Origin: Dehalogenimonas etheniformans | GTDB taxonomy: Bacteria > Chloroflexota > Dehalococcoidia > Dehalococcoidales > Dehalococcoidaceae | Length of the DNA stretch: 64,000 bases | Assembly (NCBI RefSeq): GCF_014672715.2 | Contig: NZ_CP058566.2 | Span: 1,674,001 to 1,738,000, forward strand | Reading direction: 5' to 3' | In this document: piece by piece, positions 1 to 64,000 of the stretch | Numbering within the stretch: the stretch's first letter is position 1 | Layout of the letters: the number at the start of each line of letters is the position of its first letter | Translations under genes and position numbers: made by a program | The notes under the pieces: generated by a model | Told to the model about the DNA's origin: nothing | Databases searched by the model: none | What the model saw: only the letters and a program-made list of their open reading frames with translations

Positions 1-550
1 AGATCTCATCCGCAGTGGTCAGTCGGTGGATTTCGGGGTTCGCCGGGTTTTTAAACTGTTGAGGCATGAAATAATCGGGGTTGGTATCGGCAATCTCCTG
101 GGCACGCCTGATAGCGCCACCCATACCTTCAGCGCCTGGAGTCAGTACGATCTCCGCTCCCAGGATGGCCATGAGTTGGCGGCGTTCCATAGAGAATGTC
201 TCAGGCATGGTCAGGATAAGGTGATAACCCTTTGCGGCAGCAGTGAAAGCCAGAGCAATTCCAGTGTTTCCAGAAGTTGGTTCCACCATTGTGCCGCCGG
301 GCTTCAAATGGCCGGATGCTTCGGCGTCGGTAATCATGGCCACTCCAATGCGATCTTTGACGGAATGGAGCGGGTTGAAGGATTCTAACTTGGCGACGAC
401 TACTGTCCCAACGCCAGCGGTCACCCTGTTAAGGCGGACCAGAGGCGTGTTGCCGATGGTCTCGGTGATATCGGCAGCGATGCCTCGGGTAAGAACCGGA
501 AAGCTTTTGCTCCTGAAAGTCATTTTTTTGATCTTGCGCTCGGTTGCCAT
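1..550 (-). CDS. cysK: Cysteine synthase A (O-acetylserine sulfhydrylase), 3' end outside window
   Basis: PLP-dependent enzyme making L-cysteine from O-acetylserine and sulfide in the cytoplasm. The frame runs left from an ATG at 550 and is still open at base 1, so the C-terminus is missing. The protein shows the family landmarks: [13 protein letters not shown] near the N-terminus, the PLP-lysine segment ([11 protein letters not shown]) and the substrate loop [13 protein letters not shown]. An AAGGAG ribosome site sits about 6 bases before the ATG at 550, which favours it over an in-frame ATG at 523. It lies 10 bp after metW at the end of a leftward sulfur operon, which fits cysteine and methionine supply under one promoter. 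The family is clear; CysK versus CysM is less certain because the C-terminus is not visible. Confidence 0.93.
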
Positions 551-560
551 GTCAGACTCC

Positions 561-1166
561 TTATGCGTTTTCTATTTTTTTATTTGAAATTAGAAAGATG
601 CCGGTCTGGGCGAAAATGTTAGGTAGCAACCGGACTTTCGATTCCTTATTCAGATAGATTACTTTTTCAATCATGATGCCATTATCTCTGCAATAGTTGT
701 GAAAATCCGAAAGGGACAAAAAATGAAGGTTAGGGGAATCGAACCACTGGAAGGGTAGCGCAGGTGTTACGGGTGCCCGCCCGACGACACCGAGTTGCCA
801 CCGAGCCGATATGTGGGCGAAATTCGACACCCCGACAATGGCTTTTTTACCCACCCTGACCGCCTCGGCTAACACCGTCTGCGGCGATTTAACCTGCTGC
901 AGGCATTGGTTGAGGATGACACAGTCGAAGGACTTATCACCGTAGTCGGATAATCCGTTATCGATATCCTGGTGAGATACCGATAGGCCGCGGCCGACAC
1001 AACTGTAGATGGCGGGTTCGGCAATTTCGACGCCTCGGACTTTGACTTGCCGCCGCTCCGCGAGATAGGCCATGAGTTCACCCTCGCCGCAGCCCAGATC
1101 AAGCACACTCGATCCGGGGGTTATGAGTCCGGCGATAACCTCATGGTCTTTCGTAATAGCGCTCAT
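561..1166 (-). CDS. metW: Methionine biosynthesis protein MetW (methyltransferase fold)
   Basis: A 201-residue protein of the MetW family, which accompanies MetX in many bacteria and is needed for homoserine acylation in some. The N-terminal half is a class I SAM-dependent methyltransferase fold with the glycine-rich motif [11 protein letters not shown] at about residues 21-31. The middle segment with [17 protein letters not shown] is typical of MetW. It starts 6 bp after metX on the same strand, so co-transcription and a joint role in methionine synthesis are very likely. The SAM motif is seen directly; the role with MetX is known for the family and inferred here. Confidence 0.92.
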
Positions 1167-1172
1167 TTTCGA

Positions 1173-2312
1173 TTAAACCTTTGCTGTTATCCCGCTCGAT
1201 ACCTTGCGCAAGAAATGGCGGATAAGGTGGGTTTCTTCAGCAACCTCCAGGAGGAAGGCGTCGTGGCCGTAGGTGGAATTGATCTCGCAATAAGTAACAT
1301 CGACACCTGCCAGTTTGCAGCCGCGCACCAGTTCTCGAGATTGATAGGAGGGGTATAACCAATCGCTCTTGAAAGCCAGGACCAGGAATGGGGCGCGGCG
1401 AGATGGGGTAAGTGCCGCCGGAAGTTCCTGGTCTCCAGCTAGATCGAAAAGGTCTACGGCGCGGGTAATATAGAGGTAAGAGTTGGCATCAAAACGTTTT
1501 ACGAAATTATCACCCTTGTATTGAAGATAACCCGCAACCTCGAAATCGGCGGCGAATTTTTGGCCTGATGTCGCTTCACGGAACCGTCGCCCGAATTTCT
1601 CGGCCATGGATTCATCACTCATATAAGTAATGTGGCCGACCATCCGCGCCGTCGCCAACCCGCGCTCCGGCAGTTTACCGCCGTAGTACTTGCCGTCGTT
1701 GAAGTGTGGATCGGAAAGAATTGCCTGCCGTCCCACTTCATTGAAGGCGATCTGCTGGGGTGAGTGTTTAGCGGTGGTGGCGATGGCGATGATTGAATTG
1801 ACGTGTTTCGGGAATTTTACAGCCCAAGAAAGGGCTTGCATGCCGCCCATGCTGCCGCCAGCGACACTCAGAAGTCGTTCGATACCAAGGTGCTCAACAA
1901 GTTTTGCCTGGGCTGCCACCATGTCGCCAATCGTAATGATTGGGAAGTCCAAGCCATACGGCTCGCGGGTAGCTGGGTTGGGAGACAACGGCCCGGTCGA
2001 TCCCTGGCAACCGCCGATAACATTGGAGCAGATGACGAAGTAGTGATCGGTATCGAATGCTTTGCCCGGTCCGACCATTGAATCCCACCAACCAGTCATC
2101 CCGGTCTTAGCATTCACACCCGCGATATGGGCATCGCCGGTGAGTGCGTGGCAAATGACCACCGCGTTGGACTTGTCAGGATTTAGTTTGCCGTAGGTCT
2201 CATAAGCCAGCGTTACCGGTGCGATCACCTCGCCCGACTCAAGTTCAAGCCGGGCGAGGTCTAAATGTTCAGTCTGGGTTGTTCCCAGTCCTTTTGTTTC
2301 TGTGTCCATCAT
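1173..2312 (-). CDS. metX: Homoserine O-acetyltransferase
   Basis: An alpha/beta-hydrolase-fold acyltransferase of 379 residues that transfers an acyl group (normally acetyl from acetyl-CoA) to L-homoserine, the committed step of methionine synthesis. The nucleophile elbow GGSMGGMQ is at about residues 152-159. The catalytic His is probably in the C-terminal YGHDAFLLE, and the early HALTGDAH oxyanion segment is present. Length matches the family. It lies between metY and metW with gaps of about 10 and 6 bp, so the product can feed MetY directly. MetX enzymes in some lineages use succinyl-CoA, which cannot be excluded from sequence alone. Confidence 0.95.
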   Translation of the reverse strand: MMDTETKGLGTTQTEHLDLARLELESGEVIAPVTLAYETYGKLNPDKSNAVVICHALTGDAHIAGVNAKTGMTGWWDSMVGPGKAFDTDHYFVICSNVIGGCQGSTGPLSPNPATREPYGLDFPIITIGDMVAAQAKLVEHLGIERLLSVAGGSMGGMQALSWAVKFPKHVNSIIAIATTAKHSPQQIAFNEVGRQAILSDPHFNDGKYYGGKLPERGLATARMVGHITYMSDESMAEKFGRRFREATSGQKFAADFEVAGYLQYKGDNFVKRFDANSYLYITRAVDLFDLAGDQELPAALTPSRRAPFLVLAFKSDWLYPSYQSRELVRGCKLAGVDVTYCEINSTYGHDAFLLEVAEETHLIRHFLRKVSSGITAKV

Positions 2313-2322
2313 AGGGTTCTCG

Positions 2323-3663
<1,341 letters not shown>

Positions 3664-4107
3664 TTAGATGTAATACATGTCAGTAGAAGGAGACATCTTC
3701 GCCTGCTGGCGGCTCACCAGATCGGCCAGTGTCGTCTGATCCAGCACCGAGGTTACAGCCTTGCCCACGTCGTCCCACACATCTCTGGTGGCGCAAAATT
3801 GGGACCGGTTGCATTTGTCGGGGCTGTGAATGCAGTACACCGGCTCGATGGGGCCTTCCAGCAGGCAGACCACCTCACTCAGCCGGATAGACTCCGGCGG
3901 CTTCGCAAGTTTAAGACCTCCGTGGTTGCCACGGACGGATTGAATCAATCTCGAGTCGACCAGCGGCCCAACAAGCTGTTCGAGGTAAGGTAATGAAATC
4001 TGTTGCCTTCTGGCTATGTCTTTTAACGGAACTACTTCATCGCCGTAGTGTTGAGCCAGGTCAAGCAGAGCTCGGGTACCGTATCGGGCCTTAGTGCCAA
4101 GTTTCAT
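3664..4107 (-). CDS. Rrf2-family transcriptional regulator (CymR/IscR type)
   Basis: A 147-residue winged-helix regulator of the Rrf2 family. The N-terminus KLGTKARYGTRALLDLA and the wing segment SVRGNHGGLKLAKPP are family hallmarks. Three cysteines in a CX7CX5C arrangement (CIHSPDKCNRSQFC) sit near residues 92-105, where IscR-type members bind an Fe-S cluster. CymR-type members instead sense cysteine synthesis through CysK. As the first gene of a metY-metX-metW-cysK operon it probably controls sulfur assimilation and itself. A palindrome just upstream is a plausible operator. Whether it binds a cluster or a CysK complex cannot be told from the sequence. Confidence 0.9.
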   Translation of the reverse strand: MKLGTKARYGTRALLDLAQHYGDEVVPLKDIARRQQISLPYLEQLVGPLVDSRLIQSVRGNHGGLKLAKPPESIRLSEVVCLLEGPIEPVYCIHSPDKCNRSQFCATRDVWDDVGKAVTSVLDQTTLADLVSRQQAKMSPSTDMYYI

Positions 4108-4125
4108 TTTAATCCCTCATATCAT

Positions 4126-4148
4126 ATGTTGAGTAAACAGGTCAACAT
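4126..4148. promoter_or_regulatory. Palindromic operator candidate upstream of the rrf2-met-cys operon
   Basis: A perfect inverted repeat ATGTTGA-N9-TCAACAT lies 19 bp before the Rrf2 start codon. The outer flanks are partly palindromic too (TATCAT on one side, ATGATA on the other). A 23-bp dyad next to an autoregulatory Rrf2 gene is the usual place for its operator. The binding is inferred. Confidence 0.55.
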
Positions 4149-4434
4149 AGTCATGATACAATGCCAAAAGAGTGTTGTCAACCCTTCTAATTGCCAACAA
4201 GCCGAGGAAATTTAAGGGATTTGTGTTTTTGCTAGAGGTAAGTGTTCGGAAGCGGCTGAGGTTATCGGAATATGATATTCAAATCCCACAATCAGTGAGG
4301 GTTAAATTGATCGGTGTTAAACTTACGTTGCACAAAATACTATTTTGTGGTCACCCTACAATCCTGGCGATTGTTCTTTTTGCTGGGCTTACTCCAGAGG
4401 GCTATACTCTTAGCATAATATTTTTGGAGGCAAA

Positions 4435-4641
4435 ATGTCGAAGATTGAGACTGCTGGGGACGCTGAAAAAATCGTGAACTCATATTATCTAAATCCGATG
4501 GGGCCGCGACCCTCCAATTTCGACGTCCATAAGCAGGGCAGGACGTGGGTCGTCAAATTTAATATTCCGACGGGCTTCAGCATCGCGAAACATGAATGGC
4601 ACATTGATAGTGGAACTGGCAACGTATTAAATAAGAAATAA
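4435..4641 (+). CDS. Small conserved-looking hypothetical protein, 68 aa
   Basis: A short cytoplasmic protein with no signal peptide or membrane segment. The ATG follows TTTTTGGAGG with about 5 bases spacing, a good ribosome site. The C-terminal half (WVVKFNIPTGFSIAKHEWHI, then DSGTGNVLNKK) reads like a compact beta-rich fold, and the ending resembles one PepSY-type repeat, though too weakly for a family call. No operon partner is close: the next gene starts almost 400 bp away. It marks the left edge of the AT-rich accessory region. Function unknown. Confidence 0.6.
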   Translation: MSKIETAGDAEKIVNSYYLNPMGPRPSNFDVHKQGRTWVVKFNIPTGFSIAKHEWHIDSGTGNVLNKK

Positions 4642-4941
4642 CCAACCGTTCAAATAATGCCCAAAAACGGTCGTTCCACTAGTGTGTAGCTAAACTTTGG
4701 TTGGGAAATGTCGGTGCGCGAAGGATGAGTTGAACAATAGCTTGATTTGTTTAGCGGGTCATTAACGGAGTGGCGATCGTGTGTGCATTTTCAGTTTCAC
4801 ACAGTTGGGTTAATAAATGCTGTATCACATCTATTCAAAGCAAAGGCGTGTTAGACTAACGGCCGATCCGCTTTTTAGCTAACGTTCAACAAGCATAGGA
4901 AACGCATGACAATGTATAATATTGCCTAAAGGCGGCTCCAT

Positions 4942-4971
4942 TTAGTTACCATCTAGTTACCGTTATTTACC
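4942..4971 (+). promoter_or_regulatory. Tandem TAGTTACC repeats in the promoter region of the 5.0 kb regulator operon
   Basis: The 392 bp between 4642 and 5033 hold no gene. Near its end three half-site-like repeats follow each other at 10-11 bp spacing: TTAGTTACC (4942), CTAGTTACC (4953) and TATTTACC (4964). That is one helical turn apart, as expected for cooperative binding of OmpR-type regulators. The same string TAGTTACCGT occurs upstream of the orphan regulator at 9387. The operator role is inferred. Confidence 0.45.
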
Positions 4972-5033
4972 ATTGTGATATACTAGTTTTTGGTATCATC
5001 AAGTTAATGGTACTTTGCGTTTGGAGGGTTGAT

Positions 5034-5627
5034 ATGCCTGCAATAAGCATCAAATCTTCGCCTTTTTATTCTAATTTATTGAATTCCAATTTGAATGGGC
5101 TCCCGGATCTATCACAATCGCAATTATTAGACCTTACAATCGACGTGATCCGTAATTGGGATAACGGCAAAAGTCTAAGCGCCGCAGAATTTATTGCCAC
5201 TTTAAATTATATTAAGGTAAAATGTTCGCGCCTCACACTGGATTATAAATACGCAAAGAAGATTCCGGTTGTATATTTTTCGAATATTATTCCGACTGCT
5301 ATTATTACTCTCGAAATTCTATTGGCTTTATCTGGAATAAGAACCCAGAGATTTATGTTCCCAAATCACGAACTACCTCCAAATTTAGTTTCAGAATCAC
5401 TGTTACCCATAATGGTCGTCACTGTTAATCAATATCATCAATTGCCTGTCCTAAACGTTCTGAGGAATAACCCTACTAACAAATACACGATGTTAATTGG
5501 GGGAAATGTATTTAATTTAATCCCCGAATTAAAAACACCATTCAAACAATGTTTATACCCGAAACATATTCTCGATATACCGAATGCCATCAACGATTTA
5601 GTGCTTAATCTATCTGAGGGAGAGTAA
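5034..5627 (+). CDS. Protein with a degenerate cobalamin-binding-like (Rossmann) domain
   Basis: A 197-residue protein. An upstream in-frame ATG at 5007 exists, but ATG 5034 follows GGAGGG by 5 bases and is preferred. Residues 1-75 are helical. The rest follows the layout of a B12-binding domain: a beta strand (IPVVYF), a helix (AIITLEILLALSG), a second strand, a MVVTV strand where families have SxL, and IGGNVF followed by CLYPKHILDIPNAINDL, matching the GG and acidic/Ala tail of that fold. The DxHxxG motif that ligates cobalt is absent, so any corrinoid contact would be unusual. It ends at the start codon of the DUF1638 kinase, so it is co-translated with it. The fold is inferred by eye. Confidence 0.5.
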   Translation: MPAISIKSSPFYSNLLNSNLNGLPDLSQSQLLDLTIDVIRNWDNGKSLSAAEFIATLNYIKVKCSRLTLDYKYAKKIPVVYFSNIIPTAIITLEILLALSGIRTQRFMFPNHELPPNLVSESLLPIMVVTVNQYHQLPVLNVLRNNPTNKYTMLIGGNVFNLIPELKTPFKQCLYPKHILDIPNAINDLVLNLSEGE

Positions 5628-5628
5628 T

Positions 5629-7443
5629 GTGCGAATTGGATTAGTGTCTTGTATTACAATGTTGGATCACGTTAGATCTGTTATTCATAATATTCACGAT
5701 TGCGAATTTACTATTTACCCGATACTGCCGTGTTGTTTGTTCAATGTCGAAGGGGAGACTGTTTGCAAACAAATGGATAAATCAGTATTAGCAAATGATT
5801 CTACAATTATCATATATGGTACCTGTCATCCTGACCTGAACCGGGTCGGGGCAGATTATTATGGAAACAACGTGTACAAGATTCCTGGCAATAATTGTTT
5901 CGAAATCATGCTAGGAGAGGATAAATATTTAGAATACGCGAATTCTGAATCATGGTTTTTGGATGTTTCTTTTATTAAACGATGGAAAAAGGAAATGGAG
6001 AGAGGGTTCGGGGCCAATAGTGCAAATGGGAACGTTTTACAAATTTCTGGGATAAAGCAAATTGACGTATTCAACTACGACAATTCGGAATTCGATGAAG
6101 ACATAATTCGAGATTTCAGTAAATCCTTCGGGATGCCCTATAACTATATCAAGGGAAATACTGACGTATTTAGTGCTGCTTTAAGTACAGCCTTCGAACA
6201 TGTTTGTATAAATGGCGCAACTAATAGAGGTCCAATAATACAACTTAAGAACAACACCGTTCCAATAATATTACTTGAAAATATGAATGATGCGATCTAC
6301 TCTATCGACCCCAAGAAAATGAAGGTGTCATTTATAAGCCCAATTATCAAAAATATAATGGGGATTTCCCCGCAAGAATTTGCAAATTCTTTCCTTTCCA
6401 AATATTCGGAAAAGTATTATTTCGATATAGATCGCGATAAGATCATCGATGAACGCAATGATTTTATTAATGATAGTATAGCCCGTGGGTTCCACCGGCC
6501 TATGGAAAAGGAATATCGCGTTGTGAATGAAAAAGGTCAAATGCAGTGGATCCGTGAAATGTTATGCCCGCAATTTACGAGCAGTGGAGAGATCGAGGCT
6601 TTCATCGGTAAAATAGAAGACATAACCCAACGGAAAAACATAGAACAATCGCTGGAAGATGCTCTCAAAAAGGAAAGTTCGTTGCGGTTAGAACTTGAGC
6701 AACAAATACAGAATCGGAATGATTTTACTAGGGCTTTAGTACACGAACTTAAAACCCCGCTTACACCTATCATTGCTGCGAGTGACGTACTTGTCGTAGG
6801 TATTAAGAATAAATCATTTTTAAAATTAGCTCAAAATATAAATACTGGAGCTGAGAATCTTAATCGACGAATAGATGAATTACTAGAATTAGCACGGGGT
6901 GAAGTTGGAATTCTCGGTATTCGAAAACAATCTTTCGATTGGGTAGAAATGACATCTAACGTTCTCCAATACATTGAACCTCAAGCTAAAAAGAAAAATA
7001 TTGCGGTATCATTTGAATGTGCTGAAATCGCCGGTCTTTTGATGGCAGATAAAGAACGAATCAGGCAAGTATTGTTAAATTTGCTAGATAACGCCATTAA
7101 ATATACTCCAGAAAAAGGCCGTATTACTCTAAAATGTGAAACTATAGAGGACAAGGTCATATTTAAAATTATCGATTCAGGAAGCGTTATCCCTGAGGCT
7201 GAAAGAGCTTCCTTATTTAAACCATACCACCGACTAGAAAGAGACAGGGATAAGTTAAACGGCTTAGGGTTAGGGTTGGCTTTATCAAAGATGATAGTCG
7301 AATTGCACAATGGGAATATTTGGTTCGAAACAGTTCAAGGTCAAGGAAATATATTTGCCGTAAGTATACCCCTAAACGAGTTATTATCGGACGAGGTTCT
7401 AACAGTGAGGAGAAAAACATTCGATGAACTTACTTATAGTTGA
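5629..7443 (+). CDS. DUF1638-PAS sensor histidine kinase
   Basis: A soluble 604-residue sensor kinase. Residues 1-190 resemble DUF1638, a domain otherwise found near corrinoid methyltransferase genes, with YGTCHPDL (residues about 64-71) and the following IPGNNCFEIMLGEDKY. A PAS/PAC region covers about 215-335 (WIREMLCP, IGKIEDITQRK). HisKA has the phosphoacceptor His in ALVHELKTPLTP (about 369). The HATPase shows LLNLLDNAIKYTP, IDSG and GLGLGLALSKM. There is no membrane segment, so the signal is cytoplasmic. The GTG start at 5629 overlaps the upstream stop region and follows GAGGGAGAG. It overlaps the regulator at 7424 by 20 bp. The kinase call is certain; the DUF1638 match is by pattern only. 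Confidence 0.85.
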   Translation: MRIGLVSCITMLDHVRSVIHNIHDCEFTIYPILPCCLFNVEGETVCKQMDKSVLANDSTIIIYGTCHPDLNRVGADYYGNNVYKIPGNNCFEIMLGEDKYLEYANSESWFLDVSFIKRWKKEMERGFGANSANGNVLQISGIKQIDVFNYDNSEFDEDIIRDFSKSFGMPYNYIKGNTDVFSAALSTAFEHVCINGATNRGPIIQLKNNTVPIILLENMNDAIYSIDPKKMKVSFISPIIKNIMGISPQEFANSFLSKYSEKYYFDIDRDKIIDERNDFINDSIARGFHRPMEKEYRVVNEKGQMQWIREMLCPQFTSSGEIEAFIGKIEDITQRKNIEQSLEDALKKESSLRLELEQQIQNRNDFTRALVHELKTPLTPIIAASDVLVVGIKNKSFLKLAQNINTGAENLNRRIDELLELARGEVGILGIRKQSFDWVEMTSNVLQYIEPQAKKKNIAVSFECAEIAGLLMADKERIRQVLLNLLDNAIKYTPEKGRITLKCETIEDKVIFKIIDSGSVIPEAERASLFKPYHRLERDRDKLNGLGLGLALSKMIVELHNGNIWFETVQGQGNIFAVSIPLNELLSDEVLTVRRKTFDELTYS

Positions 7444-8101
7444 AGATGATCCGTTAATAGTAGATGTAATAACCACCATATTTCAAATCGGTTGCCCAAA
7501 CTTTAGAATAAAATCAGCGTGCAATGGGAATAGAGGAATCGATCTTATCTCCACTTTTGAACCAAATATTGTGATTCTTGATCTTGGATTGCCGGACATA
7601 AACGGATTCGAAGTCTTAAAGCAAATAAGGGCGTTTTCTCCGATTCCGGTTCTAATCGTATCTGTTCGAGGTGAAGAGAGTGATGTAGTAAAAGCCCTAT
7701 CTTTGGGCGCTAACGATTATATTATAAAACCTTTTAGACAATTGGAACTATTAGCGAGAGTAAAAAGACTACTAGTAAATAAGCAATTTTATGAGGAGGA
7801 TTTAACTATCTCTTGTGGATCGTTGCATTTTGGAGATTCTTTGAGACAGGTTTGGGATAATGATAAACCTATAAATCTTACAACAAGCGAAGGAAGAATA
7901 TTCTACCTCCTGGTGAAATACGCTAATAAGGTTGTGAGTTATGAAGAATTGTCCGATATACTTTGGGGAGATTATTATGCCGGTGCCCGGGCAAGTCTAA
8001 AAACATATATTTTAAGACTGCGAAAAAAAATAGAGGACAGGACCTCTTCAAAAATGATATTGAATAGTCCCGGGCGAGGCTACATATTGAAAATTAGTTA
8101 G
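7424..8101 (+). CDS. OmpR-family response regulator
   Basis: A 225-residue receiver plus winged-helix regulator, partner of the upstream kinase (20-bp overlap). The receiver has the acidic pair in VEDDP, phosphoacceptor Asp in VILDLGLPD (about residue 51) and Lys in IIKPF. The C-terminal Trans_Reg_C domain shows LTTSEGRIFYLL and ends LNSPGRGYILKIS. In Dehalococcoidia, kinase/regulator pairs beside rdhAB usually control the dehalogenase. Here the nearest rdhAB is 2.2 kb away and on the other strand, so the target is not established. Confidence 0.93.
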   Translation: MNLLIVEDDPLIVDVITTIFQIGCPNFRIKSACNGNRGIDLISTFEPNIVILDLGLPDINGFEVLKQIRAFSPIPVLIVSVRGEESDVVKALSLGANDYIIKPFRQLELLARVKRLLVNKQFYEEDLTISCGSLHFGDSLRQVWDNDKPINLTTSEGRIFYLLVKYANKVVSYEELSDILWGDYYAGARASLKTYILRLRKKIEDRTSSKMILNSPGRGYILKIS

Positions 8102-8237
8102 AACATTGTTAACGGATCTATTACCAGGGTGCTGAAAATGTTGGCCTATGAAGCAGAACACAAACAGTATTTGAGGTAAAATTGAACCTCCAGCCATACT
8201 CGTCCGAAAATGCTCGGTTAAGCAGAAAATCTGTCTT

Positions 8238-8709
8238 TCAATGTTCCGCGGGATGCCCCTGATGAGGTAATTCTTCGGGGATCATAATCCGACGCATGAG
8301 TTCATTATCGACCATGCGCTGAAAGAGCTTCTTTATTTTCAATCGAATGTACAACGATAGGCCGGCCGTCAATCCCCACTGAAATACGTGCTAAAGCCTT
8401 TCTCCTCACCATCCTCAACTCCATCCTTAGCGAGCGCAAATTCTACGAATGAATGCAATACGATCTCCCATTCACGTGGCTTCTCGATCTTCTTATCCAG
8501 TTTCCCCAAAAATCGGTAAATGATGCTTGAACACCGAGTGGCGCCAGCAAAGATACAGACACTCCCATCATGAGCCCGAGATTCGCCCTGGCAAACTCCA
8601 CCGCCCACCACCCTGGCTTGGGCTCAATAAATTTATACCACAAACTCTTTAAGCACCCAAGTGCCAAGCGCCTGTCGGCTGTGGTTTGTTTTGATACTTC
8701 GGTTGTCAT
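8238..8709 (-). pseudogene. Decayed protein gene of unrecognised family (three frameshifts)
   Basis: The 8102-9386 interval has no intact gene. Reading leftward from ATG 8709, a protein-like sequence starts MTTEVSKQTTADRRLALG. It continues through three consecutive frames: the shifts are near a GGGG run at about 8510, near 8405 and near 8330. Each segment reads like real protein (KLDKKIEKPREWEIVLHSF, then ISVGIDGRPIVVHSIENK, then LFQRMVDNELMRRIMIPEEL) and the last ends at TGA 8238. Rejoined it would be about 155 residues. The family was not recognised. The rest of the interval (8710-9045) shows nothing else supportable. Confidence 0.4.
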
Positions 8710-9045
8710 CTTCCAAGGGTTAAGTCATTTGAGCTCGCTGATCGAAACACCAGTGTATTTGCTTTTCTCTTATGGCGGATGCTGTCAGGGACAATATGCT
8801 TTGCTGCACAGTTCGTTGGTTTTCCCGGCTTAGGCTCCCTTTGTCACAGTGACGATCTACCATCTAGTAGACTCTTATCGATCAATTAAACAGCCCTTGA
8901 ACGGTTCCTTTTAGCGAACGACCTTAGATCTTGGCGATACTATTTAGTTGGAGTGGGATCTTATTCTTTGGTTTAACTCGCCCGGCCTGTTGTTTTTGGA
9001 TTTGAACAACCTCCCCTGATTATTTACGATAACATATTCGTCAGT

Positions 9046-9076
9046 AACAATTAGTTACCGTAATTAACTAATTGTT
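9046..9076. promoter_or_regulatory. 12-bp perfect inverted repeat upstream of orphan regulator
   Basis: AACAATTAGTTA and TAACTAATTGTT flank a 7-base loop about 310 bp before the regulator at 9387. The left arm carries the TAGTTACCGT string shared with the 4.95 kb promoter, and a TATTTACC copy follows at 9083. It has no T-run, so an operator is more likely than a terminator. The 9077-9386 leader shows no gene. Confidence 0.5.
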
Positions 9077-9386
9077 CGCCGATATTTACCTGGAGCGCCA
9101 CCTTCGATCGATATAATGTCTGCTTGAGAAACTTGTGAGTCCATTAACAAACCTAAAACGTCAGTAATTGAAAACGAAAGGCAAAATAAAGGTGAATTGT
9201 CCATCCAAATTTTCCATCCAACGTTGAGCCGCCGAATCTGCATGAATGGGGTTTTGAAAATCTAGTTTTATATCTGGACAAGCCTAGACCGCAAATTATC
9301 GATGGTTTGTCTCGCGGTTAGAATTTGTACGATTCAGTCGTTTCTTCGTACGATGTTTTATCGTGGCCAATTAACAGGGGGAATTT

Positions 9387-10073
9387 GTGAATATTTTGCT
9401 CCTAGAGCCAGTAAAGTCGGACATAGAAGCCATTGGTTCTATTTTCAACATGTGTGTGCCAGGGGTTATTCTCGTTAATGTAGCGACGGGAAATGCAGGG
9501 CTGGTCTCCTTTGAACAACAGCCACCAGACTTAGTAATTCTTGATTTGGCTATTCCAGATGTGGACAGTTTCGAGATGATAAAAGCTATACGGCTGTACT
9601 CCTCTGTCCCTCTCATTGTGATTGATATTGATCATGATGAATCTTCTTTGATCAGGTCGATTGAATTTGGAGCAGATGATTACATCAGCAAGCCTATCCA
9701 CCCATTGGAATTGTTAGCGCGTGCTAAATCAATCTTAAGGAGATCCCGGGGGGTCAACCAAGACCAGTATATAGTTGCAGGCCTACTCCGATTAGATGCG
9801 AGTCTTCATAGGGTTCACGTTGGTGACAAAGAAGTTCGTTTAACTAGGACGGAAAACATCATCCTTCGCCATTTGATGGAGAATGCCGGAAATATAGTTA
9901 CGTATAGCAATCTCGCCCATAAAATCTGGGGCGACGATTGGACAGAATCATCAGCAACTATCCGTGTTTATATAGACCGAATTCGGAAAAAACTGGGCAA
10001 TGATTCTAAAAGCCCATCAATGATTGTTACTGAGACGGGTCTTGGGTACCGATTAGTTAAACCCATTTCGTAA
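9387..10073 (+). CDS. Orphan OmpR-family response regulator
   Basis: A 228-residue regulator with receiver (phosphoacceptor Asp in VILDLAIPD, Lys in ISKPI) and winged helix (LTRTENIILRHLMENAG, C-terminal TETGLGYRLVKP). The usual N-terminal acidic pair is replaced by LLEPVKSD, so Mg binding and phosphorylation may differ from standard receivers. It starts at GTG 9387 after AGGGGGAA. No kinase is adjacent. It is a close paralogue of the regulator at 17285-17971, which shares the altered acidic pocket. It converges on rdhBA across a shared terminator. Control of the dehalogenase is plausible but unproven. Confidence 0.92.
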   Translation: MNILLLEPVKSDIEAIGSIFNMCVPGVILVNVATGNAGLVSFEQQPPDLVILDLAIPDVDSFEMIKAIRLYSSVPLIVIDIDHDESSLIRSIEFGADDYISKPIHPLELLARAKSILRRSRGVNQDQYIVAGLLRLDASLHRVHVGDKEVRLTRTENIILRHLMENAGNIVTYSNLAHKIWGDDWTESSATIRVYIDRIRKKLGNDSKSPSMIVTETGLGYRLVKPIS

Positions 10074-10266
10074 CTGGCTATTAGCCAGCCTCGAATTTCT
10101 GCTAAATTCCCCAACCTGCTGGCGTCAAGGACCGGCAATTAGCTTCATATTTCGTCCTTCCTACTATTTGAGGCAGTGTGACTGACCTTCCCCCCGAACT
10201 TACTAATTTACAAGAATTCCCCTAATTCCAGTTGTGCCAGTTTTCGGGAAGAAAGTCAGCTCTTAT

Positions 10267-10309
10267 AAAGTCAGAGGGGGGAGCCATTATACTCCCCCCT
10301 CTGACTTTT
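10267..10309. terminator. Bidirectional terminator between the orphan regulator and rdhBA
   Basis: A 17-bp perfect stem (AAAGTCAGAGGGGGGAG paired with its complement at 10292-10308) with an 8-base loop. It has A/T tails on both sides, so it can stop transcription from both the rightward regulator and the leftward rdhB. Confidence 0.9.
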
Positions 10310-10344
10310 ACTTAGCTTCTGAAGCTAATAAACTGGCATTCGCC

Positions 10345-10629
10345 TTATTCTTTTCTGCGGTTGTATGTTCGTAGGACGATAAGATCCAAAATGAGTGCAA
10401 TGCCACCGAAGATAGCAAGGTACATAAATGCACTCTGGAACTCCATCTCCACACGCATAGACGCATACATATGCTGGAAAACAGACAGCACTAAAAGCAG
10501 ACTTAAAGCCATTAAAACCCACTCCCACCATTTAAAGTTTCTATTCTTAAAGTGAGTGTAGGTAACAAACCAAACTGCAGCTCCGCCAAGCACTGCGCCA
10601 ACTAAGAGATAATATAAAACACCACCCAT
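10345..10629 (-). CDS. rdhB: Reductive dehalogenase membrane anchor
   Basis: A 94-residue protein with three hydrophobic helices (about residues 5-22, 34-50 and 64-85) and the usual RdhB composition, including the KWWEWVLM segment. RdhB anchors the exported RdhA on the outer face of the cytoplasmic membrane. It begins about 20 bp after the rdhA stop on the same strand, the standard rdhAB order. Family identity rests on size, topology and position, and all three agree. Confidence 0.93.
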   Translation of the reverse strand: MGGVLYYLLVGAVLGGAAVWFVTYTHFKNRNFKWWEWVLMALSLLLVLSVFQHMYASMRVEMEFQSAFMYLAIFGGIALILDLIVLRTYNRRKE

Positions 10630-10650
10630 AATAATTTAATCCATCCTTCC

Positions 10651-12309
10651 TTAAAAAATATCTACGCTTGCGCCGCGAATTGGGTTTACCGAAGCCCACC
10701 ATTCATCACCGTTTGGGGAGTAACGCGGGCCATATCCGAATGTTTCTTCCGCATTCCTAAAGAAGCCGTTGAATGCTGGTGTGGTGGCAAGTGTCGCCCT
10801 AACCACGTTATGCACAAAAGAGTTGTTAGACATAGTGAAGAAGGGGCAGTATACCTCACAATTGGTACAAACGATACATTTGTGATAATCAAGGTGCCAT
10901 CCCTCATAACCGCTCACGCAATCCCAGTAAGGCGAGTCATAGCGTGGGCCCTCGTGGGATATGGCTTGTCCGGGACATTTTTCGGCACAGATCCCACAGG
11001 TCTTGCAGAACTCACGGATACCGGCATCAATCGGTTTGGTAGGGGCGAGAGGCAGGTCTGTAAGCATTCTCAAAGAACCCTTGGTATTGGAGCCGTAGCG
11101 TGGCTCAATAATACTGGATACGCGGGCTTGTTCGCCAAGGCCGCTAAGGTTACCGAAGGCACCACCGGGCCCCCAAGCCTCGACACCACCGCCCATGGAG
11201 TTATATCCCAAGCCTGAAATGAATTGCAGCAGGCGTCCCTCTACTTCGGTAAATAGCGGGTAGGCAATGCAGGAAGCAACATCCATGCCTATCGAATCCG
11301 AATATTTGAAGCGCTTCTCAGGAAGCATAACGGTATAGGTGAAGATGTTATCCAGCGCATTGGGTACTACTATCTTATCATCACCACCGAAACGCTTATA
11401 GCTGTAATGCCCCTGGTCTGCGGGTATATCCTCAAACACAATGGGTATGGGATAATTATCCACCGGGACCGGGTATTCAATATACTCAGTCGTTTTCATA
11501 ACGTGATGCCAGGGCGCAAAGAGAAAAGGTTGAGCTTTGGTGAAAAAGATCTTCTTTACATTATCTGTTATCTTAATGGCACCGATGGAAGATGCTCCAA
11601 AGTATCGTGTTGCAGTGCGCATCATGATCAAGTTTTCCTCAGGCGTACCCTGCCACTTCGGGTAATCCTGAAGCTTGACGTCTGTATAGCCAAATTCATG
11701 CCAGCCATTTAGGCCGGTCATGGTGCGCAGTGAGAGATACGGACGGGAGCCATTGTAACGATTACTTCCGTAAAGCGGATTATTCCAGATATTATGCGAG
11801 CCAGCTGTAGCGGCATAAATTAAAGCATCTTCCTTACGGTCACCAAAGCCCTGCCAACCAGCGTAGTAATCCGGATCAATATTGTCTTTCATCCAGTTTA
11901 TCCCTGTTTGATACCACAACGTGTCAATCCGTTTCTTCCCTTGGGTACCTTCTATTACCGAATCAACAATTGTATGTCGTCTGTCGTTATAATCTGGTGA
12001 CAGGTAATTTTCAGGCAGCACATAGGCTCCTTGGTTATTCCAGCCGCTGTATCTGGTTATCAGGTTCCAGTCAATATTACAGGTGGGGTTTTCATGTTCT
12101 CTGGTTTTAACCCACCACGGCTCGTTGTTTACCTTATTAGCATGGTCACCCTCTAAGGCTTTACCTGCAGATAGCACGTCATCAAGATCCTTAAACTCAA
12201 CCGGCAGATTATTGTTCGCAAGTACAGCGGCACCCAGCCCACCTGCACCTGCCAGACCCAAGCCCTTCATAAAATCTCTTCGGCTTATGCTTGAATGGAA
12301 ATTGGACAT
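10651..12309 (-). CDS. rdhA: Reductive dehalogenase catalytic subunit
   Basis: A corrinoid- and Fe-S-dependent enzyme that removes halogen from organohalides as terminal electron acceptor on the cell exterior. From ATG 12309 it has 552 residues. The Tat signal SRRDFMKGLGLAGAG is near residues 8-22. Two 4Fe-4S motifs are at residues 435-445 (CKTCGICAEKC) and 478-488 (CIVCTNCEVYC). The YGSNTKGSLRMLTDLP segment is typical of the family. ATG 12309 follows AAGGAG; an in-frame GTG at 12381 has an even better AAGGAGG but would add 24 residues before the Tat signal. It lies downstream of nrdJ on the same strand with a 181-bp gap. The substrate cannot be predicted. Confidence 0.96.
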   Translation of the reverse strand: MSNFHSSISRRDFMKGLGLAGAGGLGAAVLANNNLPVEFKDLDDVLSAGKALEGDHANKVNNEPWWVKTREHENPTCNIDWNLITRYSGWNNQGAYVLPENYLSPDYNDRRHTIVDSVIEGTQGKKRIDTLWYQTGINWMKDNIDPDYYAGWQGFGDRKEDALIYAATAGSHNIWNNPLYGSNRYNGSRPYLSLRTMTGLNGWHEFGYTDVKLQDYPKWQGTPEENLIMMRTATRYFGASSIGAIKITDNVKKIFFTKAQPFLFAPWHHVMKTTEYIEYPVPVDNYPIPIVFEDIPADQGHYSYKRFGGDDKIVVPNALDNIFTYTVMLPEKRFKYSDSIGMDVASCIAYPLFTEVEGRLLQFISGLGYNSMGGGVEAWGPGGAFGNLSGLGEQARVSSIIEPRYGSNTKGSLRMLTDLPLAPTKPIDAGIREFCKTCGICAEKCPGQAISHEGPRYDSPYWDCVSGYEGWHLDYHKCIVCTNCEVYCPFFTMSNNSFVHNVVRATLATTPAFNGFFRNAEETFGYGPRYSPNGDEWWASVNPIRGASVDIF

Positions 12310-12490
12310 GGATTTATTTCTCCTTCTTTCTTCTGGTATCTGTGCTGATTTTTCCGGTCTCTCCCGGATGCCAAGCTGCACTCGCGCCTCCTTCGTAGCT
12401 ATCACATGCACATTCAAGGGTTGGAAAAAACAAAGCTACTCAAGCTATGTTAGATATTCTTCCTTTCTCCAATAACTTTGATTTCTAACG

Positions 12491-14284
12491 CTAATCGTTT
12501 TTGAACCGTCGGCCAACAAGATTCATTCCAGTCTCACTGGTACAAAGTGGTTGCAAGTCCCGGCTCTTGTCCCTGTACACTGTGATTCCTTTAAGTCCTT
12601 GCTCGTATGCCATCATAAAAACCTTGGCGATATCTGCTCTGGTGGCGCTCTTGGGGAAGTTCACGGTCTTACTAACGGCATTATCGGTTTGCCGCTGGAA
12701 AGCTGCCTGAACTCTGACGTGCCAGTCTGGAGACACCCTATGCGCGGTCACGAATATCTTACGTATGTCTTCGGGGATCTCTTTCCTGAGATGAAGGTGG
12801 TTTGATGTTACCAACTGCTCAAAAAGCTCACGGGTGAAGAAGCCGCGTTCCCGGGCTGCTTCCTCGAAATATGGATTGATCTCCAGCAGATTTTCCCCTT
12901 CTAGGATGTTGCGAACGAAAACCGCTGCGAAGATTGGTTCGATGCCGCTAGATACCCCGGCGATAATTGATAAGGTTCCAGTCGGGGCGATGGTGGTGCA
13001 GCAGGCGTTGCGCATCGGCATCCCCTCGGCTTCATAAACACTGCCGCTCCAGGCCGGGAACACGCCTCGTTCAATTGCCAGTTGCTGCGAAGCCTTGTGT
13101 GCCAGGTCGGTGATAAACTCCATGACTTCTTCAGCCACGGTGATTGCCTTTGTCGAGTTATAAGGGATGCCGAGTCGTATGAGCATGTCGGCAAAACCCA
13201 TGACGCCCAGACCGATCTTTCTGGTTCGCTTCGTCGCCTGCTCGACTTCGAGGAAGGGGAGACGGTTGATATCGATTACGTTATCAAGGAAACGTACTGC
13301 CAACGGGACAATCCTTGAAAGCTTTTCGAAATCGATCTCAAGTCCCTCGGGTTGATTCTTGAGCATCATGGCAAGGTTGATAGAGCCAAGATTGCAGGAC
13401 TCATACGGGAGTAAAGCCTGCTCGCCGCAGCCGGTGATAGTTTTCATCCGTCCTAGGAGAGGTGTAGGATTGTCGCGGTTAACGCGGTCGATAAACACGA
13501 ATCCGGGGTCACCGGTTCGCCAAGCCTGATCGACAATGAGGTTAAAGACATCTCTAGCTCTAAGCCAGAGCGTCGCTTTCCCGTTCCGAGGATCAATGAT
13601 GGGATAATTCTCGCCCGATCTCACCCTCGACATAAAATCGTCCGTAACCGACACTGAGTTATGGAAATTTGTTAGCGCCAACGGGTCGTTCTTGGCCTTA
13701 ATGAAATCGAGGATATCCGGATGATCCACACTAAGGACTACAGAGTTGCATCCGCGGCGGACGCCGCCCTGTTTAATATAATCTGCTGCTCTGGCAAAGA
13801 CATCGATAAGGGCTACAGGGCCACCAGCGGCATTTGGATGATCGCCCACAGAACTGCCCTTGGCGCGCACCTGCGAAAAGTCATAACCGATGCCGCCGCC
13901 GCTTTTATGGATGAGAGCGGTATATTTTACTGCGTCGAACGTCTCTTCAATAGAATCATGTACCGGGAGAACGAAACATGAGGATAACTGACCGTCTTCG
14001 GTACCGGCATTCAAGAGCGTAGGCGAGTTTGGCAGGAACTCCAAATTTATCATAAGCTGATAGAAATTCTTTTCTACCATCGCAACATCGGCATCGGGAT
14101 CGTATTTGAATTCGGCTGACGCAACCGCTTTGGCTACGCGATGGAACATATCCTCAGGGGTTTCGATGATCTCACTTGCACGATTGCGCCTCAGATAACG
14201 TTTCTCAAGTACTCTAAGAGCGTTCGCCGAAATGAGCATCTTTTTTGGAACTGATTCTTCAAGTGTATTGGGCATTTGCATCAC
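12491..14284 (-). CDS. nrdJ: Adenosylcobalamin-dependent (class II) ribonucleotide reductase
   Basis: It reduces ribonucleotides to deoxyribonucleotides using a thiyl radical formed from adenosylcobalamin, so it needs no oxygen and no second subunit. The 597-residue protein shows LEFLPNSPTLLNAG, the redox Cys in LSSCFVLPV, the radical-site segment TGCGEQALLPYESCNLGSIN and the C-terminal GITVYRDKSRD. It has no N-terminal ATP cone. The C-terminus stops soon after YRDKSRD and has only one Cys, so the usual C-terminal CxxC reductant tail is missing and a separate reductant would be needed. It overlaps the DUF2795 gene by 4 bp and sits upstream of rdhA. Confidence 0.95.
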   Translation of the reverse strand: MMQMPNTLEESVPKKMLISANALRVLEKRYLRRNRASEIIETPEDMFHRVAKAVASAEFKYDPDADVAMVEKNFYQLMINLEFLPNSPTLLNAGTEDGQLSSCFVLPVHDSIEETFDAVKYTALIHKSGGGIGYDFSQVRAKGSSVGDHPNAAGGPVALIDVFARAADYIKQGGVRRGCNSVVLSVDHPDILDFIKAKNDPLALTNFHNSVSVTDDFMSRVRSGENYPIIDPRNGKATLWLRARDVFNLIVDQAWRTGDPGFVFIDRVNRDNPTPLLGRMKTITGCGEQALLPYESCNLGSINLAMMLKNQPEGLEIDFEKLSRIVPLAVRFLDNVIDINRLPFLEVEQATKRTRKIGLGVMGFADMLIRLGIPYNSTKAITVAEEVMEFITDLAHKASQQLAIERGVFPAWSGSVYEAEGMPMRNACCTTIAPTGTLSIIAGVSSGIEPIFAAVFVRNILEGENLLEINPYFEEAARERGFFTRELFEQLVTSNHLHLRKEIPEDIRKIFVTAHRVSPDWHVRVQAAFQRQTDNAVSKTVNFPKSATRADIAKVFMMAYEQGLKGITVYRDKSRDLQPLCTSETGMNLVGRRFKND

Positions 14285-14493
14285 AGTCCCCCAAAAACGA
14301 ACCGGCTCGGGAAAGTAGCCATAAAGCTCAGATCGGACGCGGTATACCGACCTTCGGGCAGACTGGACAGAAACCCGAGTAAACGAATTGGCGCTCCGTC
14401 CGATTCGGCTTTGTGGACCATGTCGCCCTTGGTTAAAGAGTCATCGGTCCCTTTGAGTATTGCTTCTAATCTGTCGAGATCTGCCTTGATCAT
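14281..14493 (-). CDS. Small DUF2795-like protein preceding nrdJ
   Basis: A 70-residue soluble protein whose C-terminal 50 residues (SLTKGDMVHKAESDGAP, then LSSLPEGRYTASDLSF) follow the DUF2795 pattern: helix with a K..A...GAP turn, then LP...Y....DLS. It is a paralogue of the 92-residue protein at 14669. Its stop overlaps the nrdJ start by 4 bp, so translation is coupled. The structured RNA at 14521-14640 lies directly upstream. Function of the domain is unknown; position suggests a role with NrdJ or its regulation. Confidence 0.75.
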   Translation of the reverse strand: MIKADLDRLEAILKGTDDSLTKGDMVHKAESDGAPIRLLGFLSSLPEGRYTASDLSFMATFPSRFVFGGL

Positions 14494-14520
14494 TGAGTCC
14501 TTATCTACCTTTACAGACTA

Positions 14521-14640
14521 GCAAGCACTGCGGTGAACCCCGATTACATCCAGGGAACACACGGGAGGGGTTTCACAGCGTATCAAGCCGGGCTGAGTCG
14601 CACAGCCAGGCACCCCGGTTTCCCCCACCGCATGGCTTGC
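14521..14640 (-). ncRNA. Structured leader RNA candidate upstream of DUF2795-nrdJ (copy A)
   Basis: About 120 bases closed by a long stem: GCAAGC/GCTTGC outside and GCGGTG/CACCGC inside (14626-14631 with 14530-14535). Inside are GGGAA/TTCCC pairing and a hairpin GGCTG-tgcgact-CAGCC. A diverged second copy at 16399-16500 keeps the inner closing stem (one G-U pair if read leftward, an A-C mismatch if read rightward), GCTGTGAAA, CGACTCAGCC and TGTAAT. This supports a leftward RNA. It lies 27 bp before the DUF2795 start in the nrdJ unit, so a riboswitch or attenuator is plausible. A canonical B12 box was not found. Confidence 0.6.
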
Positions 14641-14668
14641 AGGAAAACTGCATATTAAATTGTAAAAG

Positions 14669-14947
14669 CTAATCCTGCCCGAAAAAATAAGCGCTCGCGA
14701 AAGCCGCGAAGCTGAGATCTGATGGACAGTTGTAGATACGTTCCGGTAAACGATAAACGTAAAATTTCATAAGGTTTTCTGGAGCGCGGTTGGCTTCGGC
14801 CTTCTTGATAATCGACTCTTTCGACGCCGGATATTCAACACCACTAACGAAATATTCGATTACAGCGGCATTCACCTTAGGCTCCTCAACGAATCCTTGT
14901 GCCCATCCATTGACACTTTTCGTCTGCCGTTTTTCAACCGTAATCAT
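14669..14947 (-). CDS. DUF2795-like protein, 92 aa
   Basis: Residues 43-90 match the DUF2795 pattern (YPASKESIIKKAEANRAP, then LPERIYNCPSDLSFAAF). The N-terminal 40 residues are family-unlike and lysine/valine rich. There are no membrane segments. It starts 2 bp after the receiver gene's stop, so the two are co-translated. A diverged copy occurs at 16530-16733 next to a decayed receiver, in the same order. Function unknown; pairing with a stand-alone receiver suggests an output or adaptor role. Confidence 0.75.
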   Translation of the reverse strand: MITVEKRQTKSVNGWAQGFVEEPKVNAAVIEYFVSGVEYPASKESIIKKAEANRAPENLMKFYVYRLPERIYNCPSDLSFAAFASAYFFGQD

Positions 14948-14949
14948 TT

Positions 14950-15375
14950 TCAGGTCCCAACTTTCTTATTTGCCCAAATACCGAAAGCTCTTGATAAATC
15001 ATGATTAGGCAATTCTTTTGATTGATCGGTTATCGTTTCAATTGCAAACACCAAATCGGCCATTATGATAGGTTTGAACACATAATCAGATTTACCCATA
15101 CTAAGTACATGTGCTGTATCTATTTGAGTCCCTAAAGGCTCGGAGACAAAAATGATGGGAATTTCCGAGAATCTGCGGATTTCCATTATCGCGGCCATTG
15201 TGTTTTGCATCGCGCCATCGATTATTATCAAACTAACATCAATAAGTTGTTCTTTTGTAAGAAAACCCGACCCATCCCCCAATAAAACCTCATTGGAATT
15301 CGGCCATCTAAATCGAATACTCATGATAATTGTTGCGGCAGCTTCTGCATCATCTGTCACTACTAAGATTTTCAC
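14950..15375 (-). CDS. Stand-alone receiver (CheY-like) protein
   Basis: A 141-residue receiver with no output domain. The acidic pair is in VVTDDAEAA, the candidate phosphoacceptor Asp in LIIIDGAMQ (about residue 53) and the Lys in VFKPI. The usual Thr/Ser is probably the Ser in IIFVSEP. It heads a leftward unit receiver - DUF2795 - structured RNA - DUF2795 - nrdJ. A decayed copy is at 16735-17156. It may relay phosphate or sequester a kinase for the orphan regulators nearby; this is inference. Confidence 0.8.
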   Translation of the reverse strand: MKILVVTDDAEAAATIIMSIRFRWPNSNEVLLGDGSGFLTKEQLIDVSLIIIDGAMQNTMAAIMEIRRFSEIPIIFVSEPLGTQIDTAHVLSMGKSDYVFKPIIMADLVFAIETITDQSKELPNHDLSRAFGIWANKKVGT

Positions 15376-15533
15376 GGAGATAAGTGTAACTCTCGCGCCT
15401 TACTAAATGATTAAATATTGTGACATTACATTACGTTACCTGTTTACAATGTTACAACGATGAATCAGTACATAACTCTATATAACTTATTCGTTGATTG
15501 TAAGTAGCGTTAAGACTGGCGCAGGGGCACCGG

Positions 15534-16172
15534 ATGAGTAACGATCTACAGATCCGCAGCTTTTTGAAGAGACTTCGTTTGCCGGTGGTGGCTCAAAACT
15601 ATTCACGACTCGCGGAAGAGGCGGCGGCCAATAACCAGACGTTTCAGGACTACCTCTTCGCTCTGCTGGAGGGTGAAGTCATCCAACGAGAAGATCATGC
15701 TCAAAAATTGAGACTATTGAGAGCCCTTTTCCCGGTGATCAAGAGCCTGGACAACTTCGACTTCAGCGCTATTCCATCAGCCAACAAAGCGCCGATACTC
15801 GAGCTGTCCCGCAGCACTTTTATCGACCGGCGCGAGAATGTGATTCTTATCGGCAGCTACGGCACCGATAAAACTCATCTAGCCATCAGTTTGGCGGCCA
15901 GCACTTGCCGCCAAGGCAAAAAGGTCCGTTTCTATACCGTCGCCGGACTGATTAACGAGCTGCTGGAAGCCGGATCAAAGCTTAAACTAGGCAAACTGGA
16001 ATCGGCCTTGGCCAAGTGTGATCTGATACTCCTGGATGAACTGGGCTTCGTGCCTTTCGGTAAAGAGGGCGCCGAAGCCCTGTTTACTTTCTGCTCTTCA
16101 CGCTACGAGCGAAGTTCTTTGATAATTACCACCAATTTGGACTTTGCACGCTGGAAAGAGATCTTCAATTGA
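15534..16172 (+). pseudogene. istB: Truncated IS21-family helper ATPase (IstB)
   Basis: The first 212 residues of an IstB/DnaC-like ATPase that helps IS21 transposition. The N-terminal helical domain (RLPVVAQNYSRLAEEAAANN) and the Walker B segment LILLDELGFVPF are present. The Walker A reads GSYGTDKTH where GxxGxGKT is expected, so the essential glycine is lost. The protein stops after NLDFARWKEIFN, about 40 residues early, and no istA lies upstream. It separates the two copies of the receiver/DUF2795/RNA module and is a dead remnant. Confidence 0.85.
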
Positions 16173-16398
16173 GCGTATTTGTTCTCAAATTCCCCAAAAT
16201 ACGAACCTAATTGGGAAGAAGTCATAAAATACAGGTCTCTCGCGAGATATTGGCCTTCTGGTAAGTCGAGATAAAGGACTACAGTGTGTTAGGCAGATAG
16301 TTCATCATTTGCCTTACTATTGGGCCAGTTTTAGCATTTCCTTATCCAAATTCACCTTTGATTCTTTCTTTTATCTAGACATTCATATGGCAAAATTT

Positions 16399-16500
16399 GC
16401 AGTGATACCCCAATTACACTCGGGGGAACACGCTGAAGGGATTTCACAGCACATTAAGTCGGCTGAGTCGTTGCAGGACACCCTGATATTCCTCCACCGC
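16399..16500 (-). ncRNA. Second, diverged copy of the structured RNA (copy B)
   Basis: It aligns along its length with 14530-14631. The closing stem GCGGTG/CACTGC is kept with one wobble, and ACGACTCAGCC, GCTGTGAAAT, GTGTTCCC and GTGTAATTGGGG are conserved. It follows the diverged DUF2795 copy, as copy A does. Downstream (16173-16398) there is no gene, only the broken istB end, so this copy probably controls nothing now. Confidence 0.5.
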
Positions 16501-16529
16501 CCCGCGCCTTGCGGACACTTTTTTAGATG

Positions 16530-16733
16530 TTACTCTATTTGTGTCCGAAACGTAGGCAGTAGTTTTAGGAGGATTTTACGGCGTCCAGAGTTTAGGAGAT
16601 TGTAGATACGAATTAATAACGATAAAATCGCAATGCGATAAGATATTGTTTCCCTCGGGCCCGCATTTAACGTCTCTTTCTCGAGTCCTCTAAGGAACTC
16701 CTTACGACTCAGCTCGGTAGGTAATTTTTGCAT
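16530..16733 (-). pseudogene. Diverged or decayed DUF2795 copy
   Basis: A 67-codon frame from ATG 16733. LSRKEFLRGLEKETLNAGP and the later RIYN line up with SKESIIKKAEANRAP and ERIYN of the 14669 gene, but the C-terminal half is scrambled and the DLSF segment is gone. It follows the decayed receiver as in the intact module. Probably non-functional. Confidence 0.45.
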
Positions 16734-16734
16734 T

Positions 16735-17156
16735 CTAGTTATTACTGCAATGAAAGGTTCCAGGAATGCTTTTTGATGAATCGAGATCTGTAAATTCTTC
16801 TGACTGGTTAGATAACGCTTCAATTGCAGACACTAAATCCGTTTTTGCTATGGGTTTAAACAGATAATCAGATATAATTAGACTTAATACACGAGCGGTG
16901 TCCATCTGATTCCCAACAGGACTGGACATAAAAATGAGACGGACTTCCGAGACTCTGCGTATTGCCTCAATTGAAGTTATTATGTTTTGCATCTCCCCAT
17001 CAATTATTATTAAAGCCAAAATCACCAATTGTTGCCTTTGTTAGAGATTTACCTTTGTTTCTAGGACAACCTAATTGGAATTTAGCCATCGAAGCGGATA
17101 CATACGATAATTGTTGAAAGGGCGTCTACATCATCTATCATTGCCAAGAATTTCAT
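16735..17156 (-). pseudogene. Decayed copy of the stand-alone receiver gene
   Basis: From ATG 17156 the sequence reads MKFLAMIDDVDALSTII, matching the 14950 protein's MKILVVTDDAEAAATII. It then hits in-frame stops in the stretch equal to FRWPNSNEVL and needs a frame change to resume as LALIIIDGEMQN and YLFKPIAKTDLV. The remaining open part (16735-17028) keeps the Asp and Lys positions. It lies beside a second orphan regulator, showing that a regulator/receiver/DUF2795 block was duplicated. Confidence 0.8.
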
Positions 17157-17284
17157 ATACATGATTGTAACTGTCACACCTCGCAAATTGATTACCTTTT
17201 ATAACACTATGATACGTTGCATGGTGCATTCGAGATCTTTATCTAAGTCTTTATAACTTTTACTGTTTTAAAATGGTAGTGAAG

Positions 17285-17971
17285 TCATGGGGTTAGTTTA
17301 ACTAAACGGTAACCAAGTCCTGTCTCAGTAAATATCATTGATGGGCTTTTAGAATCGTCACCAAGTTTTTTCCGAATCCGGTCTACATAAACCCGAATAG
17401 TCGCTGATGCTTCGGTCGAATCATCACCCCAAATTTTCTGGGCGAGATTACCGTGTGTAACTGTGTTCCCAGCATTCTCCATTAAATGCCGTAAAATAAT
17501 ATTTTCGGTTCGAGTTAAACGAACTTCTTTGTCACCCACATACACCCTGTGAAGGGACGCATCCAACCTGAGTAGACCTGCAACGATGTACTGGTCCTGA
17601 TTGGTTCCCTGGCGTCTCCGCATAATTGATTTTACCCGGGCCAACAGTTCCAAGGGGCGTATTGGTTTGGTAATGTAATCATCCGCTCCAAATTCGATCG
17701 ATCTAATCAAAGAAGATTCGTTATGGTTGCTATCAATCACGATGATAGGAATGGATGAGAATAACCGTATCGTTTTTATCATCTCAAAACCATCGATATC
17801 AGGTACAGCCAGATCAAGAATTAGTAAATCCGGTGTCTGTTGTTCAACGGAGATCAATCCTTCGGTTCCTGTCGCCACTGTCACGAGGGTAATACCTGGT
17901 AAAAACATTGCAAATATAGAACTGATAGCTTCTACATCCGATTTCACGGGCTCTACGACTAAAATGCGCAC
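17285..17971 (-). CDS. Orphan OmpR-family response regulator, paralogue of the 9387 gene
   Basis: A receiver plus winged helix of 228 residues from GTG 17971 (preceded by AGAGGGCAA, matching the start context of the paralogue). A longer ATG start at 17995 would add 8 residues. The phosphoacceptor Asp is in LILDLAVPD and the Lys in ITKPI. The acidic pair is replaced by VVEPVKSD as in the paralogue. The C-terminus TETGLGYRLVKLTP is nearly identical to the other copy. No kinase is adjacent. It is probably a recent paralogue serving the same or a neighbouring target. Confidence 0.9.
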   Translation of the reverse strand: MRILVVEPVKSDVEAISSIFAMFLPGITLVTVATGTEGLISVEQQTPDLLILDLAVPDIDGFEMIKTIRLFSSIPIIVIDSNHNESSLIRSIEFGADDYITKPIRPLELLARVKSIMRRRQGTNQDQYIVAGLLRLDASLHRVYVGDKEVRLTRTENIILRHLMENAGNTVTHGNLAQKIWGDDSTEASATIRVYVDRIRKKLGDDSKSPSMIFTETGLGYRLVKLTP

Positions 17972-18260
17972 AGATTGCCCTCTCTTTAACGACATAAGAA
18001 AATGTTGCTAGAAGAAATGACGAGCTTTTTTTAAAGCCGATTTGAACGAATCTCACTCTCGCTTAATTTGTCAGCTGAGTCATGTCAACAAAATATAAGA
18101 TTTTTAATACCGGAATTTTATCCTAAAAGTATTACAATCTGATTAAACTGTGTATCATTACATTACAATTGAAGAGTATAATATAACTTTTCACTAAATA
18201 CATATTACAATCCGAAACTATTGGTTCCTATTTATCGTTATTCCGCTATCATTTTGTCCG

Positions 18261-18287
18261 TGTTTTAAATAAACGGTAACCAATCGC
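18261..18287 (-). pseudogene. C-terminal scrap of a third OmpR-type regulator
   Basis: Read leftward it encodes AIGYRLFKT, matching the GLGYRLVKL ending of the two intact regulators. At DNA level TAAACGGTAACCAA is identical to the end of the 17285 gene. The rest of the gene is absent. Confidence 0.5.
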
Positions 18288-19383
18288 TCTTGCGGAAGCT
18301 CGCTATAGCTTCCATCCATCAATGTTTGGGGCGCCTGAGGCAGGTTGATCTTCCTGGTAACACTTGATGGGAAAGTCTACATTCAGAGATTGTCGCCAAC
18401 AGCTTGAGGAGCCCCTGCTCGCTGCAATCAAAGAGTTTTGCCTCGGAATAAGGCACCAAAAAAAGTAGAGGTGTGCCAGCCCAACCAGTCGTTTTAAGAA
18501 AAAAGACTCTTCTTGAAATCTTCGACCGTCTCGGCGGATCAGATTACATTATGAACCGGGTCGGAAGATTATAATATTTGAATCATAACCCAGAAAATCC
18601 ATTCCATATCGGCGACAGTGCCTATATTCAGGAAGCCAACAGCCAACTGGCTATGGTTTAACGTCCCCTTCGTCAATACCACCCGGACGGGCGCGTTCGA
18701 CGTAAGTTTCCATTTCTTGGCGAAGACTAGGTTGCAGAATTCCCTGAGGCGTTTCCGGTTGGTGATAAAACGCTCCCAAGAAAAGTAGATATGCTGGATG
18801 CCATACTTCCCGCCCAGGATTTTACTCCAGGAAACACGCTTGGCCGAGAGGTCTCACGTCTAGCAGCCCAAGAGTTGGTATCTGCTCAGAACGTGCCCTT
18901 ATCGGGATAGTCGAGGGAGATGCCTAAGGGACGTCGATTAAATCCCAAGCTGTGTCCGGCGGACAGGTCAGGTATGAACCACCTTACTGGAGTATTACCG
19001 CCTTGCCTTTCGAATTTTTGTAAGCTAAACTTTCGGTTCCAAAAATCTCGATGCTACTGTTCTATAAATAATCTATCCATTCGGAAACGGTGAATGCCCT
19101 ATAACGGCATAATCCGTGCGTGACTCCGCACGCAATTTAGCTGAGTGTGCCCCGGATAACGAAAACCCCAGACAACCTTGATCCGGGCAGCAGGTTTTTA
19201 AATCCCACGGATTGGATCTGAGCGTCAACAATGTAAGTCCGGTTGCCACCGAGAAGCCGACCAGTTCGGGAAAACTCAACGAAATCAGCCGGCCGCCACA
19301 GGCATGGTGCTGTACGACCTGGACAAGCGGTTCTTTCAAGCGCTCCCTAGAGAACCAACAACATACTATATTCGATAAGGTCA
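18288..19383. other. Gene-remnant region without intact genes
   Basis: About 1.1 kb between the regulator scrap and the IS110 element. It contains the radical-SAM-like remnant at 18569-18857 and otherwise only short frames with stops. No promoter, terminator or RNA could be supported. It reads as decayed accessory DNA. Confidence 0.5.
18569..18857 (-). pseudogene. Remnant resembling a B12-binding radical-SAM protein
   Basis: A leftward open stretch of over 85 codons without a start encodes KYGIQHIYFSWERFITNRKR, then FCNLVFAKKWKL. This resembles the region after the Cys motif of B12-binding/radical-SAM proteins, where a strand is followed by a DD.F..N..R...FC pattern. Upstream in another frame, LGFNRRPLGISLDYPDKGT is also protein-like. 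No CxxxCxxC remains. The identification is by pattern and uncertain. Confidence 0.3.
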
Positions 19384-19414
19384 ATAGCTCCTTTTAGGTT
19401 TTTTGTTATTTCCA

Positions 19415-19610
19415 CACCGGTGGGCAGATCCCAGCCTCTGGTTTCCTGGCTCCCAACTTAGCTTTTAGATACGGGCTCGTCCGCAAAAGCGAAGGCCCAT
19501 CATACCTCATGCGGGGTTGGCCAGGAGGGCAGGGGCACCATGTTGTGTACACGGGTTAGCTTGATATAAGCTCCCAAAATCTGACACCGGTGTCTCCCTG
19601 CCCACCTGAT
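19415..19610 (-). ncRNA. Candidate bridge RNA region of the IS110-family element
   Basis: The 3' flank of the transposase is non-coding. It is framed by GGTGGGCAG (19419-19427) and CTGCCCACC (19598-19606), a 9-bp closing stem around about 170 bases. Two ACACCGGTG copies lie at its two ends. IS1111-type members carry the recombinase guide (bridge) RNA downstream of the transposase. The position fits; the structure is not computed. Confidence 0.35.
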
Positions 19611-19627
19611 GTTAAGGAATAATCCTC

Positions 19628-20896
19628 CTAGCTGGCCACCGACACCAATTGAGGTGACCCGTAAAACGTCTGGTTTTTCACCATCGAAAAAGCTAAACGT
19701 AAGAGCTTGTTTAAAGCAGCACCGACGATTTCCCTACCGCACAGCGGATTTTCGTGGATCGGTCGTTCCCTTCTCTTTTTCGCCCACTCACGAAAATCGG
19801 CATTGAAACGTAGCATCGGGATAACAGAAGTCCAAGCGCAGTATCGTAAGACCGGGCGCCCCTGCTTGCTCATCGGAGTATGGGCGCTCTTCTTTCCAGC
19901 TGATTCTGACTCAGTTGGATTGCTACCCGCCATCTTTATCATCTGTTTTGCGGTCCGATATGCCTTGAAGCAGCCCAGTTCCGCGATTAGGCCAGCAACG
20001 GCGATGTAACTGAGGCCGGTGATCGACAGCAGATATTTACCCTCTTCGGTTTGGTCAACGAGTCTGGTTAGTGTTTGGTCTATTTCTTTGATGTGTTTTT
20101 TAATTAATTCGAGCTTTTCCACTAGAAAGCCCATCTCGGAGACCACTGATCGAGCCCCGGATGAAATGCCTATGGTCATCTTCGCTGCTTCATGAAGGTC
20201 CGCCAGCTTTCTACGCATTAACCGGTGTCCATGGTAATTGGCTTCTACTTTGGCAATGAAATTCTCAATGTCCATGCCAGCAACGTCCCATGGTGTAAGA
20301 CAACACGACAAAACGCCTTGCGCCGTAACCGCACATGGATCTTTGAAGACATGAACGAATTCCGGAAACACTCCGTCCAGAAGACCCTTTATGAGGTTTG
20401 TTATCCTGGTCCGCTCCTTGACCAACCGCCGATAAGCGTTATGAGAGGAACGTAGGTCTGCATATACGCCTTGGGGGAGACCGCTTTCGACGAACTCACC
20501 GGTGCACAGGAGTTGAGCTGCAACCTCGCTGTCCCGGTAATCATTCTTCCTGTGGTTCAAATCCTTCCCTTCGCGCCTTCGCTTCAATGTGTATTGATTG
20601 ATGAAACGAAATGGAATACCTTTCGCATCGAGGTAATAGGCGATATTCCGCCAGTAATGGCCACCTGTTTCGATCGCGAACATTACGCCGCGGCAATCTG
20701 CCCGAACCATTTCAGTCCTGACACGGCGTAGTAACAATTCAAACCCTTCCATTGCATTTTCAAACTTGAACTTGTCACGAATGGTGAAGTCTTGTGTAAT
20801 GGCGACTGCAGCATGTTTGCTTTTATGGGGGTCGATTCCGATCACGAGGTAACCCTCAGGGACTTGCCGAACTTTCCTGGCAGCGGTATTCTGCAT
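19628..20896 (-). CDS. IS110-family transposase
   Basis: A DEDD recombinase of 422 residues. The N-terminal RuvC-like domain has IGIDPHKSKHAA, with catalytic Asp at about residue 21, then AIETGGHYWRN and DYRDSEVAAQLL. The C-terminal Transposase_20 domain has LLSITGLSYIAVAGLIAELG and the conserved Ser region MIKMAGSNPTESESAGKK. The frame is intact, so the element may be active. It is inserted among remnants on the right edge of the regulator/dehalogenase region. Confidence 0.95.
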   Translation of the reverse strand: MQNTAARKVRQVPEGYLVIGIDPHKSKHAAVAITQDFTIRDKFKFENAMEGFELLLRRVRTEMVRADCRGVMFAIETGGHYWRNIAYYLDAKGIPFRFINQYTLKRRREGKDLNHRKNDYRDSEVAAQLLCTGEFVESGLPQGVYADLRSSHNAYRRLVKERTRITNLIKGLLDGVFPEFVHVFKDPCAVTAQGVLSCCLTPWDVAGMDIENFIAKVEANYHGHRLMRRKLADLHEAAKMTIGISSGARSVVSEMGFLVEKLELIKKHIKEIDQTLTRLVDQTEEGKYLLSITGLSYIAVAGLIAELGCFKAYRTAKQMIKMAGSNPTESESAGKKSAHTPMSKQGRPVLRYCAWTSVIPMLRFNADFREWAKKRRERPIHENPLCGREIVGAALNKLLRLAFSMVKNQTFYGSPQLVSVAS

Positions 20897-21176
20897 TTTG
20901 ATAGCTCCTCCTATTTAGATTCGGTGTTTGGGAGACCACCGTTTCTATTTTAGCCGGAGCTATCTCTTACTGTTAGCCAATATACTAATCTCTGCAATTG
21001 TTCAACAATTAATGTATCTATAGCTGCAAGGTGGTGGCTTTGAGAGCTGAGGTGAAGAGAGCGACTCAATACGACAACAAGGAATTAAATCACGTTTAAC
21101 GGACTTGCTTAACCACAAACTGGGCAAGAAACTTCGAGTTAAAAACAATCTCAAATCGCTGATTGACAATGCCTTC

Positions 21177-22802
21177 TTAGCCCGCCGGCGACTCATCAGA
21201 TATTGAATTCAGTGTACCGGGCTGGAGCAGCAGCGGTGGCTCAATAGCGGTGATCTCAATCTTCGGACACCGGACCGATATAGGAACGGCTGGATTATAT
21301 GCCGGCGATGCCAACCAATCGTTGAATATGCTCACCGCCAAGCCGGTAAGCGAGGATTTGGGCACAAAAACCTCAGGCCGGGTTATTGACTGGGCCACGA
21401 TGTGAGGGCAAGCACAACACATCGGTAATTCGAAGGTCGTTCCAGTCAATGTTTGCACCACGTGATTCCTGAGGGTGACAGCCTTATACCTACCTTTTTT
21501 GACGCTTTCAACGAGTAAAGGGAGCAACTGTGAGAAGGTTTCAAGTCCCTTCAGTGGTTGTTCACAGACCAAGGCGACAAACCCCCAAAAAGATTGCCAT
21601 TCGTTATTGAGTTGTTTCTTCTTTTCCTCAAGATTCGCGATTTCTTGGTTTAACTGAATAACCTGGTTGCCCTTCTTGATTAAATCACCGGTTTTCTCGG
21701 TGAGAGCATCAATGCTACTTTCCAGTTCGAGCCTTTCCTGGAGCCGTTGCTTCGACTGCTCCACGAATTTCATCCCGGATTGTTCCAACTCCCCGATCTT
21801 AGACTGGAGCAGCTGGTAATCATCTTTAGCAGATTGCAACTTTTTCACATAGGGTTCTAAGGCTGCCTTTTCGACCGATAGGACGGCGATGTCCGCGGCC
21901 AGTTCGCCCTTGAGCTCGGCCTGGGCCTCCAGTCCGGCGACGCTCTCCTTGAGCGCCTTCTGCTTGGCACTCAGTGTCGCATTAGTAGCTTTCAAGCTTC
22001 CGTATTCCACTAGGGAGGTCAGCAGCTCTTGGCCGCCGTCAACCGAAGTGGCCATTTTCGACTGCGTGACTATATTGGCAAGCAGCGATATGTCGAGCCC
22101 AGCGTCATCGAGTATCGCCTGCCGCTCGAGGTAGCTCGTAATAACATAATCCGGGACGCCGGCTTTCTTAAGGGCCATGGACAAGTCTTCGACCAGCTTC
22201 AGACGAAAGGCCGTCATAGCGCAGTATTTCATATACTGCGCCAGATCGTTCTCGGTGGTCTTTTTTTGTTCCTCCAGGCCCTTGATCTCCTTTTTGGTGT
22301 TCTTGATGAGTGAGTACAACTGGTCGACCTCTGACTGAACTTCCTGGCGCTTGTTCTCGGCAACTTTAAGGTCCGAGATAACATCCAGGCCCGACTTGCC
22401 CAAGGTCTCCTCTAGTTCAACGAGCTCCGCTGCCGTATCAAGGAATCCGGTTTCCTCCAGTTTGAGGCAGGCTTTTATGACGTGCTCGTAATCCTCGAGA
22501 TCAACCCCCAGTTTCTGAAACAACTCGTGCACCTTAAACCCCACCTTGGCCTCCGGCACCGACAAATGCTCCTCCTTGAGCTCGGCGGCCAAGGCGTTTA
22601 TCTCGGTAGCGTCACCGCCGCCAAACATTTCGGTAGCCGTCTCCAGTCCTTCGGTCTCAGACATGAGATCGAATTGTCCCCAATAATGGCTCACCGTCGA
22701 CTGGTTGACGTGGAGCTTGGAGGCGGTATAGTGTTGGGAGTGACCGGCGTTCTTGTATTCGATGATCTTCGAGATCTTTGAGGCCGAAAGTTTCTTCGCC
22801 AT
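21177..22802 (-). CDS. HTH plus coiled-coil protein, 541 aa, function unknown
   Basis: Residues 5-45 form a helix-turn-helix (ISKIIEYKNAGHSQHYTASK, then VNQSTVSHYWG) like those of resolvases or transposase heads. Residues about 95-420 are long helices with heptads (KNTKKEIKGLEEQKKTTEND; LNQEIANLEEKKKQLNNEW). The last 100 residues are non-helical with paired Cys (MCCACPH). There is no membrane segment. The layout suggests a DNA-binding scaffold, possibly chromosome- or plasmid-organising. It is divergent from the gene at 23029 with a repeat-bearing promoter region between. Confidence 0.75.
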   Translation of the reverse strand: MAKKLSASKISKIIEYKNAGHSQHYTASKLHVNQSTVSHYWGQFDLMSETEGLETATEMFGGGDATEINALAAELKEEHLSVPEAKVGFKVHELFQKLGVDLEDYEHVIKACLKLEETGFLDTAAELVELEETLGKSGLDVISDLKVAENKRQEVQSEVDQLYSLIKNTKKEIKGLEEQKKTTENDLAQYMKYCAMTAFRLKLVEDLSMALKKAGVPDYVITSYLERQAILDDAGLDISLLANIVTQSKMATSVDGGQELLTSLVEYGSLKATNATLSAKQKALKESVAGLEAQAELKGELAADIAVLSVEKAALEPYVKKLQSAKDDYQLLQSKIGELEQSGMKFVEQSKQRLQERLELESSIDALTEKTGDLIKKGNQVIQLNQEIANLEEKKKQLNNEWQSFWGFVALVCEQPLKGLETFSQLLPLLVESVKKGRYKAVTLRNHVVQTLTGTTFELPMCCACPHIVAQSITRPEVFVPKSSLTGLAVSIFNDWLASPAYNPAVPISVRCPKIEITAIEPPLLLQPGTLNSISDESPAG

Positions 22803-22901
22803 GGTGATATCCCCCTTTATAGTAGTGCTAAAATATAGCTAAATGGCCCGTCCGATGGCATTTATGGCATCAGCCGCATAGACGCCATCATCATTGCCAT
22901 T

Positions 22902-22983
22902 GTTAGTATGATAGTGTATCATGTTAGTAACAGCGCGTAAAACCTCCATATATACTACATGAATACTCCGAAATATTACTAAC
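22902..22983. promoter_or_regulatory. GTTAGTA repeats between divergent genes
   Basis: GTTAGTA occurs at 22902 and 22923, exactly 21 bp apart (two helical turns). Its inverse TTACTAAC is at 22976-22983. A TGATAGTGTATCA dyad lies between the first two. The region separates the leftward HTH gene and the rightward 23029 gene, so these are operator candidates, perhaps for the HTH protein itself. Confidence 0.45.
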
Positions 22984-23028
22984 GGCATGAAGTAACGATA
23001 CTGAAGCGAAACAGAAGGGGGCCACGGA

Positions 23029-23478
23029 TTGGCTACAGAGATCGCCTTTTCCATTCCGGTATCCGGCGTCATCCACATCGAGGGTGACATGATCACCATC
23101 ACAGTGAACCAATCAGAAACGAGCATCAAGCTGCAGCAGCCGGTGACGCTCGACAAGAAGCCCTGCCCCAAACCAGGCAAGACCCTGAACGACATTGCCC
23201 TGGAGGCCGCCCGGGAATTCGTGTCTAAAAACAACGGCGCCAACCGCTTCAGCGCAGCCGACCTGTACCGCTTGGCCTTGGACCGGTATCCCGGGCTCAA
23301 GCGCAACAGTTTCATGTCCCGGGTCATCGCCGACACCCCGAACCACCCGTCAAGCAGGCACTTCTCTTCAGGACGCGACTATTTCAGGCAGTTGGCGGCG
23401 GGCCTATACCAACTCAACGAAGAGTACCTGCCCGAAACCCGGCCGCTCACTGACCTTGACCGCAAGATCTGGCAGTAG
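23029..23478 (+). CDS. Hypothetical protein with winged-helix-like C-terminus, 149 aa
   Basis: It starts at TTG 23029 after AGAAGGGGG. The first 45 residues are beta-rich (IPVSGVIHIEGDMITITVNQ). From residue 50 on, helices and a turn (LNDIALEAAREFVSKNNGAN, FSAADLYRLALDRYP, then a YFRQLAAGLYQL tail) resemble small winged-helix domains of restriction-associated or archaeal type. Conserved family not recognised. It is followed after 11 bp by another rightward frame and divergent from the HTH/coiled-coil gene, perhaps a functional pair. Confidence 0.65.
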   Translation: MATEIAFSIPVSGVIHIEGDMITITVNQSETSIKLQQPVTLDKKPCPKPGKTLNDIALEAAREFVSKNNGANRFSAADLYRLALDRYPGLKRNSFMSRVIADTPNHPSSRHFSSGRDYFRQLAAGLYQLNEEYLPETRPLTDLDRKIWQ

Positions 23479-23489
23479 GAGGTTATAGG

Positions 23490-23987
23490 ATGTACCAGAG
23501 CACGGCTACCCTTTGCGAGCACGATGATCAAGAGCAAATCCCGGAGATTGTTGAGCGCGAGGCCCAGGAGTTGTCGGACATGCTGACCGAGCTGATTGAG
23601 AAGGCTAAGGCCCTGAAAAGGCGTCTCGGCGGGAATTCGAACAGGGATTCGAATTCCCTTGGGGGTACTTCCCTCCTCTCGCTTCATTCAATCACCACTT
23701 TGCGTTCAAAATCCCCCTTTTACCAAATCTACGGTATACTAATATCGATAGAGTTTGGAAACGAGAGGGATATCGTGAACGCAACATTAAACATCCAGGG
23801 TATGAGCTGCGGGCACTGCGTCCAACATGTCGAAACGGCGCTCAAGAAAATCGCCGGCGTGAGTTCTGTGTCTGTAGATCTAGCCAAAGGCAAAGCCTCG
23901 GTGGCATATGACCCTGTTAAGACAAACCCACAAGCGCTGAAGAAAGCCGTCGACGCGGCCGGATACCCGGCGACTATCGCCAGTTGA
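23490..23987 (+). CDS. Longer in-frame reading: helical N-terminus fused to CopZ
   Basis: ATG 23490 has a strong AGGAGGTTATAGG ribosome site. The frame starts with an acidic helical segment (QIPEIVEREAQELSDMLTEL), crosses a palindrome (GGGAATTCGAA/TTCGAATTCCC at 23631-23658) and runs without a stop into the copper chaperone. The part after the palindrome (to about residue 95) does not look like natural protein. A likely history is a small separate gene whose stop was lost when palindromic DNA came in. Whether the fusion protein is made is unknown. Confidence 0.4.
   Translation: MYQSTATLCEHDDQEQIPEIVEREAQELSDMLTELIEKAKALKRRLGGNSNRDSNSLGGTSLLSLHSITTLRSKSPFYQIYGILISIEFGNERDIVNATLNIQGMSCGHCVQHVETALKKIAGVSSVSVDLAKGKASVAYDPVKTNPQALKKAVDAAGYPATIAS
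23775..23987 (+). CDS. copZ: Copper chaperone CopZ (heavy-metal-associated domain)
   Basis: A 70-residue HMA protein starting at GTG 23775 after GAGAGGG. It has the metal site GMSCGHC at about residues 9-15, followed by VETALKKIAGVSSVSVDLAKG. It would carry Cu(I) to the ATPase encoded 18 bp downstream. The frame is also continuous with an upstream start at 23490. The normal CopZ length supports the internal start. Confidence 0.85.
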   Translation: MNATLNIQGMSCGHCVQHVETALKKIAGVSSVSVDLAKGKASVAYDPVKTNPQALKKAVDAAGYPATIAS

Positions 23988-24005
23988 TCCGACTCCAAAC
24001 ACGCG

Positions 24006-26570
24006 ATGGCCGGAACCAAGAAGAAGACCGCTTTAACCCTGTTCATCGGCGGGATGACGTGCGCCGCGTGCGTCCGCCATGTAGAGGGCGCGCTCAAGAG
24101 CGTCCCCGGCGTCGGCGAAGTGACGGTCAACCTGGCCACCGGCAAAGCTGCCGTCGAGTACGATCCGTCGCAGGCGACGCTGGCCGATCTCAAGAAAGCC
24201 GTCGAAGATGTGGGATACTCCGCCTCCCTCGATGTGGCTGACGTCCAGATTTCGGGCATGTCATGCGCGGCCTGCGTCAAGAACATCGAACGAGTGGTCT
24301 CAGCGATGCCGGGTGTCAACTCCGTCGTGGTGAACCTGGGTACCGCCAGTGCCAAGATCGAATACGCTCCCTCTATCACTCCCCTTTCGGATATCATCGC
24401 TGCAATCAACGAACTGGGGTACGAGGCGACCGAGAAGATCGTCGGGCAGGCGGCACTCGACAGAGAGCAGGAAGCCCGCACCAACGAGATCAGGCGGCAA
24501 AGGCGCAACCTCATCGTTGCAGGGACGCTGGGCATAATCGTCATGGTGGGAATGTTCCAGCCGTACTGGATCTTCCCCAACTTCATCCCCTCCTGGCTCA
24601 ATAACAAGGTCCTCCTGTTTTTCCTGACCACGCCCATCGTTTTCGGGCCGGCGAGGCAGTTCTTCGTCAATTCGTGGAACGGGCTGAAGCGCGGCCTGAC
24701 CGACATGAACCTGCTGTACGCCACCGGCATCGGCGCAGCGTATTTGATAGCGGTCATCAACACCTTCTTCCCCGACGCCGGTTTCGGCGGAAAAGAAGCC
24801 ACATTTTACGAAGCGGCGGCACTGCTCACCGCATTCATTATCCTCGGAAGATATCTCGAAGCAGTAACCAGAGGCCGGACATCCGAATCGATCCGCCGCC
24901 TGATGAAGCTCCAGCCCAGAATTGCCCGCGTCGTCAAGGATGGAGTCGAGACCGAGGTCCCGGCTGAAGCCGTCATCATCGGCGACACGATCGCGGTTCG
25001 TCCAGGTGAAGCAGTACCCGTCGACGGAACGATCGTCGAGGGGTATTCAGCGGTTGACCAGGCGATGATAACCGGCGAGAGCATCCCCATCGAAAAGAAG
25101 GCCGGCGATGAAGTGCTGGGTGGCACGCTCAACAAGACCGGCGCTTTCCGGTTCAAGGCGACGCGCGTTGGCAGGGACACCGCCCTGGCGCAGATCATCC
25201 GGCTGGTGGAAGACGCCCAAACGACCAAGGCTCCAATCCAGAAGCTGGCGGACAGGGTGGCCGGGCAGTTCATCATGGGCGTCCATATCATCGCGCTGAT
25301 TGTCTTTGTGTTCTGGTTTTTCATTGGGTTCGATCTGTGGTTTACCCCCGAAACCCGGTTAATCCTGACTCCGTATGTTCTCTCCGGCCTCGGGGTGTTC
25401 GGCTTTGCGCTCTTAACCTCGGTGACGGTGCTGGTCATTTCCTGCCCCTGCGCGTTGGGGCTGGCGACACCTTCGGCGGTGATGGCCGGGAGCGGCAAGG
25501 GGGCAGAGTACGGCATCCTGTTCAAGGGCGCCGATGCCATGGAAGTCACGGCTCGCCTCGATGCTGTGATTTTCGATAAGACGGGCACGCTGACCAAAGG
25601 AGAGCCCTCGGTCACAGACATCATCGCCATTGAAAACGAATCAAACGAATCGGTGCTCCAATTGGCAGCCATCGCTGAGAAGCACTCCGAGCATCCGCTG
25701 GGAGAAGCGATCGTCAGGGAATACCGTAAGACGGGTAAAGAGCCGGAAGACGCGGCGGAATTCGAGGCGGTGCCGGGACACGGAATCATCGCCCGGACTG
25801 AAGACCGTTTCATACTCTTGGGCAACCGGAAATTGATGGAAACCAACTCTGTCGCCATCGAATCCCTCGCCAATGACGCCGAAAGACTCGAAAACGAGGG
25901 CAAGACGGTTGTTTTTGTCGCCGTCGACGGGAAAGCCGCGGGTGTCATCGCTGTGGCCGACACGGTGAAGGAAACCTCAGGCAGAGCCGTCGACGAATTG
26001 AAACGGATGGGGCTCCAGGTGCTAATGATCACCGGCGACAACGCACGGACCGCCAAGGCCATCGCCAAGCAGGCGGGAATCGATGATGTCCTCTCAGAGG
26101 TGCTGCCGCAGGACAAGGCGGCTGAGGTCAAGAGGCTGCAGTCGCAGGGACTCAAAGTCGCCATGGTCGGCGACGGCATCAACGACGCGCCAGCCCTCGC
26201 CCAGGCGGACGTCGGCATCGCCATCGGGTCGGGGACGGATGTCGCCAAGGAGACGGGCAACGTCATACTGGTCAAGAATGACCCGCTGGACGTCGCCGCC
26301 GCGGTGCAGGTCGGGCGGCAAACGCTCGGGCTGATCAGGCAGAATTTGTTCTGGGCTTTCGGGTACAACACGCTGGCGATACCCCTCGGCATGGGGGTGC
26401 TGTACCCCTTCACCCACCAGATGGTGTCGCCGGAACTGGCGGCGCTGCTCATGGCCACGAGCTCACTGTCAGTCACGCTGAACACGCTCCGGATGCGGGG
26501 CTTCGTGCCGCAGATACGCAAAAGAGGTACCCCCTCTCCCTACCCTCTCCCCGTGGGGGAGAGGAGTTAA
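24006..26570 (+). CDS. copA: Copper-translocating P-type ATPase
   Basis: An 854-residue P1B-1 ATPase exporting Cu(I). Two N-terminal HMA domains have GMTCAAC (Cys 19 and 22) and GMSCAAC (Cys 87 and 90). The membrane part carries the CPC motif in VISCPCALGLATPSAV. The cytosolic part shows TGES (actuator), DKTGTLT (phosphorylated Asp), SEHPLGEAIV (nucleotide His) and GDGINDAPAL. The last residues (GTPSPYPLPVGERS) are encoded by hairpin-repeat DNA, so the natural stop was probably replaced. It follows copZ closely. Confidence 0.96.
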   Translation: MAGTKKKTALTLFIGGMTCAACVRHVEGALKSVPGVGEVTVNLATGKAAVEYDPSQATLADLKKAVEDVGYSASLDVADVQISGMSCAACVKNIERVVSAMPGVNSVVVNLGTASAKIEYAPSITPLSDIIAAINELGYEATEKIVGQAALDREQEARTNEIRRQRRNLIVAGTLGIIVMVGMFQPYWIFPNFIPSWLNNKVLLFFLTTPIVFGPARQFFVNSWNGLKRGLTDMNLLYATGIGAAYLIAVINTFFPDAGFGGKEATFYEAAALLTAFIILGRYLEAVTRGRTSESIRRLMKLQPRIARVVKDGVETEVPAEAVIIGDTIAVRPGEAVPVDGTIVEGYSAVDQAMITGESIPIEKKAGDEVLGGTLNKTGAFRFKATRVGRDTALAQIIRLVEDAQTTKAPIQKLADRVAGQFIMGVHIIALIVFVFWFFIGFDLWFTPETRLILTPYVLSGLGVFGFALLTSVTVLVISCPCALGLATPSAVMAGSGKGAEYGILFKGADAMEVTARLDAVIFDKTGTLTKGEPSVTDIIAIENESNESVLQLAAIAEKHSEHPLGEAIVREYRKTGKEPEDAAEFEAVPGHGIIARTEDRFILLGNRKLMETNSVAIESLANDAERLENEGKTVVFVAVDGKAAGVIAVADTVKETSGRAVDELKRMGLQVLMITGDNARTAKAIAKQAGIDDVLSEVLPQDKAAEVKRLQSQGLKVAMVGDGINDAPALAQADVGIAIGSGTDVAKETGNVILVKNDPLDVAAAVQVGRQTLGLIRQNLFWAFGYNTLAIPLGMGVLYPFTHQMVSPELAALLMATSSLSVTLNTLRMRGFVPQIRKRGTPSPYPLPVGERS

Positions 26571-26690
26571 ATATGAAAAACTCGACAATCGTTGCACCTT
26601 CTTCCATTGAGGAGTTGAGTATGGAAAACTCGACTATAACTGCACCACCTTCTCGTCGGGGAGCGGAGCTGAGTTTATGAAGAACTCGAA
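26563..26690 (+). repeat. Three tandem copies of a start-codon region
   Basis: The sequence GGAGttrArt(tt)ATG(A/G)ArAACTCGA, followed by GCACC or GCTGCC, appears three times with ATGs at 26573, 26621 and 26677. Each copy has a ribosome site, a start codon and the first codons of the small membrane protein. Only the third leads into the full gene. It looks like slipped duplication of the translation-initiation region. Confidence 0.8.
26573..26680 (+). CDS. 35-codon upstream ORF overlapping the small membrane protein start
   Basis: It starts at ATG 26573, 3 bases after the copA stop and next to GAGGAG, and encodes MKNSTIVAPSSIEELS and onward. Its TGA overlaps the next gene's ATG as ATGA. It arose from the tandem repeat. 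It could couple translation of the downstream gene to copA; it is unlikely to have its own function. Confidence 0.35.
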   Translation: MKNSTIVAPSSIEELSMENSTITAPPSRRGAELSL

Positions 26691-26871
26691 CATGGCTGCC
26701 GTGGTCTATACCGGGCTGTCGCTGCTGGCGGCTGCATTGTTCATTGTCGCCACCATAAGCGGCGATTACAGCTCCGTTGCCATGATAGGCGGGGCGGTGT
26801 GGGTATTCATACTGTCGATGATTATCCTGATGCCCCCGGTCTCCGGCGCGTTCAAGAAGCGGGGCAGGTAA
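26677..26871 (+). CDS. Small two-helix membrane protein, 64 aa
   Basis: Two hydrophobic helices (about residues 8-26 and 34-53) and a basic tail KKRGR. It starts at ATG 26677 after GGAG; an ATG 5 codons later is possible. It follows copA on the same strand, so it may belong to the copper export unit, but no known copper protein was recognised. Confidence 0.65.
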   Translation: MKNSNMAAVVYTGLSLLAAALFIVATISGDYSSVAMIGGAVWVFILSMIILMPPVSGAFKKRGR

Positions 26872-27949
26872 GTTCACAGTCTTCAGTTCACAGTTGTCAG
26901 TTCTAATGAACTTAGAGCAATCCGGTTGAGCCGGATTGAATTGTTGTTTTTTCATTTCTGATATATTTTTCCTAAAACGACTCGGATTTCAGGTTCATTT
27001 TCGGCTAAAACGACTCGGTGGTTGTTGAAACAATTGCCGTGCTTAATCGTGAAAACCGGGGCGGAGCGAATTGTTTCACCAAGGGTCTCGTGAAAAACAA
27101 TGCCCCTTGGTCCTGGGGCAGGGTTTGGGGCGGCAGGTTGAATTGTTTTAGCCTTCCGGCAAAACCCTTTTTTCTGAAACAAATCATCCGAAATCAGCTT
27201 TGCGTCAATCGTAAGATTTGTTTTCGAAAACAAATCATCAACGATGGTAATCGATTCATGCATTCTCTGGCGATCCGCGAAATTAAAGTGGAGCGGGTAA
27301 CTGTAATGGCACAGGTGTGCTAATTTATCCATGCCGTTATTATAGCACGGGAGTTCCTTGAGGTTGTCAAGCGTCTCGTGTCGTTTTTGGCGGAATATTT
27401 TGTTATGTTAAGTGTCGAATAATGAGAAGGTGGGGTAAATCCTCGAAATGGAGGAGGGGAAAGAGCGAATAACCCTCGCCCTCTTGTCCCTCTCCCGTTC
27501 TGGGGGCGAGGGAGGTGGAGGTGGGAGATAGATTCCCGCTTTCGCGGGAATGACAAGGGAATAAAAAGCCCCCTCTCCTTCATTTCCTCTCCCACGAGGG
27601 GCGAGGAAAGCCAACTGACAGGCGGGCGACCGAGTGGGTCGCCCCTACCGAAAATTCTTGGATCGGTGCTGGGGGAGGACGATTGCCACGGCTTGCCATT
27701 CAAGGCAAGCCTCGCAAAGACAGTTTTTTGTAGAAATCCCGATGTGCGGTGATGACATAGAGTTTCCAACTCTTTCTTCGATAGAATTATTCCTTGCGAC
27801 CAACCACCGTCTCCGACCTTTTACCCTATTGTCAGGCGATTACCCAGGGAGTAAAATCGACAACGGAATTCAAACTAAATTTAATGTACCAGAGTCCCGG
27901 GCGGGTTTTTATTCACCATTAGGCCGATAGCGTTTAACGGAGGCGGGTA
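26872..27949. other. Hairpin-rich non-coding region
   Basis: 1.08 kb without a supportable gene. It holds nested palindromes: GAAACAATT with AATTGTTTC near 27027-27090, and AGATTTGTTTTCGAAAACAAATC-like DNA near 27213. It also has an ATTCCCGC/GCGGGAAT hairpin at about 27533, several CTCTCCC-type hairpins and the GGGCGACC repeat at 27622. These are typical dispersed intergenic repeats. No RNA gene could be identified. Confidence 0.6.
27622..27690 (+). repeat. Dispersed intergenic repeat, copy 1
   Basis: GCGGGCGACC..GGTCGCCCC hairpin followed by TACCGAAAATTCTTGGATCG and GAGGACGATTGCCACG. It recurs almost unchanged at 38594-38660. Both copies lie between genes. Confidence 0.8.
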
Positions 27950-28471
27950 ATGTACATCTTCCTTGCCATCGGAATCATCGGATTCATAATCCTCCTGGTC
28001 AGTTTCATCTTCGGTGAGATAACCGATTTCGCCCAGGATACCATCGGCGACGTTACCGGCAATGAAGTTGGCCACGGGCCAGGGCCATTCAGTTTACGAT
28101 CGATTGCCGCGTTCACCACCGGTTTCGGCTTCGTGGGCTACATCTTTTCCGAGCTGGGATGGGACCCGCTCCAGGCGGCGCTGCCGGGGTTGCTCTTCGG
28201 AGCGCTGATGTCGCTGCTAAGCATCGTCCTGGTCAAAGCTCTTATCAAGCAACAAGCGAGCGGCAGTTTCGGTTTATCCGAGTTGGTAGGCAAGCCGGTC
28301 GATATTTCCACGCCGATACCCCAGGGAGGAGTCGGCGCCGTTACATTAGTTTTCAAAGAATCCTCTCAGACGTTCATCGCCAGAACCAAAGACGGAAGCC
28401 CTCTGGAAGCCGGAGCACCCGCCAAAATCACCAATTTTCAAGGTCGAACGGCGATCGTAGAAAAAATTTAG
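27950..28471 (+). CDS. NfeD-like membrane protein
   Basis: A 173-residue protein with hydrophobic segments at about residues 1-22 (IFLAIGIIGFIILLVSFIFG), 50-67 and 78-98. The C-terminal domain of about 65 residues is beta-rich (VGKPVDISTPIPQGGVGAVT, KITNFQGRTAIVEKI), as in NfeD/YqiJ OB-fold domains. It starts after AACGGAGGCGGG. The flotillin gene begins 10 bp downstream. NfeD-type proteins and flotillins are a known pair in membrane microdomains, so the context supports the call. Confidence 0.8.
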   Translation: MYIFLAIGIIGFIILLVSFIFGEITDFAQDTIGDVTGNEVGHGPGPFSLRSIAAFTTGFGFVGYIFSELGWDPLQAALPGLLFGALMSLLSIVLVKALIKQQASGSFGLSELVGKPVDISTPIPQGGVGAVTLVFKESSQTFIARTKDGSPLEAGAPAKITNFQGRTAIVEKI

Positions 28472-28481
28472 GAGAAGAAGA

Positions 28482-30014
28482 ATGCCTTCATCCGGAGTAG
28501 CCATCGCAATCCTCGCCATCGTCATCGCGATCCTCCTCATCATGGCGCTGGTCGCCAGCAGATATCAGAAAGTTGCGCCAAACGAGGTCCTGGTCATCGC
28601 CGGGCGTAAAAGAGTGACCCAGGACAGCGCGGGGAACCCGGTCGTGATGGGCCACCGCATCGTCAAAGGCGGCGGCACGTTCGTATACCCGGTATTAGAA
28701 AAAGTGAACCGGCTTTCTCTCAACGCCATGGCGATCGACGTCACCACCGCCGATGTTTATACCAAGAACGGCGTGCCGGTGACGGTCGACAGCGTGATCG
28801 TGATGAAGATCGGCGGCGACGACCTGTCCATTTCAGCGGCGGCGGAGCGTTTCCTGGGTTTCAAACCTGAAGAGATCAAGCATGTCGCCCAGGAAGTCCT
28901 GGGAGGGCACTTGCGTTCAATCTGCTCCACCATGACCCCGGAAGACATCAATGCCGACCGGACCACCTTCCAGCAAAGAGTCCTCGAGGTCGCCCACAAA
29001 GACTTCCAAAGCATGGGGCTCATCATCGATGCCTTTACTGTCCGCCAGATAAGCGACAAACAGGGGTACATGGACGCCCTGGGCCGCAAGTCCGCGGCCG
29101 AGGTCAAGAGGAACGCCCAGATCGGTGAAGCGGAAGCCCTTGACCGTGACGCCACCCAGAGCCAGTCCCTGGCCCGCCAGGCAGGACAGGTCACCAAAGC
29201 CGAAACGGAAGCCGCCATCGCCGAGGCTAACCGGAACCGCGACGTCAAGATGCAGGAATACAACGCCACCGTCGAAATCGCCAGGGCGAAGGCCGGCCAG
29301 GCCGGTCCCCGGGCGGAAGCGGAAGCCAAGCAGGACGTCATCGCCGCCCAAACCGATTTGGCGAAGAGGGAAGCTATCCGCAAGGAAGCCGAACTCAACG
29401 CCACCGTCATCAAGACCGCCGAGGCGGAAAGACAGCGGACGATCATCAACGCCGAAGCCGCCAGGCAATCCCAGATCGTCCAGGCAGAGGGCGAGAAGGC
29501 CTCCCGGGTCCTCAAAGCCGAAGCCGACCAGAAGGAACGTGAACAGGAAGGTCTCGGCGAAGCGGCGAAGATCCGCAACGTCGGCATGGCGGATGGCGAA
29601 GCCAGCAAGGCCAAAGGCCTAGGCGAAGCGGAGGCCATCAGGGCGAAACTCCTGGCCGAAGCCGAAGGCCTCCATAAGAAAGCCGAAGCGATGAAAGCCT
29701 TCAACGACGCCGGCATGAACCTCCAGATCGCGACATCGCTCATCGCCGTGCTGCCGGAGATCGTCAAAGCGGCGACGTCGCCCCTGGCCAGCGTCAAGGA
29801 CATCCGCATCATGGATTTCGGCGGAGCAAACACCGACGGCCACGGCGGCCCGGTGGACAAGCTTCTCAACATCACCCCTCAATCCCTGATGGTTGCCAAC
29901 GAGGCCTTGAAGAATACGATCGGCATGGACCTGACCGAAATGATCAAGCTTATCCGTACGGGCAAGACCGACGAAGTCCTCAAGATGGCGGAGGGGAAGA
30001 CCGAGACGGAGTAG
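28482..30014 (+). CDS. Flotillin-like SPFH-domain protein
   Basis: A 510-residue membrane-scaffold protein. An N-terminal hydrophobic anchor (AIAILAIVIAILLIMALVAS) is followed by an SPFH domain (about 30-220) and a long Ala/Glu/Lys-rich coiled coil (about 205-390, repeated AEAEAKQ/KAEAD patterns with EA repeats). The C-terminal part includes AMKAFNDAGMNLQIATSLIA. This is the FloT/flotillin-1 architecture. Codon use in the coiled coil is very GC-rich. It is paired with the NfeD-like gene and ends at a strong terminator. Confidence 0.93.
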   Translation: MPSSGVAIAILAIVIAILLIMALVASRYQKVAPNEVLVIAGRKRVTQDSAGNPVVMGHRIVKGGGTFVYPVLEKVNRLSLNAMAIDVTTADVYTKNGVPVTVDSVIVMKIGGDDLSISAAAERFLGFKPEEIKHVAQEVLGGHLRSICSTMTPEDINADRTTFQQRVLEVAHKDFQSMGLIIDAFTVRQISDKQGYMDALGRKSAAEVKRNAQIGEAEALDRDATQSQSLARQAGQVTKAETEAAIAEANRNRDVKMQEYNATVEIARAKAGQAGPRAEAEAKQDVIAAQTDLAKREAIRKEAELNATVIKTAEAERQRTIINAEAARQSQIVQAEGEKASRVLKAEADQKEREQEGLGEAAKIRNVGMADGEASKAKGLGEAEAIRAKLLAEAEGLHKKAEAMKAFNDAGMNLQIATSLIAVLPEIVKAATSPLASVKDIRIMDFGGANTDGHGGPVDKLLNITPQSLMVANEALKNTIGMDLTEMIKLIRTGKTDEVLKMAEGKTETE

Positions 30015-30031
30015 CGACGACACGAACATTA

Positions 30032-30063
30032 AAAAAGAGCCCTCTTTCGAGAGGGCTCTTTTT
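30032..30063 (+). terminator. Rho-independent terminator after the flotillin gene
   Basis: A 13-bp perfect stem AAAAAGAGCCCTC/GAGGGCTCTTTTT with loop TTTCGA, running into TTTTTGTTTT. It lies 17 bp after the stop. Confidence 0.95.
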
Positions 30064-30211
30064 GTTTTGGCGCTGTGGCAGTGGGGTGGGGAAATTTATT
30101 TTTGGGGACTGTATTGAAAGGATAATGGGCTGGGTATATTATTGCTCGTTAATATTACCCTAAATTTGGCGCGTCAAACTTTACGATGGGTGCGGATTTC
30201 AGGAGTTACAA

Positions 30212-30727
30212 ATGGAATTACGCGATGCCGAGACTGCAACTGAACAACTACTTACTTCCGGAATTGTCAGCGAGAATGAAAATGTCATTCATTATTATGG
30301 AGGTAGCTTATCTCTTGGGGCAGGTTGGAGCGGAGGATACGCGTTTATTACCGAAAAGAGGTTAATATTCGGACGCCAAGCTCAAGGCTGGTCTTCACGA
30401 GGGATTGATCTCATCTTCGAATGTGAACTCGGAGATATCCTGAGTGTTTCTACTAACGGTTGGTTTGATAAAAGAGCCAATTTTGCTGTCAAGCAAAATG
30501 GTCAAATTGTCCAATGTACGCTTTCTAGCCCATATAATATAGCATTTGCTCAGAGCCTAATTGAATCGAAGAGATCTTATAAGGAAAAAAGGACCGTCGT
30601 AGCAAATACAATAATTATCGAAGAAGCCAAAAAGGAAAAGGAAAAGGCTTCTGAAATACTTCAGAAGAGGCTTGCCAGGGGCGAGATTAGTCTTGAGGAA
30701 TTCCACCAGAAGATTCAGCGGACTTGA
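30212..30727 (+). CDS. PH/GRAM-like plus SHOCT protein, 171 aa
   Basis: Residues 20-115 form a beta-rich module (AFITEKRLIFGRQAQGW, FECELGDILSVSTNGWF) like bacterial PH or GRAM domains. After a charged helix, the last 28 residues (ASEILQKRLARGEISLEEFH) are a SHOCT motif. The ATG follows CAGGAG. No membrane segment. Such proteins often act as membrane- or stress-associated oligomer adaptors; function here is unknown. It stands alone between the flotillin terminator and the retron. Confidence 0.75.
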   Translation: MELRDAETATEQLLTSGIVSENENVIHYYGGSLSLGAGWSGGYAFITEKRLIFGRQAQGWSSRGIDLIFECELGDILSVSTNGWFDKRANFAVKQNGQIVQCTLSSPYNIAFAQSLIESKRSYKEKRTVVANTIIIEEAKKEKEKASEILQKRLARGEISLEEFHQKIQRT

Positions 30728-30846
30728 TAAAAAATCGATCCATTAAATCTATACGTAAGCGGTTTTTATGGGGTGGGGGAGAATATTTATACCGACGTAA
30801 GCGAATAAGCTTGCTGGGGGGCACTAGGGAACCGTATAATGCCTAT

Positions 30847-30982
30847 TGCTTGCGGGTGGTGCTTTGCTAGCCGTCGTTGATCCAGCGACGACCTTTAGGA
30901 CTCTTTGCTTTATGCTCAGCTTATCATGGTCAAGGAAGCAGTCATGCTGATGCAGAAGGGTAGATTCACTCCCCCGCAAGCA
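30847..30982 (+). ncRNA. Retron msr-msd non-coding RNA
   Basis: The leader of the reverse transcriptase gene has the retron layout. A perfect 10-bp a1/a2 pairing joins TGCTTGCGGG (30847-30856) and CCCGCAAGCA (30973-30982). Just inside is an msr hairpin CGTCG/CGACG (30872-30890) followed by ACCTTTAGGACTC, and then an msd-like stem (TGC-T-CAG..CATG with CATG-CTG-AT-GCA, 30913-30954). The a2 arm ends 22 bp before the RT start. The msd boundaries and the branching G are inferred. Confidence 0.75.
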
Positions 30983-31004
30983 CTTTTAATATCGAAAACA
31001 TTAA

Positions 31005-32477
31005 GTGAAAATAAGCCACAAATTAAATAGCCCACCCCAAGATTTGGCCAAGTCATTCTCGGCTCTAAAAGATGGGCGCGATGTCGCTAAACTCCTTGAA
31101 GTCGAGTATGCCCACTTGGTCTATCATTTGTACAAAATTCCACAAGAGGCTCGTTATTCTCAATTCAAAGTCAAAAAACGTGGCACGAATGAATTTCGCA
31201 CGATCTCAATTCCGAATGGTTCACTTAAAATAATCCAAACAAAACTCGTTCAAGTGCTTGAAGCCGTATATTTTCCAAGAATCGCAGTACATGGGTTCAT
31301 AAAGGGCAAAAGCATATTATCCAACGCCAGGATTCATGCCAACCAAAAATGGGTATTCAATGCTGATCTTGAAGGATTTTTCCCTTCAATTAACTTCGGG
31401 CGAGTCCGTGGTTTGTTTATTGCTAAGCCTTACGTGTTACCAGATAACGTTGCAACCGTCCTTGCCCAAATATGTTGCTACAACAACGAACTACCTCAAG
31501 GAGCACCCACATCTCCCATTCTTTCGAATATGGTTTGTGCAAAATTAGATAGCGAACTCCGAATTCTTGCGCAACATTCACGTTGTAATTACACACGATA
31601 CGCAGATGATCTTACTTTTTCTACATCTTCGCCCAAATTTCCTCCTCAAATCGCATCGATAGATGGAGATTCACAAAATACCATCATAGAACTCGGTGAA
31701 CAATTACGAACAATAATTGGAAATAATGGATTTTGCGTTAATGCCCAAAAAACACGACTTCAAACAAAAACCCACAGGCAAGAAGTCACTGGTTTAGTTA
31801 CGAATCAATTCCCGAATGTGAGTAGACAATTTATTCGCCAAGTGAGAGCTATGCTCCATGCGTGGGAGAAATTTGGCCTTGAAAAAGCCCAAACTGAATA
31901 CCTAATGTTATACCGCGATCAACAAAGAAATCCTTTAAAAAATGACCCCAAATACAGGAATGTTTCATTAAAAGATGTCATTTTGGGGAAAATCGGCTTC
32001 ATCGGTTCCATAAGAGGTAAGACTGACTTCATTTATATCAAATTATTGAATAAAGTTATCAGTCTATCTCCCGAACTGGCCAAACAAAAGGATAAAATAT
32101 CAGCTTTAATGTCTTCAGGCCCAGCCCCATTAATAAGGGTTACAACGGAAGGTCCAACTGATTGGATGCATATTGAAACTGCTTTTAACAACCTCCAATC
32201 AAAAGGACTGTTTGCCGGACTCGCCTTCGATTTGGTTCGGTACGAGCACGATATGGGACATTCCAGGCTATTGTCCATCTGTGAAGCATATGCAACATTA
32301 CCGATCCCTGGAGGACTCTCTCACGTATTTATTTTCGATAGAGATGAACCGCAAATAGTAAACAAAGTCAACGAACATGGCGATGTGCGAAAATGGCCGA
32401 ATAATGTGTATTCGTTCTCAATTCCAATACCTACCCATAGAACTAAAACACCCGAAATTTGCATCGAATTAAATTAG
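31005..32477 (+). CDS. Retron reverse transcriptase fused to TOPRIM domain (truncated by transposon)
   Basis: It makes msDNA from the upstream RNA. RT motifs: FNADLEGFFPSIN, LPQGAPTSPILSN, the catalytic YADD (TRYADDLTFST) and the retron-type VTGLVTN. The C-terminal part carries a TOPRIM-like domain (RVTTEGPTDWMHIE, HVFIFDRDEP), the architecture of retron Ec67. The frame starts GTG 31005 and stops at a TAG formed by the transposon junction (32475-32477), leaving 490 residues. Joining 32476 to 34886 restores a 594-residue protein, close to the Ec67 enzyme length. The 104-residue tail is lost, so defence function is probably broken. Confidence 0.88.
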   Translation: MKISHKLNSPPQDLAKSFSALKDGRDVAKLLEVEYAHLVYHLYKIPQEARYSQFKVKKRGTNEFRTISIPNGSLKIIQTKLVQVLEAVYFPRIAVHGFIKGKSILSNARIHANQKWVFNADLEGFFPSINFGRVRGLFIAKPYVLPDNVATVLAQICCYNNELPQGAPTSPILSNMVCAKLDSELRILAQHSRCNYTRYADDLTFSTSSPKFPPQIASIDGDSQNTIIELGEQLRTIIGNNGFCVNAQKTRLQTKTHRQEVTGLVTNQFPNVSRQFIRQVRAMLHAWEKFGLEKAQTEYLMLYRDQQRNPLKNDPKYRNVSLKDVILGKIGFIGSIRGKTDFIYIKLLNKVISLSPELAKQKDKISALMSSGPAPLIRVTTEGPTDWMHIETAFNNLQSKGLFAGLAFDLVRYEHDMGHSRLLSICEAYATLPIPGGLSHVFIFDRDEPQIVNKVNEHGDVRKWPNNVYSFSIPIPTHRTKTPEICIELN

Positions 32478-32489
32478 GTAACTATATAC

Positions 32490-32518
32490 TTGCGTGACCC
32501 ACTTTTGTATGCTATAAT
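32490..32518 (+). promoter_or_regulatory. Promoter of the transposon genes
   Basis: TTGCGT at 32490 and TATAAT at 32513 with a 17-bp spacer. The -35 box lies inside the terminal repeat. The transposase ATG follows 31 bp later after AGGGG. Confidence 0.7.
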
Positions 32519-32548
32519 GCGATTATCAAAAGTTAGGGGTCCAAGAAA

Positions 32549-33475
32549 ATGTTACCTCAATTCGATACTCTGGTTGGAATGATCAAGAAATTCCCCGATG
32601 AACAATCCTGTATTGACCACCTAACCGAAGTAAAATGGCACGAAAGCCCTTTTTGCCCCTACTGTGGTTCTCATAAGGTTTACCACTTCAAAGATCATCG
32701 TACCCATAAATGCGGTGACTGCCGAAAACGGTTCAGCGTTAAAGTGGGGACTATTTTCGAGGACACCAAAATCCCCTTGAAAAAATGGTTCATGGCTATC
32801 TACCTGATTACCGCCCACAAAAAGGGTATCTCATCCGTTCAACTTGGTAAGGATATTGGAGTTACCCAAAAGACCGCATGGTTCATCCTTCATCGGTTGC
32901 GTGAAGCCGCCAAAACCGAAGCCTTTAATGCTCCGCTCAAGAATTGTGTTGAAGTTGATGAGACTTACATAGGCGGCAAAGAAAAGAACAAACACGCCTG
33001 TAAACGGATTGGTGGCACTCAGGGTAGAAGCACCAAAACCAAAACCACTGCCGTTGTTGTCCTTCAAAGAGGCGGCGAACTAAGGGCATTCCAAACACCC
33101 GATACCAACCGGACAACACTTCAAAAACTTGTTGCTGAAAATGTCGCTCTTGGTTCTAAGGTCAACACCGATGAATGGGCTGGATACAAAGGACTTGAAA
33201 CCTTTTATCTCCATAGCAGTGTCAACCACATTGGCGGTCAATACGTGAATGGCGATGCCCATACAAACACAGCCGAAGGTTTCTTTTCACTGCTAAAGCG
33301 GGGCATCATCGGTATCTATCATTTCACCAGCAAAAAACATCTACAAAGATACCTCAACGAGTTCACTTTCAGGTATAATCTCCGCAAGGAAAGCAACGGG
33401 GCTGGCTTCTTATCCCTCCTCCAACATTGCAACCAGAGACTAACCTATAAAGGACTGATCGCCAATGAAGCGTAA
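32549..33475 (+). CDS. IS1595-family transposase
   Basis: A 308-residue transposase. The N-terminal zinc ribbon has CPYCGS and CGDCRKRF (about residues 32-60). The catalytic domain starts with VEVDETYIGGKEKNKH, continues with the second Asp in VNTDEWAGYKGL and ends with the Glu region NTAEGFFSLLKRGIIGIYH, then RYLNEFTFRYN. This order is typical of IS1595. It overlaps the methyltransferase gene by 11 bp, so the cargo is translationally linked to the transposase. Confidence 0.95.
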   Translation: MLPQFDTLVGMIKKFPDEQSCIDHLTEVKWHESPFCPYCGSHKVYHFKDHRTHKCGDCRKRFSVKVGTIFEDTKIPLKKWFMAIYLITAHKKGISSVQLGKDIGVTQKTAWFILHRLREAAKTEAFNAPLKNCVEVDETYIGGKEKNKHACKRIGGTQGRSTKTKTTAVVVLQRGGELRAFQTPDTNRTTLQKLVAENVALGSKVNTDEWAGYKGLETFYLHSSVNHIGGQYVNGDAHTNTAEGFFSLLKRGIIGIYHFTSKKHLQRYLNEFTFRYNLRKESNGAGFLSLLQHCNQRLTYKGLIANEA

Positions 33476-34415
33476 TATAACCATTGACCCGCCCCTCAGC
33501 CTACCAATGCCGTTCGATGAAGCTATTGAGCGGTTTGCCCGTGTAAACACTAAAGACGTTGAAGCCACAGTGTGTTCCCGTGATGCCGCTCCATTCGTAA
33601 AATGGGCTGGTGGTAAACGTGGGATTATTGATCAACTCGTAAACCGGCTCCCTGATAAGTTTGGCGAGTATTATGAGCCATTCGCAGGTGGAGCGGCTTT
33701 ATTTTTTGAGATAAGCGACAACCTCAAAAAGGCCTACATATCCGACAGCAACCTTGACCTAATGATTACCTATGCCGTGGTCAAAGATATGCCCGATGCC
33801 TTAATTAAAAAACTCGAAGATCATGCCAAAAAAGACAGCGAGGAATACTATTACAAGGTTAGGGCACAGCACAACCTGAAAGATGCAGTCGATACAGCGG
33901 CAAGGTTCATTTATCTGAATAAGACCTGTTACAACGGGCTTTATCGAGTCAATAAAAAGGGTGAATTCAATGTGCCCCGTGGCCGTTATGCCAATCCCGA
34001 TGTGGTCAATAAGGAAAACATTCTAGCGGCAAGCCAAGCCTTAAAAAAAGCTGAACTTCGATACAGGGAATTCGACAAGATAACACCTAAATCAGGCGAT
34101 CTGGTTTATTTCGATCCGCCGTATCATCCCACAGATACAGCATCGTTTACCCAATACACAAAGCTAGATTTTTCGGAAAAAGATCAGCAACGTCTCGCCA
34201 ACTTTGCATTGGAACTTCACCGACAGGGCGTTTACGTTATGCTTTCCAATTCGGATACGCCTTATATCCGCAACCTGTACAACAACACAGCTTGGAATCT
34301 AAGTGTAGTTTCTGCACCACGTCTGGTAAACTGTAAAGCCGAAGGCCGGGTGGCCGTCAAAGAATTGTTGGTGAGAAATTATGCCGGAAATGATCCAGGG
34401 CGGGACACAGGCTAA
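33465..34415 (+). CDS. Dam-type (D12 class) DNA N6-adenine methyltransferase
   Basis: A 316-residue enzyme with the SAM motif FVKWAGGKRGIIDQL (about residues 46-60), the segment YEPFAGGAALFFE and the catalytic LVYFDPPYHPTD (about 210-221). This order is that of Dam/DpnM, which often methylate GATC, but the specificity is not visible. It lies in the transposon between the transposase and a nuclease-like gene, overlapping both. It would protect host DNA from the partner nuclease. Confidence 0.93.
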   Translation: MKRNITIDPPLSLPMPFDEAIERFARVNTKDVEATVCSRDAAPFVKWAGGKRGIIDQLVNRLPDKFGEYYEPFAGGAALFFEISDNLKKAYISDSNLDLMITYAVVKDMPDALIKKLEDHAKKDSEEYYYKVRAQHNLKDAVDTAARFIYLNKTCYNGLYRVNKKGEFNVPRGRYANPDVVNKENILAASQALKKAELRYREFDKITPKSGDLVYFDPPYHPTDTASFTQYTKLDFSEKDQQRLANFALELHRQGVYVMLSNSDTPYIRNLYNNTAWNLSVVSAPRLVNCKAEGRVAVKELLVRNYAGNDPGRDTG

Positions 34416-34854
34416 CTACACAGGGACAGTACTAGAAAAGTTCGTTGCCTCTCGTTTGGATGAACGGGGATATACCTACGTCCCCTCTGTCCGATTTTTT
34501 GCCGCTCGTGCTTTGAAGCAGCCAATCTATACTAGACGCTGTGAAATCGGCAAGAACATCTACAACCTTAAACAGATTTGTGACTTTGTGGTGTACCATC
34601 CTGAAAAATGGCCAGATAACCTCATCATCGAATGCAAATGGCAACAAAGTGGCGGATCGGTCGATGAAAAGTTCCCTTATCTAGTTTTGAATATCAATAT
34701 GAAATACGAAACTCCAACCATCATCCTATTGGATGGAGCCGGTTTCAGGCGTGGAGCTGGTGCTTGGCTTAGACAGCAAGCGGGTAACGGCAACCTAAAA
34801 CAAGTTCTCGATATGTCTCAGTTTACAACTTGGGTAAACAAAGGCAATTTGTAG
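34381..34854 (+). CDS. PD-(D/E)XK restriction endonuclease candidate
   Basis: A 157-residue protein with a nuclease core: Asp in QICDFVVYHPEKWPDN and the ECKWQ motif in LIIECKWQQSGGSVDEK (about residues 80-96). This is the PD-(D/E)XK signature, and the GGSVDEKFPY tail is also common in such enzymes. It overlaps the methyltransferase by 35 bp, and its stop touches the transposon's right end. The context makes it a type II restriction enzyme. It is small for one, and its sequence target is unknown. Confidence 0.75.
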   Translation: MPEMIQGGTQANYTGTVLEKFVASRLDERGYTYVPSVRFFAARALKQPIYTRRCEIGKNIYNLKQICDFVVYHPEKWPDNLIIECKWQQSGGSVDEKFPYLVLNINMKYETPTIILLDGAGFRRGAGAWLRQQAGNGNLKQVLDMSQFTTWVNKGNL

Positions 34855-34885
34855 GGTCAAACACGTATATAGTTACCTTAAATTA

Positions 34886-35198
34886 TTCCGACGCTGAAAT
34901 CCAACGAATCGATTCCTCGGGGAGAAGGTTGTTTATCAACACGGAGTTTGATCATGATAGTCAGATGCACAATTCCCTTGACCTTTCATGTACTGATCGG
35001 AGCAAATTTCCCCGAAGTAAGGCGATTCGAATAATAGATGACAATGTGTTTGACCGCGCAAAACACAACGTGGCTTTAACAAAAAGAAAATTCGCCGAAT
35101 ACGTAACAACCGGTGAACCTAATTTTAATGATTTTGACTTTCTCCCATTTAAAGGAATATTTGATAACCTTAAAAGAATTATGGACAAAACAATCTAA
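34886..35198 (+). pseudogene. Detached 3' end of the retron RT-TOPRIM gene
   Basis: It begins directly after the right target duplication and continues the split protein as YSDAEIQRIDSSGRRLFIN through FKGIFDNLKRIMDKTI. Removing the transposon and one duplication puts it exactly in frame with the 31005 gene. A short frame with its own ATG at 34830 reads from inside the nuclease gene through this junction, but that start is accidental. Confidence 0.9.
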
Positions 35199-35301
35199 CT
35201 AATCTTCTCGATGTAAGATTTGAAAAAAGCGATGGGTGGAGGCGGACCAAAGAATGTTACCTATGCAATTTTCTGTCTAACGTGAACCATAATAAGAATA
35301 T

Positions 35302-36369
35302 ATGACCATCCATAACGCCACCGTTTTTTGTGACGAATCAGGGAACACCGGTGCCAATCTACTTGATCGGGATCAGCCGCTATTTGTCGTCGGAGGCTGG
35401 TTGGTAAATGATAACTGTCATGAAATGGCGGAGGGTTTGGTAGAAGAGGCGCATAAACTGTTGCACCCACCCGACGGCGAACTTCACGGGGTTCGTCTTT
35501 TGCATACTAGCCGCGGCATCATGGGAATGCGTCAGCTAATCAGAGCGTTATTGATGGTCTACTGTGCCCCCATCTGCCAGATTATCGAAAAACGTTTTTT
35601 ACTCGCAGTAACACTTTATGAATTCTATCTCGATGTTCGTTTCAATAAAAATACGCCAACTTCTATAGATAATGATTGGGAACAAAAACACGTTTTTGGG
35701 GAGGCGGTATACCGGCTACCGGACGATCTTCTAACCCAATTTGCCCAAACGCACTCTTCGTTAGACAAACAACTTGTGTTAGAAACTCTTCGGGACATAA
35801 CTAGAGCTTTAACGCTCCAAAGTGACGACGATTTAGCAAGTCTATTGATAGGGTCAATCCCTTATATCGATGACATCATCGATTATCACAAATTCGGTAG
35901 AACCCATTTTGATTCAATTACTCTGAACGCACCAAATGTAGCTTCATTCCACATGTTTTTTCATAGCTTAGAACAAATAGGGCGTGAAGCTGAAATTCCC
36001 CGCTTAACCTTGATTCACGATGAAAACCCTCAATTCCAGAACACGTTCCAAAAAGTGTTCGAGCATTTTAGAGATGACCCCCGGGATGATTCTTATCGTG
36101 AAGGACCATGGAGTCAGGTATTTCTCGGGTTTAGGTCATTAAAAGACCTCAGATTCGCAAATTCTAAGAACGAACCTCTTTTACAAGCGGCCGATATTTT
36201 CACTTGTATGCTGCATAAATACGCTGTTAACATTTACAAAGGAATTCCCAACTCGCCAACATTAACCGAAGTAGCTGGCATGTTTCTCAAAGAACCACCG
36301 GAATGTCCGGCGATAGTCCGCATAATAACGTCGGATCAATTTTGCACTAAGTTAAAAACCTTCAAATAG
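35302..36369 (+). CDS. DUF3800 domain protein
   Basis: A 355-residue protein with the DUF3800 features: an early CDESGNTG (residues 10-17), FVVGGWLV and a late PLLQAADIFTCMLHKYA (about residues 295-311). The acidic positions suggest an RNase H-like fold with possible nuclease activity. DUF3800 genes are frequent in phage and defence regions, in line with the retron and R-M genes next door. It is separated from the retron end by about 100 bp, so it is probably an independent gene. Activity is inferred. Confidence 0.85.
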   Translation: MTIHNATVFCDESGNTGANLLDRDQPLFVVGGWLVNDNCHEMAEGLVEEAHKLLHPPDGELHGVRLLHTSRGIMGMRQLIRALLMVYCAPICQIIEKRFLLAVTLYEFYLDVRFNKNTPTSIDNDWEQKHVFGEAVYRLPDDLLTQFAQTHSSLDKQLVLETLRDITRALTLQSDDDLASLLIGSIPYIDDIIDYHKFGRTHFDSITLNAPNVASFHMFFHSLEQIGREAEIPRLTLIHDENPQFQNTFQKVFEHFRDDPRDDSYREGPWSQVFLGFRSLKDLRFANSKNEPLLQAADIFTCMLHKYAVNIYKGIPNSPTLTEVAGMFLKEPPECPAIVRIITSDQFCTKLKTFK

Positions 36370-36511
36370 TTCTTATCTGGATGTGTCCTAACGGAAACAT
36401 TCAGGTTCATTCTGAATTCTGTTTTATACGCTCGAGCCAACATTGCTATCAAAAACCAAGACCGAGAGGTCCGTGTCCCAATAATTGATTGGTTTATCTG
36501 GGAAAGATAGA

Positions 36512-36787
36512 ATGGCAGATATCAAAAGGTCAATCGAGGTAAGAATGAGCATCGCCGGATTCGTTATCGGTATCCTTGCTTTCCTGGGTTTCCTGGTCGG
36601 CCTGATCCCTTTCCTGGGTTGGACCAACTGGGTGAATATCCCTTTCGCAATACTCGGCTTCATCCTGAGTTTAGTCGGGGTAACCAGGGGGCCGAATAAG
36701 GGTCTAGGGATTGCGGGTTTAACACTCTGCGCTATCGCGATCGTCGTCGGGGCTTTGAGGCTGGGGGCGGGGGGAGGGATTATTTAG
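36512..36787 (+). CDS. Small membrane protein, 91 aa
   Basis: Start ATG 36512 follows GGGAAAGATAG and is preferred to an in-frame ATG at 36485. Three hydrophobic segments: about residues 12-35 (MSIAGFVIGILAFLGFLVGL), 38-58 and 65-83. The glycine-rich LGFILSLVGVTRGPNKGLGI resembles DUF4190-type proteins. It lies 24 bp before the dehydrogenase-like gene on the same strand. Confidence 0.7.
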   Translation: MADIKRSIEVRMSIAGFVIGILAFLGFLVGLIPFLGWTNWVNIPFAILGFILSLVGVTRGPNKGLGIAGLTLCAIAIVVGALRLGAGGGII

Positions 36788-36811
36788 GTTGTAAACCATA
36801 GGAGGGAATCA

Positions 36812-37918
36812 ATGAAGATCCTCATCCTGGGCGGTTATGGGATGACGGGCAGGCTTCTCGCCCGCTACCTGCTGGAACAAACTGAATGCGAGGTGGTGAT
36901 TGCCGGCCGCCACCTCGACAAAGCACTTTCGTATGCACAGGAGCTAAACTCCAAATTCGAGGGCAACCGCGCATCCGCGGGACGAATCGACGCTTCTTCA
37001 AAAAATGACCTCGTCGAAGGTCTGAGAGGTGTTGACATGCTGGTTGCCGCTGCGCCGACAACCAATTATGCCGAGGTGGTAATCCGCGCCGCTATCGAAT
37101 CCAAAGTGGACTACCTGGATATCCAGCTTGATTCAAAAAAATTCGACCTTTTAATGAGGCTCGACAATGAGATTAAAGAAGCCGGGCTCTGCTTTATTAC
37201 CGAAGCCGGATTTCACCCCGGTCTGCCGAGCGCCATGGTCCGTTACGCTGCGGCCAACCTTGACCGGCTGGATAGCGCCGTAGTCGGGTGCTATCTGAAT
37301 ATGGGGCGGAGTTTGCCATATTCGGAAGCCGTCGACGAGTTGATGGAGGTTTTCCAGCATTACCAGGCCCAGGTATTCAAAAACGGCCAATGGACAAAAA
37401 GGAGTTCGTACGATACCCGGAAGATCGATTTCGGCGGGGAGATCGGCAGGAGAACCTGTTTTTCGATGTTCTTCGAGGAAATCCGCAACCTGCCAGCTAC
37501 ATACCCGACTCTGAAGGATATTGGCGTTTATATCTCCAGTTCCCACTGGTTTGTCGATTGGATCATCACACCGGTGGTGATGGCGGGATTGAAGGTGGCT
37601 CCGCGGCGAGGACTGCGCCCAATGGGGAAGTTGATGTGGTGGGGCATGCAGACTTTCCCCACGCCACCGTATCTGGTGATGCTGCAGGCGGAGGCGGCGG
37701 GAACAAAGGGCGAAAAACCAGCTACATTCAAAGCGAAAATCTCCCATGCCGATGGATATGAGCTCACAGCGATCCCCGTAGTTGCCTGCCTGAAGCAGTA
37801 CCTCGATGGGTCAATCCGACGTCCTGGAGTGTGGATGATGGGGCAACTCGCCGAGCCCACACGGCTCTTTGATGATGTTAAAACGATGGGTGTCATCGTT
37901 TCAAGCACCATGAATTAG
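36812..37918 (+). CDS. Saccharopine dehydrogenase family protein
   Basis: A 368-residue protein with an N-terminal Rossmann fold: MKILILGGYGMTGRLLARYL (GxGxxG variant at residues 7-12) and VVIAGRHLDKA, typical of the NADP-binding domain of saccharopine dehydrogenase-like proteins. VDYLDIQLD and FITEAGFHPGLPSAM follow the family pattern. Substrate unknown: such proteins act on amino-acid or lipid-linked substrates. The start follows GGAGGG. It is probably co-transcribed with the small membrane protein upstream. Confidence 0.85.
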   Translation: MKILILGGYGMTGRLLARYLLEQTECEVVIAGRHLDKALSYAQELNSKFEGNRASAGRIDASSKNDLVEGLRGVDMLVAAAPTTNYAEVVIRAAIESKVDYLDIQLDSKKFDLLMRLDNEIKEAGLCFITEAGFHPGLPSAMVRYAAANLDRLDSAVVGCYLNMGRSLPYSEAVDELMEVFQHYQAQVFKNGQWTKRSSYDTRKIDFGGEIGRRTCFSMFFEEIRNLPATYPTLKDIGVYISSSHWFVDWIITPVVMAGLKVAPRRGLRPMGKLMWWGMQTFPTPPYLVMLQAEAAGTKGEKPATFKAKISHADGYELTAIPVVACLKQYLDGSIRRPGVWMMGQLAEPTRLFDDVKTMGVIVSSTMN

Positions 37919-38022
37919 AACTGGCAGCCGGCTCCATGATGAGTATCAGGCGGAGCGATTATCCAGGTCGGAAAAAGCGGGTGGGCTGCTATTCAAAGAC
38001 TTGAAAAAACCGAGTGGGCTTT

Positions 38023-38514
38023 TCAAGATCGAAGAACTTCTTCAATGCGGGATACGAAGTTCAATGTCCCTTCTTCAATTTGTTTTTTAAGGGAACCCAG
38101 GTTATCGAAGTCCGGATGTGGAGCAACGTTGTATATCAGGATAGCGTCGATACCTTTTCCCGGGGTCACGACCCGATATTCCCCCCAATCTCTTCCCTTG
38201 AGCAATTCCCAGTATTTCGCCTGAACCTGCCGGTTGGCTGCGGCAAGCCAAACTTCAAAACTGGCGGTGCTGTGGATGAAAACTACAGCGATCTTGAGTT
38301 GCCGGGTTTTCAGCGACGGCGGGACGAGCGCAAAATAGGTCATATCCAGGTACCCCGGATATAAGCCCGAGGAAACACCCAATTGAGGACAGTTTCTGTT
38401 GAATTGTGCTTTCAAATCATTCATGAATTCCATCAAGCCACGGTAGACTCGCTGGATACCACCCTTAGCAAGTTGCTCCCGATAGTCAGCGACATAATCT
38501 GAAAACGTTGTCAT
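38023..38514 (-). CDS. DUF7000-like hypothetical protein, 163 aa
   Basis: Start ATG 38514 follows AGGAG at 5 bases; an upstream ATG at 38532 is less likely. The sequence runs LMEFMNDLKAQFNR, then GYLDMTYFALVPPSLK, then KIAVVFIHSTASFEVWL and NRQVQAKYWELLKG. This pattern recurs in a family of small proteins listed as DUF7000. No catalytic motif is evident. It is a single gene, convergent with the upstream dehydrogenase-like gene. Confidence 0.7.
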   Translation of the reverse strand: MTTFSDYVADYREQLAKGGIQRVYRGLMEFMNDLKAQFNRNCPQLGVSSGLYPGYLDMTYFALVPPSLKTRQLKIAVVFIHSTASFEVWLAAANRQVQAKYWELLKGRDWGEYRVVTPGKGIDAILIYNVAPHPDFDNLGSLKKQIEEGTLNFVSRIEEVLRS

Positions 38515-38593
38515 CTCATCTCCTGAAGGCAATTCCGCAGTGGGCTAAATTATAGCACCGGAAGAACAGATTGCGGGCGACTGTTCCAACATA

Positions 38594-38660
38594 GCGGGCG
38601 ACCCACTGGGTCGCCCCTACCGAAATTTCTTGGATTGGTGCCGGGGAGGACGATTGCCAC
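38594..38660 (+). repeat. Dispersed intergenic repeat, copy 2
   Basis: Nearly the same as 27622-27690: a GGGCGACCcactGGGTCGCCC hairpin, then CTACCGAAATTTCTTGGAT and GAGGACGATTGCCACG. It lies upstream of the membrane protein at 38723. Confidence 0.8.
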
Positions 38661-38722
38661 GTTTCGTGAGATTTACCATATAATCTAGAAGAGTATTATT
38701 ATCGGACTTTCGGGGTACAAAT

Positions 38723-39727
38723 ATGGAAATTTCGCCAGAAGAACGAAGGAAAATATACGAGGAAGAAAAGGCCAGGATTGAAAGGGAATCGCAGACGTCG
38801 GTAAAACCGACAGACTCTTCCCAGAAAACAAGCACGGGGCTTTCACCGAATATCGAGGCATTTCTGTGCTACCTAGGTATGTGGGTTACCGGCGTCATTT
38901 TTCTCATCATCGAACAAAAAAACGCCAAAGTCCGTTTCCACGCCACCCAATCCATCCTGATCTTCGGTCCGCTCTCAGTTGCAGGATGGATCCTCGGCTG
39001 GATCCCGGTCTCAGGCGGGGTCATTTCATTTATCGTGTCTATCGTGGCTCTTGTGCTCTGGATAGTCTTAATGGTCAAAACTTACCGGGGCGAAGAGTTT
39101 GAAATACCCGTAGTCAGCAACCTGGCCAGACAATTGACGGGAATATCCGGTACTTCAACTTCTCTAAGCAACAGCGCTCAAACCGCAAGCGCGGAAAATG
39201 CTTCAAAGCCGGCAACGGACTCCCAGAAGTATGTGCCGGGGAGCCGGGCGGGGAGGCTCGTTGGTTCCAGCATTTCAATCGCATGGTGCTCGGCATTGCT
39301 GATATTCATGAATTTCTACCACCAGTACATTGCTATTTACCACGGAAGTACTTCGAACGGCGTCACGATATGGACCAGGGATCCAATTCTGAACCAGGAT
39401 TTTCACCAATGGTTGCCGATACTTAATGTCGCGCTGTTTGTGGGTATAGCAGGAAATATCATGACCATTATTTGGGATAAATACCTGCTCCGGGAACCTG
39501 TCAAGATGGTTATCGACATTTTTTCCCTCGCCGCGATCATCAGCCTGATAAACATTTTCCCATTCGATTTCAGTTCGTTCCCGGACGCCATTTCAATCGA
39601 TGCCACGCGGGTCGGAGTGAGAGTGGTATTGATATTAGCGGCGGTCGGCACGGGAATCGGCATACTGGTCCGATTCATTAAATTTGTCGCAAATCTTTCC
39701 ACGGGCAAAACAAGTTATCATCCGTGA
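38723..39727 (+). CDS. Membrane protein with DUF4870-like domain, 334 aa
   Basis: A charged N-terminal helix (EERRKIYEEEKARIERE) and linker are followed by a DUF4870/Tic20-like block: FLCYLGMWVTGVIFLIIEQ, KVRFHATQSILIFG and a third helix to about residue 117. After a Ser/Thr-rich linker there are four more hydrophobic helices (about 185-325). The double arrangement is uncommon for DUF4870 proteins and may be a fusion. The ribosome site is weak. It overlaps the convergent 39718 gene by 10 bp. Confidence 0.75.
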   Translation: MEISPEERRKIYEEEKARIERESQTSVKPTDSSQKTSTGLSPNIEAFLCYLGMWVTGVIFLIIEQKNAKVRFHATQSILIFGPLSVAGWILGWIPVSGGVISFIVSIVALVLWIVLMVKTYRGEEFEIPVVSNLARQLTGISGTSTSLSNSAQTASAENASKPATDSQKYVPGSRAGRLVGSSISIAWCSALLIFMNFYHQYIAIYHGSTSNGVTIWTRDPILNQDFHQWLPILNVALFVGIAGNIMTIIWDKYLLREPVKMVIDIFSLAAIISLINIFPFDFSSFPDAISIDATRVGVRVVLILAAVGTGIGILVRFIKFVANLSTGKTSYHP

Positions 39728-40959
39728 AGACCTGTGTTTTTCCATGAAACCTTTTGCTTCTTGAGGGTCGCTGTGACTTTATCCAGGTGGGTGAAGCGGA
39801 AGGAAAAATGGGCTTCGAGCCGGGATAAATGGTCGCTACCGAAGAACTCCCGGCTGAGGTAGGCGGCGCCGATCATCAATTGGGCGACGCTCATGCGGAT
39901 GACTTGTTTCAAGGGATCGATACCGGGCGCCGAGAACGCATCGAGATCGTCCATCACCTTCCTCCCGAAGGCGATAGCCCGGTTGGCGAGCGATTCCAGG
40001 GCCCGGGAATCTTTCGCTGCCAGGCAAAATAAAGTGACGTTGCCGCCCTTGAGGTCTGGCTTCAGGTCTTGAAGATCATCGACCAGTTGTAGAAAAATGC
40101 CCAGCCCGAAAATGAATCTAACCTGCTGCGGAGTGAGCCTGTTCTCAGCGATGAGATAAGCATCCGCAAGCACCGAAGAGCCGCCCTTTTCGAGGGTTAT
40201 TGCCAGTACATCATCCCTAACAGGCTGTTTTATGCCTTCCAAATCCAAGCTTTTGGATTGGGCGCGGTGAATGGCTAACAGGCTGTCATAAACCTGGGGC
40301 ATAAGCTCGCGGTCTTTTTCAGACTCGATCGTCGCCACCAGCGAAAATATCTGTTTTTCGTGCCGGTTGGCCGGGGCGACAATTTCTCCGGCAAGCCGGC
40401 GTCCGAAGCGACCGTTGAATTCCCGTTTGGTTGCCGCCGGGATCCTGGGGTTGTCGAGGTAGTTATCGGAATAGGGATACAGCATGCTGTAAGCAAAAAC
40501 CGCAGGCGTCAGACGGCACTGTTGACCTAGCATCAATTGCAGAGTGTTCATCACGCCGACGTTCCGGGAGGCTTGAAAGGTCTCAGCATCCGATATAGAT
40601 CGATGCGTTCGGGCTGTTCGCGCGAACTGGACAAGGGATTGGGGCATACCGCGCTGGAGGAGGATTTCAAGGTGGGCGGGGGTTAAGTCGAATGCGTCCT
40701 GGCCAAGCTGGGCTAGACCGATGAGCATGCGGGCTTCAAGAAGGGAGAAACCTTCTGGGGTTGTGAAGGGATGCCGGAATTCCTCCAGAGCCTGGTCCAG
40801 GAAACGGTCAAGATGCGATTCTCGAACGGCGTGAACGGCGTCATCAATCGCAGGGCCTAAATCGACGTCTTCTCCCGCCTCCATCCAGATGCGGGTGAAA
40901 TCGCCCACCAGTTGGGCGATGGGCGGATCGATGACGCTTTTCAATGAATCAATCGCCAT
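39718..40959 (-). CDS. All-helical protein resembling isoprenoid-synthase fold, 413 aa
   Basis: Helical throughout. YPYSDNYLDNP (about residues 161-171) and GIFLQLVDDLQDLKPDLKGG (about residues 288-307) resemble the two Asp-rich Mg-diphosphate motifs of polyprenyl synthases, the second being especially close. The first motif is not a clean DDxxD. So the fold is likely that of terpenoid synthases, but activity may differ or be lost. It is alone and leftward. No partner gene of isoprenoid metabolism is adjacent. Confidence 0.55.
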   Translation of the reverse strand: MAIDSLKSVIDPPIAQLVGDFTRIWMEAGEDVDLGPAIDDAVHAVRESHLDRFLDQALEEFRHPFTTPEGFSLLEARMLIGLAQLGQDAFDLTPAHLEILLQRGMPQSLVQFARTARTHRSISDAETFQASRNVGVMNTLQLMLGQQCRLTPAVFAYSMLYPYSDNYLDNPRIPAATKREFNGRFGRRLAGEIVAPANRHEKQIFSLVATIESEKDRELMPQVYDSLLAIHRAQSKSLDLEGIKQPVRDDVLAITLEKGGSSVLADAYLIAENRLTPQQVRFIFGLGIFLQLVDDLQDLKPDLKGGNVTLFCLAAKDSRALESLANRAIAFGRKVMDDLDAFSAPGIDPLKQVIRMSVAQLMIGAAYLSREFFGSDHLSRLEAHFSFRFTHLDKVTATLKKQKVSWKNTGLHG

Positions 40960-41137
40960 TACCTAAAGTATTCTCGATACGCTGAATGTTACCACGACAG
41001 CGGGGCGGGGGATAGGGGGAGCCTGTTTAAAAATCCTCCCCTTCAATAGCGGCAGGCAATCGGCCGTTTGCTCTATAGGGTCTTGATAATGCCTAAACAT
41101 AGTGATACTTTTATAGACAGCAAAGAAGGTGACCAAC

Positions 41138-41443
41138 ATGCGGAAAAAGATCGTTTTCCCCATTTGTATAATCGTAGTGCTGATCGCGATTGGAATATTG
41201 GCAGTTCCCGTGTTCGCAGATGATTCCCCGATTAAACCGCCTCCCACAACGGACGCACCAAGGGTGAAAGTGCCACCCGTGACAGTCGATGGACCGAGGG
41301 TGAAGTTGCCTCCCACTTCGGTTGCGCCCCCAAGAGTGAAATTGTCTCCAACTACTATAGAATCCCCCAGGGTGAAGGTACCTTCGGCAACTGTCGAACC
41401 ACCGAGGGTTAAGCTCCCTCCCCCCAGCGTCCCCTCAAAATAG
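41138..41443 (+). CDS. Secreted or anchored short protein with 12-residue repeats
   Basis: ATG 41138 follows AGAAGG; GTG 41129 is an alternative. The N-terminus is a signal peptide or anchor (IVFPICIIVVLIAIGILAV, then PVFA-DD). The rest is five tandem 12-residue repeats of type PRVK(L/V)(P/S)xxTVxx, for example PRVKLPPTSVAP and PRVKVPSATVEP, giving an extended basic/proline-rich chain, perhaps cell-surface. A strong terminator follows 25 bp after the stop. A longer leftward frame on the opposite strand is a shadow of the repeat. Confidence 0.7.
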   Translation: MRKKIVFPICIIVVLIAIGILAVPVFADDSPIKPPPTTDAPRVKVPPVTVDGPRVKLPPTSVAPPRVKLSPTTIESPRVKVPSATVEPPRVKLPPPSVPSK

Positions 41444-41468
41444 CAGCTGGTTCGGACTAATAGTCTAT

Positions 41469-41499
41469 GGAATGCCGGGACCAAAAGTCCTGGCATTCC
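41469..41499 (+). terminator. Terminator after the repeat protein
   Basis: Stem GGAATGCCgGGAC/GTCCtGGCATTCC with loop CAAAA, followed by CTTGTTTT. Confidence 0.85.
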
Positions 41500-41549
41500 C
41501 TTGTTTTCGACGAACCCGTCACAGAAATACGATTGGTGCCGGTTTGGGG

Positions 41550-41699
41550 GGCGGGGAGTTGCTGCACGGCTTTTTGGCTGAATTGCACAATACGCCCGAC
41601 AAAACGGTCAAGGATTTCGTCAATCACCTGTCATTAAGATGGAACGTCATTTACCGCTACCAGGGAGCGGCAAAAGCCCAGAAAATGCCTATCGAATAG
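41550..41699 (+). pseudogene. 5'-truncated copy of the GGELLHGFLAELH protein
   Basis: It encodes GGELLHGFLAELHNTPD, then FVNHLSLRWNVIYR, matching the 69-residue protein at 43361 over about 45 residues. The normal N-terminus is missing. The frame extends upstream only into the terminator hairpin, so no sensible start exists. Confidence 0.65.
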
Positions 41700-41720
41700 A
41701 CATTACTTTCGGGCTGGTTC

Positions 41721-41747
41721 AAGAAGGGAGCTTTGAGCTCCCTTCTT
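41721..41747 (+). terminator. Terminator with 12-bp stem
   Basis: AAGAAGGGAGCT/AGCTCCCTTCTT with a 3-base loop and a following TTTT. It separates the truncated copy from the glycosylase gene. Confidence 0.9.
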
Positions 41748-41814
41748 TTTTGTCCCTTCGATTTTTGCCGTTCCATACGAGCAAACACTTGGACGTGATA
41801 TTATCAAAATGTAA

Positions 41815-42729
41815 ATGAAATTTAGCATCGATGCAACACCGCCTTTTCGCCTCGATCTCACGGTGTGGGCACTCCGGAGACGAGACAAGAACATCGTCGA
41901 TCGATGGGACGGGAGTCGGTATTCGCGCACGTGGGTTTATGATGGGAAAATCATCCTTATCAACCTCACGCAAACGGGAACCGAAGCGCATCCAAAAGTC
42001 ATCGCAGAGCTAAAAAGCAAATCCGATCTTCCCCCTGATTTTGAAAAAGAAATCAGACAATGGGCACTCAAAGTCCTGGGACTAAATGTCGACCTTGGCC
42101 TCTTCTATAAACTAACCGAATTCAACGCGATCATCGCCCGTTTAGCCAGGGAGTTCAAGGGTGTCAAACCGCCGCGTTTCCCATCCATTTTCGAAGCCAT
42201 GGTTAATGCCATCGCCTGCCAGCAGGTATCGCTGGACGCCGGGATACAGATACTCAACCGTTTGTGTGTTCAATTCGGCGCAAGATTCGAAGAAAATGAG
42301 GGCGTTTTATATGCCTTCCCGCGACCAGAAGATCTGGCCAATGCATCCGAAGCAGAAATCAAGAAAGCCGGTTTCAGCAGTCAAAAAGCCCGATCGATTA
42401 AGGCGTTAGCGACAACGATACAAGAAAAAACCATGAACCTCAATGAGTTGGAAAGGATGCCTAACGAGTCTATCGTCAAGTGCCTCATGGAAATCCGTGG
42501 CATCGGTCGATGGTCAGCGGAATATGCACTCCTGAGGGGGTTGGGGAGGCTGGACAGTTTTCCTGGAGACGACGTCGGTGCAGGCAACAACCTCCAGCGA
42601 ATGTTCAGCCTTGACGCTAAGCCGGACTACGAACAAATAAAAGATTTAACTTCCGCATGGCAGCCATACCAGGGCATGGTTTATTTCCATTTGCTGCTCG
42701 AGCGGCTGCGATCACGAGGCCTGATATGA
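41815..42729 (+). CDS. DNA-3-methyladenine glycosylase II (AlkA-like)
   Basis: A 304-residue base-excision repair glycosylase that removes alkylated purines. The HhH-GPD core spans about 110-280: FEAMVNAIACQQVSLDAG, the hairpin LMEIRGIGRWSAEYALLRG and the catalytic Asp in FPGDDVG (about 248-254). The N-terminal 100 residues match the AlkA beta domain. The stop overlaps the next start as ATGA, so it is co-translated with the DUF488 gene. The call is firm at family level. Confidence 0.92.
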   Translation: MKFSIDATPPFRLDLTVWALRRRDKNIVDRWDGSRYSRTWVYDGKIILINLTQTGTEAHPKVIAELKSKSDLPPDFEKEIRQWALKVLGLNVDLGLFYKLTEFNAIIARLAREFKGVKPPRFPSIFEAMVNAIACQQVSLDAGIQILNRLCVQFGARFEENEGVLYAFPRPEDLANASEAEIKKAGFSSQKARSIKALATTIQEKTMNLNELERMPNESIVKCLMEIRGIGRWSAEYALLRGLGRLDSFPGDDVGAGNNLQRMFSLDAKPDYEQIKDLTSAWQPYQGMVYFHLLLERLRSRGLI

Positions 42730-43253
42730 ACGTAACTGTGTTCACTATCGGTCATTCGACCCGCACAATCGACGAGTTTGTGAAAATCCTCAATGCGTTC
42801 AATGTCCAAACTGTTGCAGACGTGAGAACCATCCCGGGATCAGCGCGTAATCCGCAATTCAACGCCGAAACCCTGGCATCGTCGCTGTCCCACGACAACA
42901 TCGAATATATCCACCTCGCGGGGTTGGGAGGCCTTAGAAAACCAAGCAAAACATCAATCAACACCGCATGGCGGAACGCGTCATTCCGCGGCTACGCCGA
43001 TTACATGCAAACCGCGCAGTTCGAGGAGAGCCTGGATGAGTTGATCGGCATCGCCCGCCAGAAGATCACTGCAATAATGTGTTCGGAGGCGGTGCCGTGG
43101 CGCTGCCACCGGTCTCTCATCGGGGACGCGCTAGTGGTGCGGGGTTTTCAAGTCCAGGATATCTTTAGCGCGATTATCACCAAACCCCACGAAATCACCT
43201 CCTGGGCAAAGGTAGAAGGCCAAAAGATAACGTATCCGGGAATCCCTGGTTGA
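42726..43253 (+). CDS. DUF488 family protein
   Basis: A 175-residue protein from ATG 42726. It shows the family's TIGHSTRTIDEFVKIL, VADVRTIPGSARNPQFN, YIHLAGLGGLRKP and the late IMCSEAVPWRCHRSLI with two cysteines. DUF488 proteins may act in nucleic acid repair or stress. The 4-bp overlap with the AlkA gene supports a shared repair role. The biochemical function is unknown. Confidence 0.9.
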   Translation: MNVTVFTIGHSTRTIDEFVKILNAFNVQTVADVRTIPGSARNPQFNAETLASSLSHDNIEYIHLAGLGGLRKPSKTSINTAWRNASFRGYADYMQTAQFEESLDELIGIARQKITAIMCSEAVPWRCHRSLIGDALVVRGFQVQDIFSAIITKPHEITSWAKVEGQKITYPGIPG

Positions 43254-43329
43254 CGGTGGAAATATATTAGCGGGGCCAAATTTCAACGCCAAAATCGTTG
43301 ACATCGGTATCTTCTGGGACTAAAGTGGT

Positions 43330-43350
43330 TTCAGTCATTGTTTGACTGAA
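43330..43350 (+). promoter_or_regulatory. Hairpin abutting the ribosome site of the 43361 gene
   Basis: TTCAGTCA-ttgtt-TGACTGAA ends at the AAGGAG ribosome site and partly covers it. It could limit translation of the small gene. There is no T-run, so it is not a terminator. Confidence 0.45.
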
Positions 43351-43360
43351 GGAGTTGGAT

Positions 43361-43570
43361 ATGGGCACCTCAATCGATTATCAAAAAGTCATGACAGAGG
43401 TGGTTTATATCAATTTACCGGGCCCCGCTGAACCGGAACCAGGGATGAGCGGCGGGGAGTTGCTGCACGGCTTTTTAGCTGAGCTGCACGATACGCCTGA
43501 TCCGGCAATCAACGTATTTGTGAACGAATTATGCCTGCGGTGGAATGTCCACTTCCGGCAGCAGCCCTGA
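43361..43570 (+). CDS. Small GGELLHGFLAELH-type protein, 69 aa
   Basis: ATG 43361 follows GAAGGAG. The core GGELLHGFLAELHDTPD and FVNELCLRWNVHFR is almost identical to the truncated copy at 41550, so the domain is under constraint. The N-terminus is YQKVMTEVVYINLPGP. No known family was recognised; the helix plus RWNV ending looks like a small adaptor or regulator. It is convergent with the UPF0489 gene. Confidence 0.6.
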   Translation: MGTSIDYQKVMTEVVYINLPGPAEPEPGMSGGELLHGFLAELHDTPDPAINVFVNELCLRWNVHFRQQP

Positions 43571-43581
43571 AAACTCAGACG

Positions 43582-44247
43582 CTAGACCATCTTCATATAG
43601 CTTGATATCAAAGGTATCAAGGCATCGCTTGCCACCGGGGTAAAGGCCGGCGACTTACTCAAGATCAGGCAGTCGAAAGGCTGGCGAGTCTGGAAATGAT
43701 GGCGGGACAATACCTCAAACGGGCACCCGGGGCCCCAATCCCGCTGAACAATTCCCGGCTGTCCCTTTTCCACACCCTGCGCACCACTTTTCGATCGCAT
43801 AGGTGGTTCATGCAAAGGAACCCAAGTAAGGGAGGCAACCCATCCCATAGCTATGGCGTAGCTAAGGTAATTGCCCGAGTGTACGTAGTCATCTTCAAAA
43901 ACAGCCGGACTTTGTACCGGATCAACATAAAGCCTGCCTTCGACCAGGTAAATCCCTCCCCTGATTGACAAGTCCGGGTGGGCATCGACGTGAATGACAT
44001 CGAAAGGCACCCTGAGATAACCGGAATCGATCAATTCTTGCCAAAACCTCAGGACCAGATCGTGGCTTTCTATTACTCTGCCGATGACTGGTACCTCCAA
44101 TGATAAGCCGCAATTATTTTCGAGAAAACTGCGAACCCGCCGAGGCTGCCAGGGCCGATAATTTTCGCCGAGTCTCAGCGCGTCATCGCCTGAATAATAC
44201 GCGTCCCGATTCAGGAAAAAATCCAAATCGATGTCAAGGCAGCGCAT
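43582..44247 (-). CDS. UPF0489 family protein (arginase-like fold)
   Basis: ATG 44247 with AGAGG upstream gives 221 residues. Family motifs: LDIDLDFFLN at the N-terminus, FDVIHVDAHPDLS at about residues 84-96 and VHSGNYLSYAIAMGW. The Asp/His clusters resemble the metal site of arginase-like hydrolases. The substrate is not known. It stands alone, divergent from hsp20. Confidence 0.82.
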   Translation of the reverse strand: MRCLDIDLDFFLNRDAYYSGDDALRLGENYRPWQPRRVRSFLENNCGLSLEVPVIGRVIESHDLVLRFWQELIDSGYLRVPFDVIHVDAHPDLSIRGGIYLVEGRLYVDPVQSPAVFEDDYVHSGNYLSYAIAMGWVASLTWVPLHEPPMRSKSGAQGVEKGQPGIVQRDWGPGCPFEVLSRHHFQTRQPFDCLILSKSPAFTPVASDALIPLISSYMKMV

Positions 44248-44504
44248 TTTACCTCTCAAGAGGCAAATCCAACCCGTTGAATTCTAGTCCCACCCCAGCG
44301 GCTAAACAATAGTTTGTGGAAATTTTTTAGCCCCCCGCAATCACATGGCAACTCAATCATAATCGCAGGTGGCTTGATTTGGAGATATTATGAGATATCT
44401 GGTGATATTTTAACTCCGGCCGTTTTCCAATGAGAATCAATCCGTAATTTCGCCCTTTTTCTCCAGATTTAATTGTAGACTTATCTATATCGATATAAAT
44501 GGAT

Positions 44505-44533
44505 TTGGCGAAATGTTAATAGTTTGGTATAAA
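44505..44533 (+). promoter_or_regulatory. hsp20 promoter
   Basis: TTGGCG (44505) and TATAAA (44528) with a 17-bp spacer, directly before the CIRCE element. The upstream 44248-44500 holds no gene. Confidence 0.8.
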
Positions 44534-44537
44534 GAAA

Positions 44538-44564
44538 TTAGCACTCTCTCAATGAGAGTGCTAA
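44538..44564. promoter_or_regulatory. CIRCE operator (HrcA site)
   Basis: Perfect TTAGCACTC-N9-GAGTGCTAA, the consensus CIRCE element. Its place just after the -10 box means HrcA would block transcription of hsp20 until heat shock. Confidence 0.97.
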
Positions 44565-44599
44565 CAAATAGTAATAAAATAAAAGGAAGGAGATAGTCT

Positions 44600-45073
44600 A
44601 TGGTGCTGCAAAGATGGGACCCCTACCAGGAACTGAGGCAGATGGACAAGACGTTCGACAGGTTATGGCGCGGTCTCGGACGGTTCCCGACAACGGTAGA
44701 GAAGTGGGATATCCCGATCGACGTCAAAAAGGAAGGCGACGAGATTATCGTCAAGGCTTCCTTGCCGGGAGTCAAGCCGGAAGAGATCCAGGTCACGGTT
44801 GAAGACAATGTATTGGAGCTCAAAGCTGAAAGCTCGACCGAAACCGAATCGGAACAGTCAGGATACCTTGTCCGAGAGCGGGCTTATGGTTCGTTCTTCC
44901 GAGCGTTGAGACTGCCGGAGAATGTCGACACGGAACACATCCAATCGTCGTATGAACATGGCGTCCTCACCGTCACGTTACCAAAAGCCGAGGAAAAAAA
45001 GCGCAAGCAGATCAAGGTGGCCGTTCAAAGCGGCAATAAGGTGATCGAAGCTCCCGGGAAAAAGGAAAAATAG
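44600..45073 (+). CDS. Hsp20/alpha-crystallin small heat-shock protein
   Basis: An ATP-independent chaperone of 157 residues. The alpha-crystallin domain spans about 38-140: DIPIDVKKEGDEIIVKASLPG, ESSTE, YGSFFRALRLPENVD and the VLTVTLPKAE strand. A C-terminal IxI-type tail is not obvious. The ATG follows GGAAGGAG. It is controlled by the CIRCE element and promoter upstream and ends at a terminator. Confidence 0.96.
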   Translation: MVLQRWDPYQELRQMDKTFDRLWRGLGRFPTTVEKWDIPIDVKKEGDEIIVKASLPGVKPEEIQVTVEDNVLELKAESSTETESEQSGYLVRERAYGSFFRALRLPENVDTEHIQSSYEHGVLTVTLPKAEEKKRKQIKVAVQSGNKVIEAPGKKEK

Positions 45074-45093
45074 TAGCTGCTTCGGTTAGCTAC

Positions 45094-45123
45094 AAAAAGG
45101 CCGGCGAACATGCCGGCCTTTTT
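45094..45123 (+). terminator. Terminator after hsp20
   Basis: AAAAAGGCCGGC/GCCGGCCTTTTT with a 6-base loop, 20 bp after the stop. Confidence 0.95.
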
Positions 45124-45152
45124 GTTATCTTAAACACAATCCAAAATGGCTT

Positions 45153-45181
45153 TTGAATTTCGGCATCGGGGCTCTTATAAT
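45153..45181 (+). promoter_or_regulatory. Promoter of the leader peptide / EamA transcript
   Basis: TTGAAT (45153) and TATAAT (45176) with a 17-bp spacer. The start of transcription would be at about 45188, only some 9 bases before the leader ATG. Confidence 0.75.
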
Positions 45182-45196
45182 ACCGGAATCGTTCAG

Positions 45197-45307
45197 ATGA
45201 AAAACTCAATTTTACCCCCGGCAAACCTAGGATCCTTACATCCGGCCTTAACGGCCGGCGGTGTTGTCATCGCCGTGGTGAGCATCCCCGTCTGCGTTTT
45301 CGACTAG
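45197..45307 (+). CDS. Val/Ile-rich leader peptide upstream of the EamA gene, 36 aa
   Basis: A short frame starting almost at the predicted transcript start. It encodes MKNSILPPANLGSLHPALTA followed by GGVVIAVVSIPVCVFD. The last 16 residues have six Val and two Ile, as in branched-chain amino-acid attenuator peptides. It contains a CCGGCC/GGCCGG hairpin (45242-45258). Its stop lies 3 bases before the hairpin that covers the next ribosome site. No clear ribosome site of its own. The regulatory role is inferred. Confidence 0.45.
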   Translation: MKNSILPPANLGSLHPALTAGGVVIAVVSIPVCVFD

Positions 45308-45310
45308 CGG

Positions 45311-45346
45311 CCTTTCTAACGGTTCGTCCACCACAAGTTAGAAAGG
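45311..45346 (+). promoter_or_regulatory. SD-sequestering hairpin before the EamA gene
   Basis: CCTTTCTAAC (45311-45320) pairs perfectly with GTTAGAAAGG (45337-45346). The right arm contains the ribosome site AAAGG, 9 bases before the ATG at 45356. ATTTTT follows, so it could act as either a translational switch or a weak terminator. Confidence 0.65.
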
Positions 45347-45355
45347 AATTTTTCA

Positions 45356-46264
45356 ATGTCACCGATCTGGTTTATTCTTGCCTTCTCAACAACAATAATC
45401 TCCGCCCTGGTCAGCCTGCTGGACAGTCATTTCATGTCCCGGCGCATGCCCGGAATGAGAGCGTACATCCTGGTGTGCAGTATTTTCACGCTACCAGCGA
45501 GCATTGTTATGCTCATATTCTTTCCGTTGCCTGCCGGAATCGGCTTGGCACCGATCTGGGCGATTGTCGCCTCCGCTATCCTGACCTCGTTCGCCTCGGT
45601 GCTTATCCTTCAGGCGATGAAAAGCCAGGACGTCGCCCGGGTCGCACCTATGACCAGCACGGCACCGGTTTTTGTCGCTATCCTGGCGACGATATTTCTG
45701 GGAGAGAGCCTGGGGCTGCGCCAGTGGTTTGGCATCGCGGCGGTTATCGGTGGGGCGATCATCATTTCATTCAATTGGGACGCCGCCGGCGAAGGGCATT
45801 TCCACAAAAAACCATTCCTCATGCTGCTGAGCGTCGCAGTTATAGCCGCCGTGAGCAGTGTCATAAATAAGTATGCCCTTGACTACATGTCGTTCTGGAC
45901 GGCGGCCGGGCTCGATTTCCTCATCGCCTCGATACTCATCCTGGCTTTCTGCCTGCGGAGGGATGTGCTGGCCAGCCTGCGTTCGATGGTAAATTCCAGA
46001 CAGGCGATCAATCTGACGGTGTTCAACCAGGGCATCGCCACCGTGGCCACGGTGATGGCGTTCTGGACTATCCAGCTGGGACCGGTGGCGCTGGCTTCAA
46101 CGGTATTCAATGCCAAGCCGCTGCTAATTTTTATTTCTTCGGCGGTTATCGGCAAGCTGGCTCCAGGATTCATGGTCAGTGAAAAATTGAGCCCGAAAGG
46201 GTGGGCCATGAAAGGCATCGGCACCGCGGCGGTGGTGGGAGGACTGGCGGCTGTGTTCATCTAG
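45356..46264 (+). CDS. EamA/DMT-family transporter
   Basis: A 302-residue inner-membrane protein with ten hydrophobic helices in two EamA repeats (about 1-140 and 152-300). The first ends with AIAAVIGGAIIISFNWD-like sequence (FGIAAVIGGAIIISF), the second with GIGTAAVVGGLAAVFI. Family members export amino acids or other metabolites. The leader peptide with a Val/Ile cluster suggests an amino-acid-related substrate, but this is inference. Confidence 0.88.
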   Translation: MSPIWFILAFSTTIISALVSLLDSHFMSRRMPGMRAYILVCSIFTLPASIVMLIFFPLPAGIGLAPIWAIVASAILTSFASVLILQAMKSQDVARVAPMTSTAPVFVAILATIFLGESLGLRQWFGIAAVIGGAIIISFNWDAAGEGHFHKKPFLMLLSVAVIAAVSSVINKYALDYMSFWTAAGLDFLIASILILAFCLRRDVLASLRSMVNSRQAINLTVFNQGIATVATVMAFWTIQLGPVALASTVFNAKPLLIFISSAVIGKLAPGFMVSEKLSPKGWAMKGIGTAAVVGGLAAVFI

Positions 46265-46360
46265 TTCAAAAAAACGGCTTAAAAATTAGGTAGTTTTACT
46301 AATTGTTGAGTTGATAAATGAGCCGTATAATCAGCCAACTCTTTAGAATTGGAGCCTGGC

Positions 46361-46777
46361 ATGATCACAATCGTTATTGCCGACGACCACAAAGTAGTCC
46401 GACAGGGACTCCGCAATCTGCTTGAGATGGAACCTGACCTAAAGGTTGTCGGCGAAGCTGCCAACGGCTCCGAAGCCCTAGCCCTGGTTGAAAACCAGAG
46501 ACCCGATATCCTGGTGACCGACATCAGCATGCCACCTCCAACCGGTATCGAGCTTGCCAAAATAATCAGACAGAAAGGCTATCCGAGCAAAGTGGTGGTA
46601 CTCTCGATGCACGCTGATGAACCATTCGTGGTCAGCGCCCTCACTGCTGGAGCCTTGGGCTACGTCCTAAAAGAAGCTGGAGTCGAGTATGTGGTTACGG
46701 CAATCAGAGAAGCCGCAGCCAACAGGCGCTTCGTAAGTCCGCCGCTGGTAATGCCTGATGATATCAAGACGCGCTGA
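46361..46777 (+). CDS. NarL-type receiver without output domain
   Basis: ATG 46361 follows GGAG; an earlier ATG at 46349 is possible. The 138 residues form a NarL-like receiver: acidic pair IADDHKVVRQGLRNLL, phosphoacceptor Asp in ILVTDISMP and Lys in GYVLKEAG. It ends at VSPPLVMPDDIKTR, where NarL proteins continue into a LuxR HTH, so the DNA-binding domain is missing. It may be a truncated regulator or a phosphate sink for the nearby NarX-type kinase (47624). Confidence 0.85.
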   Translation: MITIVIADDHKVVRQGLRNLLEMEPDLKVVGEAANGSEALALVENQRPDILVTDISMPPPTGIELAKIIRQKGYPSKVVVLSMHADEPFVVSALTAGALGYVLKEAGVEYVVTAIREAAANRRFVSPPLVMPDDIKTR

Positions 46778-46827
46778 ACTTTCTCACGCGTCAAACCTGA
46801 GTTATAGAAGAAAAAGGAGACGCAATA

Positions 46828-47235
46828 ATGGCCGTTAAAATCCCGCAGGATCTTCAGGAGTTTATGAAAGGGAAGCAGGGATGGGTGGCTACATCCTCGA
46901 AAAATGGAGTTCCCAACGTTTCGATTAAGGGTTCGCTTCGATTGCTCGACGACGAGCACCTGGTGTTTGCCGACCTGTTCTCGATGAAAACCCGCACAAA
47001 CCTGGCCGAAAATCCGGTCGCCGCGATCATGGTTTTCGACGAAGCCTCGAAGCGGGGCTATATGTTCAAGGGATCAACAGAGCAAATCGGAAGCGGTCCC
47101 CTTTATGACCAGACCGCGGAAGCCATCCACAAGGCTATGCCCCAACTACCGGCGCCGAAGTACGTGGTAAAAGTGACAGTCGAATCAATCTGGGACCAGT
47201 CTTCCGGCCCAAACGGCGGGAAGCAGATCGCCTAA
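46828..47235 (+). CDS. Pyridoxamine 5'-phosphate oxidase-like FMN-binding protein
   Basis: A 135-residue split-barrel protein: WVATSSKNGVPNVSIKGSLR, LVFADLFSMKTRTNLAENP and AAIMVFDEASKRGYMFKGS are the family pattern. Such small proteins bind FMN or F420 and act as redox enzymes of mostly unknown substrate. The ATG follows AAAAAGGAG. A terminator follows. Confidence 0.88.
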   Translation: MAVKIPQDLQEFMKGKQGWVATSSKNGVPNVSIKGSLRLLDDEHLVFADLFSMKTRTNLAENPVAAIMVFDEASKRGYMFKGSTEQIGSGPLYDQTAEAIHKAMPQLPAPKYVVKVTVESIWDQSSGPNGGKQIA

Positions 47236-47243
47236 TTACCGGC

Positions 47244-47269
47244 GGGGGATGGCTCAAAAACCATCCCCC
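47244..47269 (+). terminator. Terminator after the FMN-binding protein
   Basis: GGGGGATGG/CCATCCCCC with an 8-base loop, then ATTTCATTTTT. The following 47270-47623 (354 bp) shows no gene, RNA or clear promoter. Confidence 0.85.
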
Positions 47270-47623
47270 ATTTCATTTTTAACCGCCGCCTTCCACTTCG
47301 CTACGGCGTCGCCCGTTGAATATCCATGCCCGGGCGACCGTCTCTCAACGAGTCTCGAGCATCATTTCTGCCCGCTCATGACCATAGTTCACTCTTAAAT
47401 TTCCTCTATATAAGAATTAGCCGGGGTCACTGAAGATCCCTTTTGTTTCGTTGAAAACCGTCGACCACCTCATCTGCTAATCCGAAAACCTATGGCCCAA
47501 CACAACTAAACTCCGAATTTGGCACGGTTCAATCCGTAACATCTATTGTATTGAAATGGATAATCGATAGGATTAAACTTGACTTGTTTTTCAATCGGCT
47601 GATTATCGGGCGATTTTGGTGAT

Positions 47624-49312
47624 ATGATCGGATCATACTCCTATAGTCCGGGCTTCTGGCCTACAGCTATTGCAGCCGGTCTTCTCGCATTACTCGGGTT
47701 GTACATCTGGAGCCGGCGTGATATCACTGGAGCCCGTCCGCTGGCATTCGCCGCCCTTTTCGGAGTCCTCTGGATCACAGGCTTGATCCTGGAGGGTGCC
47801 GCCGAAGAGACGTCAACGAAGATCTTCTGGTTTGAATTTCAGGGGCTGTGGCAGTTGCCGCTGGGAACCGCAATCTTCCTGTTTGTGGTCCAATATTCGG
47901 GTCTGGGCTACTGGCTGACCAAATCCAGGATGACCTGGTTGATCATACCTTCATTCCTGGTCGCTGCCATCATTCTCACCAACAACCTGCACCACCTGAT
48001 GTGGCAAAGCTTTCAAGTGAACGAAACTGTGATCGCGCCGCGCGGTCCGGCTTATTGGCTGGCCCTGGCTTTTGCGCTGATCCTAGCCGTGATTGGTCTT
48101 GTGATCCTCGGACGATTGTTCATCCGTTCGCCACGTCACCGCTGGCCGGTTGCCTTGATGGTGGTCGGGCAGGTAGCCAACAGGATTTTCGTAGTCATGG
48201 ATTCACAGAAGTTGAATTTGCCCGGATCTATAGATCCGATTGTTTTTATGTTTGGCTTTGCTTTTGTGATGTACACTATCGCTCTATTCCGTTTCCACAT
48301 CCTGGATCCGGTCCCGCTAGCCAGGGCGACGGTTCTGGATCAGATGCACGAGGGAATGTTGGTTATCGATCCTTCGGGGCACCTGGTCGACATGAACAGG
48401 TCAGCTCGAGCAATATTGGGACAAATGGGCATCAAGCAAAATCCCAGGCATGTGGATAAAATCCTGGGAATTAATCTTGACCTTCTGAAGCAACGGAACA
48501 AGAACGGTAATCCCCGATCGGAGATCATTTTGGGGGAAGGCCCTAACAAGCGCCATTATAATTTGAGTCTGGCCCTACTATCAGACCGAGGTGGCGAAGC
48601 TGTGGGTCAACTCCTCCTGTTGCACGACGTAACGGAGGAAAAGAAGTCCCAAATCCAACTTATCGAACAGCAAAAAGCGGTGACCATGCTGGAGGAACGC
48701 GACCGCCTGGCTCGAGAGTTACACGACGGTATTGCCCAGGTGTTGGGTTACATTAGCCTCCAGGCACAGACCGCAAGCAAGTTGTTGAACGAGGGCAAAG
48801 GAGAGAAAGCCGATTCGATCCTTGGCAGGCTAGTAGAAGTGGCTAAAGACGCGCACGCCGATATCCGGGAATCCATATTGAACCTGAGATCGAATCCTCA
48901 TGAGGAGTGGAGCTTCATCCCGGAACTAAGACGTTACCTGCGAAATTTTGAAGCGAATTATGGCATCCACACAGATCTCAACCTGACCGAAACCGATGAA
49001 AATCGATCAATCGAACCTGTCATAGGGCTACAGCTATTCCGTATAATTCAAGAAGCCCTGACTAACTCGCGAAAACATGGCAATGCCCAGAACATCAAGC
49101 TGAGCCTTGAGACAAATGACGGCAGAATCTTTATCGAAGTCGGCGATGATGGCTGCGGGTTCGATCTCAATAAATTGGAACCAGAGCCTGGAAGCCACCT
49201 GGGTCTGGCTTTTATGCATGAGCGCCTTGACGCGATCAACGGGTCCATGGTCATTGAATCAACGCCCGGAGGTGGGACGGTTATCAGACTCGAAGCCCCT
49301 TCGAATGCTTAG
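47624..49312 (+). CDS. NarX/LiaS-type sensor histidine kinase with 7TM and PAS domains
   Basis: A 562-residue membrane kinase. Seven hydrophobic helices (about residues 10-225) resemble the HisKA_7TM sensor. A PAS domain follows (EGMLVIDPSGHLVDMNRSAR, about 240-345). The HisKA_3 phosphoacceptor is in RDRLARELHDGIAQVLGY (His about 367). The HATPase shows IIQEALTNSRKHG, GDDGCGFD and LGLAFMHERL. Its regulator follows 11 bp downstream. The stimulus is unknown, probably membrane- or redox-linked. Confidence 0.92.
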   Translation: MIGSYSYSPGFWPTAIAAGLLALLGLYIWSRRDITGARPLAFAALFGVLWITGLILEGAAEETSTKIFWFEFQGLWQLPLGTAIFLFVVQYSGLGYWLTKSRMTWLIIPSFLVAAIILTNNLHHLMWQSFQVNETVIAPRGPAYWLALAFALILAVIGLVILGRLFIRSPRHRWPVALMVVGQVANRIFVVMDSQKLNLPGSIDPIVFMFGFAFVMYTIALFRFHILDPVPLARATVLDQMHEGMLVIDPSGHLVDMNRSARAILGQMGIKQNPRHVDKILGINLDLLKQRNKNGNPRSEIILGEGPNKRHYNLSLALLSDRGGEAVGQLLLLHDVTEEKKSQIQLIEQQKAVTMLEERDRLARELHDGIAQVLGYISLQAQTASKLLNEGKGEKADSILGRLVEVAKDAHADIRESILNLRSNPHEEWSFIPELRRYLRNFEANYGIHTDLNLTETDENRSIEPVIGLQLFRIIQEALTNSRKHGNAQNIKLSLETNDGRIFIEVGDDGCGFDLNKLEPEPGSHLGLAFMHERLDAINGSMVIESTPGGGTVIRLEAPSNA

Positions 49313-49323
49313 ATGGAGAACTT

Positions 49324-50001
49324 ATGATGAAAGTATTGCTGGTTGACGATAACAGATTGATGCTCGAAGGGTTGCAAAACCTGCTGGATGCTCATGGCAT
49401 TGAAGTTGCCGGAGTGGCTACCGATGGTCTGCAATCTGTGACCCAAGCCCGCCAGCTCAAGCCGGATGTCATTCTCATGGACGTCCGCATGCCAAAATGT
49501 GATGGCCTGTGCGCCACCCGTCTCATCAAGGCGGAGATGCCCGAAGCCAAAATCGTCATACTTACCACTTCAACCGAAGACAAGGACCTGTTCGAAGCCG
49601 TCAAATCCGGCGCTTGCGGCTATTTGTTAAAGAGCATGGACGCCACTAGCCTGGTTGAGGCGCTGGAGTTGGCGGCGCAGGGCATACCGCCGTTCTCTCC
49701 CGAAATGGCCACCAAATTACTGGATGAGTTCGCCAGGATCAGCTCTTTACAAGATGCGCCACCTACTCCTCACCTCCCCCCCAAAAATACTCCCGGTACC
49801 AGGTTGAACGCTCGTGAAAACGAGGTCCTCCGCATGGTCTCGGAGGGTCTGACCTATAAGGAAATAGGTTCTAAGCTGTCACTAAGCCCCCGGACCATCA
49901 AGTATCACATGGCCGAAATAATGTACAAGTTGCACCTGGAGAATCGGGCCCAGGTATTGGCCTATGCGGGCTCAATTGGCATGAAAACCGAAGAACGCTA
50001 G
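49324..50001 (+). CDS. NarL/FixJ-family response regulator
   Basis: 225 residues. The receiver has VDDNRLMLEGLQNLL, phosphoacceptor Asp in VILMDVRMPKCDG (about residue 55) and Lys in GYLLKSMD. The LuxR HTH is at about 160-215 (LNARENEVLRMVSEGLTYKE, then LSLSPRTIKYHMAEI). Partner of the kinase 11 bp upstream. A strong terminator follows, so the pair is a unit. Confidence 0.95.
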   Translation: MMKVLLVDDNRLMLEGLQNLLDAHGIEVAGVATDGLQSVTQARQLKPDVILMDVRMPKCDGLCATRLIKAEMPEAKIVILTTSTEDKDLFEAVKSGACGYLLKSMDATSLVEALELAAQGIPPFSPEMATKLLDEFARISSLQDAPPTPHLPPKNTPGTRLNARENEVLRMVSEGLTYKEIGSKLSLSPRTIKYHMAEIMYKLHLENRAQVLAYAGSIGMKTEER

Positions 50002-50024
50002 GTTATTCCCCGACTGTCCACAGA

Positions 50025-50052
50025 GACAGCCCCTTTTTTCTGGGGGGCTGTC
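50025..50052 (+). terminator. Terminator after the NarL-type pair
   Basis: GACAGCCCC/GGGGCTGTC with T-rich loop, then CTTTTTTT, 24 bp after the stop. Confidence 0.9.
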
Positions 50053-50117
50053 CTTTTTTTGTCCCTTGAGACCTTTTAAACAGGTACTTTAGTCCTTAAG
50101 ATTCACACTGAACCAAA

Positions 50118-50486
50118 ATGAACAGGCGAAGAATCTGTTTGTGCGGCAGTTCCGTTATCCTGGGCACCTTAGGCTTGAGCCTGAAGTGCCATCCCCAGTT
50201 TGAAGTTATAACTCTCAACGAACTGCGGGAAAATGGCCGACTCAGAAACTTGAATCCCGACATTATTTTCTTCGATCTGAATTCTCAACGTCCCCGGCAA
50301 GCCTTCACTCTGCTCGGGGAAAATCCGGAACTGACGATCGTCGGCGTAAGTCCGGACACTAATGTCGTCAAAGTTTGGTCGGGAAAGCAATTAAAAGAGT
50401 TATCTACCGCAGAATTAATGCGGGTAATAGACCAAAATGATCAAACCATAAAGGAGGGGGTCAATGGAAGCGCAAAGGATCAATAA
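50118..50486 (+). CDS. Small receiver-like protein without phosphorylation site set
   Basis: A 122-residue protein. FEVITLNELRENGRLRNLNP and DIIFFDLNSQRPRQ resemble strands 2 and 3 of a receiver, with an Asp at the phosphoacceptor place, and ELTIVGVSPDTNVVKV resembles strand 4. The N-terminal acidic pair and the conserved Lys are absent. It overlaps the giant adhesin gene by 23 bp, so both are translated together. No ribosome site is evident. It may be a degenerate receiver regulating the adhesin; inference. Confidence 0.6.
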   Translation: MNRRRICLCGSSVILGTLGLSLKCHPQFEVITLNELRENGRLRNLNPDIIFFDLNSQRPRQAFTLLGENPELTIVGVSPDTNVVKVWSGKQLKELSTAELMRVIDQNDQTIKEGVNGSAKDQ

Positions 50487-53400
50487 AAAAGGTTGGTGGC
50501 GTAAACACTTCAAATCGGTATTATATCCCGCTATCTTTTTCGTTCTCGCGATTACAATGGCCATTTCGATGACAGCTCCGGTCAGTGCTGCAATCACTAC
50601 CGGTAACTCAACAAATGCCAATAGCGGGACAGGAATGACTATTACCATTGCCAAACCTTCGGGCACAGTGACGGGTGATATGCTCGTAGCTTGTATTGTG
50701 GCGACGACTTTTTTTAGCGATGTGTGGGTGACGCCCCCTGACGCGAGTTGGCAATTGATCAGGACTACCAATGCCAACCAGAGCGGCCATTACTACGATA
50801 TGGTAACCTACTATAAAGTCGCTGGTTCCAGTGAACCTTCGTCTTATACGTTTACATCCTCAGAATGGAATGCGAGCGGCGGCATTACACGCCTTACCGG
50901 AGTAGACGTTAACCATCCTGTGGATGTTTCTGCGGAAAGCCAGGGTCAGGGCAACACCGATTTGGTGACTGCCTCGGCTCCATCAGTGACGACCACTTAT
51001 GCCAATGATCTTGTGATTAATTTTTTTGGAAGTTACACCGCTCTTGCGGATTCCAACTCTTTTATTCAGGGCTCTTACTCTCCGGCTTTAACTCCGCTTT
51101 ATGAGTATGTTATCCCATATCCTGGATCTGGTTCTTACGATATCCCTAGTATCGCTTCTTATGATTGGAACATGGCATCTGCAGGTAGCACTGGTTCTAG
51201 AGACTGTCGTCTTGACAAGCGAACATCGGCAGCAGGCCTGTGGTGGGTTGCCCAGACCATCGCTTTCAAAGCAGCCCCCAGGGCTTACTTTCCGACTGCC
51301 TCAACCACTGCCAGTGAGGCTAACACGGGTTACTGGGCGGGGGTAAACCTCAATTCAAACGCACAGGGGCCAGTGGAAGTCAATTTTACCGTCAGCGGCA
51401 CGGCTAAACTTGGTACTGACTTCAGCATGATTACGACCAGCCCCCTTACTATTAACACTGGGTCTAGTTCTGCCAGTATTGGTTTTAATGTACTGGAAGA
51501 TAATGAATATGAAGTTGATGAAACCATCATTATTACCATTGAACCGAGTTCAGAATACTATTTATCAGGTAATACCCAATTTACCTATACCATTACCAAC
51601 GATGATGGATCCGCCCCAGCCCCGATAATTTCCTATCAGAACACCAATGGAGGTTCTGGCGGGATTGGAGGAGTAAGCAATCATCTATTAGGCATCGCCA
51701 AGCCCGCCGGGACTGCCCCGGGAGATTTCCTGCTGGCCTGTATTGTGAACAGAACGGATATCACGCATCCAGGCGTTACTGCGCCCGAGGGCTGGACATT
51801 GATCGGGACAACGCTCAACAGCCCGAATAGGATCACCACTTTTTACCGCTTTGTGGGAACTTCGCCTGGTACTGATCCCGATATTTACAGTTTCACTATC
51901 GGGACTGCAGGGTACATTTATGAGGATCATGCTACCGGTACCATTGTGCGCTATACCGGAATAGACACCGTCAATCCGGTCGATGTAGTGGGTGGAGCTG
52001 CTGGGTCTGATACTTCAGCCGAAGGGCCATCGGTCCATCCGAGCTATGATAATGGGCGGCTGGTGACAGTGTTTGGGTCTTATGTGCCGGAGGCATTCAG
52101 CACACCATCAGGCATGACCCTGCTTAATTTTGTGCATTATCATTCCGGAGATACGTGGCCCGTGGATACCTGGCCGGCCACCTATGTGTTTGACCAGGCT
52201 TGGTCGCCAGCTTCTCCGACTGGTGTTAAGACATCTACCGTCACCCAATTTGGTGGGCATGGCGTCCAGTGGGTCGCTCAGTCCCTAGTACTGCGGGCAG
52301 GGAGTCCTATGCCCTCTGTAGGCTTCAACATTTCTGCATCCACCGCTGCCGAGAACAACACCGTCGTCAACCTGGCGGTACAGCTGTCGGCATCCCGGGC
52401 TACCCCGGTAACTGTCAACTATGCAATCTCCGGCGGCACGGCCACCGGTGGCGGTGTCGATTACACCCTGGTAGCGGGCACCCTGACCTTCGCTCCGGGA
52501 GATACCCTCGAATACGTGCCTATCACTGTGGTAAATGACGGTGTAAATGAGCCCAATGAGACTATCCAGGTCACACTGTCAAGCCCTTCGGGCGCGGTCC
52601 TGGGGGCGAATACGGTCTATACCTACACCATTCAGAACGATGATCCCACCGTCTATTTCACCAGTAGCGGGTCCGCCGGCGATGAGAGCACGGCTACCGT
52701 GAATCTACAGGTCAATCTTTCATTTGCTGCCACAATTCCGGTGTCGGTAAACTATGCGGTTAACCCGGCCGGAACTACCGCAAAGCTTGGCGCCGACTAT
52801 ACTCTATCATCCGGCATTCTCAACTTCGCTGCGGGAGAGACCAGCAAGAACATCGTTCTTAGTATCATCAATGATGCCGAGTATGAGAACGTCGGCGAGA
52901 CCGTCCAAGTTACCCTTTCCAGCCCCACTGGGGCAAGCCTGGGGTCTGTGGTTTCGTACACCTACACTATCAATGCCAATGACAGCCCTGCCCCAACCCC
53001 GATAATTTCCTATCAGAACACCAATGGAGCTTCTGGCGGGATTGGAGGAGTAAGCAATCATCTATTAGGCATCGCCAAGCCCGCCGGGACGGCCCCGGGG
53101 GATTTCCTGCTGGCCTGTATTGTGAACATGACAGATTACACGCATCTAAGCGTAACGCCTCCCGTGGGCTGGACATTGATCGGGACAACGCTCAGTGGCC
53201 CTACCAGGGTCACCACCTTCTACCGGTTTGCGGGTACTTCGCCTGGTACTGATCCCGATACATACAGTTTCACTATCGGGACTGCAACTTACCAGTATGA
53301 GGATCATGCTACCGGTACCATTGTGCGCTATACCGGGATAGACACCACTAATCCGGTCGACGTTTGGGCTGGTGGTGGTGGGTCTAGCACTTCGGCCGAA

Positions 53401-56400
53401 GGACCATCGGTCCATCCGAGCTATGATAATGGCCGACTGGTGACTGTTTTTGGGTCTTATGTCCCAGCTGGATTCAGCACACCATCAGGCATGACCCTGC
53501 TTAATTCCGTTCATTTTCATACGGGAGAGACCAATTACGTAGATACCTGGCCGGCCACTTACGTGTTTGACCAGGCATGGTCACCTGCCTCCCCGACTGG
53601 CATTCGGACATCTACCATCACCCAATTTGGTGGTCATTTCGAGCAATGGACTACCCAGTCCCTGGTACTGCGGGCGGCACCGCCGTTAGCACTCTCAATC
53701 AACGACGTCACAATAGCTGAGGGAGACCAGGGCGGCACCCATAATGCGATATTCACAGTTACTTTAAGCGCTTCGAGCCCTACTCCTGTCACATTCACAT
53801 GGTTAACCCAGGACGGCACGGCAACCGGTGATTTCCCAGCGAGCTCTTATCCCGATGATTACCAGATATCGGGCGTCAGCACTCCTTCCTTTGAAACTAT
53901 TCCTGCCGGTCAGACGACTTACCAACTATACGTGCCAATAGTCCCAGATGCTATTCTCGAATCCAACGAGACCTTCTTCGTAAACCTTACAGGAAGCTCT
54001 GGAGCAATCATTTCGGATTCACAAGGTATAGGAACTATTGCTAACGATGACTCTACTCTTTCAATCAATGATGTGACATTATCCGAAGGCAACAGTGGAA
54101 CGACTAATGCCGTTTTCACGGTTACTTTGAGCAATGCGAGTGTTCTAACCGTCTCAGCAGACTACATATCCGGGGGCGGTTCAGCCACAGCAGGCAGCGA
54201 TTACTCGAACCTCTCCGGAACACTCACTATCGCTGCTGGTCTTACCACAGGCACAATTTCCATCCCCGTGATCGGTGATACTACCTACGAATCTAATGAA
54301 AACTTCAACGTAACCCTGATAAGCGCGACAGGAGCGCACATCGGCGACGGTGTGGGTGTCGGGACTATCAACAACGACGATTTAGCCCCGGTCAATGTTG
54401 CTCCAGTAGCCACAGATGTGACTACCTCCACCAATGAGGACACCGCCAAAGCGATCACGTTGACGGCAACCGATGCCGATGGAAACCCGCTAACCTTCAG
54501 CATCGTCGGCAATCCTAGCCACGGCGCCCTCGGCACAGTCTCAGGCAATTCGGTGACCTACACCCCGGCCGCTAACTATAACGGCTCCGACTCCTTCACC
54601 TTCAAGGCCAACGACGGAACGGTGGATTCCAATACCGCGACCGTCAACATCACCATCAACGCCGTCAATGACGCCCCGGTGGCTACCAACGTAACCACAT
54701 CCACCAACGAAGACACCGCCAAGGCCATCACCCTGACGGCAACCGACGTCGACGGCAACCCACTGACGTACAGCATCATCGGTAGTCCCAGCCACGGCAC
54801 CTTAGGCACGGTCTCCGGCAGCTCGGTGACCTACACTCCAGCCGCCAACTACTACGGCTCCGATTCCTTCACCTTCAAGGCTAACGATGGAACGGTGGAT
54901 TCGAACATTGCTACCGTCAATATCACTATCACTTCGGTGAATGACTTGCCGGTGGCTGACGGCAAGACAGTCTCAACCGATTTTCAGACTAACAAGACAA
55001 TAACCCTTACTGGATCTGACATCGAGACCCGCGATCTATTCTTCGCGATCGTAACACAACCCGCGCACGGCTCGTTGATTGACATCATCAATAGTCCGGG
55101 TTCCTGGACCATACCCTTCTCGGATCAAGCTGACGTCATTTATTCACCTAATGGCGGTTTCTCCGGCACCGATAGTTTTACCTATAAGGTAGTTGACGAA
55201 AATTCCGGCGATTCTAACGTCGCCACGGTCAATATAACCGTGAATCCGAGTGCTAACGTCGCCCCGGTGCTCGGAGCGATTGGGCCCAAGAATATCAACG
55301 AACTTGTAGCCCTCATCTTCACCGCCACGGCTACCGATGCCGATCTCCCAGCTAACACCCTAACCTTCAGCCTTGCTGATGGTACCAGTGGCATTGTACC
55401 CAGCGGTGCTTCAATCAACAGTTCAACCGGTGCCTTCTCCTGGACACCGACCGAGGCCCAGGGTCTCGGTAGCTACACCTTTGATGTCGTCGTCTCTGAC
55501 GGTGCTCTTACCGATTACGAGACCATCACGGTCACTGTCGCCGAGGTTAATGTCGCACCGGTGCTTGCCGCCATTGGGCCTAAGAATATCAATGAACTTG
55601 TAGCCCTCACCTTCACCGCCACGGCTACCGATGCCGATCTCCCAGCTAACACCAAGACCTTCAGCCTGGCTGATGGTACCAGCGGCGACGTCCCAAGCGG
55701 TGCTTCGATCAACAGCTCAACCGGTGCCTTCTCCTGGACACCAACTGAGGCCCAGGGTCCCGGCAGCTATACCTTTGATGTCGTCGTTTCTGACGGTACA
55801 GCTACTGACTTCGAGACCATCACGGTCACCGTGGCCGAGGTAAATGTCGTTCCGGTGCTTGCCGCCATCGGGCCTAAGAATATCAACGAACTGGTAGCCC
55901 TCACCTTCACCGCCACCGCTACCGATGCCGATCTCCCGGCTAACACCCTGACCTTCAGCCTTGCTGATGGTACCAGCGGCGATGTCCCAAGCGGTGCTTC
56001 GATCAACAGCTCGACCGGTGCCTTCTCCTGGACACCAACCGAGGCTCAAGGACCCGGTAGCTTCACCTTCGATGTTGTTGTATCTGATGGTGCACTCACC
56101 GACTTTGAGACCATCACTGTTACGGTCAATGAAGTCAATGTCGCTCCGGTGTTGGCGGTTATAGGTCCCAAGAGCGTCAATGAGTTGGCTACTCTTGGTT
56201 TTACCGCTACCGCGGGTGATACTGATGTACCGGTTCAGACTCTAACCTTCAGCCTGGTCGGTGCCCCCTCCGGAGCCTCGATCACCCCCGGAGGTGTCTT
56301 CTCGTGGACACCGACCGAGGCCCAGGGCCCCCACGCCCCTTATACCTTCACCGTTCAGGTCACCGACGGTACTCTTACCGACACTGAATCGATCACTGTT

Positions 56401-59400
56401 ACCGTCATTGAAGTCAACGTTGCCCCGGTGTTGGCGGCTATCGGCCCTAAGAGCGTCAATGAGTTGGCCACCCTCAGCTTCACTGCCACCGCCGGTGATA
56501 CTGACCTGCCGGTTCAGACTCTGATCTTCAGCCTGGTCGGCGCCCCCTCCGGTGCCTCTATCTCCGCATTCGGTGTCTTTTCCTGGACGCCGACAGAGGC
56601 TCAGGGACCTGGGCCCTACACCTTCACCGTTCAGGTCACTGACGCTACTCTTACTGACACCGAATCGATCACCGTCACCGTCAATGAGGTTAACGTTGCC
56701 CCGGTGTTGGCCTCCATTGGCAATAAAAACGTCAATGAACTGGGTAACCTCACCTTCACCGCCACCGCTACCGATGCCGATTTGCCGGTTAACACCCTGA
56801 CCTTCAGCCTTGCCGATGGCACCAGCGGCGACGTCCCAAGCGGTGCTTCGATCAACAGCTCAACCGGCGCTTTCTCCTGGACACCGACCGAGGCTCAAGG
56901 ACCCGGTAGCTTTACCTTCGATGTTGTTGTATCTGATGGTGCACTCACCGACTTTGAGACCATCACTGTTACGGTCAATGAAGTCAATGTCGCTCCGGTG
57001 TTGGCGGTTATAGGTCCCAAGAGCGTCAATGAGTTGGCTACTCTTGGTTTTACCGCTACCGCGGGTGATACTGATGTACCGGTTCAGACTCTAACCTTCA
57101 GCCTGGTCGGTGCCCCCTCCGGAGCCTCGATCACCCCCGGAGGTGTCTTCTCGTGGACACCGACCGAGGCCCAGGGCCCCCACGCCCCTTATACCTTCAC
57201 CGTTCAGGTCACCGACGGTACTCTTACCGACACTGAATCGATCACTGTTACCGTCATTGAAGTCAACGTTGCCCCGGTGTTGGCGGCTATCGGCCCTAAG
57301 AGCGTCAATGAGTTGGCCACCCTCAGCTTCACTGCCACCGCCGGTGATACTGACCTGCCGGTTCAGACTCTGATCTTCAGCCTGGTCGGCGCCCCCTCCG
57401 GTGCCTCTATCTCCGCATTCGGTGTCTTTTCCTGGACGCCGACAGAGGCTCAGGGACCTGGGCCCTACACCTTCACCGTTCAGGTCACTGACGCTACTCT
57501 TACTGACACCGAATCGATCACCGTCACCGTCAATGAAGTCAACGTTGCCCCTGTATTAGCTTCCATTGGCAACAGGAACGTAAATGAACTGGTCGCCCTC
57601 ACCTTCACCGCCACCGCTACCGATGCCGATCTCCCGGCTAACACCTTTACTTTCAGCCTTGCTGATGGTACCAGCGGCGACGTCCCAAGCGGTGCTTCGA
57701 TCAACAGCTCGACTGGTGCCTTCTCCTGGACACCAACCGAGGCTCAAGGACCCGGTAGCTTCACCTTCGATGTTGTCGTCTCTGACGGTACAGCTACTGA
57801 CTTCGAGACTATCACCGTCACCGTGGCTGAGGTCAATGTCGCCCCGGTACTTGGCACTATCGGTAACAAGAATGTAAATGAACTGGCAGCCCTCACCTTC
57901 ACCGCCACAGCTACTGATGCCGATCTCCCGGCCAATACCAAGACCTTCAGCCTTGCCGATGGTATCAGCGGCGACGTCCCAAGCGGGACTTCGATCAACA
58001 GCTCAACCGGCGCCTTCTCCTGGACGCCTACCGAGGCACAAGGCCCAGGCACTTACACCTTTGACGTCGTCGTCTCTGACGGCGCTCTGACCGACTTCGA
58101 AACCATCACTATCACCGTAGCCGAGGTCAATGTCGCCCCGGTGTTTACTTTCTATCCCGATGGATCCGGGTTCCCTGAATTGGCCATTTGGGGATCCGCG
58201 GTTACTGCCACTGACGCTGACGTGCCGACTCAAACGCTGACCTTCAGCTTGATCGGTGCTCCGGCCGGCATGACAATACATCCTACGATCGGAAACGTCA
58301 CCTGGACGCCTACAGAAGCTCAGGGGCCTGGCAACTATTCATTTACCATCAGAGTCAGCGATGGAGTCACCAATACCGATGTGACAGGAAGGGTTAGTGT
58401 TGTCGAGGTCAATGTCGCCCCGGTACTGGGAGTCATCGGCCCCAAGAATGTAAATGAACTGTTGGCACTCACCTTCACCGCCACCGCTACCGACACCGAT
58501 CTGCCGGCCAACTCCAAGACCTTCAGCCTTGCTGATGGTACTAGCGGCGACGTCCCAGGCGGTGCTTCCATCAATAGCTCAACCGGTGCCTTCTCCTGGA
58601 CACCGACCGAGGCCCAGGGTCCCGGCACTTATACCTTCGATGTCGTTGTCTCTGACGGTACAGCTACTGACTTCGAGACCATCACGGTCACTGTGGCCGA
58701 GGTCAATGTCGCCCCGGTGCTCGGAGCTATCGGCCCTAAGAGTGTCAATGAGGGATCTGCCCTCACATTCACCGCCACCGCTACCGATGCCGATATCCCA
58801 GCCAACACCAAGACCTTCAGCCTTGCTGATGGTACAAGCGGCGACATCCCAAGCGGTGCTTCGATCAGTAGCTCAACCGGTGCCTTCTCCTGGACACCGG
58901 CAGATGGAAATAGTACCGCTACCTTCGACGTGGTTGTCTCCGACGGTGCTCTAACCGACTCTGAAACAATCATCGTCACGGTGAATAATGTCGCCCCAGT
59001 CGTGGATGCTGGAGCAGCAACGGCTTCGATAGACGAAAACACCACCTTCACCCGTTCTGGTTCATTCACCGATCCCGGTGACGATACCTGGACAGCGACC
59101 GTTGATTATGGCGATGGGGGCGGTACTGTGGCTCTAACCCTCACTGGCAAAACTTTCAATCTGAGCCACACCTACGCCGATAACGGTGTCTACACCGTCA
59201 CTGTGACCGTCACCGAAACTGATCTCGAAGAGGCCTATGGCTCCGACACCATCACTGTCACCGTTAACAACGTAGCCCCAATTTCTGATGGCGATCCAGA
59301 GACTCAGAATGTCCAATACAGCGATCCTATTGCCACCATCACCATCGAAGCGACAGACGTCATTGGTGACACCTTAGTCGCTTCAACACAGTGGAAGTTG

Positions 59401-60741
59401 GGAGCCGCTTCCTTTGACGATGGCTTGTTCGATGATCTGACGCTCAGCAGTCCGTATACCCCAGTGAACAACGGAGATGGCACTAGCACCACAACCTGGA
59501 CCATCGATGGAATCGCCAATGTGGCTCCCGGTGTCTACACAATCCGTATCACAGTAACAGATGAAGATCTTGATTCGGATTACTATGACGTGACCATCAC
59601 GGTAACAAAAGAGGCCGCTGTAATCACCTTCGATTCTGGCAACATAGTCGCTCAGCCCGTTACGGCTTCGGGTTCTGGAGTTGGGAACCTCGACGGAAAA
59701 GTTTTCACGGTTTATGTTTCTCAACAGGCTGACAGTCATCCCGGATCTCAGCTACTCACAGAAGGTAGTGCCACCGCTCGTTTGGTTCCGGTTGGTGGTG
59801 GTTCACCAATTGATTTGGTTCGCCAATCTTTCGAAATCGGTGACTTCGCTTCAAACGGCGGCAAAGCAACCTATACATTTGGTTACACAGGTACTATTCC
59901 TTTGGAAACTTACACCCTTGAGGTCAAGCTGACTGATACCTACTATACCGCTGCCCCGGGTGAAGATGCGTTCGTGGTTTACGATCCTACATCAGCCTTC
60001 ACCACGGGCGGTGGTTGGTTCAACTGGCCCCAAGATGGTAGCCCACTGGCTGGCGCCAAGACTAACTTTGGCTTTACTATGAAGTACAACAACAAAGGCC
60101 AGCAAGTACAGGGTAGCCTGTTGATCATTGCGCACCTGCCCGACGGTTCCATCTATCGTATCAAGAGTAACGCCCTTAACGGGTTGGCTTTGAATAACCT
60201 CACTGGTATTGCGACGTTTAGTGGCAAATGCACTTACTTGTACCCCAATCCCATTCCTGGAGGTGACCCAATCAATGTGGGCGGCCAGGAGTTCATGATC
60301 TACATCGACGACAACAACAATCCCGGCGATGGCATTGACCAGTTCTGGTTTAACGTGCTTGGACAACCCTTCTCTCTGGACACAGACAACGACAACCAGG
60401 CTGATTCTCAAGAGATCCTTCCAATCACCGGTGGCAACATCGTCGCCCCGCACATAGCCGCCGGACAGGTTACAAATCCAACGGTAACATTAGTCAATCC
60501 TGATGAGGGAATCAGAGGAAGTACGATACAAGTGGTCACCATAACTGGCACTGGTTTTAATGGCGCTACCAAAGTGAGTTTTGGAGCAGGAATAACCGTT
60601 ACTGAACTCACGGTGGTCAGTGATACCGAGATAAGCGTCAAGATCACCATCTCCTCCAAAACTAAGGCCGGCACAAGGGATGTAACAGTAACCACGTCTG
60701 GAGGTTCAGGTACATTGAAAGGGGGATTCACAGTCTCCTAG
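50464..60741 (+). CDS. Giant secreted repeat protein (adhesin-like), 3425 aa
   Basis: The ATG follows AAGGAGGGGG. A signal peptide covers residues 1-41 (SVLYPAIFFVLAITMAISM, cleavage after PVSA). Then: three similar N-terminal modules (about 42-275, 385-615, 840-1065) with Calx-beta-like repeats between and after them; three Ig/cadherin-like repeats with NEDTAKAITLTATD (about 1310-1590); about 13 repeats of VNVAPVLAAIGPKNINELV type (about 1597-2840); PKD-like domains (about 2845-3045); and an IPT/TIG domain at the end (about 3340-3425). There is no LPxTG or C-terminal helix, so attachment is not explained. Likely surface or matrix adhesion. Confidence 0.9.
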   Translation: MEAQRINKKGWWRKHFKSVLYPAIFFVLAITMAISMTAPVSAAITTGNSTNANSGTGMTITIAKPSGTVTGDMLVACIVATTFFSDVWVTPPDASWQLIRTTNANQSGHYYDMVTYYKVAGSSEPSSYTFTSSEWNASGGITRLTGVDVNHPVDVSAESQGQGNTDLVTASAPSVTTTYANDLVINFFGSYTALADSNSFIQGSYSPALTPLYEYVIPYPGSGSYDIPSIASYDWNMASAGSTGSRDCRLDKRTSAAGLWWVAQTIAFKAAPRAYFPTASTTASEANTGYWAGVNLNSNAQGPVEVNFTVSGTAKLGTDFSMITTSPLTINTGSSSASIGFNVLEDNEYEVDETIIITIEPSSEYYLSGNTQFTYTITNDDGSAPAPIISYQNTNGGSGGIGGVSNHLLGIAKPAGTAPGDFLLACIVNRTDITHPGVTAPEGWTLIGTTLNSPNRITTFYRFVGTSPGTDPDIYSFTIGTAGYIYEDHATGTIVRYTGIDTVNPVDVVGGAAGSDTSAEGPSVHPSYDNGRLVTVFGSYVPEAFSTPSGMTLLNFVHYHSGDTWPVDTWPATYVFDQAWSPASPTGVKTSTVTQFGGHGVQWVAQSLVLRAGSPMPSVGFNISASTAAENNTVVNLAVQLSASRATPVTVNYAISGGTATGGGVDYTLVAGTLTFAPGDTLEYVPITVVNDGVNEPNETIQVTLSSPSGAVLGANTVYTYTIQNDDPTVYFTSSGSAGDESTATVNLQVNLSFAATIPVSVNYAVNPAGTTAKLGADYTLSSGILNFAAGETSKNIVLSIINDAEYENVGETVQVTLSSPTGASLGSVVSYTYTINANDSPAPTPIISYQNTNGASGGIGGVSNHLLGIAKPAGTAPGDFLLACIVNMTDYTHLSVTPPVGWTLIGTTLSGPTRVTTFYRFAGTSPGTDPDTYSFTIGTATYQYEDHATGTIVRYTGIDTTNPVDVWAGGGGSSTSAEGPSVHPSYDNGRLVTVFGSYVPAGFSTPSGMTLLNSVHFHTGETNYVDTWPATYVFDQAWSPASPTGIRTSTITQFGGHFEQWTTQSLVLRAAPPLALSINDVTIAEGDQGGTHNAIFTVTLSASSPTPVTFTWLTQDGTATGDFPASSYPDDYQISGVSTPSFETIPAGQTTYQLYVPIVPDAILESNETFFVNLTGSSGAIISDSQGIGTIANDDSTLSINDVTLSEGNSGTTNAVFTVTLSNASVLTVSADYISGGGSATAGSDYSNLSGTLTIAAGLTTGTISIPVIGDTTYESNENFNVTLISATGAHIGDGVGVGTINNDDLAPVNVAPVATDVTTSTNEDTAKAITLTATDADGNPLTFSIVGNPSHGALGTVSGNSVTYTPAANYNGSDSFTFKANDGTVDSNTATVNITINAVNDAPVATNVTTSTNEDTAKAITLTATDVDGNPLTYSIIGSPSHGTLGTVSGSSVTYTPAANYYGSDSFTFKANDGTVDSNIATVNITITSVNDLPVADGKTVSTDFQTNKTITLTGSDIETRDLFFAIVTQPAHGSLIDIINSPGSWTIPFSDQADVIYSPNGGFSGTDSFTYKVVDENSGDSNVATVNITVNPSANVAPVLGAIGPKNINELVALIFTATATDADLPANTLTFSLADGTSGIVPSGASINSSTGAFSWTPTEAQGLGSYTFDVVVSDGALTDYETITVTVAEVNVAPVLAAIGPKNINELVALTFTATATDADLPANTKTFSLADGTSGDVPSGASINSSTGAFSWTPTEAQGPGSYTFDVVVSDGTATDFETITVTVAEVNVVPVLAAIGPKNINELVALTFTATATDADLPANTLTFSLADGTSGDVPSGASINSSTGAFSWTPTEAQGPGSFTFDVVVSDGALTDFETITVTVNEVNVAPVLAVIGPKSVNELATLGFTATAGDTDVPVQTLTFSLVGAPSGASITPGGVFSWTPTEAQGPHAPYTFTVQVTDGTLTDTESITVTVIEVNVAPVLAAIGPKSVNELATLSFTATAGDTDLPVQTLIFSLVGAPSGASISAFGVFSWTPTEAQGPGPYTFTVQVTDATLTDTESITVTVNEVNVAPVLASIGNKNVNELGNLTFTATATDADLPVNTLTFSLADGTSGDVPSGASINSSTGAFSWTPTEAQGPGSFTFDVVVSDGALTDFETITVTVNEVNVAPVLAVIGPKSVNELATLGFTATAGDTDVPVQTLTFSLVGAPSGASITPGGVFSWTPTEAQGPHAPYTFTVQVTDGTLTDTESITVTVIEVNVAPVLAAIGPKSVNELATLSFTATAGDTDLPVQTLIFSLVGAPSGASISAFGVFSWTPTEAQGPGPYTFTVQVTDATLTDTESITVTVNEVNVAPVLASIGNRNVNELVALTFTATATDADLPANTFTFSLADGTSGDVPSGASINSSTGAFSWTPTEAQGPGSFTFDVVVSDGTATDFETITVTVAEVNVAPVLGTIGNKNVNELAALTFTATATDADLPANTKTFSLADGISGDVPSGTSINSSTGAFSWTPTEAQGPGTYTFDVVVSDGALTDFETITITVAEVNVAPVFTFYPDGSGFPELAIWGSAVTATDADVPTQTLTFSLIGAPAGMTIHPTIGNVTWTPTEAQGPGNYSFTIRVSDGVTNTDVTGRVSVVEVNVAPVLGVIGPKNVNELLALTFTATATDTDLPANSKTFSLADGTSGDVPGGASINSSTGAFSWTPTEAQGPGTYTFDVVVSDGTATDFETITVTVAEVNVAPVLGAIGPKSVNEGSALTFTATATDADIPANTKTFSLADGTSGDIPSGASISSSTGAFSWTPADGNSTATFDVVVSDGALTDSETIIVTVNNVAPVVDAGAATASIDENTTFTRSGSFTDPGDDTWTATVDYGDGGGTVALTLTGKTFNLSHTYADNGVYTVTVTVTETDLEEAYGSDTITVTVNNVAPISDGDPETQNVQYSDPIATITIEATDVIGDTLVASTQWKLGAASFDDGLFDDLTLSSPYTPVNNGDGTSTTTWTIDGIANVAPGVYTIRITVTDEDLDSDYYDVTITVTKEAAVITFDSGNIVAQPVTASGSGVGNLDGKVFTVYVSQQADSHPGSQLLTEGSATARLVPVGGGSPIDLVRQSFEIGDFASNGGKATYTFGYTGTIPLETYTLEVKLTDTYYTAAPGEDAFVVYDPTSAFTTGGGWFNWPQDGSPLAGAKTNFGFTMKYNNKGQQVQGSLLIIAHLPDGSIYRIKSNALNGLALNNLTGIATFSGKCTYLYPNPIPGGDPINVGGQEFMIYIDDNNNPGDGIDQFWFNVLGQPFSLDTDNDNQADSQEILPITGGNIVAPHIAAGQVTNPTVTLVNPDEGIRGSTIQVVTITGTGFNGATKVSFGAGITVTELTVVSDTEISVKITISSKTKAGTRDVTVTTSGGSGTLKGGFTVS
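56073..57534 (+). repeat. 849-bp tandem duplication inside the adhesin gene
   Basis: The segments 56073-56685 and 56922-57534 are identical or nearly so at a constant offset of 849 bp (283 codons), while other repeats in the gene differ at many codons. This shows a recent in-frame duplication of three repeat units. Confidence 0.85.
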
Positions 60742-60772
60742 TACTTGCCAAAAACGTCATCGAATCCAAACC

Positions 60773-60804
60773 AAGAGGGGCGGGGATTTCTCCCCGCCCC
60801 TCTT
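60773..60804 (+). terminator. Terminator after the adhesin gene
   Basis: AAGAGGGGCGGGGA/TCCCCGCCCCTCTT with a 4-base loop and a T-run, 31 bp after the stop. Confidence 0.95.
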
Positions 60805-61000
60805 TTTTGTCGTAAAATATTCCATCAAAAACGACATGAAACGCTTGACAGAACGCTGAACACTCGTGCTATAATTCCCCTCTGAATAGCACATGTTTTC
60901 TACGGAGGTCTTTTTGTGTTGCCAACCGTTCAGCCCCCTGGTCAATATGCTTGGTTGCCGCACCTTACAAAAAAATAGCTTTGACGCCATTTGATTTTAA

Positions 61001-61047
61001 AAACAAATCCCACGTTTGGAGCAAACGTGAATTTTCCGGATTTGTTT
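61001..61047. repeat. Nested palindrome in the 60.8-61.35 kb non-coding region
   Basis: AAACAAATCC pairs with GGATTTGTTT, enclosing CACGTTT-ggagc-AAACGTG. Between 60805 and 61357 there is no gene. More imperfect inverted repeats follow (GAAACAATT, GGCAGGAG..CTTCCCTGCC), similar in style to the 27.0-27.25 kb region. These appear to be dispersed intergenic repeats. Confidence 0.6.
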
Positions 61048-61357
61048 CGCATAAAAGGTTTTTGAAATCTTCGGTGAAACAATTCTGGCAGGAGCCACCG
61101 TTCTTCCCTGCCCCATTATTTACAGAAAAGGTTGCTCAAATGATTCAATCAGGCATTTGTTTCAATGGCCCCGGACCGGTTTTGCAGAAAATGAACGTGA
61201 ATTCCGAGTCGTTCCAGTCAATATGAATACAATGAAAATTCAAATGACAATCATTCCCATGTTTCGGATTTCAATATCGGATTTCGGATTTATGAGGTAG
61301 AAGCTCTCAGCGGCCGCGCGCTAGAATACTTTTCACTATCGCAACAAGGATAATCTG

Positions 61358-61435
61358 ATGACTGACGCTCCGATGACCGATCTCCCCAAGGCTTACGACC
61401 CGGCTCAGGTTGAGGATAAATGGCAAAGCCGGTTC
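61358..61435 (+). pseudogene. valS: Valyl-tRNA synthetase start fragment (26 codons)
   Basis: The frame from ATG 61358 encodes DLPKAYDPAQVEDKWQSRF, the usual N-terminus of ValRS, which then stops matching. The frame continues through two tRNA genes on the other strand and is meaningless there. Only the start of valS remains here. Confidence 0.7.
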
Positions 61436-61460
61436 AAGCGCATCATTTTGAATGTAAAAG

Positions 61461-61534
61461 TAGCGCATACGGGATTCGAACCCGTGATCTCTGCCTTGAG
61501 AGGGCAGCGTCCTAGGCCGCTAGACGAATGCGCC
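61461..61534 (-). tRNA. tRNA-Glu (anticodon CUC)
   Basis: 74 bases read leftward. Acceptor GGCGCAT/ATGCGCT with discriminator A. Anticodon arm CTGCC-CTCTCAA-GGCAG with anticodon CTC. T arm GGGTTCGAATCCC. No encoded CCA. Confidence 0.95.
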
Positions 61535-61548
61535 GCGAGGAAATTTGG

Positions 61549-61619
61549 CTGGGGATCCAGGATTCGAACCTGGCCAAGCAGATCCAGAGTCTGCTGTCCT
61601 ACCGCTAGACGAATCCCCA
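61549..61619 (-). tRNA. tRNA-Gln (anticodon CUG)
   Basis: 71 bases read leftward. Acceptor TGGGGAT/ATCCCCA with discriminator G. Anticodon arm GCAGA-CTCTGGA-TCTGC with anticodon CTG. T arm CAGGTTCGAATCCTG. CCA follows in the DNA (61546-61548). It lies 14 bp before tRNA-Glu, so both are probably one transcript. Confidence 0.95.
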
Positions 61620-61661
61620 TCGGCTTTAAAGAAGCAAAGGTAATTATATCTGAAAAAAGCG

Positions 61662-61695
61662 TAATGCCGCAAACCGCAAAGCGGCTACGGCATTA
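61662..61695 (-). terminator. Terminator of the leftward 38-residue gene
   Basis: Read leftward: TAATGCCG/CGGCATTA with an inner CCGC/GCGG stem, followed by CGCTTTTTT. Confidence 0.7.
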
Positions 61696-61719
61696 TTAAA
61701 GAGCGACCTTGATTAGCTA

Positions 61720-61836
61720 TTACGTTGGGTTGTGGGTCATGAAACCCCAGAATAGGACGTAGGAGATGCCGAAAGCGACAAAGGCCATTCCGGCAATTAT
61801 GGCGATAGAAACCAGGTTGTCGATTAAGGTGCGCAA
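61720..61836 (-). CDS. Single-helix membrane microprotein, 38 aa
   Basis: Starts at TTG 61836, 6 bases after a GGGGAGG ribosome site. It encodes MRTLIDNLVSIAIIAGMAFV, then AFGISYVLFWGFMTHNPT: one long hydrophobic segment (about residues 8-32). A terminator follows. Signals at both ends suggest a real gene. Family not recognised. Confidence 0.6.
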   Translation of the reverse strand: MRTLIDNLVSIAIIAGMAFVAFGISYVLFWGFMTHNPT

Positions 61837-61966
61837 GATCAGCCTCCCCAAGGATGAATGCCTATATAATAACCAGTTTAGTCATTTACGTCAAGGGTTC
61901 TAACCCTAAAGGACTAGTACCAACCATAAATTGACAACCGTAATGTCCATCCCTATTCTTTAGAAC

Positions 61967-62668
61967 ATGGCTGACCTGGAAAGAATACAAACGGCATTGA
62001 ACCTCCGTTTCAAGAATCCGGCGTTATTGGAAACCGCGCTGGTGCACAGCTCCTACCTGAACGAACGACCCGGCCAGGGACGAATTTCCAACGAAAGACT
62101 CGAATTCCTCGGCGATGCGGTTTTGGGGCTTTTCATCGCCGATATGCTGTATCGGACGTTTCCCGGCGAAGACGAAGGGACGCTCACCCGCTATCGGTCG
62201 ATCCTGGTGCGCCGCGAAACTCTGTCTCGGCTCGGGACGTCGCTTAAACTAGGAGAATACCTGTACATGGGGCGGGGCGAGGACTCAAGCGGCGGCCGCG
62301 CCAAGCCAGCCAATTTATCCCGCGCCCTGGAGGCTCTCATTGCGGCGGTGTACCTTGACCAGGGCAGCGAAGCCGCCGGACGGTTTATAAGGCGCCTATT
62401 TGCCGCCGACATCGAGCGGCTGGAAGCGCTCAGCGCCATCGCCGATTCCAAAAGCCGGCTGCAGGAGATCGTTCAGAGCCGGTTTCAGACAACGCCGGCC
62501 TATACCGAAACCGAGATATCAGGCCAATCCGGCGAGAAAATGTTCGTCGCTACGGTATCGGTCAGGGAAGCAGTAATGGGACGCGGAGAGGGGCGGACCA
62601 AGAAAGAAGCCCAGTCACGAGCCGCGCAACAAGCCCTCGATGAATTGGGGACACGCTTTACACCCTGA
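61967..62668 (+). CDS. rnc: Ribonuclease III
   Basis: A 233-residue double-strand RNA endonuclease for rRNA and mRNA processing. The catalytic signature NERLEFLGDAVLGLFIAD is at residues 42-59, the second acidic site in ALEALIAAVYLDQG (about 118-131), and the C-terminal dsRNA-binding domain at about 157-230 (SRLQEIVQ, GEGRTKKEAQSRAAQQAL). The ribosome site before ATG 61967 is weak. It heads a rightward group with acyP, plsC and ispH. Confidence 0.96.
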   Translation: MADLERIQTALNLRFKNPALLETALVHSSYLNERPGQGRISNERLEFLGDAVLGLFIADMLYRTFPGEDEGTLTRYRSILVRRETLSRLGTSLKLGEYLYMGRGEDSSGGRAKPANLSRALEALIAAVYLDQGSEAAGRFIRRLFAADIERLEALSAIADSKSRLQEIVQSRFQTTPAYTETEISGQSGEKMFVATVSVREAVMGRGEGRTKKEAQSRAAQQALDELGTRFTP

Positions 62669-62718
62669 GTTCGCTTTGTTAAACTTGGATTCGAATAAAT
62701 TCAAAATGAGGGACTCAA

Positions 62719-62862
62719 ATGGGACAACGAGACAAAGGCGGAAGAGAACAGAAAAAGGCTAAAAAAGATGCCTCCAAGCCGATCGTTTCATCTTCTTTCA
62801 CACCGCCACCCCCACCTGTCGAAGTAATGAAGACCAAGGGCAAGAAACCCAAGGCTGAATAA
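62719..62862 (+). CDS. Small basic proline-rich protein, 47 aa
   Basis: ATG 62719 follows GAGGG at 6 bases. The protein starts MGQRDKGGREQKKAKKDASK, has a short FTPPPPPVEV stretch and ends KTKGKKPKAE, so it is strongly basic and probably unstructured. Similar small Lys-rich proteins occur near rnc or ribosomal genes. It ends 15 bp before acyP. Function unknown. Confidence 0.6.
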   Translation: MGQRDKGGREQKKAKKDASKPIVSSSFTPPPPPVEVMKTKGKKPKAE

Positions 62863-62877
62863 CGGGCAACCATCAAA

Positions 62878-63159
62878 ATGTCTAAAACCACGGCGGTGCG
62901 CCTGTCATTCGGCGGGAGGGTGCAGGGAGTGAATTTCCGAGATTTCACCAGACGGGAGGCCGCCGGTTTTAAAATCGTGGGTTATGTCAAGAATATGCCT
63001 GACGGAACCCTCGAAGTTATCGCCGAAGGCCAACGGCCGGACCTACTCCACTTTATCGAAGTCCTCATGTCCGGTCCACCCGGCGCGATCGTCAATACAG
63101 TCGACACCCAATGGGTCGAGCCAACCGGTGCATACTCCGATTTCCGCATAGCGTTTTAG
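62878..63159 (+). CDS. acyP: Acylphosphatase
   Basis: A 93-residue enzyme hydrolysing acyl phosphates. The signature GRVQGVNFRDFTRREA (residues 13-28) has the catalytic Arg, and GYVKNMPDGTLEVIAEG has the catalytic Asn. The usual Gly before Phe is Asn here (GVNFR), a small variation. The start follows the small proline-rich gene on the same strand. Confidence 0.93.
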   Translation: MSKTTAVRLSFGGRVQGVNFRDFTRREAAGFKIVGYVKNMPDGTLEVIAEGQRPDLLHFIEVLMSGPPGAIVNTVDTQWVEPTGAYSDFRIAF

Positions 63160-63231
63160 AATCTCCACTCTCCCCTTTTTCCCGTTCATTCTATTGTTCA
63201 GCAGAGAATTTAAAGGATATAATCTGACGCC

Positions 63232-63876
63232 ATGAAATTCGCCTGGTATTACCGGTTGGTGCGCCTGTCTGCGAGAATCGTATTCATACTCACCCGGGTC
63301 AAAATCATCGGCAAGGAAAACGTGCCAACTTCCGGCCCAATGCTGGTTTGCAGCAACCACATTCACCTGGCCGATCCGCCGCTTTTAGGTCTCAATCTGC
63401 CTAGATATCCTGTTTATTTCCTCGCCAAGAAGGAACTCTTTAACAATAAATTCGTCGGATTTATTTTCAGGGGATCCGGCACCATACCGGTTAACCGCAC
63501 CGGCGTCTCCGGCGAAGGCATCAAATTATCCCAGTCCGCTTTTAAACGGGGCGGTGCGATCATCATCTTCCCGGAAGGCAAGCGCAACCCGGCGGCGACA
63601 TTGTGCCAAGCTCTGCCCGGGGCGGCTTACCTGGCAGCCACCTTCGGAGTGCCGGTGGTCCCAACAGCCATCCTCGGCACCGAGAACATCAAAGGTAAAT
63701 GGTGGTTTTTGAAGCCGCGGACGGTCACCATCAAGTTCGGTAAACCATTCAACCTGGATGCAGGCTCGGATAAGAACGATAGGGACGCACTCGCCGCCCA
63801 AGGCGAGCGGATAATGAAAGCGATCGCCGAACTGCTGCCGCAGGCAAATCGCGGCGTGTACGGGGAAGAAGCGTGA
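63232..63876 (+). CDS. plsC: 1-acyl-sn-glycerol-3-phosphate acyltransferase
   Basis: A 214-residue membrane-associated acyltransferase making phosphatidic acid. It has the HX4D motif in SNHIHLADPP (His 43, Asp 48), the FPEGKRNP substrate motif at about 107-114 and VPVVPTAILG. The first 25 residues are hydrophobic/basic and may anchor it. Its stop overlaps the ispH start as GTGA, so the two are translationally coupled. Confidence 0.94.
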   Translation: MKFAWYYRLVRLSARIVFILTRVKIIGKENVPTSGPMLVCSNHIHLADPPLLGLNLPRYPVYFLAKKELFNNKFVGFIFRGSGTIPVNRTGVSGEGIKLSQSAFKRGGAIIIFPEGKRNPAATLCQALPGAAYLAATFGVPVVPTAILGTENIKGKWWFLKPRTVTIKFGKPFNLDAGSDKNDRDALAAQGERIMKAIAELLPQANRGVYGEEA

Positions 63877-64000
63877 AAATCGAACGGGCGGCGGACCTCG
63901 GTTTCTGCTTCGGGGTCAGGCGTGCCCTCGGCATTCTTGAAGATGCGGCACGCCAAAAAGGCGGAGTCGAAACCCTCGGCGCCTTGGTGCATAACCGCCA
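63873..64000 (+). CDS. ispH: 4-hydroxy-3-methylbut-2-enyl diphosphate reductase, start only
   Basis: It starts at GTG 63873 and is cut by the window end after 42 codons. The visible part, ADLGFCFGVRRALGIL and LGALVHNR, has the first cluster Cys and the typical IspH N-terminus. It makes the last step of the MEP isoprenoid pathway with a 4Fe-4S cluster. The coupling with plsC suggests joint membrane-lipid and isoprenoid supply. Confidence 0.95.
   Translation, partial: MKIERAADLGFCFGVRRALGILEDAARQKGGVETLGALVHNR

Follow-up and report, generated by a model that had tools for sequence, protein, structure and literature searches.

The 64,000-nucleotide stretch of Dehalogenimonas etheniformans DNA that was analysed (hereafter the window) carries, beside a reductive dehalogenase operon, two neighbouring copies of a block made up of a receiver gene, a DUF2795 gene and a structured RNA. 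A sequence-only reading of the window had proposed that the three form a functional module, which raises the question of what the RNA belongs to and what it may control.

A duplicated block beside an rdhAB operon

In the first block, all on the minus strand, a single-domain receiver (15375-14950; PF00072, Response_reg, E 3.3e-6, 27.7 bits, just under the cut-off of 30.2) is followed by a DUF2795 protein of type a (14947-14669; PF11387, E 1e-9, 38.6 bits against a cut-off of 25), which stops about 25 nt short of the RNA (14645-14517), so that the order described from the sequence is intact. Directly after the RNA, on the same strand, come a DUF2795-like ORF of type b (14281-14493; PF11387, E 5e-5, 23.6 bits, below the cut-off of 25, although alignable with other DUF2795 ORFs), a ribonucleotide reductase (12491-14284; PF02867, E 1e-124), the reductive dehalogenase RdhA with its TAT signal and 4Fe-4S features (10651-12417; PF13486, E 1.5e-16) and a probable RdhB membrane anchor (10345-10629), a hydrophobic ORF of 94 aa directly after rdhA with a relative after rdhA in L066. 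Judged by its barrel domain and cysteine positions, the ribonucleotide reductase appears to be a class II (B12-dependent) enzyme; its best solved relative is the B12-dependent enzyme 1xjk/1xje, with which (1xjk) the cysteines in the CFVLP, CGE and ESCNLGS stretches align, and the genome holds 10 full-length paralogues.

The second block (17240-16385) is homologous to the first (15460-14500) and collinear with it; the DNA alignment begins about 50 nt ahead of the receiver start, continues to where the RNA ends, and scores 176.5 against 13.1±1.4 for shuffled sequences (maximum 19.5, n=100 shuffles), far above what chance would give; a separate DNA comparison found 242 nt of the two blocks at 71% identity. 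The duplication is thus real, and the second copy has decayed as had been noticed: its receiver (16735-17156, minus strand), placed by DNA alignment, keeps part of the domain, at 50% identity, and has two internal stops, no DUF2795 protein is detectable although the DNA alignment continues patchily through that region, and its RNA remnant (16512-16386) reaches 48.6 bits (E 2e-9) with covariance model R1, the pseudoknot pairing being broken (UCAG/UGGG). The istB reported between the blocks is there, an IS21 ATPase gene inserted on the plus strand (15534-16172; PF01695, E 2e-52).

The OmpR-type regulator next to block 2 (17285-17995, minus strand; PF00072 and PF00486) had been called an orphan, which holds in that no kinase adjoins it; nevertheless, a kinase-regulator pair lies beyond rdhAB, on its other side, with a PAS-like histidine kinase (5629-7443, plus strand; assigned by reading the ORF sequence) and its OmpR partner (7424-8101, plus strand; found by domain profile search). 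An inverted 78% copy of the first regulator stands at 9387-10073 on the plus strand. Kinase and OmpR regulators flank the window's rdhAB operon, a feature in common with rdhPS two-component control of rdh operons; the study of that system credits two-component, MarR and CRP/FNR regulators with the control of Dehalogenimonas reductive dehalogenase genes (PMC13390414). Its passages that were searched mention no riboswitch other than Moco, at moaA/moaC.

An uncatalogued family of folded RNAs

The RNA is about 129 nt long and scores 134 bits with model R1 at its intact copy. In its fold a long helix, P1, closes the element; P2 is a variable hairpin, P3 a further helix (CCAGGG/CCCUGG), and a CCCG/CGGG pseudoknot draws the near-invariant stretches GGGGAAA, CUUAAAU, CCCUCCCGUG and GUAAUCGGG to one another. 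A 3' hairpin proposed by RNAalifold was dropped in favour of P3, which covaries at 5 of its 6 pairs, and a first pseudoknot, AACCCC/GGGGUU, showed no compensatory change and was replaced by CCCG/CGGG, for which there are four compensatory events (L115, L121, L124, L128) even with the pseudoknot absent from the aligning model. Among 19 sequences of the genus, 15 pairs covary on both sides (against 6.0±1.4), and across 90 aligned sequences 31 of the 34 pairs show two-sided changes, with 616 two-sided cells against 186±14; sliding the partner by one column destroyed the signal. G-U cells outnumber A-C cells by 172 to 25 (nominal p 4e-28, the cells not being independent). The secondary structure is therefore conserved, with covariation on the coding strand as in riboswitches, and the two-sided covariation together with the excess of G-U over A-C indicates that the element functions as RNA on the minus strand here.

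The D. etheniformans genome contains five intact copies and the decayed one, about 27 were found in 6 of the 8 Dehalogenimonas genomes searched, and more occur across Dehalococcoidia. Rfam 15 has no family for it according to cmscan of the window, of the RNA alone and of 17 distant loci. Candidates outside the class did not stand: the only match in a sample of the phylum (L219) is low-complexity sequence, the motif is absent from a pattern match in Lachnospiraceae (L170), and binning or naming is the probable source of two further titles, 'Aenigmatarchaeota' (L202) and 'Deltaproteobacteria' (L212).

Among the closest described elements is the rdhA motif WRC-34-1, a 'weak riboswitch candidate' that is likewise structured and lies ahead of reductive dehalogenase genes of Dehalococcoidaceae; it is reported with 18 representatives, mostly in Dehalococcoides and directly before rdhA (Narunsky et al., 2024; PMC11109978). 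The present RNA, unlike the motif as portrayed there, mostly precedes other genes; the three sister-genus genomes searched (presumed Dehalococcoides) have two copies each, neither seen before rdhA. Compared by description and placement rather than by consensus, the two are probably different; we regard the RNA as a previously uncatalogued, strongly conserved family.

Placement of the RNA and its downstream genes

Nearly all Dehalogenimonas copies lie 10-110 nt before a start codon on the same strand, and the genes that follow are varied, including class II ribonucleotide reductases, B12 radical-SAM proteins and RdhA operons, from which the RNA is separated by about 10-60 nt; in the window the RNA occupies the short gap between the type a DUF2795 gene and the genes from type b to rdhAB. 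Outside the genus, a catabolic or transport gene is usually downstream on the same strand, namely molybdenum hydroxylases, AOR, or molybdate-type, TRAP or oligopeptide transporters. Judged by position only, the copies would thus sit in leaders shortly before same-strand genes, as riboswitches do. Copies stand in tandem in L138 and L194 and are repeated along single clusters in L069, L070, L074 and L127, and those of L178 and L125/L212 have no obvious target gene. In Dehalococcoides, one copy (L122) is followed directly by a terminator-like hairpin, and another (L121) serves a tiny ORF of 26-28 aa that is then followed by such a hairpin.

The order receiver-DUF2795-RNA recurs at other Dehalogenimonas loci (L071, L069/L070, L076), and relatives of the type a DUF2795 protein hold the same place in L067, L069-L071, L074 and L076. 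With the two blocks alike far beyond chance as well, the proposed module passes the check set for it and is supported in part. The receiver is nevertheless often missing in Dehalogenimonas, and outside the genus neither DUF2795 nor such a receiver was noticed beside the RNA, only occasional two-component genes. Most copies have neither gene upstream; what is conserved beside the RNA is the operon that follows it and not the receiver, and a more fitting description of the proposed unit is a leader RNA inside an rdh operon under two-component regulation.

A candidate riboswitch and its rivals

In our view the RNA is a cis-acting, structured leader of its mRNA, with a riboswitch as the likeliest kind (probability roughly 0.55) and a probable switching role for the dehalogenase and other catabolic operons downstream. 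Once transcribed, as we infer it to be, the RNA would bind a small molecule at its conserved core (GGGGAAA, CUUAAAU, CCCUCCCGUG, GUAAUCGGG) held by the pseudoknot, and binding would switch it and change, in one direction or the other, the amount of the downstream operon made; transcription would be set by the receiver together with the two-component regulators, with the RNA as a second layer. The covariation, the strand fixed by the wobble pairs and the same-strand placement before different genes support this reading, as do the tandem and repeated copies, typical of regulatory aptamers. Because in Dehalogenimonas the ribosome-binding site comes within about 10-50 nt after P1, with no terminator seen in between, control there would be exerted mainly on translation or on the stability of the mRNA. 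In other genera, expression platforms are suggested by hairpins resembling intrinsic terminators, read by eye, that stand right behind the RNA in L122 and L139. Against a riboswitch count the target range, unusually broad for a metabolite (rdhA, ribonucleotide reductase, B12 radical-SAM proteins, Mo-hydroxylases, AOR, transporters), the lack of a conserved expression platform 3' of P1 in Dehalogenimonas, the copies without a target, the Dehalococcoides copies with a tiny ORF or terminator, and the mixed Shine-Dalgarno predictions (paired in some leaders, open in others), whose inconsistency led us to reject sequestration as a shared mechanism.

More tentatively, and with the odds somewhat against it, the RNA might represent a new class of riboswitch, mostly confined to Dehalococcoidia, whose members respond to a global metabolic signal (cofactor state, a nucleotide or a second messenger) and gate the genome's variable catabolic portion, reductive dehalogenase operons included. 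Dehalogenimonas reductive dehalogenases help to clean up chlorinated solvents, and a conserved RNA before several rdh operons, and before Mo enzymes and transporters in relatives, would be a new control point; a new class, if true, would add an RNA layer to the control of organohalide respiration. With 90 aligned sequences and a covariation-supported pseudoknot, the RNA is an unusually strong orphan riboswitch candidate, and the search for its ligand can proceed directly in vitro, with no need to culture such difficult organisms.

The strongest competitor, to which we give about a fifth of the weight, is a leader bound by a regulatory protein, perhaps the neighbouring DUF2795 protein, that controls the operon. 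The wide target range would suit a global regulator, and at many loci in Dehalogenimonas the RNA has DUF2795 genes beside it; yet their association was not noticed outside the genus, and the highly conserved unpaired core and pseudoknot resemble a small-molecule pocket more than a simple protein site. Rather improbable is a processive antitermination or mRNA-stabilising element, by which the RNA would alter RNA polymerase or shield long catabolic mRNAs without sensing anything: its occurrence before many unrelated long operons, its repetition along one cluster (L069, L070, L074) and its position between cistrons in the window agree with this, whereas the terminator-like hairpins after the orphan Dehalococcoides copies fit an antiterminator poorly.

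It is quite unlikely that the RNA is a diverged form of a known riboswitch, that for cobalamin or that for the molybdenum/tungsten cofactor. Like the cobalamin riboswitch (RF00174), the RNA has corrinoid-enzyme genes among its Dehalogenimonas targets; like the Moco riboswitch (RF01055), it is a leader RNA, found in some families before Mo-hydroxylases or molybdate-type transporters, and it shares the string CCUCCCGUGU with Moco riboswitches of Dehalococcoidia. A Moco-like origin, prompted by the strings ACCAGGG and CUCCCGU and by the downstream Mo genes, was rejected, as was a cobalamin identity: cmscan with RF01055 and RF00174 gave no match to the RNA (for RF00174 at E up to 10), and in reverse model R2 matched none of 19 Moco and 6 cobalamin-like loci even at E 10. 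The helices and overall architecture differ, Dehalogenimonas shows no Mo link, and the genome has ordinary Moco and cobalamin riboswitches apart from this RNA; of cobalamin elements, one that is clear and five that fall below the threshold occur elsewhere in it. Least probable of all, and largely refuted by the wobble asymmetry of 172:25, is a palindromic mobile or recombination site acting as DNA, for which speak the IS21 gene between the two RNA copies and a 13.7-kb block, common to two species and near-identical except for its rdhAB, and against which stand the fixed orientation toward the downstream gene, a pseudoknot covariation that needs RNA, and divergence boundaries of that block near 12.4 and 10.4 kb, away from the RNA.

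The duplicated block and its surroundings

From our analysis of the window, which lies in a genome of 2.07 Mb that, judging from its genes and nearest relatives, probably belongs to Dehalogenimonas, the minus strand carries an OmpR regulator (17995-17285), a decayed receiver (~17156-16735) and a decayed copy of the structured RNA (16512-16386), followed by the intact receiver (15375-14950), DUF2795 (14947-14669), RNA (14645-14517), a DUF2795-like ORF (14493-14281), a class II ribonucleotide reductase (14284-12491), rdhA (12417-10651) and rdhB (10629-10345). An IS21 istB gene (15534-16172) is located between the two blocks on the opposite strand. The blocks align collinearly, scoring 176.5 where shuffles average 13.1 (sd 1.4). 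This confirms the duplication claimed by the sequence-only reading, with the qualification that the second DUF2795 can no longer be recognised as a protein. The proposed joint placement of receiver and DUF2795 upstream of the RNA recurs beyond the window (L071, L069/L070, L076), and DUF2795 without a receiver precedes the RNA in L067 and L074. Since only about 15-35 nt separate the DUF2795 stop codon from the RNA, the RNA is probably inside an operon in these loci. DUF2795 proteins (window 14281-14493 and 14669-14947; L031, L067-L076) form three position-specific groups: upstream of the RNA (C-terminal end FxSSYFFGQD or similar), in the RNA-reductase gap, and downstream of the reductase.

Flanking the operon are two-component genes: on one side a kinase-regulator pair (5629-8101) and an OmpR gene (9387-10073), on the other another OmpR gene (17285-17995). 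The arrangement matches the rdhPS layout reported for Dehalogenimonas in PMC13390414; the RNA would thus add a second regulatory layer on top of two-component control. These last two OmpR regulators also form a 685-nt inverted repeat (9378-10062 and 17296-17980, 78% identical) around the rdh operon. Window 18400-4734 is near-identical over 13.7 kb to L066 1-13672 from a second species (G005), with 0-1 mismatches per 500 nt, except in rdhAB (~12.4-10.4 kb; ~9-14% divergent), a cassette-like exchange of the dehalogenase within an otherwise shared block.

Distribution and structure of the RNA

A DNA search found five RNA copies in the studied genome and 28 matches in six of eight genus genomes, 27 of them real and one (L065) spurious, and a covariance model built on 19 genus copies detected it in 25 of the 393 Dehalococcoidia genomes scanned. 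Three of these 25 belong to the sister genus (presumed Dehalococcoides) and hold two copies apiece. All counts are lower bounds, as they come from sampled genomes and strict filters. With an improved model, matches across 400 Chloroflexota genomes were confined to Dehalococcoidia, bar one low-complexity stretch. A core-derived pattern gave 48 stretches in 84,980 species, with titles nearly all Dehalococcoidia or Dehalococcoidales. No matching family was found in Rfam 15, and text searches of a literature collection turned up no description of the RNA.

Two-sided changes occurred in 15 pairs of the genus alignment, against 6.0±1.4 in shuffles. In a 90-sequence alignment, fitted to helices P1, P2 and P3 and hence biased toward them, pairing holds in 95% of cells, two-sided changes occur at 31 of 34 pairs, and compensatory cells number 616 against 186±14. 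A pseudoknot (CCCG/CGGG) outside the model used pairs in 99.4% of cells, with UCCG/CGGA, GCCG/CGGU, CCAG/CUGG and CCGG/UCGG each in a different sequence. G-U combinations exceed mirror A-C ones (172 vs 25 overall; 41 vs 4 in the genus), so the structure functions at the RNA level, on the same strand as the genes that follow it.

Downstream genes

Gene tallies and terminator-like hairpins were read by eye from outputs, and because ORFs were called mechanically, the start is uncertain for some genes and so is the identity of a few targets. In most Dehalogenimonas loci a start codon follows the 3' end of the RNA by roughly 10-60 nt; in a few the distance is 90-330 nt or the start is ambiguous. 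The next gene is a ribonucleotide reductase, directly or behind a small DUF2795 ORF, in ~13 loci, a radical-SAM or B12 radical-SAM protein in ~9, rdhA (or a small ORF then rdhA) in three, and a YtkA-like/FeS pair in one, and rdhA lies within ~5 kb in most. The studied genome carries ten full-length class II reductase paralogues (55-100% identity) in 2 Mb, three of them with the RNA leader. A sister OmpR-receiver-reductase cluster (L034 7220-7453; G000:C1 ~1987.2-1987.5 kb) has an 81% identical reductase and no detectable RNA copy.

Among related families, the RNA stands in front of Mo-hydroxylases that have a TAT-type 2Fe-2S subunit (L114, L116, L118, L123, L230), molybdate-type ABC transporters (L134, L117), TRAP transporters (L127, L143, L205), oligopeptide ABC genes (L138, L174, L194), an aldehyde ferredoxin oxidoreductase (L200), a corrinoid protein (L179) and a CoA-transferase (L185); copies are tandem in L138 and L194. 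One Dehalococcoides copy precedes a hydrophobic 26-28 aa ORF, kept in three genomes, and then a terminator-like hairpin; the other has such a hairpin directly 3'. The ORF (MSxLGLWLILIAxIxSI...; L121 5767-5681, L145, L096) is possibly an unannotated small membrane peptide.

Proposed regulatory role and known RNAs

Judged by its strand, its position and its recurrent pairing with different operons, the RNA is a cis leader. A small-molecule riboswitch is the best-supported candidate kind, given the tandem copies, the pseudoknot and an unpaired core that hardly varies. For a riboswitch, however, its targets are unusually diverse, and predictions of SD accessibility found no single mechanism common to the leaders; the RNA may instead act via a protein partner, or in processing or antitermination.

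Among published RNAs the nearest is the rdhA motif (Narunsky et al. 2024, PMC11109978), described as 18 representatives, mostly from Dehalococcoides, immediately 5' of rdhA. The three Dehalococcoides-like genomes have only two convincing loci each of our RNA, neither upstream of rdhA; judged by placement and published description, the two RNAs are therefore probably distinct. The RNA also proved distinct from the Moco and cobalamin riboswitches when tested against each. Five sub-threshold cobalamin-riboswitch-like elements (21-31 bits) occur in the studied genome (G000:C1 924171-924307, 924387-924522, 360983-361127, 364878-365017, 247377-247515); two stand in tandem, and all are possibly divergent corrinoid riboswitches.

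Follow-up and report, generated by a model that had tools for sequence, protein, structure and literature searches.

An uncatalogued, covariation-supported RNA upstream of nrdJ-like and other genes in Dehalococcoidales and in phages

Purine-class riboswitches are built on a three-way junction closed by a helix P1, with the loops of two arms paired to each other and a conserved unpaired core. The RNA described here resembles them in layout only, as it has its own sequence, a pseudoknot of 6 bp, an extra hairpin (P3), and a long, stable P1. The processive antitermination RNAs EAR and put offer a second comparison, being likewise structured RNAs that act in cis within operons or in the transcripts of phages and have no ligand platform; we take their sequence and fold to be different, and terminators, in contrast, are not enriched downstream of the present RNA. 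The cobalamin riboswitch (RF00174) is comparable in its multi-helix fold and in its leader position before paralogous radical SAM-...-nrdJ operons of the same genomes, but its sequence and topology are unlike those of this RNA, whose targets outside the genus Dehalogenimonas are mostly not B12 genes.

Among published RNAs, the closest is the rdhA motif WRC-34-1, a weak riboswitch candidate of the same bacterial family that is linked to rdhA, with 18 representatives, mostly from Dehalococcoides and directly upstream of rdhA (Narunsky et al. 2024, PMC11109978). By its description, WRC-34-1 is a different RNA, as three Dehalococcoides-type genomes each carry 2 copies of ours and none of these precedes rdhA. 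No description of the RNA was found in the literature; it may occur unnamed in the drawn consensus or the supplementary lists of that study (Narunsky et al. 2024, PMC11109978).

Within the window, the whole stretch of 64,000 nucleotides analyzed here, copy 1 of the RNA occupies 120 nt of the minus strand (14640-14521), 5' of a DUF2795-like ORF, nrdJ, and rdhA. Scores for the RNA come from two covariance models, R1 (built from 20 copies) and R2 (built from 109 matches). The features of the locus are:

14521..14640, minus strand: copy 1, the entire element, with the RNA 5' end at 14640 (cmsearch, R1 127 bits, R2 107 bits)
14669..14947, minus strand: DUF2795 ORF of 92 aa, upstream of copy 1 (Pfam 38.6 bits, cut-off 25)
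14281..14493, minus strand: DUF2795-like ORF of 70 aa, first gene downstream of copy 1 (Pfam 23.6 bits, slightly below the cut-off of 25)
12491..14284, minus strand: nrdJ-like adenosylcobalamin-dependent ribonucleotide reductase of 597 aa (TIGR02504 NrdJ_Z 650 bits, cut-off 400)
10651..12417, minus strand: rdhA, reductive dehalogenase with a Tat signal (PF13486, 60.9 bits)
14950..15375, minus strand: response-regulator-receiver-like ORF (Pfam 27.7 bits, below the cut-off of 30.2)
16390..16505, minus strand: copy 2, diverged and partly decayed, with broken pairs (R1 70 bits, R2 50 bits)

As a clear DUF2795 ORF lies on its 5' side and the near-cut-off one on its 3' side, copy 1 sits between two DUF2795-type ORFs. 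The original prediction placed it upstream of DUF2795-nrdJ; the nrdJ assignment stands, whereas the DUF2795 call for the first downstream gene falls short of the cut-off. The limits of copy 1 are set by the ends of P1, and so are wider than the 14530-14631 first proposed. Because both window copies (copy 2 is locus L026) were among the sequences from which the models were built, their scores are not independent evidence, which is provided instead by distant copies.

The two copies, predicted at the outset as diverged minus-strand counterparts, are about 75% identical across 106 nt. The duplicate segment by copy 2 also has a response-regulator-like ORF (16735-17028), and the response-regulator-like region containing the 14950..15375 ORF is 69% identical in nucleotides to 16773-17218 across 450 nt. 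Several base pairs are disrupted in copy 2 and it has no clear target gene, for which reasons it is read as decaying; the ORF adjoining it has no DUF2795 match in Pfam. By sequence comparison, copy 2 is a decayed part of a diverged segmental duplication that comprised the response-regulator-like ORF and the RNA. An IS21 istB-like ATPase gene (15534-16172) is inserted between the two duplicated segments.

When the whole window was compared with the 4227 families of Rfam 15 at gathering score, two tRNAs were found and nothing else. In a permissive scan of 14400-16700, carried to E 10, the two best matches, at E 5 and 9.6, are ascribed to chance. No Rfam family reached gathering score in 20 loci with distant copies, and five viral loci had no relevant match up to E 5. 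For RF00174 and its clan specifically, there was no covariance-model match at E<=10 in 14400-16700 and none at gathering score in the 20 distant-copy loci, which agrees with the earlier statement that the canonical cobalamin riboswitch does not fit; nor did the nrdJ-type motifs, Moco, or known ribozymes of Rfam 15 match the RNA by covariance model. An unassigned structured RNA, as originally predicted, is thus borne out by the lack of any match to a known riboswitch or other Rfam 15 family together with overwhelming covariation among homologues.

The structure statistics were taken from an alignment of 105 distinct sequences and 38 base pairs (P1, PC, PA, P3, and PE). In these, 95.2% of cells are paired, as compared with 36-56% in slid controls, and 35 of the 38 pairs have changed on both sides. 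Covariation is 0.534, against 0.189+-0.005 in shuffled alignments, and none of 500 shuffles reaches the observed value; chance is excluded. Only P1, PA, and P3 guided the fitting of the alignment, and PC and PE, which lie outside the fitted structure, are nevertheless paired in 98.8% of cells, with 5/8 pairs changed on both sides and 0/500 shuffles. The copies of the genus alone already covary (15/30 pairs). On the minus strand, G-U or U-G wobbles occupy 237 cells and A-C or C-A mismatches 40; this excess on the gene strand shows that it is the RNA that is selected, read leftward in the window as had been proposed. Single-sequence folding is unimpressive (z -1.97 for copy 1 and 0.01 for copy 2), so the claim rests on comparison. 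A competing hairpin preferred by simple folding, PB (CCCUGG/UCGGGG), was rejected, its conservation being no better than in shuffles. In copy 1 the elements of the fold are:

14626..14640, minus strand: P1 5' strand, pairing with 14521-14535 (15/15 pairs changed on both sides, 95% of cells paired)
14521..14535, minus strand: P1 3' strand, pairing with 14626-14640
14622..14625, minus strand: PC 5' strand GGGG, pairing with 14567-14570 (98.1% paired, 3/4 pairs changed on both sides, including CGGG/CCCG)
14567..14570, minus strand: PC 3' strand CCCC, pairing with 14622-14625
14613..14618, minus strand: PA pseudoknot 5' strand CCGGGG, pairing with 14550-14555 (6/6 changed on both sides, 99.5% paired)
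14550..14555, minus strand: PA pseudoknot 3' strand CCCUGG, pairing with 14613-14618
14587..14611, minus strand: P3 hairpin GCC-GGCUG/CAGCC-GGC (9/9 pairs changed on both sides)
14562..14565, minus strand: PE 5' strand CCCG, pairing with 14539-14542 (99.5% paired, 2/4 pairs changed on both sides)
14539..14542, minus strand: PE 3' strand CGGG, pairing with 14562-14565
14543..14547, minus strand: unpaired, near-invariant GUAAU (87-100% across 66 effective clusters)

PC and PE are each crossed by PA, so that P1, PC, and PE meet in a three-way junction and its two arms, PC and PE, are locked together by the 6-bp pseudoknot, with P3 as a small hairpin. Conservation is at least 90% at 25 positions. 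Besides GUAAU, the best-conserved core letters, within the same 87-100% range, are GAAA (14622-14619) and GUG (14562-14560); P3 is the most variable part.

Within the genus, BLASTN detects the element in 6/8 genomes, with 2-8 matches apiece. Across the order, R1 finds it in 49 of 156 genomes and R2 in 59 of 156, belonging to 38 of 85 genera and amounting to about 160 copies, where E-values from these home-made models are rough. Single genomes can hold many copies, G037 and G135 having 15 each. In a sample of 400 genomes from the phylum, the 11 positives were all of the order and the other 389 gave no match. A pattern scan of about 85,000 species returned 82 stretches, of which the R2-positives are nearly all from Dehalococcoidia; those outside are two contigs labelled Aenigmatarchaeota and one labelled Kiritimatiellae, the last closely resembling a Dehalococcoidia locus. 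The two archaeal MAG contigs with the RNA (L230 and L234, labelled Aenigmatarchaeota archaeon) are probably viral or misbinned, and misbinning of contigs is possible more widely, many order-level genomes being MAGs. The labels Dehalogenimonas-type and Dehalococcoides-type are assigned from gene content and kinship, and ORF calls outside the window were made in this analysis.

With R2, hits were also obtained in IMG/VR contigs (4e-22 at best) and in Moorella phage MTATph1 (2e-12 for its locus), mostly with one RNA copy per viral record. In some viral forms the P3 domain is larger and includes a TGATGAGAGGCC stretch, as in the MTATph1 copy (L293:3872-4049, OR602862.1) and in L264, L270, L281, and L282; some of them also carry AACAGACA. 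Possibly these larger-P3 forms are a separate phage RNA family with a common core. The phylogenetic reach of the RNA argues for a biochemical role of that core. An anti-Shine-Dalgarno role of CCCCUCCC was considered and dropped, because many of the viral copies carry CCCGUCCC.

At 87 of 103 scorable places (p 5e-13), the RNA and the first downstream gene share a strand; the remaining 16 have no same-strand gene downstream. The median distance from element to start codon is 96 nt. Apart from copy 2 of the window and the corresponding copy in G005, all copies of the genus are closely followed by a start codon that has a Shine-Dalgarno sequence. An overlap between P1 and the Shine-Dalgarno sequence was rejected, since the latter lies beyond P1 in the copies read. 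The RNA also occurs in tandem arrays, a triple one on contig C162 of G135 (2199/2389/2584) and a double one on contig C52 of G037 (8249/8569); the former (2199-2705) stands before an SBP_bac_5 gene and the latter (8249-8687) before an ABC permease operon. In G037, copies L086, L087, and L130 abut the stop codon of the upstream gene and share a TAAAGAAA / TACAAAA flank.

The reading we favor, at a probability of roughly 0.5, is a new class of leader RNA, aptamer-like and acting in cis. It is situated in the leaders of mRNAs and in gaps between cistrons, and would most likely be a riboswitch-like sensor that sets downstream expression. The parts of this reading differ in strength: existence as a conserved RNA is practically certain and cis action on the downstream gene is likely, while small-molecule sensing has an even chance and a corrinoid as the ligand is doubtful. 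On this reading, the RNA would bind a small molecule, its PA/PE/PC core would be steadied by the binding, and translation or transcription of the downstream gene or operon would change as a result. The window copy would then act on DUF2795-like-nrdJ and perhaps on rdhAB, two genes farther down. A covariation-supported conserved fold in mRNA leaders is what is expected of a riboswitch, and the RNA-level fold, the near-invariant unpaired core, the same-strand placement, and the tandem arrays are consistent with a sensor; the arrays before single operons and the invariant core resemble aptamers in particular. Against this, no common expression platform is recognizable, P1 is long and GC-rich, unlike in many switching aptamers, targets across the order are heterogeneous, and close paralogues exist without the RNA, such as an 83%-identical radical SAM gene at G000:1173959. 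Terminator-based switching or attenuation was rejected because downstream terminators are not enriched, being present at 8/103 places as compared with 13/103 on the reverse strand.

What such a sensor might recognize is suggested, within the genus, by its targets. Nearly all Dehalogenimonas-type copies lead into cobalamin-linked genes, namely nrdJ, rdhA, B12-binding radical SAM, or cbiZ/cobA/cbiB, and among the targets are genes for radical SAM proteins that have genes for B12-binding radical SAM proteins next in line. The G007 genome has the RNA in front of an operon that runs radical SAM-cbiZ-radical SAM-nrdJ-cobA-cbiB and lies 3' of a tetrapyrrole methylase gene. The paralogue families across 11 genomes comprise 53 nrdJ matches and about 74 radical SAM matches, of which the RNA heads 14 nrdJ and 8 radical SAM genes. 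In G000 and G003, RF00174 hits lie instead 94-110 nt upstream of four paralogous radical SAM-...-nrdJ operons; all of these hits are below gathering score (24-30 bits vs 31.5). One of the operons, read whole, runs radical SAM-cbiZ-cbiB-cobA-nitrilase-nrdJ. A corrinoid link has its strongest support in this positional equivalence of the RNA and RF00174, and the leading ligand candidate in the genus would be a cobamide or a cobamide precursor. The hits themselves are short cobalamin-riboswitch variants (L387:5984-6128, L388:5878-6016, L389:212-340, and L390:227-356). G000, G003, G007, and others of the genus show an unusual expansion of short (~600 aa) NrdJ-like and NrdG-like radical SAM proteins, with 10 and 14 matches, respectively, in G000, and these families are often near rdhA or cobamide salvage genes.

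It could be speculated on this basis that the RNA is a new-fold corrinoid (cobamide) riboswitch that replaces the cobalamin riboswitch before some salvage and B12-enzyme operons. We consider this rather unlikely, as the standard cobalamin riboswitches present in 10/11 genomes of the family leave no need for a second class, the four equivalent RF00174 hits are below gathering score, and the target counts are not independent, the gene families having grown by duplication along with the RNA. Outside the genus, moreover, the 60 first genes include 20 for SBP_bac_5 proteins, 6 for ABC permeases, 6 for Mo-hydroxylase-type [2Fe-2S] subunits, 3 for DctP, and only 1 with a B12-binding domain, so that a corrinoid link is not generalized on present evidence. 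About half of these first genes are uptake systems, and ModBC-type and aldehyde:ferredoxin-oxidoreductase-type genes are also among the targets in sequences read by eye. The corrinoid sensing first suggested for this locus therefore keeps its gene association inside one genus and loses it in the rest of the order; it is plausible locally, in Dehalogenimonas-type genomes, by that association. More unlikely still is the wider proposal of a corrinoid-sensing class with its own fold, common to Dehalococcoidales and phages, that would work beside and in place of the cobalamin riboswitch and make the expression of reductive dehalogenase and of the B12-dependent ribonucleotide reductase depend on the supply of cobamide.

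Heterogeneous targets without a platform, intercistronic positions (some straight after stop codons), occurrence in phage gene clusters, and the terminators that separate the RNA from the gene at a few loci would also suit an element that senses nothing, such as a put/EAR-like processive antitermination RNA, an mRNA stabilizer, or a cleavage site; phages would use this element, and operons would have acquired copies of it. We hold this alternative, too, to be rather unlikely; against it stand the lack of a general excess of downstream terminators and a fold presumably unlike put or EAR. What follows the copies of Dehalococcoides-type genomes is in some cases a short peptide ORF and in others a terminator together with yajQ/DUF520. 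In two of these genomes, one copy (L107 and L109) has a hydrophobic peptide ORF of 26-28 aa (MS.LGLWLILIA..) about 25 nt on its 3' side, with a terminator-like hairpin after the ORF. A strong terminator about 10 nt after one copy in the Dehalococcoides-type genomes G009 and G010, together with the copies adjoining an upstream stop codon, also fits a free-standing RNA, and a small RNA that acts in trans and has a promoter and a terminator of its own could be multicopy with a conserved core; as most copies are without a terminator and lie shortly before a same-strand start codon, we hold this to be quite improbable. The compact pseudoknotted fold, invariant unpaired core, and scattered bacterial and phage contexts might likewise indicate a self-cleaving ribozyme of an undescribed class, but cleavage is purely hypothetical and no Rfam ribozyme model matches, which makes this very improbable. 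A mobile palindromic repeat (MITE- or REP-like), with structure relevant as DNA, would account for the inverted ends and for the many copies per genome, which resemble each other within a genome and differ in their flanks. This reading is already disfavored and has the slightest chance of all, as the one-strand G-U excess, the covarying pseudoknot, and the invariant unpaired core make sense only at the RNA level, the element keeps one orientation toward the next gene at most places, and paralogue comparison found no precise insertion or empty site.

In conclusion, the RNA forms a sizeable uncatalogued family of about 160 copies in 59 genomes, plus viruses, whose hosts are organohalide-respiring bacteria and their uncultured relatives. 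To judge from sequence, the RNA probably controls neighboring genes, and little is known of the control of dehalogenase and cobamide genes in those bacteria. Should the RNA sense a cobamide, it would tie gene expression to the cofactor that chiefly limits bioremediation strains; if it does not, its occurrence in phages and its position before uptake operons would point to a general control device.

Follow-up and report, generated by a model that had tools for sequence, protein, structure and literature searches.

An IS1595-family transposon with a predicted restriction-modification pair interrupts the Toprim effector of a type I-C-like retron in 'Candidatus Dehalogenimonas etheniformans'

What becomes of a defence gene when a mobile element that brings predicted defence genes of its own lands inside it? 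The question is raised by a locus in a 64-kb stretch of DNA (64,000 nucleotides, hereafter the window) from the organohalide-respiring bacterium 'Candidatus Dehalogenimonas etheniformans' GP, in which a reverse transcriptase (RT)-Toprim gene is split by a transposon. The reading favoured here, to which we assign a probability of about 0.8, is that a type I-C-like RT-Toprim retron, itself horizontally acquired, was cut once by an IS1595-family transposon carrying a predicted type II restriction-modification (RM) pair.

The geometry of the locus is that of a simple insertion. The element occupies positions 32477 to 34877 on the + strand (2401 bp) and has imperfect terminal inverted repeats of about 24 bp, GGTAACTATATACTTGCGTGACCC and GGTAACTATATACGTGTTTGACCC, which match at most positions. 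It is flanked by identical 8-bp target-site duplications, TTAAATTA, at 32469 to 32476 on the left and 34878 to 34885 on the right. The 5' part of the RT-Toprim gene (31005 to 32476, +) encodes the RT and the core of the Toprim domain up to the codon after the motif CIEL, and the interrupted open reading frame (31005 to 32477; 490 amino acids) closes with a TAG stop formed at the junction from the TA of the duplication and the first G of the element. The severed 3' part (34886 to 35198, +) is an open frame for residues 491 to 594, including K557, and joining the flanks without the element yields one RT-Toprim frame of 594 codons. A single IS1595-family insertion would have duplicated 8 bp and created the junction stop, so that the protein now ends at residue 490. 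The original prediction of a 2401-bp IS1595-family element with an 8-bp duplication is accurate to the base, as judged from the duplication, the inverted repeats and the transposase profiles, and the continuous frame that it foresaw after excision is recovered. The element is present as a single copy in the one-contig genome of 2,068,322 bp, and an assembly artefact is an unlikely source of the insertion because the assembly is a hybrid one, with coverage of 271x and 591x (PMC7729418).

The identity of the interrupted gene is established by several lines of homology. The left open reading frame matches the Pfam family PF00078 (E 3.6e-23) and the PADLOC RT-Toprim_I-C profile (E 1.2e-137), and rejoining the flanks lifts the score against the latter from 458 to 514 bits and carries the alignment on from position 440 of the profile to position 527 (of 529), which assigns the tail to the RT-Toprim gene. 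In keeping with the original prediction, the tail of the rejoined protein aligns both with this profile and with homologues that run across the site uninterrupted, among them a Herpetosiphon RT-Toprim protein (45% identity across 99% of the length of the rejoined protein) and one from Chloroflexi AL-N1 (47%). The motifs of a retron-type RT, NAxxH, YADD and VTG, are intact, with N107, A108, H111, Y199-D202, T262 and G263 invariant and V261 nearly so across 20 aligned sequences. The E, DxD, E and K of a fused Toprim domain are complete in the rejoined frame only, the actual open reading frame being without the lysine. The gene had been described as Ec67-like, which holds for the type (I-C RT-Toprim) but not for the Ec67 sequence family: the rejoined protein scores 359.6 bits against the NCBIfam Ec67-family model NF038237, below the curated cut-off of 450, and is therefore a distant type I-C relative outside that family. 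By phmmer, only residues 21 to 298, the RT, align to Ec67 (Eco2). The AlphaFold model of the actual open reading frame is closest to Eco2 (PDB 9lm3; Z 32.9 over 355 residues), the rmsd of 10.5 probably arising from a differing placement of the two domains. No Pfam Toprim match was obtained for the effector, which was instead identified from PADLOC, from the PDB sequence of Ec67 and from its invariant motifs. Another PADLOC profile, RT-TIR_XII, scores 489 bits over the whole protein; this assignment was rejected, as the effector half of a homologue, taken alone, favours RT-Toprim_I-C (142 vs 61 bits) and as TEGxTD and DRD are both Toprim motifs. Elsewhere, two cyanobacterial plasmids (L011:2429-6008 and L012:2435-6050) encode RTs that are 52-56% identical to that of the window and have no Toprim; after each come a small gene and an ATPase gene, an arrangement that may represent a related retron type of three genes. 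A different retron-like RT, of 354 amino acids, is encoded in another Dehalogenimonas genome (L005; G005:C1:765648-766118).

Adjoining the RT gene is a structured non-coding RNA with a1/a2 repeats (msr-msd; 30848 to 30981, +). The ends of its a1/a2 stem are GCTTGCGGG and CCCGCAAGC, and its msr hairpin is CGTCGTTGATCCAGCGACG. Rfam gave no retron match in the region, and a covariance model, R1, was therefore made from 13 homologous upstream regions, with the window left out. The segment 30848 to 30981 is the sole match of R1 in the 64 kb (21.5 bits; E 0.0082 under a rough calibration, and E 0.00078 when the local 6 kb is searched without filters), an independent confirmation of an RNA that was first found by eye through its inverted repeat. 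The upstream regions of the homologues have in common an extended a1/a2 stem and an msr hairpin whose loop is often TTGATCC-like, and 19 of the 23 predicted pairs are changed on both sides among the 13 homologues, a count that is unbiased for the hairpin and biased for the stem, whose ends were hand-picked for complementarity. The RNA ends 23 bases 5' of the RT start codon and is therefore intact. To judge from the sequence, msDNA may still be made, since both RT and RNA are preserved.

What the insertion cuts off is the last fifth of the protein, the part that completes the killer domain, with the break two residues past the last metal-binding glutamate (E488). Among 11 uninterrupted homologues the invariant Toprim set is E, G, D, DxD, E and K, which includes the E and D of TEGxTD, the DxD, the Glu of CIE and a lysine. 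The window equivalents are E382, D386, D445, D447, E488 and K557, and of these the truncated protein loses only K557. In Eco2, the metal ligands and the catalytic lysine are needed for defence, which is abolished by alanine changes (PMC12405507). The lysine is printed there as K562, which may refer to the OLD homologue: in the profile alignment the Eco2 lysine that pairs with K557 is K541 of the PDB sequence, in which residue 562 is an aspartate. Under either numbering the lysine sits in the lost tail. Because the residue removed is invariant and equivalent to the catalytic lysine of Eco2 and OLD Toprims, and the end of the fold is gone with it, the truncated Toprim would be catalytically dead; AlphaFold confidence in the actual open reading frame falls below 50 over its last six residues (485-490). 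The predicted outcome is that the effector is dead while the RT works and could still copy the retron RNA. The original claim of a disabled defence system would hold for the effector half, but not for the RT motifs and retron RNA, which are intact and whose survival makes this a natural effector-minus retron.

Breaks are also found in homologues of the gene. In a homologue from a Leptolyngbya MAG (L032) the protein likewise ends right after CIEL, cut by an unrelated IS that has several other copies in that genome. This IS begins 4-5 nt beyond the codon for the homologous Glu, and the 8-bp target of the window comprises nt 1-8 after that codon; the Leptolyngbya contig ends inside the IS (L032:5429-5547). 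Such homologues may reflect selection against the effector, and a rival reading holds that loss of a costly Toprim is tolerated or selected, breaks gathering in the effector half while the RT-RNA half stays, with the RM cargo incidental. The overlap of the L032 break with the window's target argues for it, as do a Thermoflexales homologue whose sequence passes into a repeat at about residue 529 (L026) and a Brevefilum homologue with a frameshift near residue 471 (L090), and the isolated Eco2 Toprim is an RNase that is toxic and that msDNA is believed to restrain (PMC12405507). However, the sample is small and post hoc, the search patterns lie in the RT domain and favour genes with an intact RT, draft assemblies can mimic breaks, and two homologues depart from the pattern, one broken at its N-terminus by an early stop (L023) and the other internally deleted (L085). 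A cyanobacterial survey gave no further interrupted RT-Toprim. We regard selected or tolerated loss as a tentative explanation with the odds somewhat against it, and continue with a retron cut once by a transposon bearing a predicted RM pair.

The transposon encodes three proteins. Its transposase (32549 to 33475, +; 308 amino acids) matches NF033547 (E 1.1e-62), PF12762 and PF12760 and scores 211.7 bits against the IS1595 NCBIfam model (cut-off 75), and the inverted repeats and 8-bp target duplication agree with membership of that family, which a second element (L015, below) supports. The second gene (33465 to 34415, +) encodes a D12-class adenine-N6 methyltransferase (PF02086, E 6.4e-62; TIGR00571, E 2.4e-83) of the Dam/DpnM family, whose closest solved structure, DpnM (2dpm, E 6.7e-57), suggests a specificity for GATC. 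This tetranucleotide is slightly under-represented in the window, at 0.87 of expected, which is within the range of other palindromes. The third gene (34381 to 34854, +) encodes a PD-(D/E)XK nuclease (PDDEXK_11; PF20472, E 1.8e-39) with candidate catalytic residues D68, E84 and K86; the pattern D..(E/Q/S)xK is conserved, E84 varying to Q or S in three relatives. Sequence searches with the nuclease gave no solved relative, no DpnII-nuclease Pfam match and no close copy among phages. Its AlphaFold model is fairly confident (pLDDT 81) and best matches BstEII (Z 10.5 over 136 residues), other type II enzymes being listed too, and from its pairing with the methyltransferase it is predicted to be a restriction enzyme. 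The adenine methyltransferase and nuclease originally ascribed to the element are both there, and the notion that one defence system was disabled by another is sound in that an RM-type pair is present, but it presumes a restriction activity that is predicted. The element may supply restriction directed at GATC as a substitute for the retron defence that was lost, and it would persist by mobility and possibly by methyltransferase/nuclease addiction.

It could instead be proposed that the methyltransferase and nuclease serve the transposon, regulating transposition or cutting element-free sites, and not host defence. Both genes form an operon-like unit that overlaps the transposase gene and travels with it, and there is a known parallel in IS10, the transposition of which is regulated by Dam methylation. 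We consider this proposal unlikely, as the fold of the nuclease is nearest a type II restriction enzyme and as one locus (L110) has a methyltransferase-nuclease pair with no recognisable transposase in the stretch examined, as it should if the RM pair is self-sufficient.

The cargo, taken here as a predicted RM pair, has the same neighbours elsewhere. The order transposase-methyltransferase-nuclease recurs in an IMG/VR viral contig (L015/L117) at 80, 66 and 68% identity, and at 40-52% in a second viral contig (L115) and in another Chloroflexota genome (L111). The sister element in the first of these contigs (L015:3015-5683) has a 24-bp left end identical to that of the window element and its own target-site duplication, CTTATTTT, and the trio is therefore both old and mobile. 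An extra short open reading frame, encoding a product that begins MICTNEHRYLPDLEDLPESQAGEGRHRCAGCAYEQGYDDAFEG, lies between the nuclease and the right end of the sister element. No close copy of the terminal repeat was found in 400 Chloroflexota genomes, and no viral contig was found with RT-Toprim. A second IS1595 transposase in the same genome as the window (L124; G000:C1:2008808-2009605) is about 41% identical and has no methyltransferase or nuclease in the stretch examined. The IS1595 family is said to have been defined by Siguier et al. in 2009, under a title that reportedly names the frontier between IS and transposon. The literature searched (titles and abstracts) held no retron interrupted like that of the window and no IS1595 element with RM cargo, of which earlier reports may exist.

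As to age, all 7 invariant family positions of the severed tail are preserved, as are 18 of the 19 near-invariant ones, and all three genes of the element are open. Stop-codon survival is a poor clock, since a tail of 104 codons has a probability of 0.34 of acquiring no stop even at 10% neutral divergence. The undecayed tail and identical duplication are consistent with a recent insertion, but the locus is missing from every congener searched, which leaves the insertion undatable. The insertion had been called clean and recent; clean it is, and recent is compatible with what is seen. The proposed search for an empty site or an intact gene led to uninterrupted homologues elsewhere, but to none in the species or genus: the 60 relatives searched have neither the element nor the RT-Toprim gene, and no same-lineage empty site. 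The congeners searched have no flotillin that could serve as an anchor for synteny, and a DNA search gave no close copy among plasmids. GC3 is 0.64-0.79 in two neighbouring host genes, 0.36 in the retron and 0.46-0.48 in the element, which suggests that retron and element were acquired separately, in two events. Directly downstream of the severed tail is a DUF3800 gene (35302 to 36369) of low GC3 (0.43), which is not a conserved partner of RT-Toprim (one weak match among 80 loci). That the truncated RT-Toprim is still a working retron, alone or with a separately translated tail (open reading frame 34830 to 35198), is most improbable, for although its RT motifs and RNA are intact and the tail is open and undecayed, the main product is without the invariant lysine, translation of the tail would have to begin at a TTG within the end of the element, where no ribosome-binding site is evident, and model confidence collapses at residues 485-490.

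Each component of this locus is of a known kind, and what is notable is that an IS1595 element carries RM cargo, that this cargo also occurs in a virus and that the break point recurs. The interrupted retron provides a clean case in which a single event, the insertion of a mobile element with predicted RM genes, has broken a defence gene, and shows how an IS can enclose an RM-type pair between its ends and enter the genome of a virus. Since insertions have struck nearly the same codon twice, in separate phyla, selection for effector loss becomes testable. A bolder and decidedly doubtful extension is that IS1595 elements with a complete RM pair are widespread mobile defence cassettes between bacteria and phages, and also that insertions into retrons recur at the same catalytic hinge as effector loss with a kept RT is favoured; were this true, defence would turn over as one module broke another and directly took its place. 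The original prediction was right in outline, with the amendments that the effector is broken and not the whole retron and that the RM pair forming the second system is a prediction.

The nearest known counterpart is Eco2 (Ec67), a type I-C RT-Toprim retron (PDB 9lm3/9i2f) that likewise consists of an RNA followed by an RT fused to an OLD-like Toprim. Eco2 is the best structural match to the window protein and has the same catalytic motifs, but identity is only about 35% over structurally aligned residues and the effector is interrupted in the window. The RT-Toprim gene of Herpetosiphon aurantiacus plasmid pHAU01 (Haur_5150) has the same RNA architecture and aligns with the window protein through the tail, although it is uninterrupted and plasmid-borne. 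With IS1595 insertion sequences the window element has in common a transposase with a zinc ribbon and DDE_Tnp_IS1595 domain and A/T-rich 8-bp duplications, which are reported for another member of the family (PMC12561309), but it differs from them in its two-gene RM-type cargo inside the inverted repeats. With DpnII-type RM systems it shares a GATC-type methyltransferase, in the window a predicted one. Finally, the movement of RM genes with IS elements is an established idea, exemplified by PaeR7I (PMC3031569); in such IS-linked systems the genes have separate IS copies on either side or are linked to such copies, whereas the window pair lies inside one transposase-bearing element.

Follow-up and report, generated by a model that had tools for sequence, protein, structure and literature searches.

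The window (the whole 64,000-nt stretch that we analysed, from the 2.07-Mb genome of Dehalogenimonas etheniformans) carries on its + strand a gene for an EamA-family transporter, which is preceded by a predicted promoter, a 36-codon open reading frame and a stem that overlaps the ribosome-binding site of the transporter gene. The features are given below, together with their state upstream of the ortholog in a second genome of the genus, G004.

45153..45181, + strand: sigma-70-like promoter, −35 TTGAAT, 17-nt spacer, −10 TATAAT; 10/12 in a consensus scan
45197..45307, + strand: leader ORF of 36 codons, MKNSILPPANLGSLHPALTAGGVVIAVVSIPVCVFD-stop, defined by its reading frame; counterpart of equal length in G004
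45284..45307, + strand: C-terminal block of the leader, ATC CCC GTC TGC GTT TTC GAC TAG (IPVCVFD-stop); two differences in G004, both third-position and synonymous
45311..45320, + strand: left arm of the stem, CCTTTCTAAC; identical in G004
45337..45346, + strand: right arm of the stem, GTTAGAAAGG, overlapping the exporter SD and assigned by folding; identical in G004
45342-45347, + strand: exporter SD AAAGGA, 8 nt 5' of the ATG at 45356
45356..46264, + strand: EamA-family (DMT) transporter of 302 aa, the gene proposed to be controlled; Pfam EamA 4.2e-21

Promoter, leader and stem at the exporter locus

Transcription is expected to begin near 45188, which leaves a 5' UTR of about 9 nt before the leader ATG at 45197; no obvious SD for the leader is found within this short UTR. 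The leader TAG (45305-45307) ends 48 nt 5' of the exporter ATG and is separated by three bases, CGG, from the stem, which is perfect over 10 bp and closes a 16-nt loop in the window. The earlier note on this DNA had described this very arrangement (a 36-codon leader, three bases, and a 10-bp perfect stem over the exporter ribosome site), and each of its elements is present.

The same note had called the promoter a good one. Its score of 10/12 alone does not bear this out, as the consensus scan performs at chance level (2 promoter-like sites found vs. 1.5 expected); what stands is the site itself, which lies just 3' of the terminator of the hsp20 gene and is kept in 4 of the 4 orthologs read, with a −10 TATAAT and a −35-like TTG at 17 nt (spacing counted by eye). 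TATAAT lies 15 nt from the leader ATG in both the window and G004. Two other genomes with a close ortholog (G003 and G007) have a matching promoter (TATAAT, with a TTG at 17 nt), and there the ATG of the exporter itself comes 13 nt after TATAAT; as the exporter ATG there occupies the place of the leader ATG, these orthologs support both the promoter and the start codon of the leader.

The exporter matches PF00892 in two stretches with 76.1 bits against a cut-off of 28.2, which places it in the EamA/DMT family, and its NCBIfam matches all fall far below their cut-offs and yield no specific name. Some EamA homolog occurs in 11 of the 11 family genomes, its own included, whereas close exporter orthologs are confined to four: the window, G004 (75% identity), G003 (74%) and G007 (74%), the others reaching at most 34%. 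A search of genome contigs with the exporter alignment returned two loci, one in an order-level relative and one a partial match of 32%. Two order-level relatives (G011 and G049) each carry two EamA paralogs, 44-53% identical to the exporter of the window; in G011 the two are neighbours.

Perfect stems are common across the window: with loops of 3-40 nt allowed, the 64 kb contain 14 stems of at least 10 bp, whereas 30 first-order Markov sequences average 2.5 and have no more than 5. Several of the stems counted in the window resemble terminators or the CIRCE operator. A 10-bp stem is therefore no evidence by itself; the leader stem rises above chance because both of its arms are conserved in G004. 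The arms are identical in the two genomes, so they offer no covariation. The 213-nt leader region folds moderately better than its shuffles (z −2.21; 7 of 200 equally good). Elsewhere in the window, at 10267-10308, lies a 17-bp perfect inverted repeat (AAAGTCAGAGGGGGGAG...CTCCCCCCTCTGACTTT), possibly a bidirectional terminator.

Conservation and distribution of the leader

Upstream of its exporter ortholog, G004 shares the promoter, the CGG and the stem arms with the window, the arms enclosing a different loop, of 19 nt; its leader (MNNVLAPRETEDLHRPAAADAGTLAAVPRIPVCVFD) also has 36 codons, and the two leaders align without a gap from the ATG through the left arm (MAFFT). Four-fold sites of the exporter are identical at 66 of 131 positions between the two genomes, which sets the neutral level at about half. 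Against this level, codons 1-29 of the leader (47 of 87 bases identical; pS 0.36, pN 0.50), including most of the Val/Ile run, drift like neutral sequence, and it is the last seven residues, the stop codon and the stem that are kept: 22 of 24 bases are identical from codon 30 through the stop, with pS 0.43 and pN 0.00 for codons 30-36, and 37 of 39 bases from the C-terminal block through the left arm. The earlier note had proposed the conservation of peptide and stem as a check on its reading, and that equal rates of synonymous and non-synonymous change would count against it. The peptide as a whole shows just such rates (pS 0.37, pN 0.40), and the last seven codons do not; the prediction of conservation thus held for those codons, the stop and both arms, and not for codons 1-29.

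The conservation of the element is that of two genomes, and two of the four close orthologs, those of G003 and G007, have neither leader nor stem upstream of the exporter, which suggests that leader and stem came or went together. In the exporter tree G004 falls outside the group of the window, G003 and G007, a position that would imply loss of the leader in G003 and G007, with a support (0.706) too weak for such use. In both leaderless genomes, the distance of 13 nt from TATAAT to the exporter ATG implies almost no 5' UTR and no SD, and the intergenic region before the promoter is densely filled with hairpin-like repeats (TTCCCGC..GCGGGAATGACA).

In wider searches, leader DNA gave long matches among 393 genomes of the class only in its own genome and G004; matches of 19-44 bases (E 0.002-0.01) in 15 other genomes and at a second place in G004 were taken as chance. 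The PVCVFD-stop pattern occurs in 2 of the 393 class genomes, at one site each, and the stem pattern in 2 of the 11 family genomes. No leader was found in viral contigs or in plasmids. When 30 regions upstream of exporter homologs (L001 and L003-L031) were read by eye, a leader was seen in two, the window and G004; the upstream regions in G011 and G049 (53%) show none, and homologs of at most 38% identity, read by eye only, make up 24 of the 30.

Ribosome position and opening of the exporter SD

For each position of a ribosome on the leader, we folded the RNA 3' of the ribosome in both the window and G004, leaving aside the RNA behind it, and we refolded codons 23-36 with 3' reaches of the ribosome of 13-18 nt. 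Opening of the exporter SD costs 8.1 kcal/mol (window) and 5.9 kcal/mol (G004) without a ribosome, and 2.9 kcal/mol in both sequences when the left arm is masked. The cost is about 7.5-9.6 kcal/mol in the two sequences when any of codons 23-33 occupies the P site; at codons 23-28, which hold the Val/Ile run, the stem stays shut in both (8-9.6 kcal/mol). Opening begins at codon 34 only at reaches of at least 16 nt; at codon 35 the cost is 1.5-3.9 kcal/mol at reaches of at least 14 nt (6.2-6.3 at 13 nt); and at codon 36 it is about 1.5-3.6 kcal/mol at all reaches of 13-18 nt in both sequences. In G004 only, early positions (codons 15-20) lower the cost to 4.4-6.2 kcal/mol, never to the level of the last codons. 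As the opening cost is lowest there in the energy model, the conserved C-terminus and stop mark the predicted pause position that best frees the exporter SD.

A candidate attenuator, its rivals and its relatives

We lean, by a little, towards a translational attenuator like those of cat and cmlA, where the ribosome site of the exporter would become accessible once a ribosome arrests, or terminates slowly, at IPVCVFD-stop. The locus has what such a device calls for: a short leader ORF upstream in its own predicted transcript, kept in G004; a stem that sequesters the downstream SD AAAGGA in both genomes; and a conserved site, codons 34-36, at which a ribosome is predicted to disrupt the stem in both sequences. 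From this anatomy, the conservation pattern and the position-dependent opening in silico we infer leader translation, arrest, a stimulus and induction of the exporter, as follows. The transcript would begin about 9 nt 5' of the leader ORF, and in the default state the 10-bp stem would mask the exporter SD; a ribosome would arrest or terminate slowly with ...IPVCVFD in its tunnel, codons 34-36 in the P site and the stop in or near the A site; and the paused ribosome would cover the left arm, leaving the SD free and the exporter translated. The stimulus would probably be a small molecule that the ribosome and its nascent chain detect together, and plausibly a substrate of the exporter; that it is the exporter's own substrate or an exported ribosome-targeting drug is our guess.

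The proposed site of arrest or slow termination, the IPVCVFD-stop block, resembles no arrest motif known to us. We put forward, tentatively and with more doubt, that it may be a new arrest sequence, by which ribosomes of Dehalococcoidia, when they terminate, detect a small molecule and induce a DMT-family exporter of that molecule, and that leader and stem may form a cassette that can be acquired or lost whole between promoter and exporter ATG.

The same anatomy would serve a passive translational coupling, in which any ribosome that finishes the leader briefly melts the stem and allows low, leader-dependent translation of the exporter with neither arrest nor ligand: the TAG and the next ATG are 48 nt apart, and the model predicts an open SD with a ribosome at codons 35-36, arrested or not. 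We nevertheless consider coupling unlikely, as it does not account for a pN of 0 in the seven C-terminal codons next to the free drift of codons 1-29; selection that acts on the amino acids of the C-terminus and nowhere else in the peptide favours arrest by the nascent chain, or slow termination, over simple coupling. The block might instead work as RNA, through binding of a protein or ligand or through alternative pairing, with the ORF incidental. The identity of 37 of the 39 bases of block and left arm would fit such an element, as would the nature of the two changes, both C/U transitions that would also keep pairs with G; however, the frame, the start and the 36-codon length are kept in G004, the folds of the window and G004 differ upstream of the stem and share no structure of the block beyond the SD stem, and the leader matches no Rfam family at gathering score. 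In the whole window, Rfam 15 at gathering score finds two tRNAs and no riboswitch or leader family, and the 26 sub-threshold matches at 45070-45420 are all well below gathering scores. Under constraint at the RNA level, the chance that both changes in the block would fall at third positions is, by a rough estimate, about 1 in 10. We judge an RNA-level element to be quite improbable; two synonymous changes, at the same time, are thin evidence for arrest over either coupling or such an element.

The two modes of control that the earlier note had suggested, stalling at the Val/Ile run and termination at the hairpin, find no support here. Codons 23-34 are rich in Val and Ile in the window, as in an attenuator that responds to branched-chain starvation; however, a run of regulatory codons is not conserved, as VVIAVVSIPVCV aligns with TLAAVPRIPVCV in G004 (VVIAVV vs. 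TLAAVP), a stall at codons 23-28 leaves the stem closed and the SD hidden, and induction by starvation would fit an exporter poorly, so that we give this reading hardly any credence. An intrinsic transcription terminator at the stem is scarcely more probable: AATTTTTC follows the stem in the window and is replaced by AAATCTCAC in G004, where the U-run is gone although the stem is identical, which makes a terminator unlikely and led us to reject transcription attenuation. A terminator scan did not list the stem either, a weak argument given its loop limit of 8 nt.

The translational attenuator that we favour has relatives among known systems. According to excerpts of two papers, the cat and cmlA chloramphenicol-resistance attenuators keep an SD hidden until a ribosome stalls in the leader ORF and releases it (PMC8876359; PMC5418344); the locus would share with these, as they are described there, the short leader ORF, the stem over the SD of the next gene and the proposed release by a stalled ribosome, and with cmlA also the control of an exporter (PMC8876359; PMC5418344). 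The excerpt on cmlA gives a leader of 9 aa that has a strong SD, along with two alternative stem-loops (PMC8876359), whereas here we find 36 aa, no clear leader SD, a single stem adjoining the stop, another C-terminus and an EamA/DMT target. ErmC-type macrolide attenuators likewise combine a leader peptide with SD sequestration; their release, in the excerpted account, proceeds via an alternative RNA structure (PMC5418344), whereas here the ribosome would cover a single stem directly. For TnaC, an excerpt reports stop-codon pausing controlled by a short peptide and arrest by free L-tryptophan (PMC8429421); TnaC acts through Rho and transcription, in contrast to the SD stem here, and we claim no sequence resemblance. 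RAPP-type arrest peptides, as far as excerpts describe them, also have a short arrest motif at the C-terminus, ahead of a gene under control; they differ in that IPVCVFD contains no R-A/G-P-P and in that their targets are protein-localisation machinery rather than an exporter. Among open-licence papers, we found none that joins a leader peptide to an EamA or DMT exporter, and open-licence titles and the starts of abstracts yielded no such system for leader peptides of Dehalogenimonas.

If the proposed mechanism is true, the arrest sequence would come from a phylum for which the literature search found none described, and the substrate of an exporter of a kind that is hard to assign could be screened for directly with a leader peptide responsive to it. 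With the leaderless orthologs of G003 and G007, controlled and uncontrolled genes under the same kind of promoter could be compared as they occur in nature.

Weak Thr_leader and Leu_leader matches lie within the terminator region of hsp20 (45070-45162) or else have minus-strand orientation; they score far below gathering and were rejected. A perfect CIRCE operator (TTAGCACTC-N9-GAGTGCTAA), an HrcA site, lies at 44538-44564, 5' of the hsp20 gene at 44600. CIRCE is absent from the examined G004 stretch that carries an hsp20 homolog, and the copy in the window is the only one genome-wide at up to one mismatch; the heat-shock regulon may be unusually wired.
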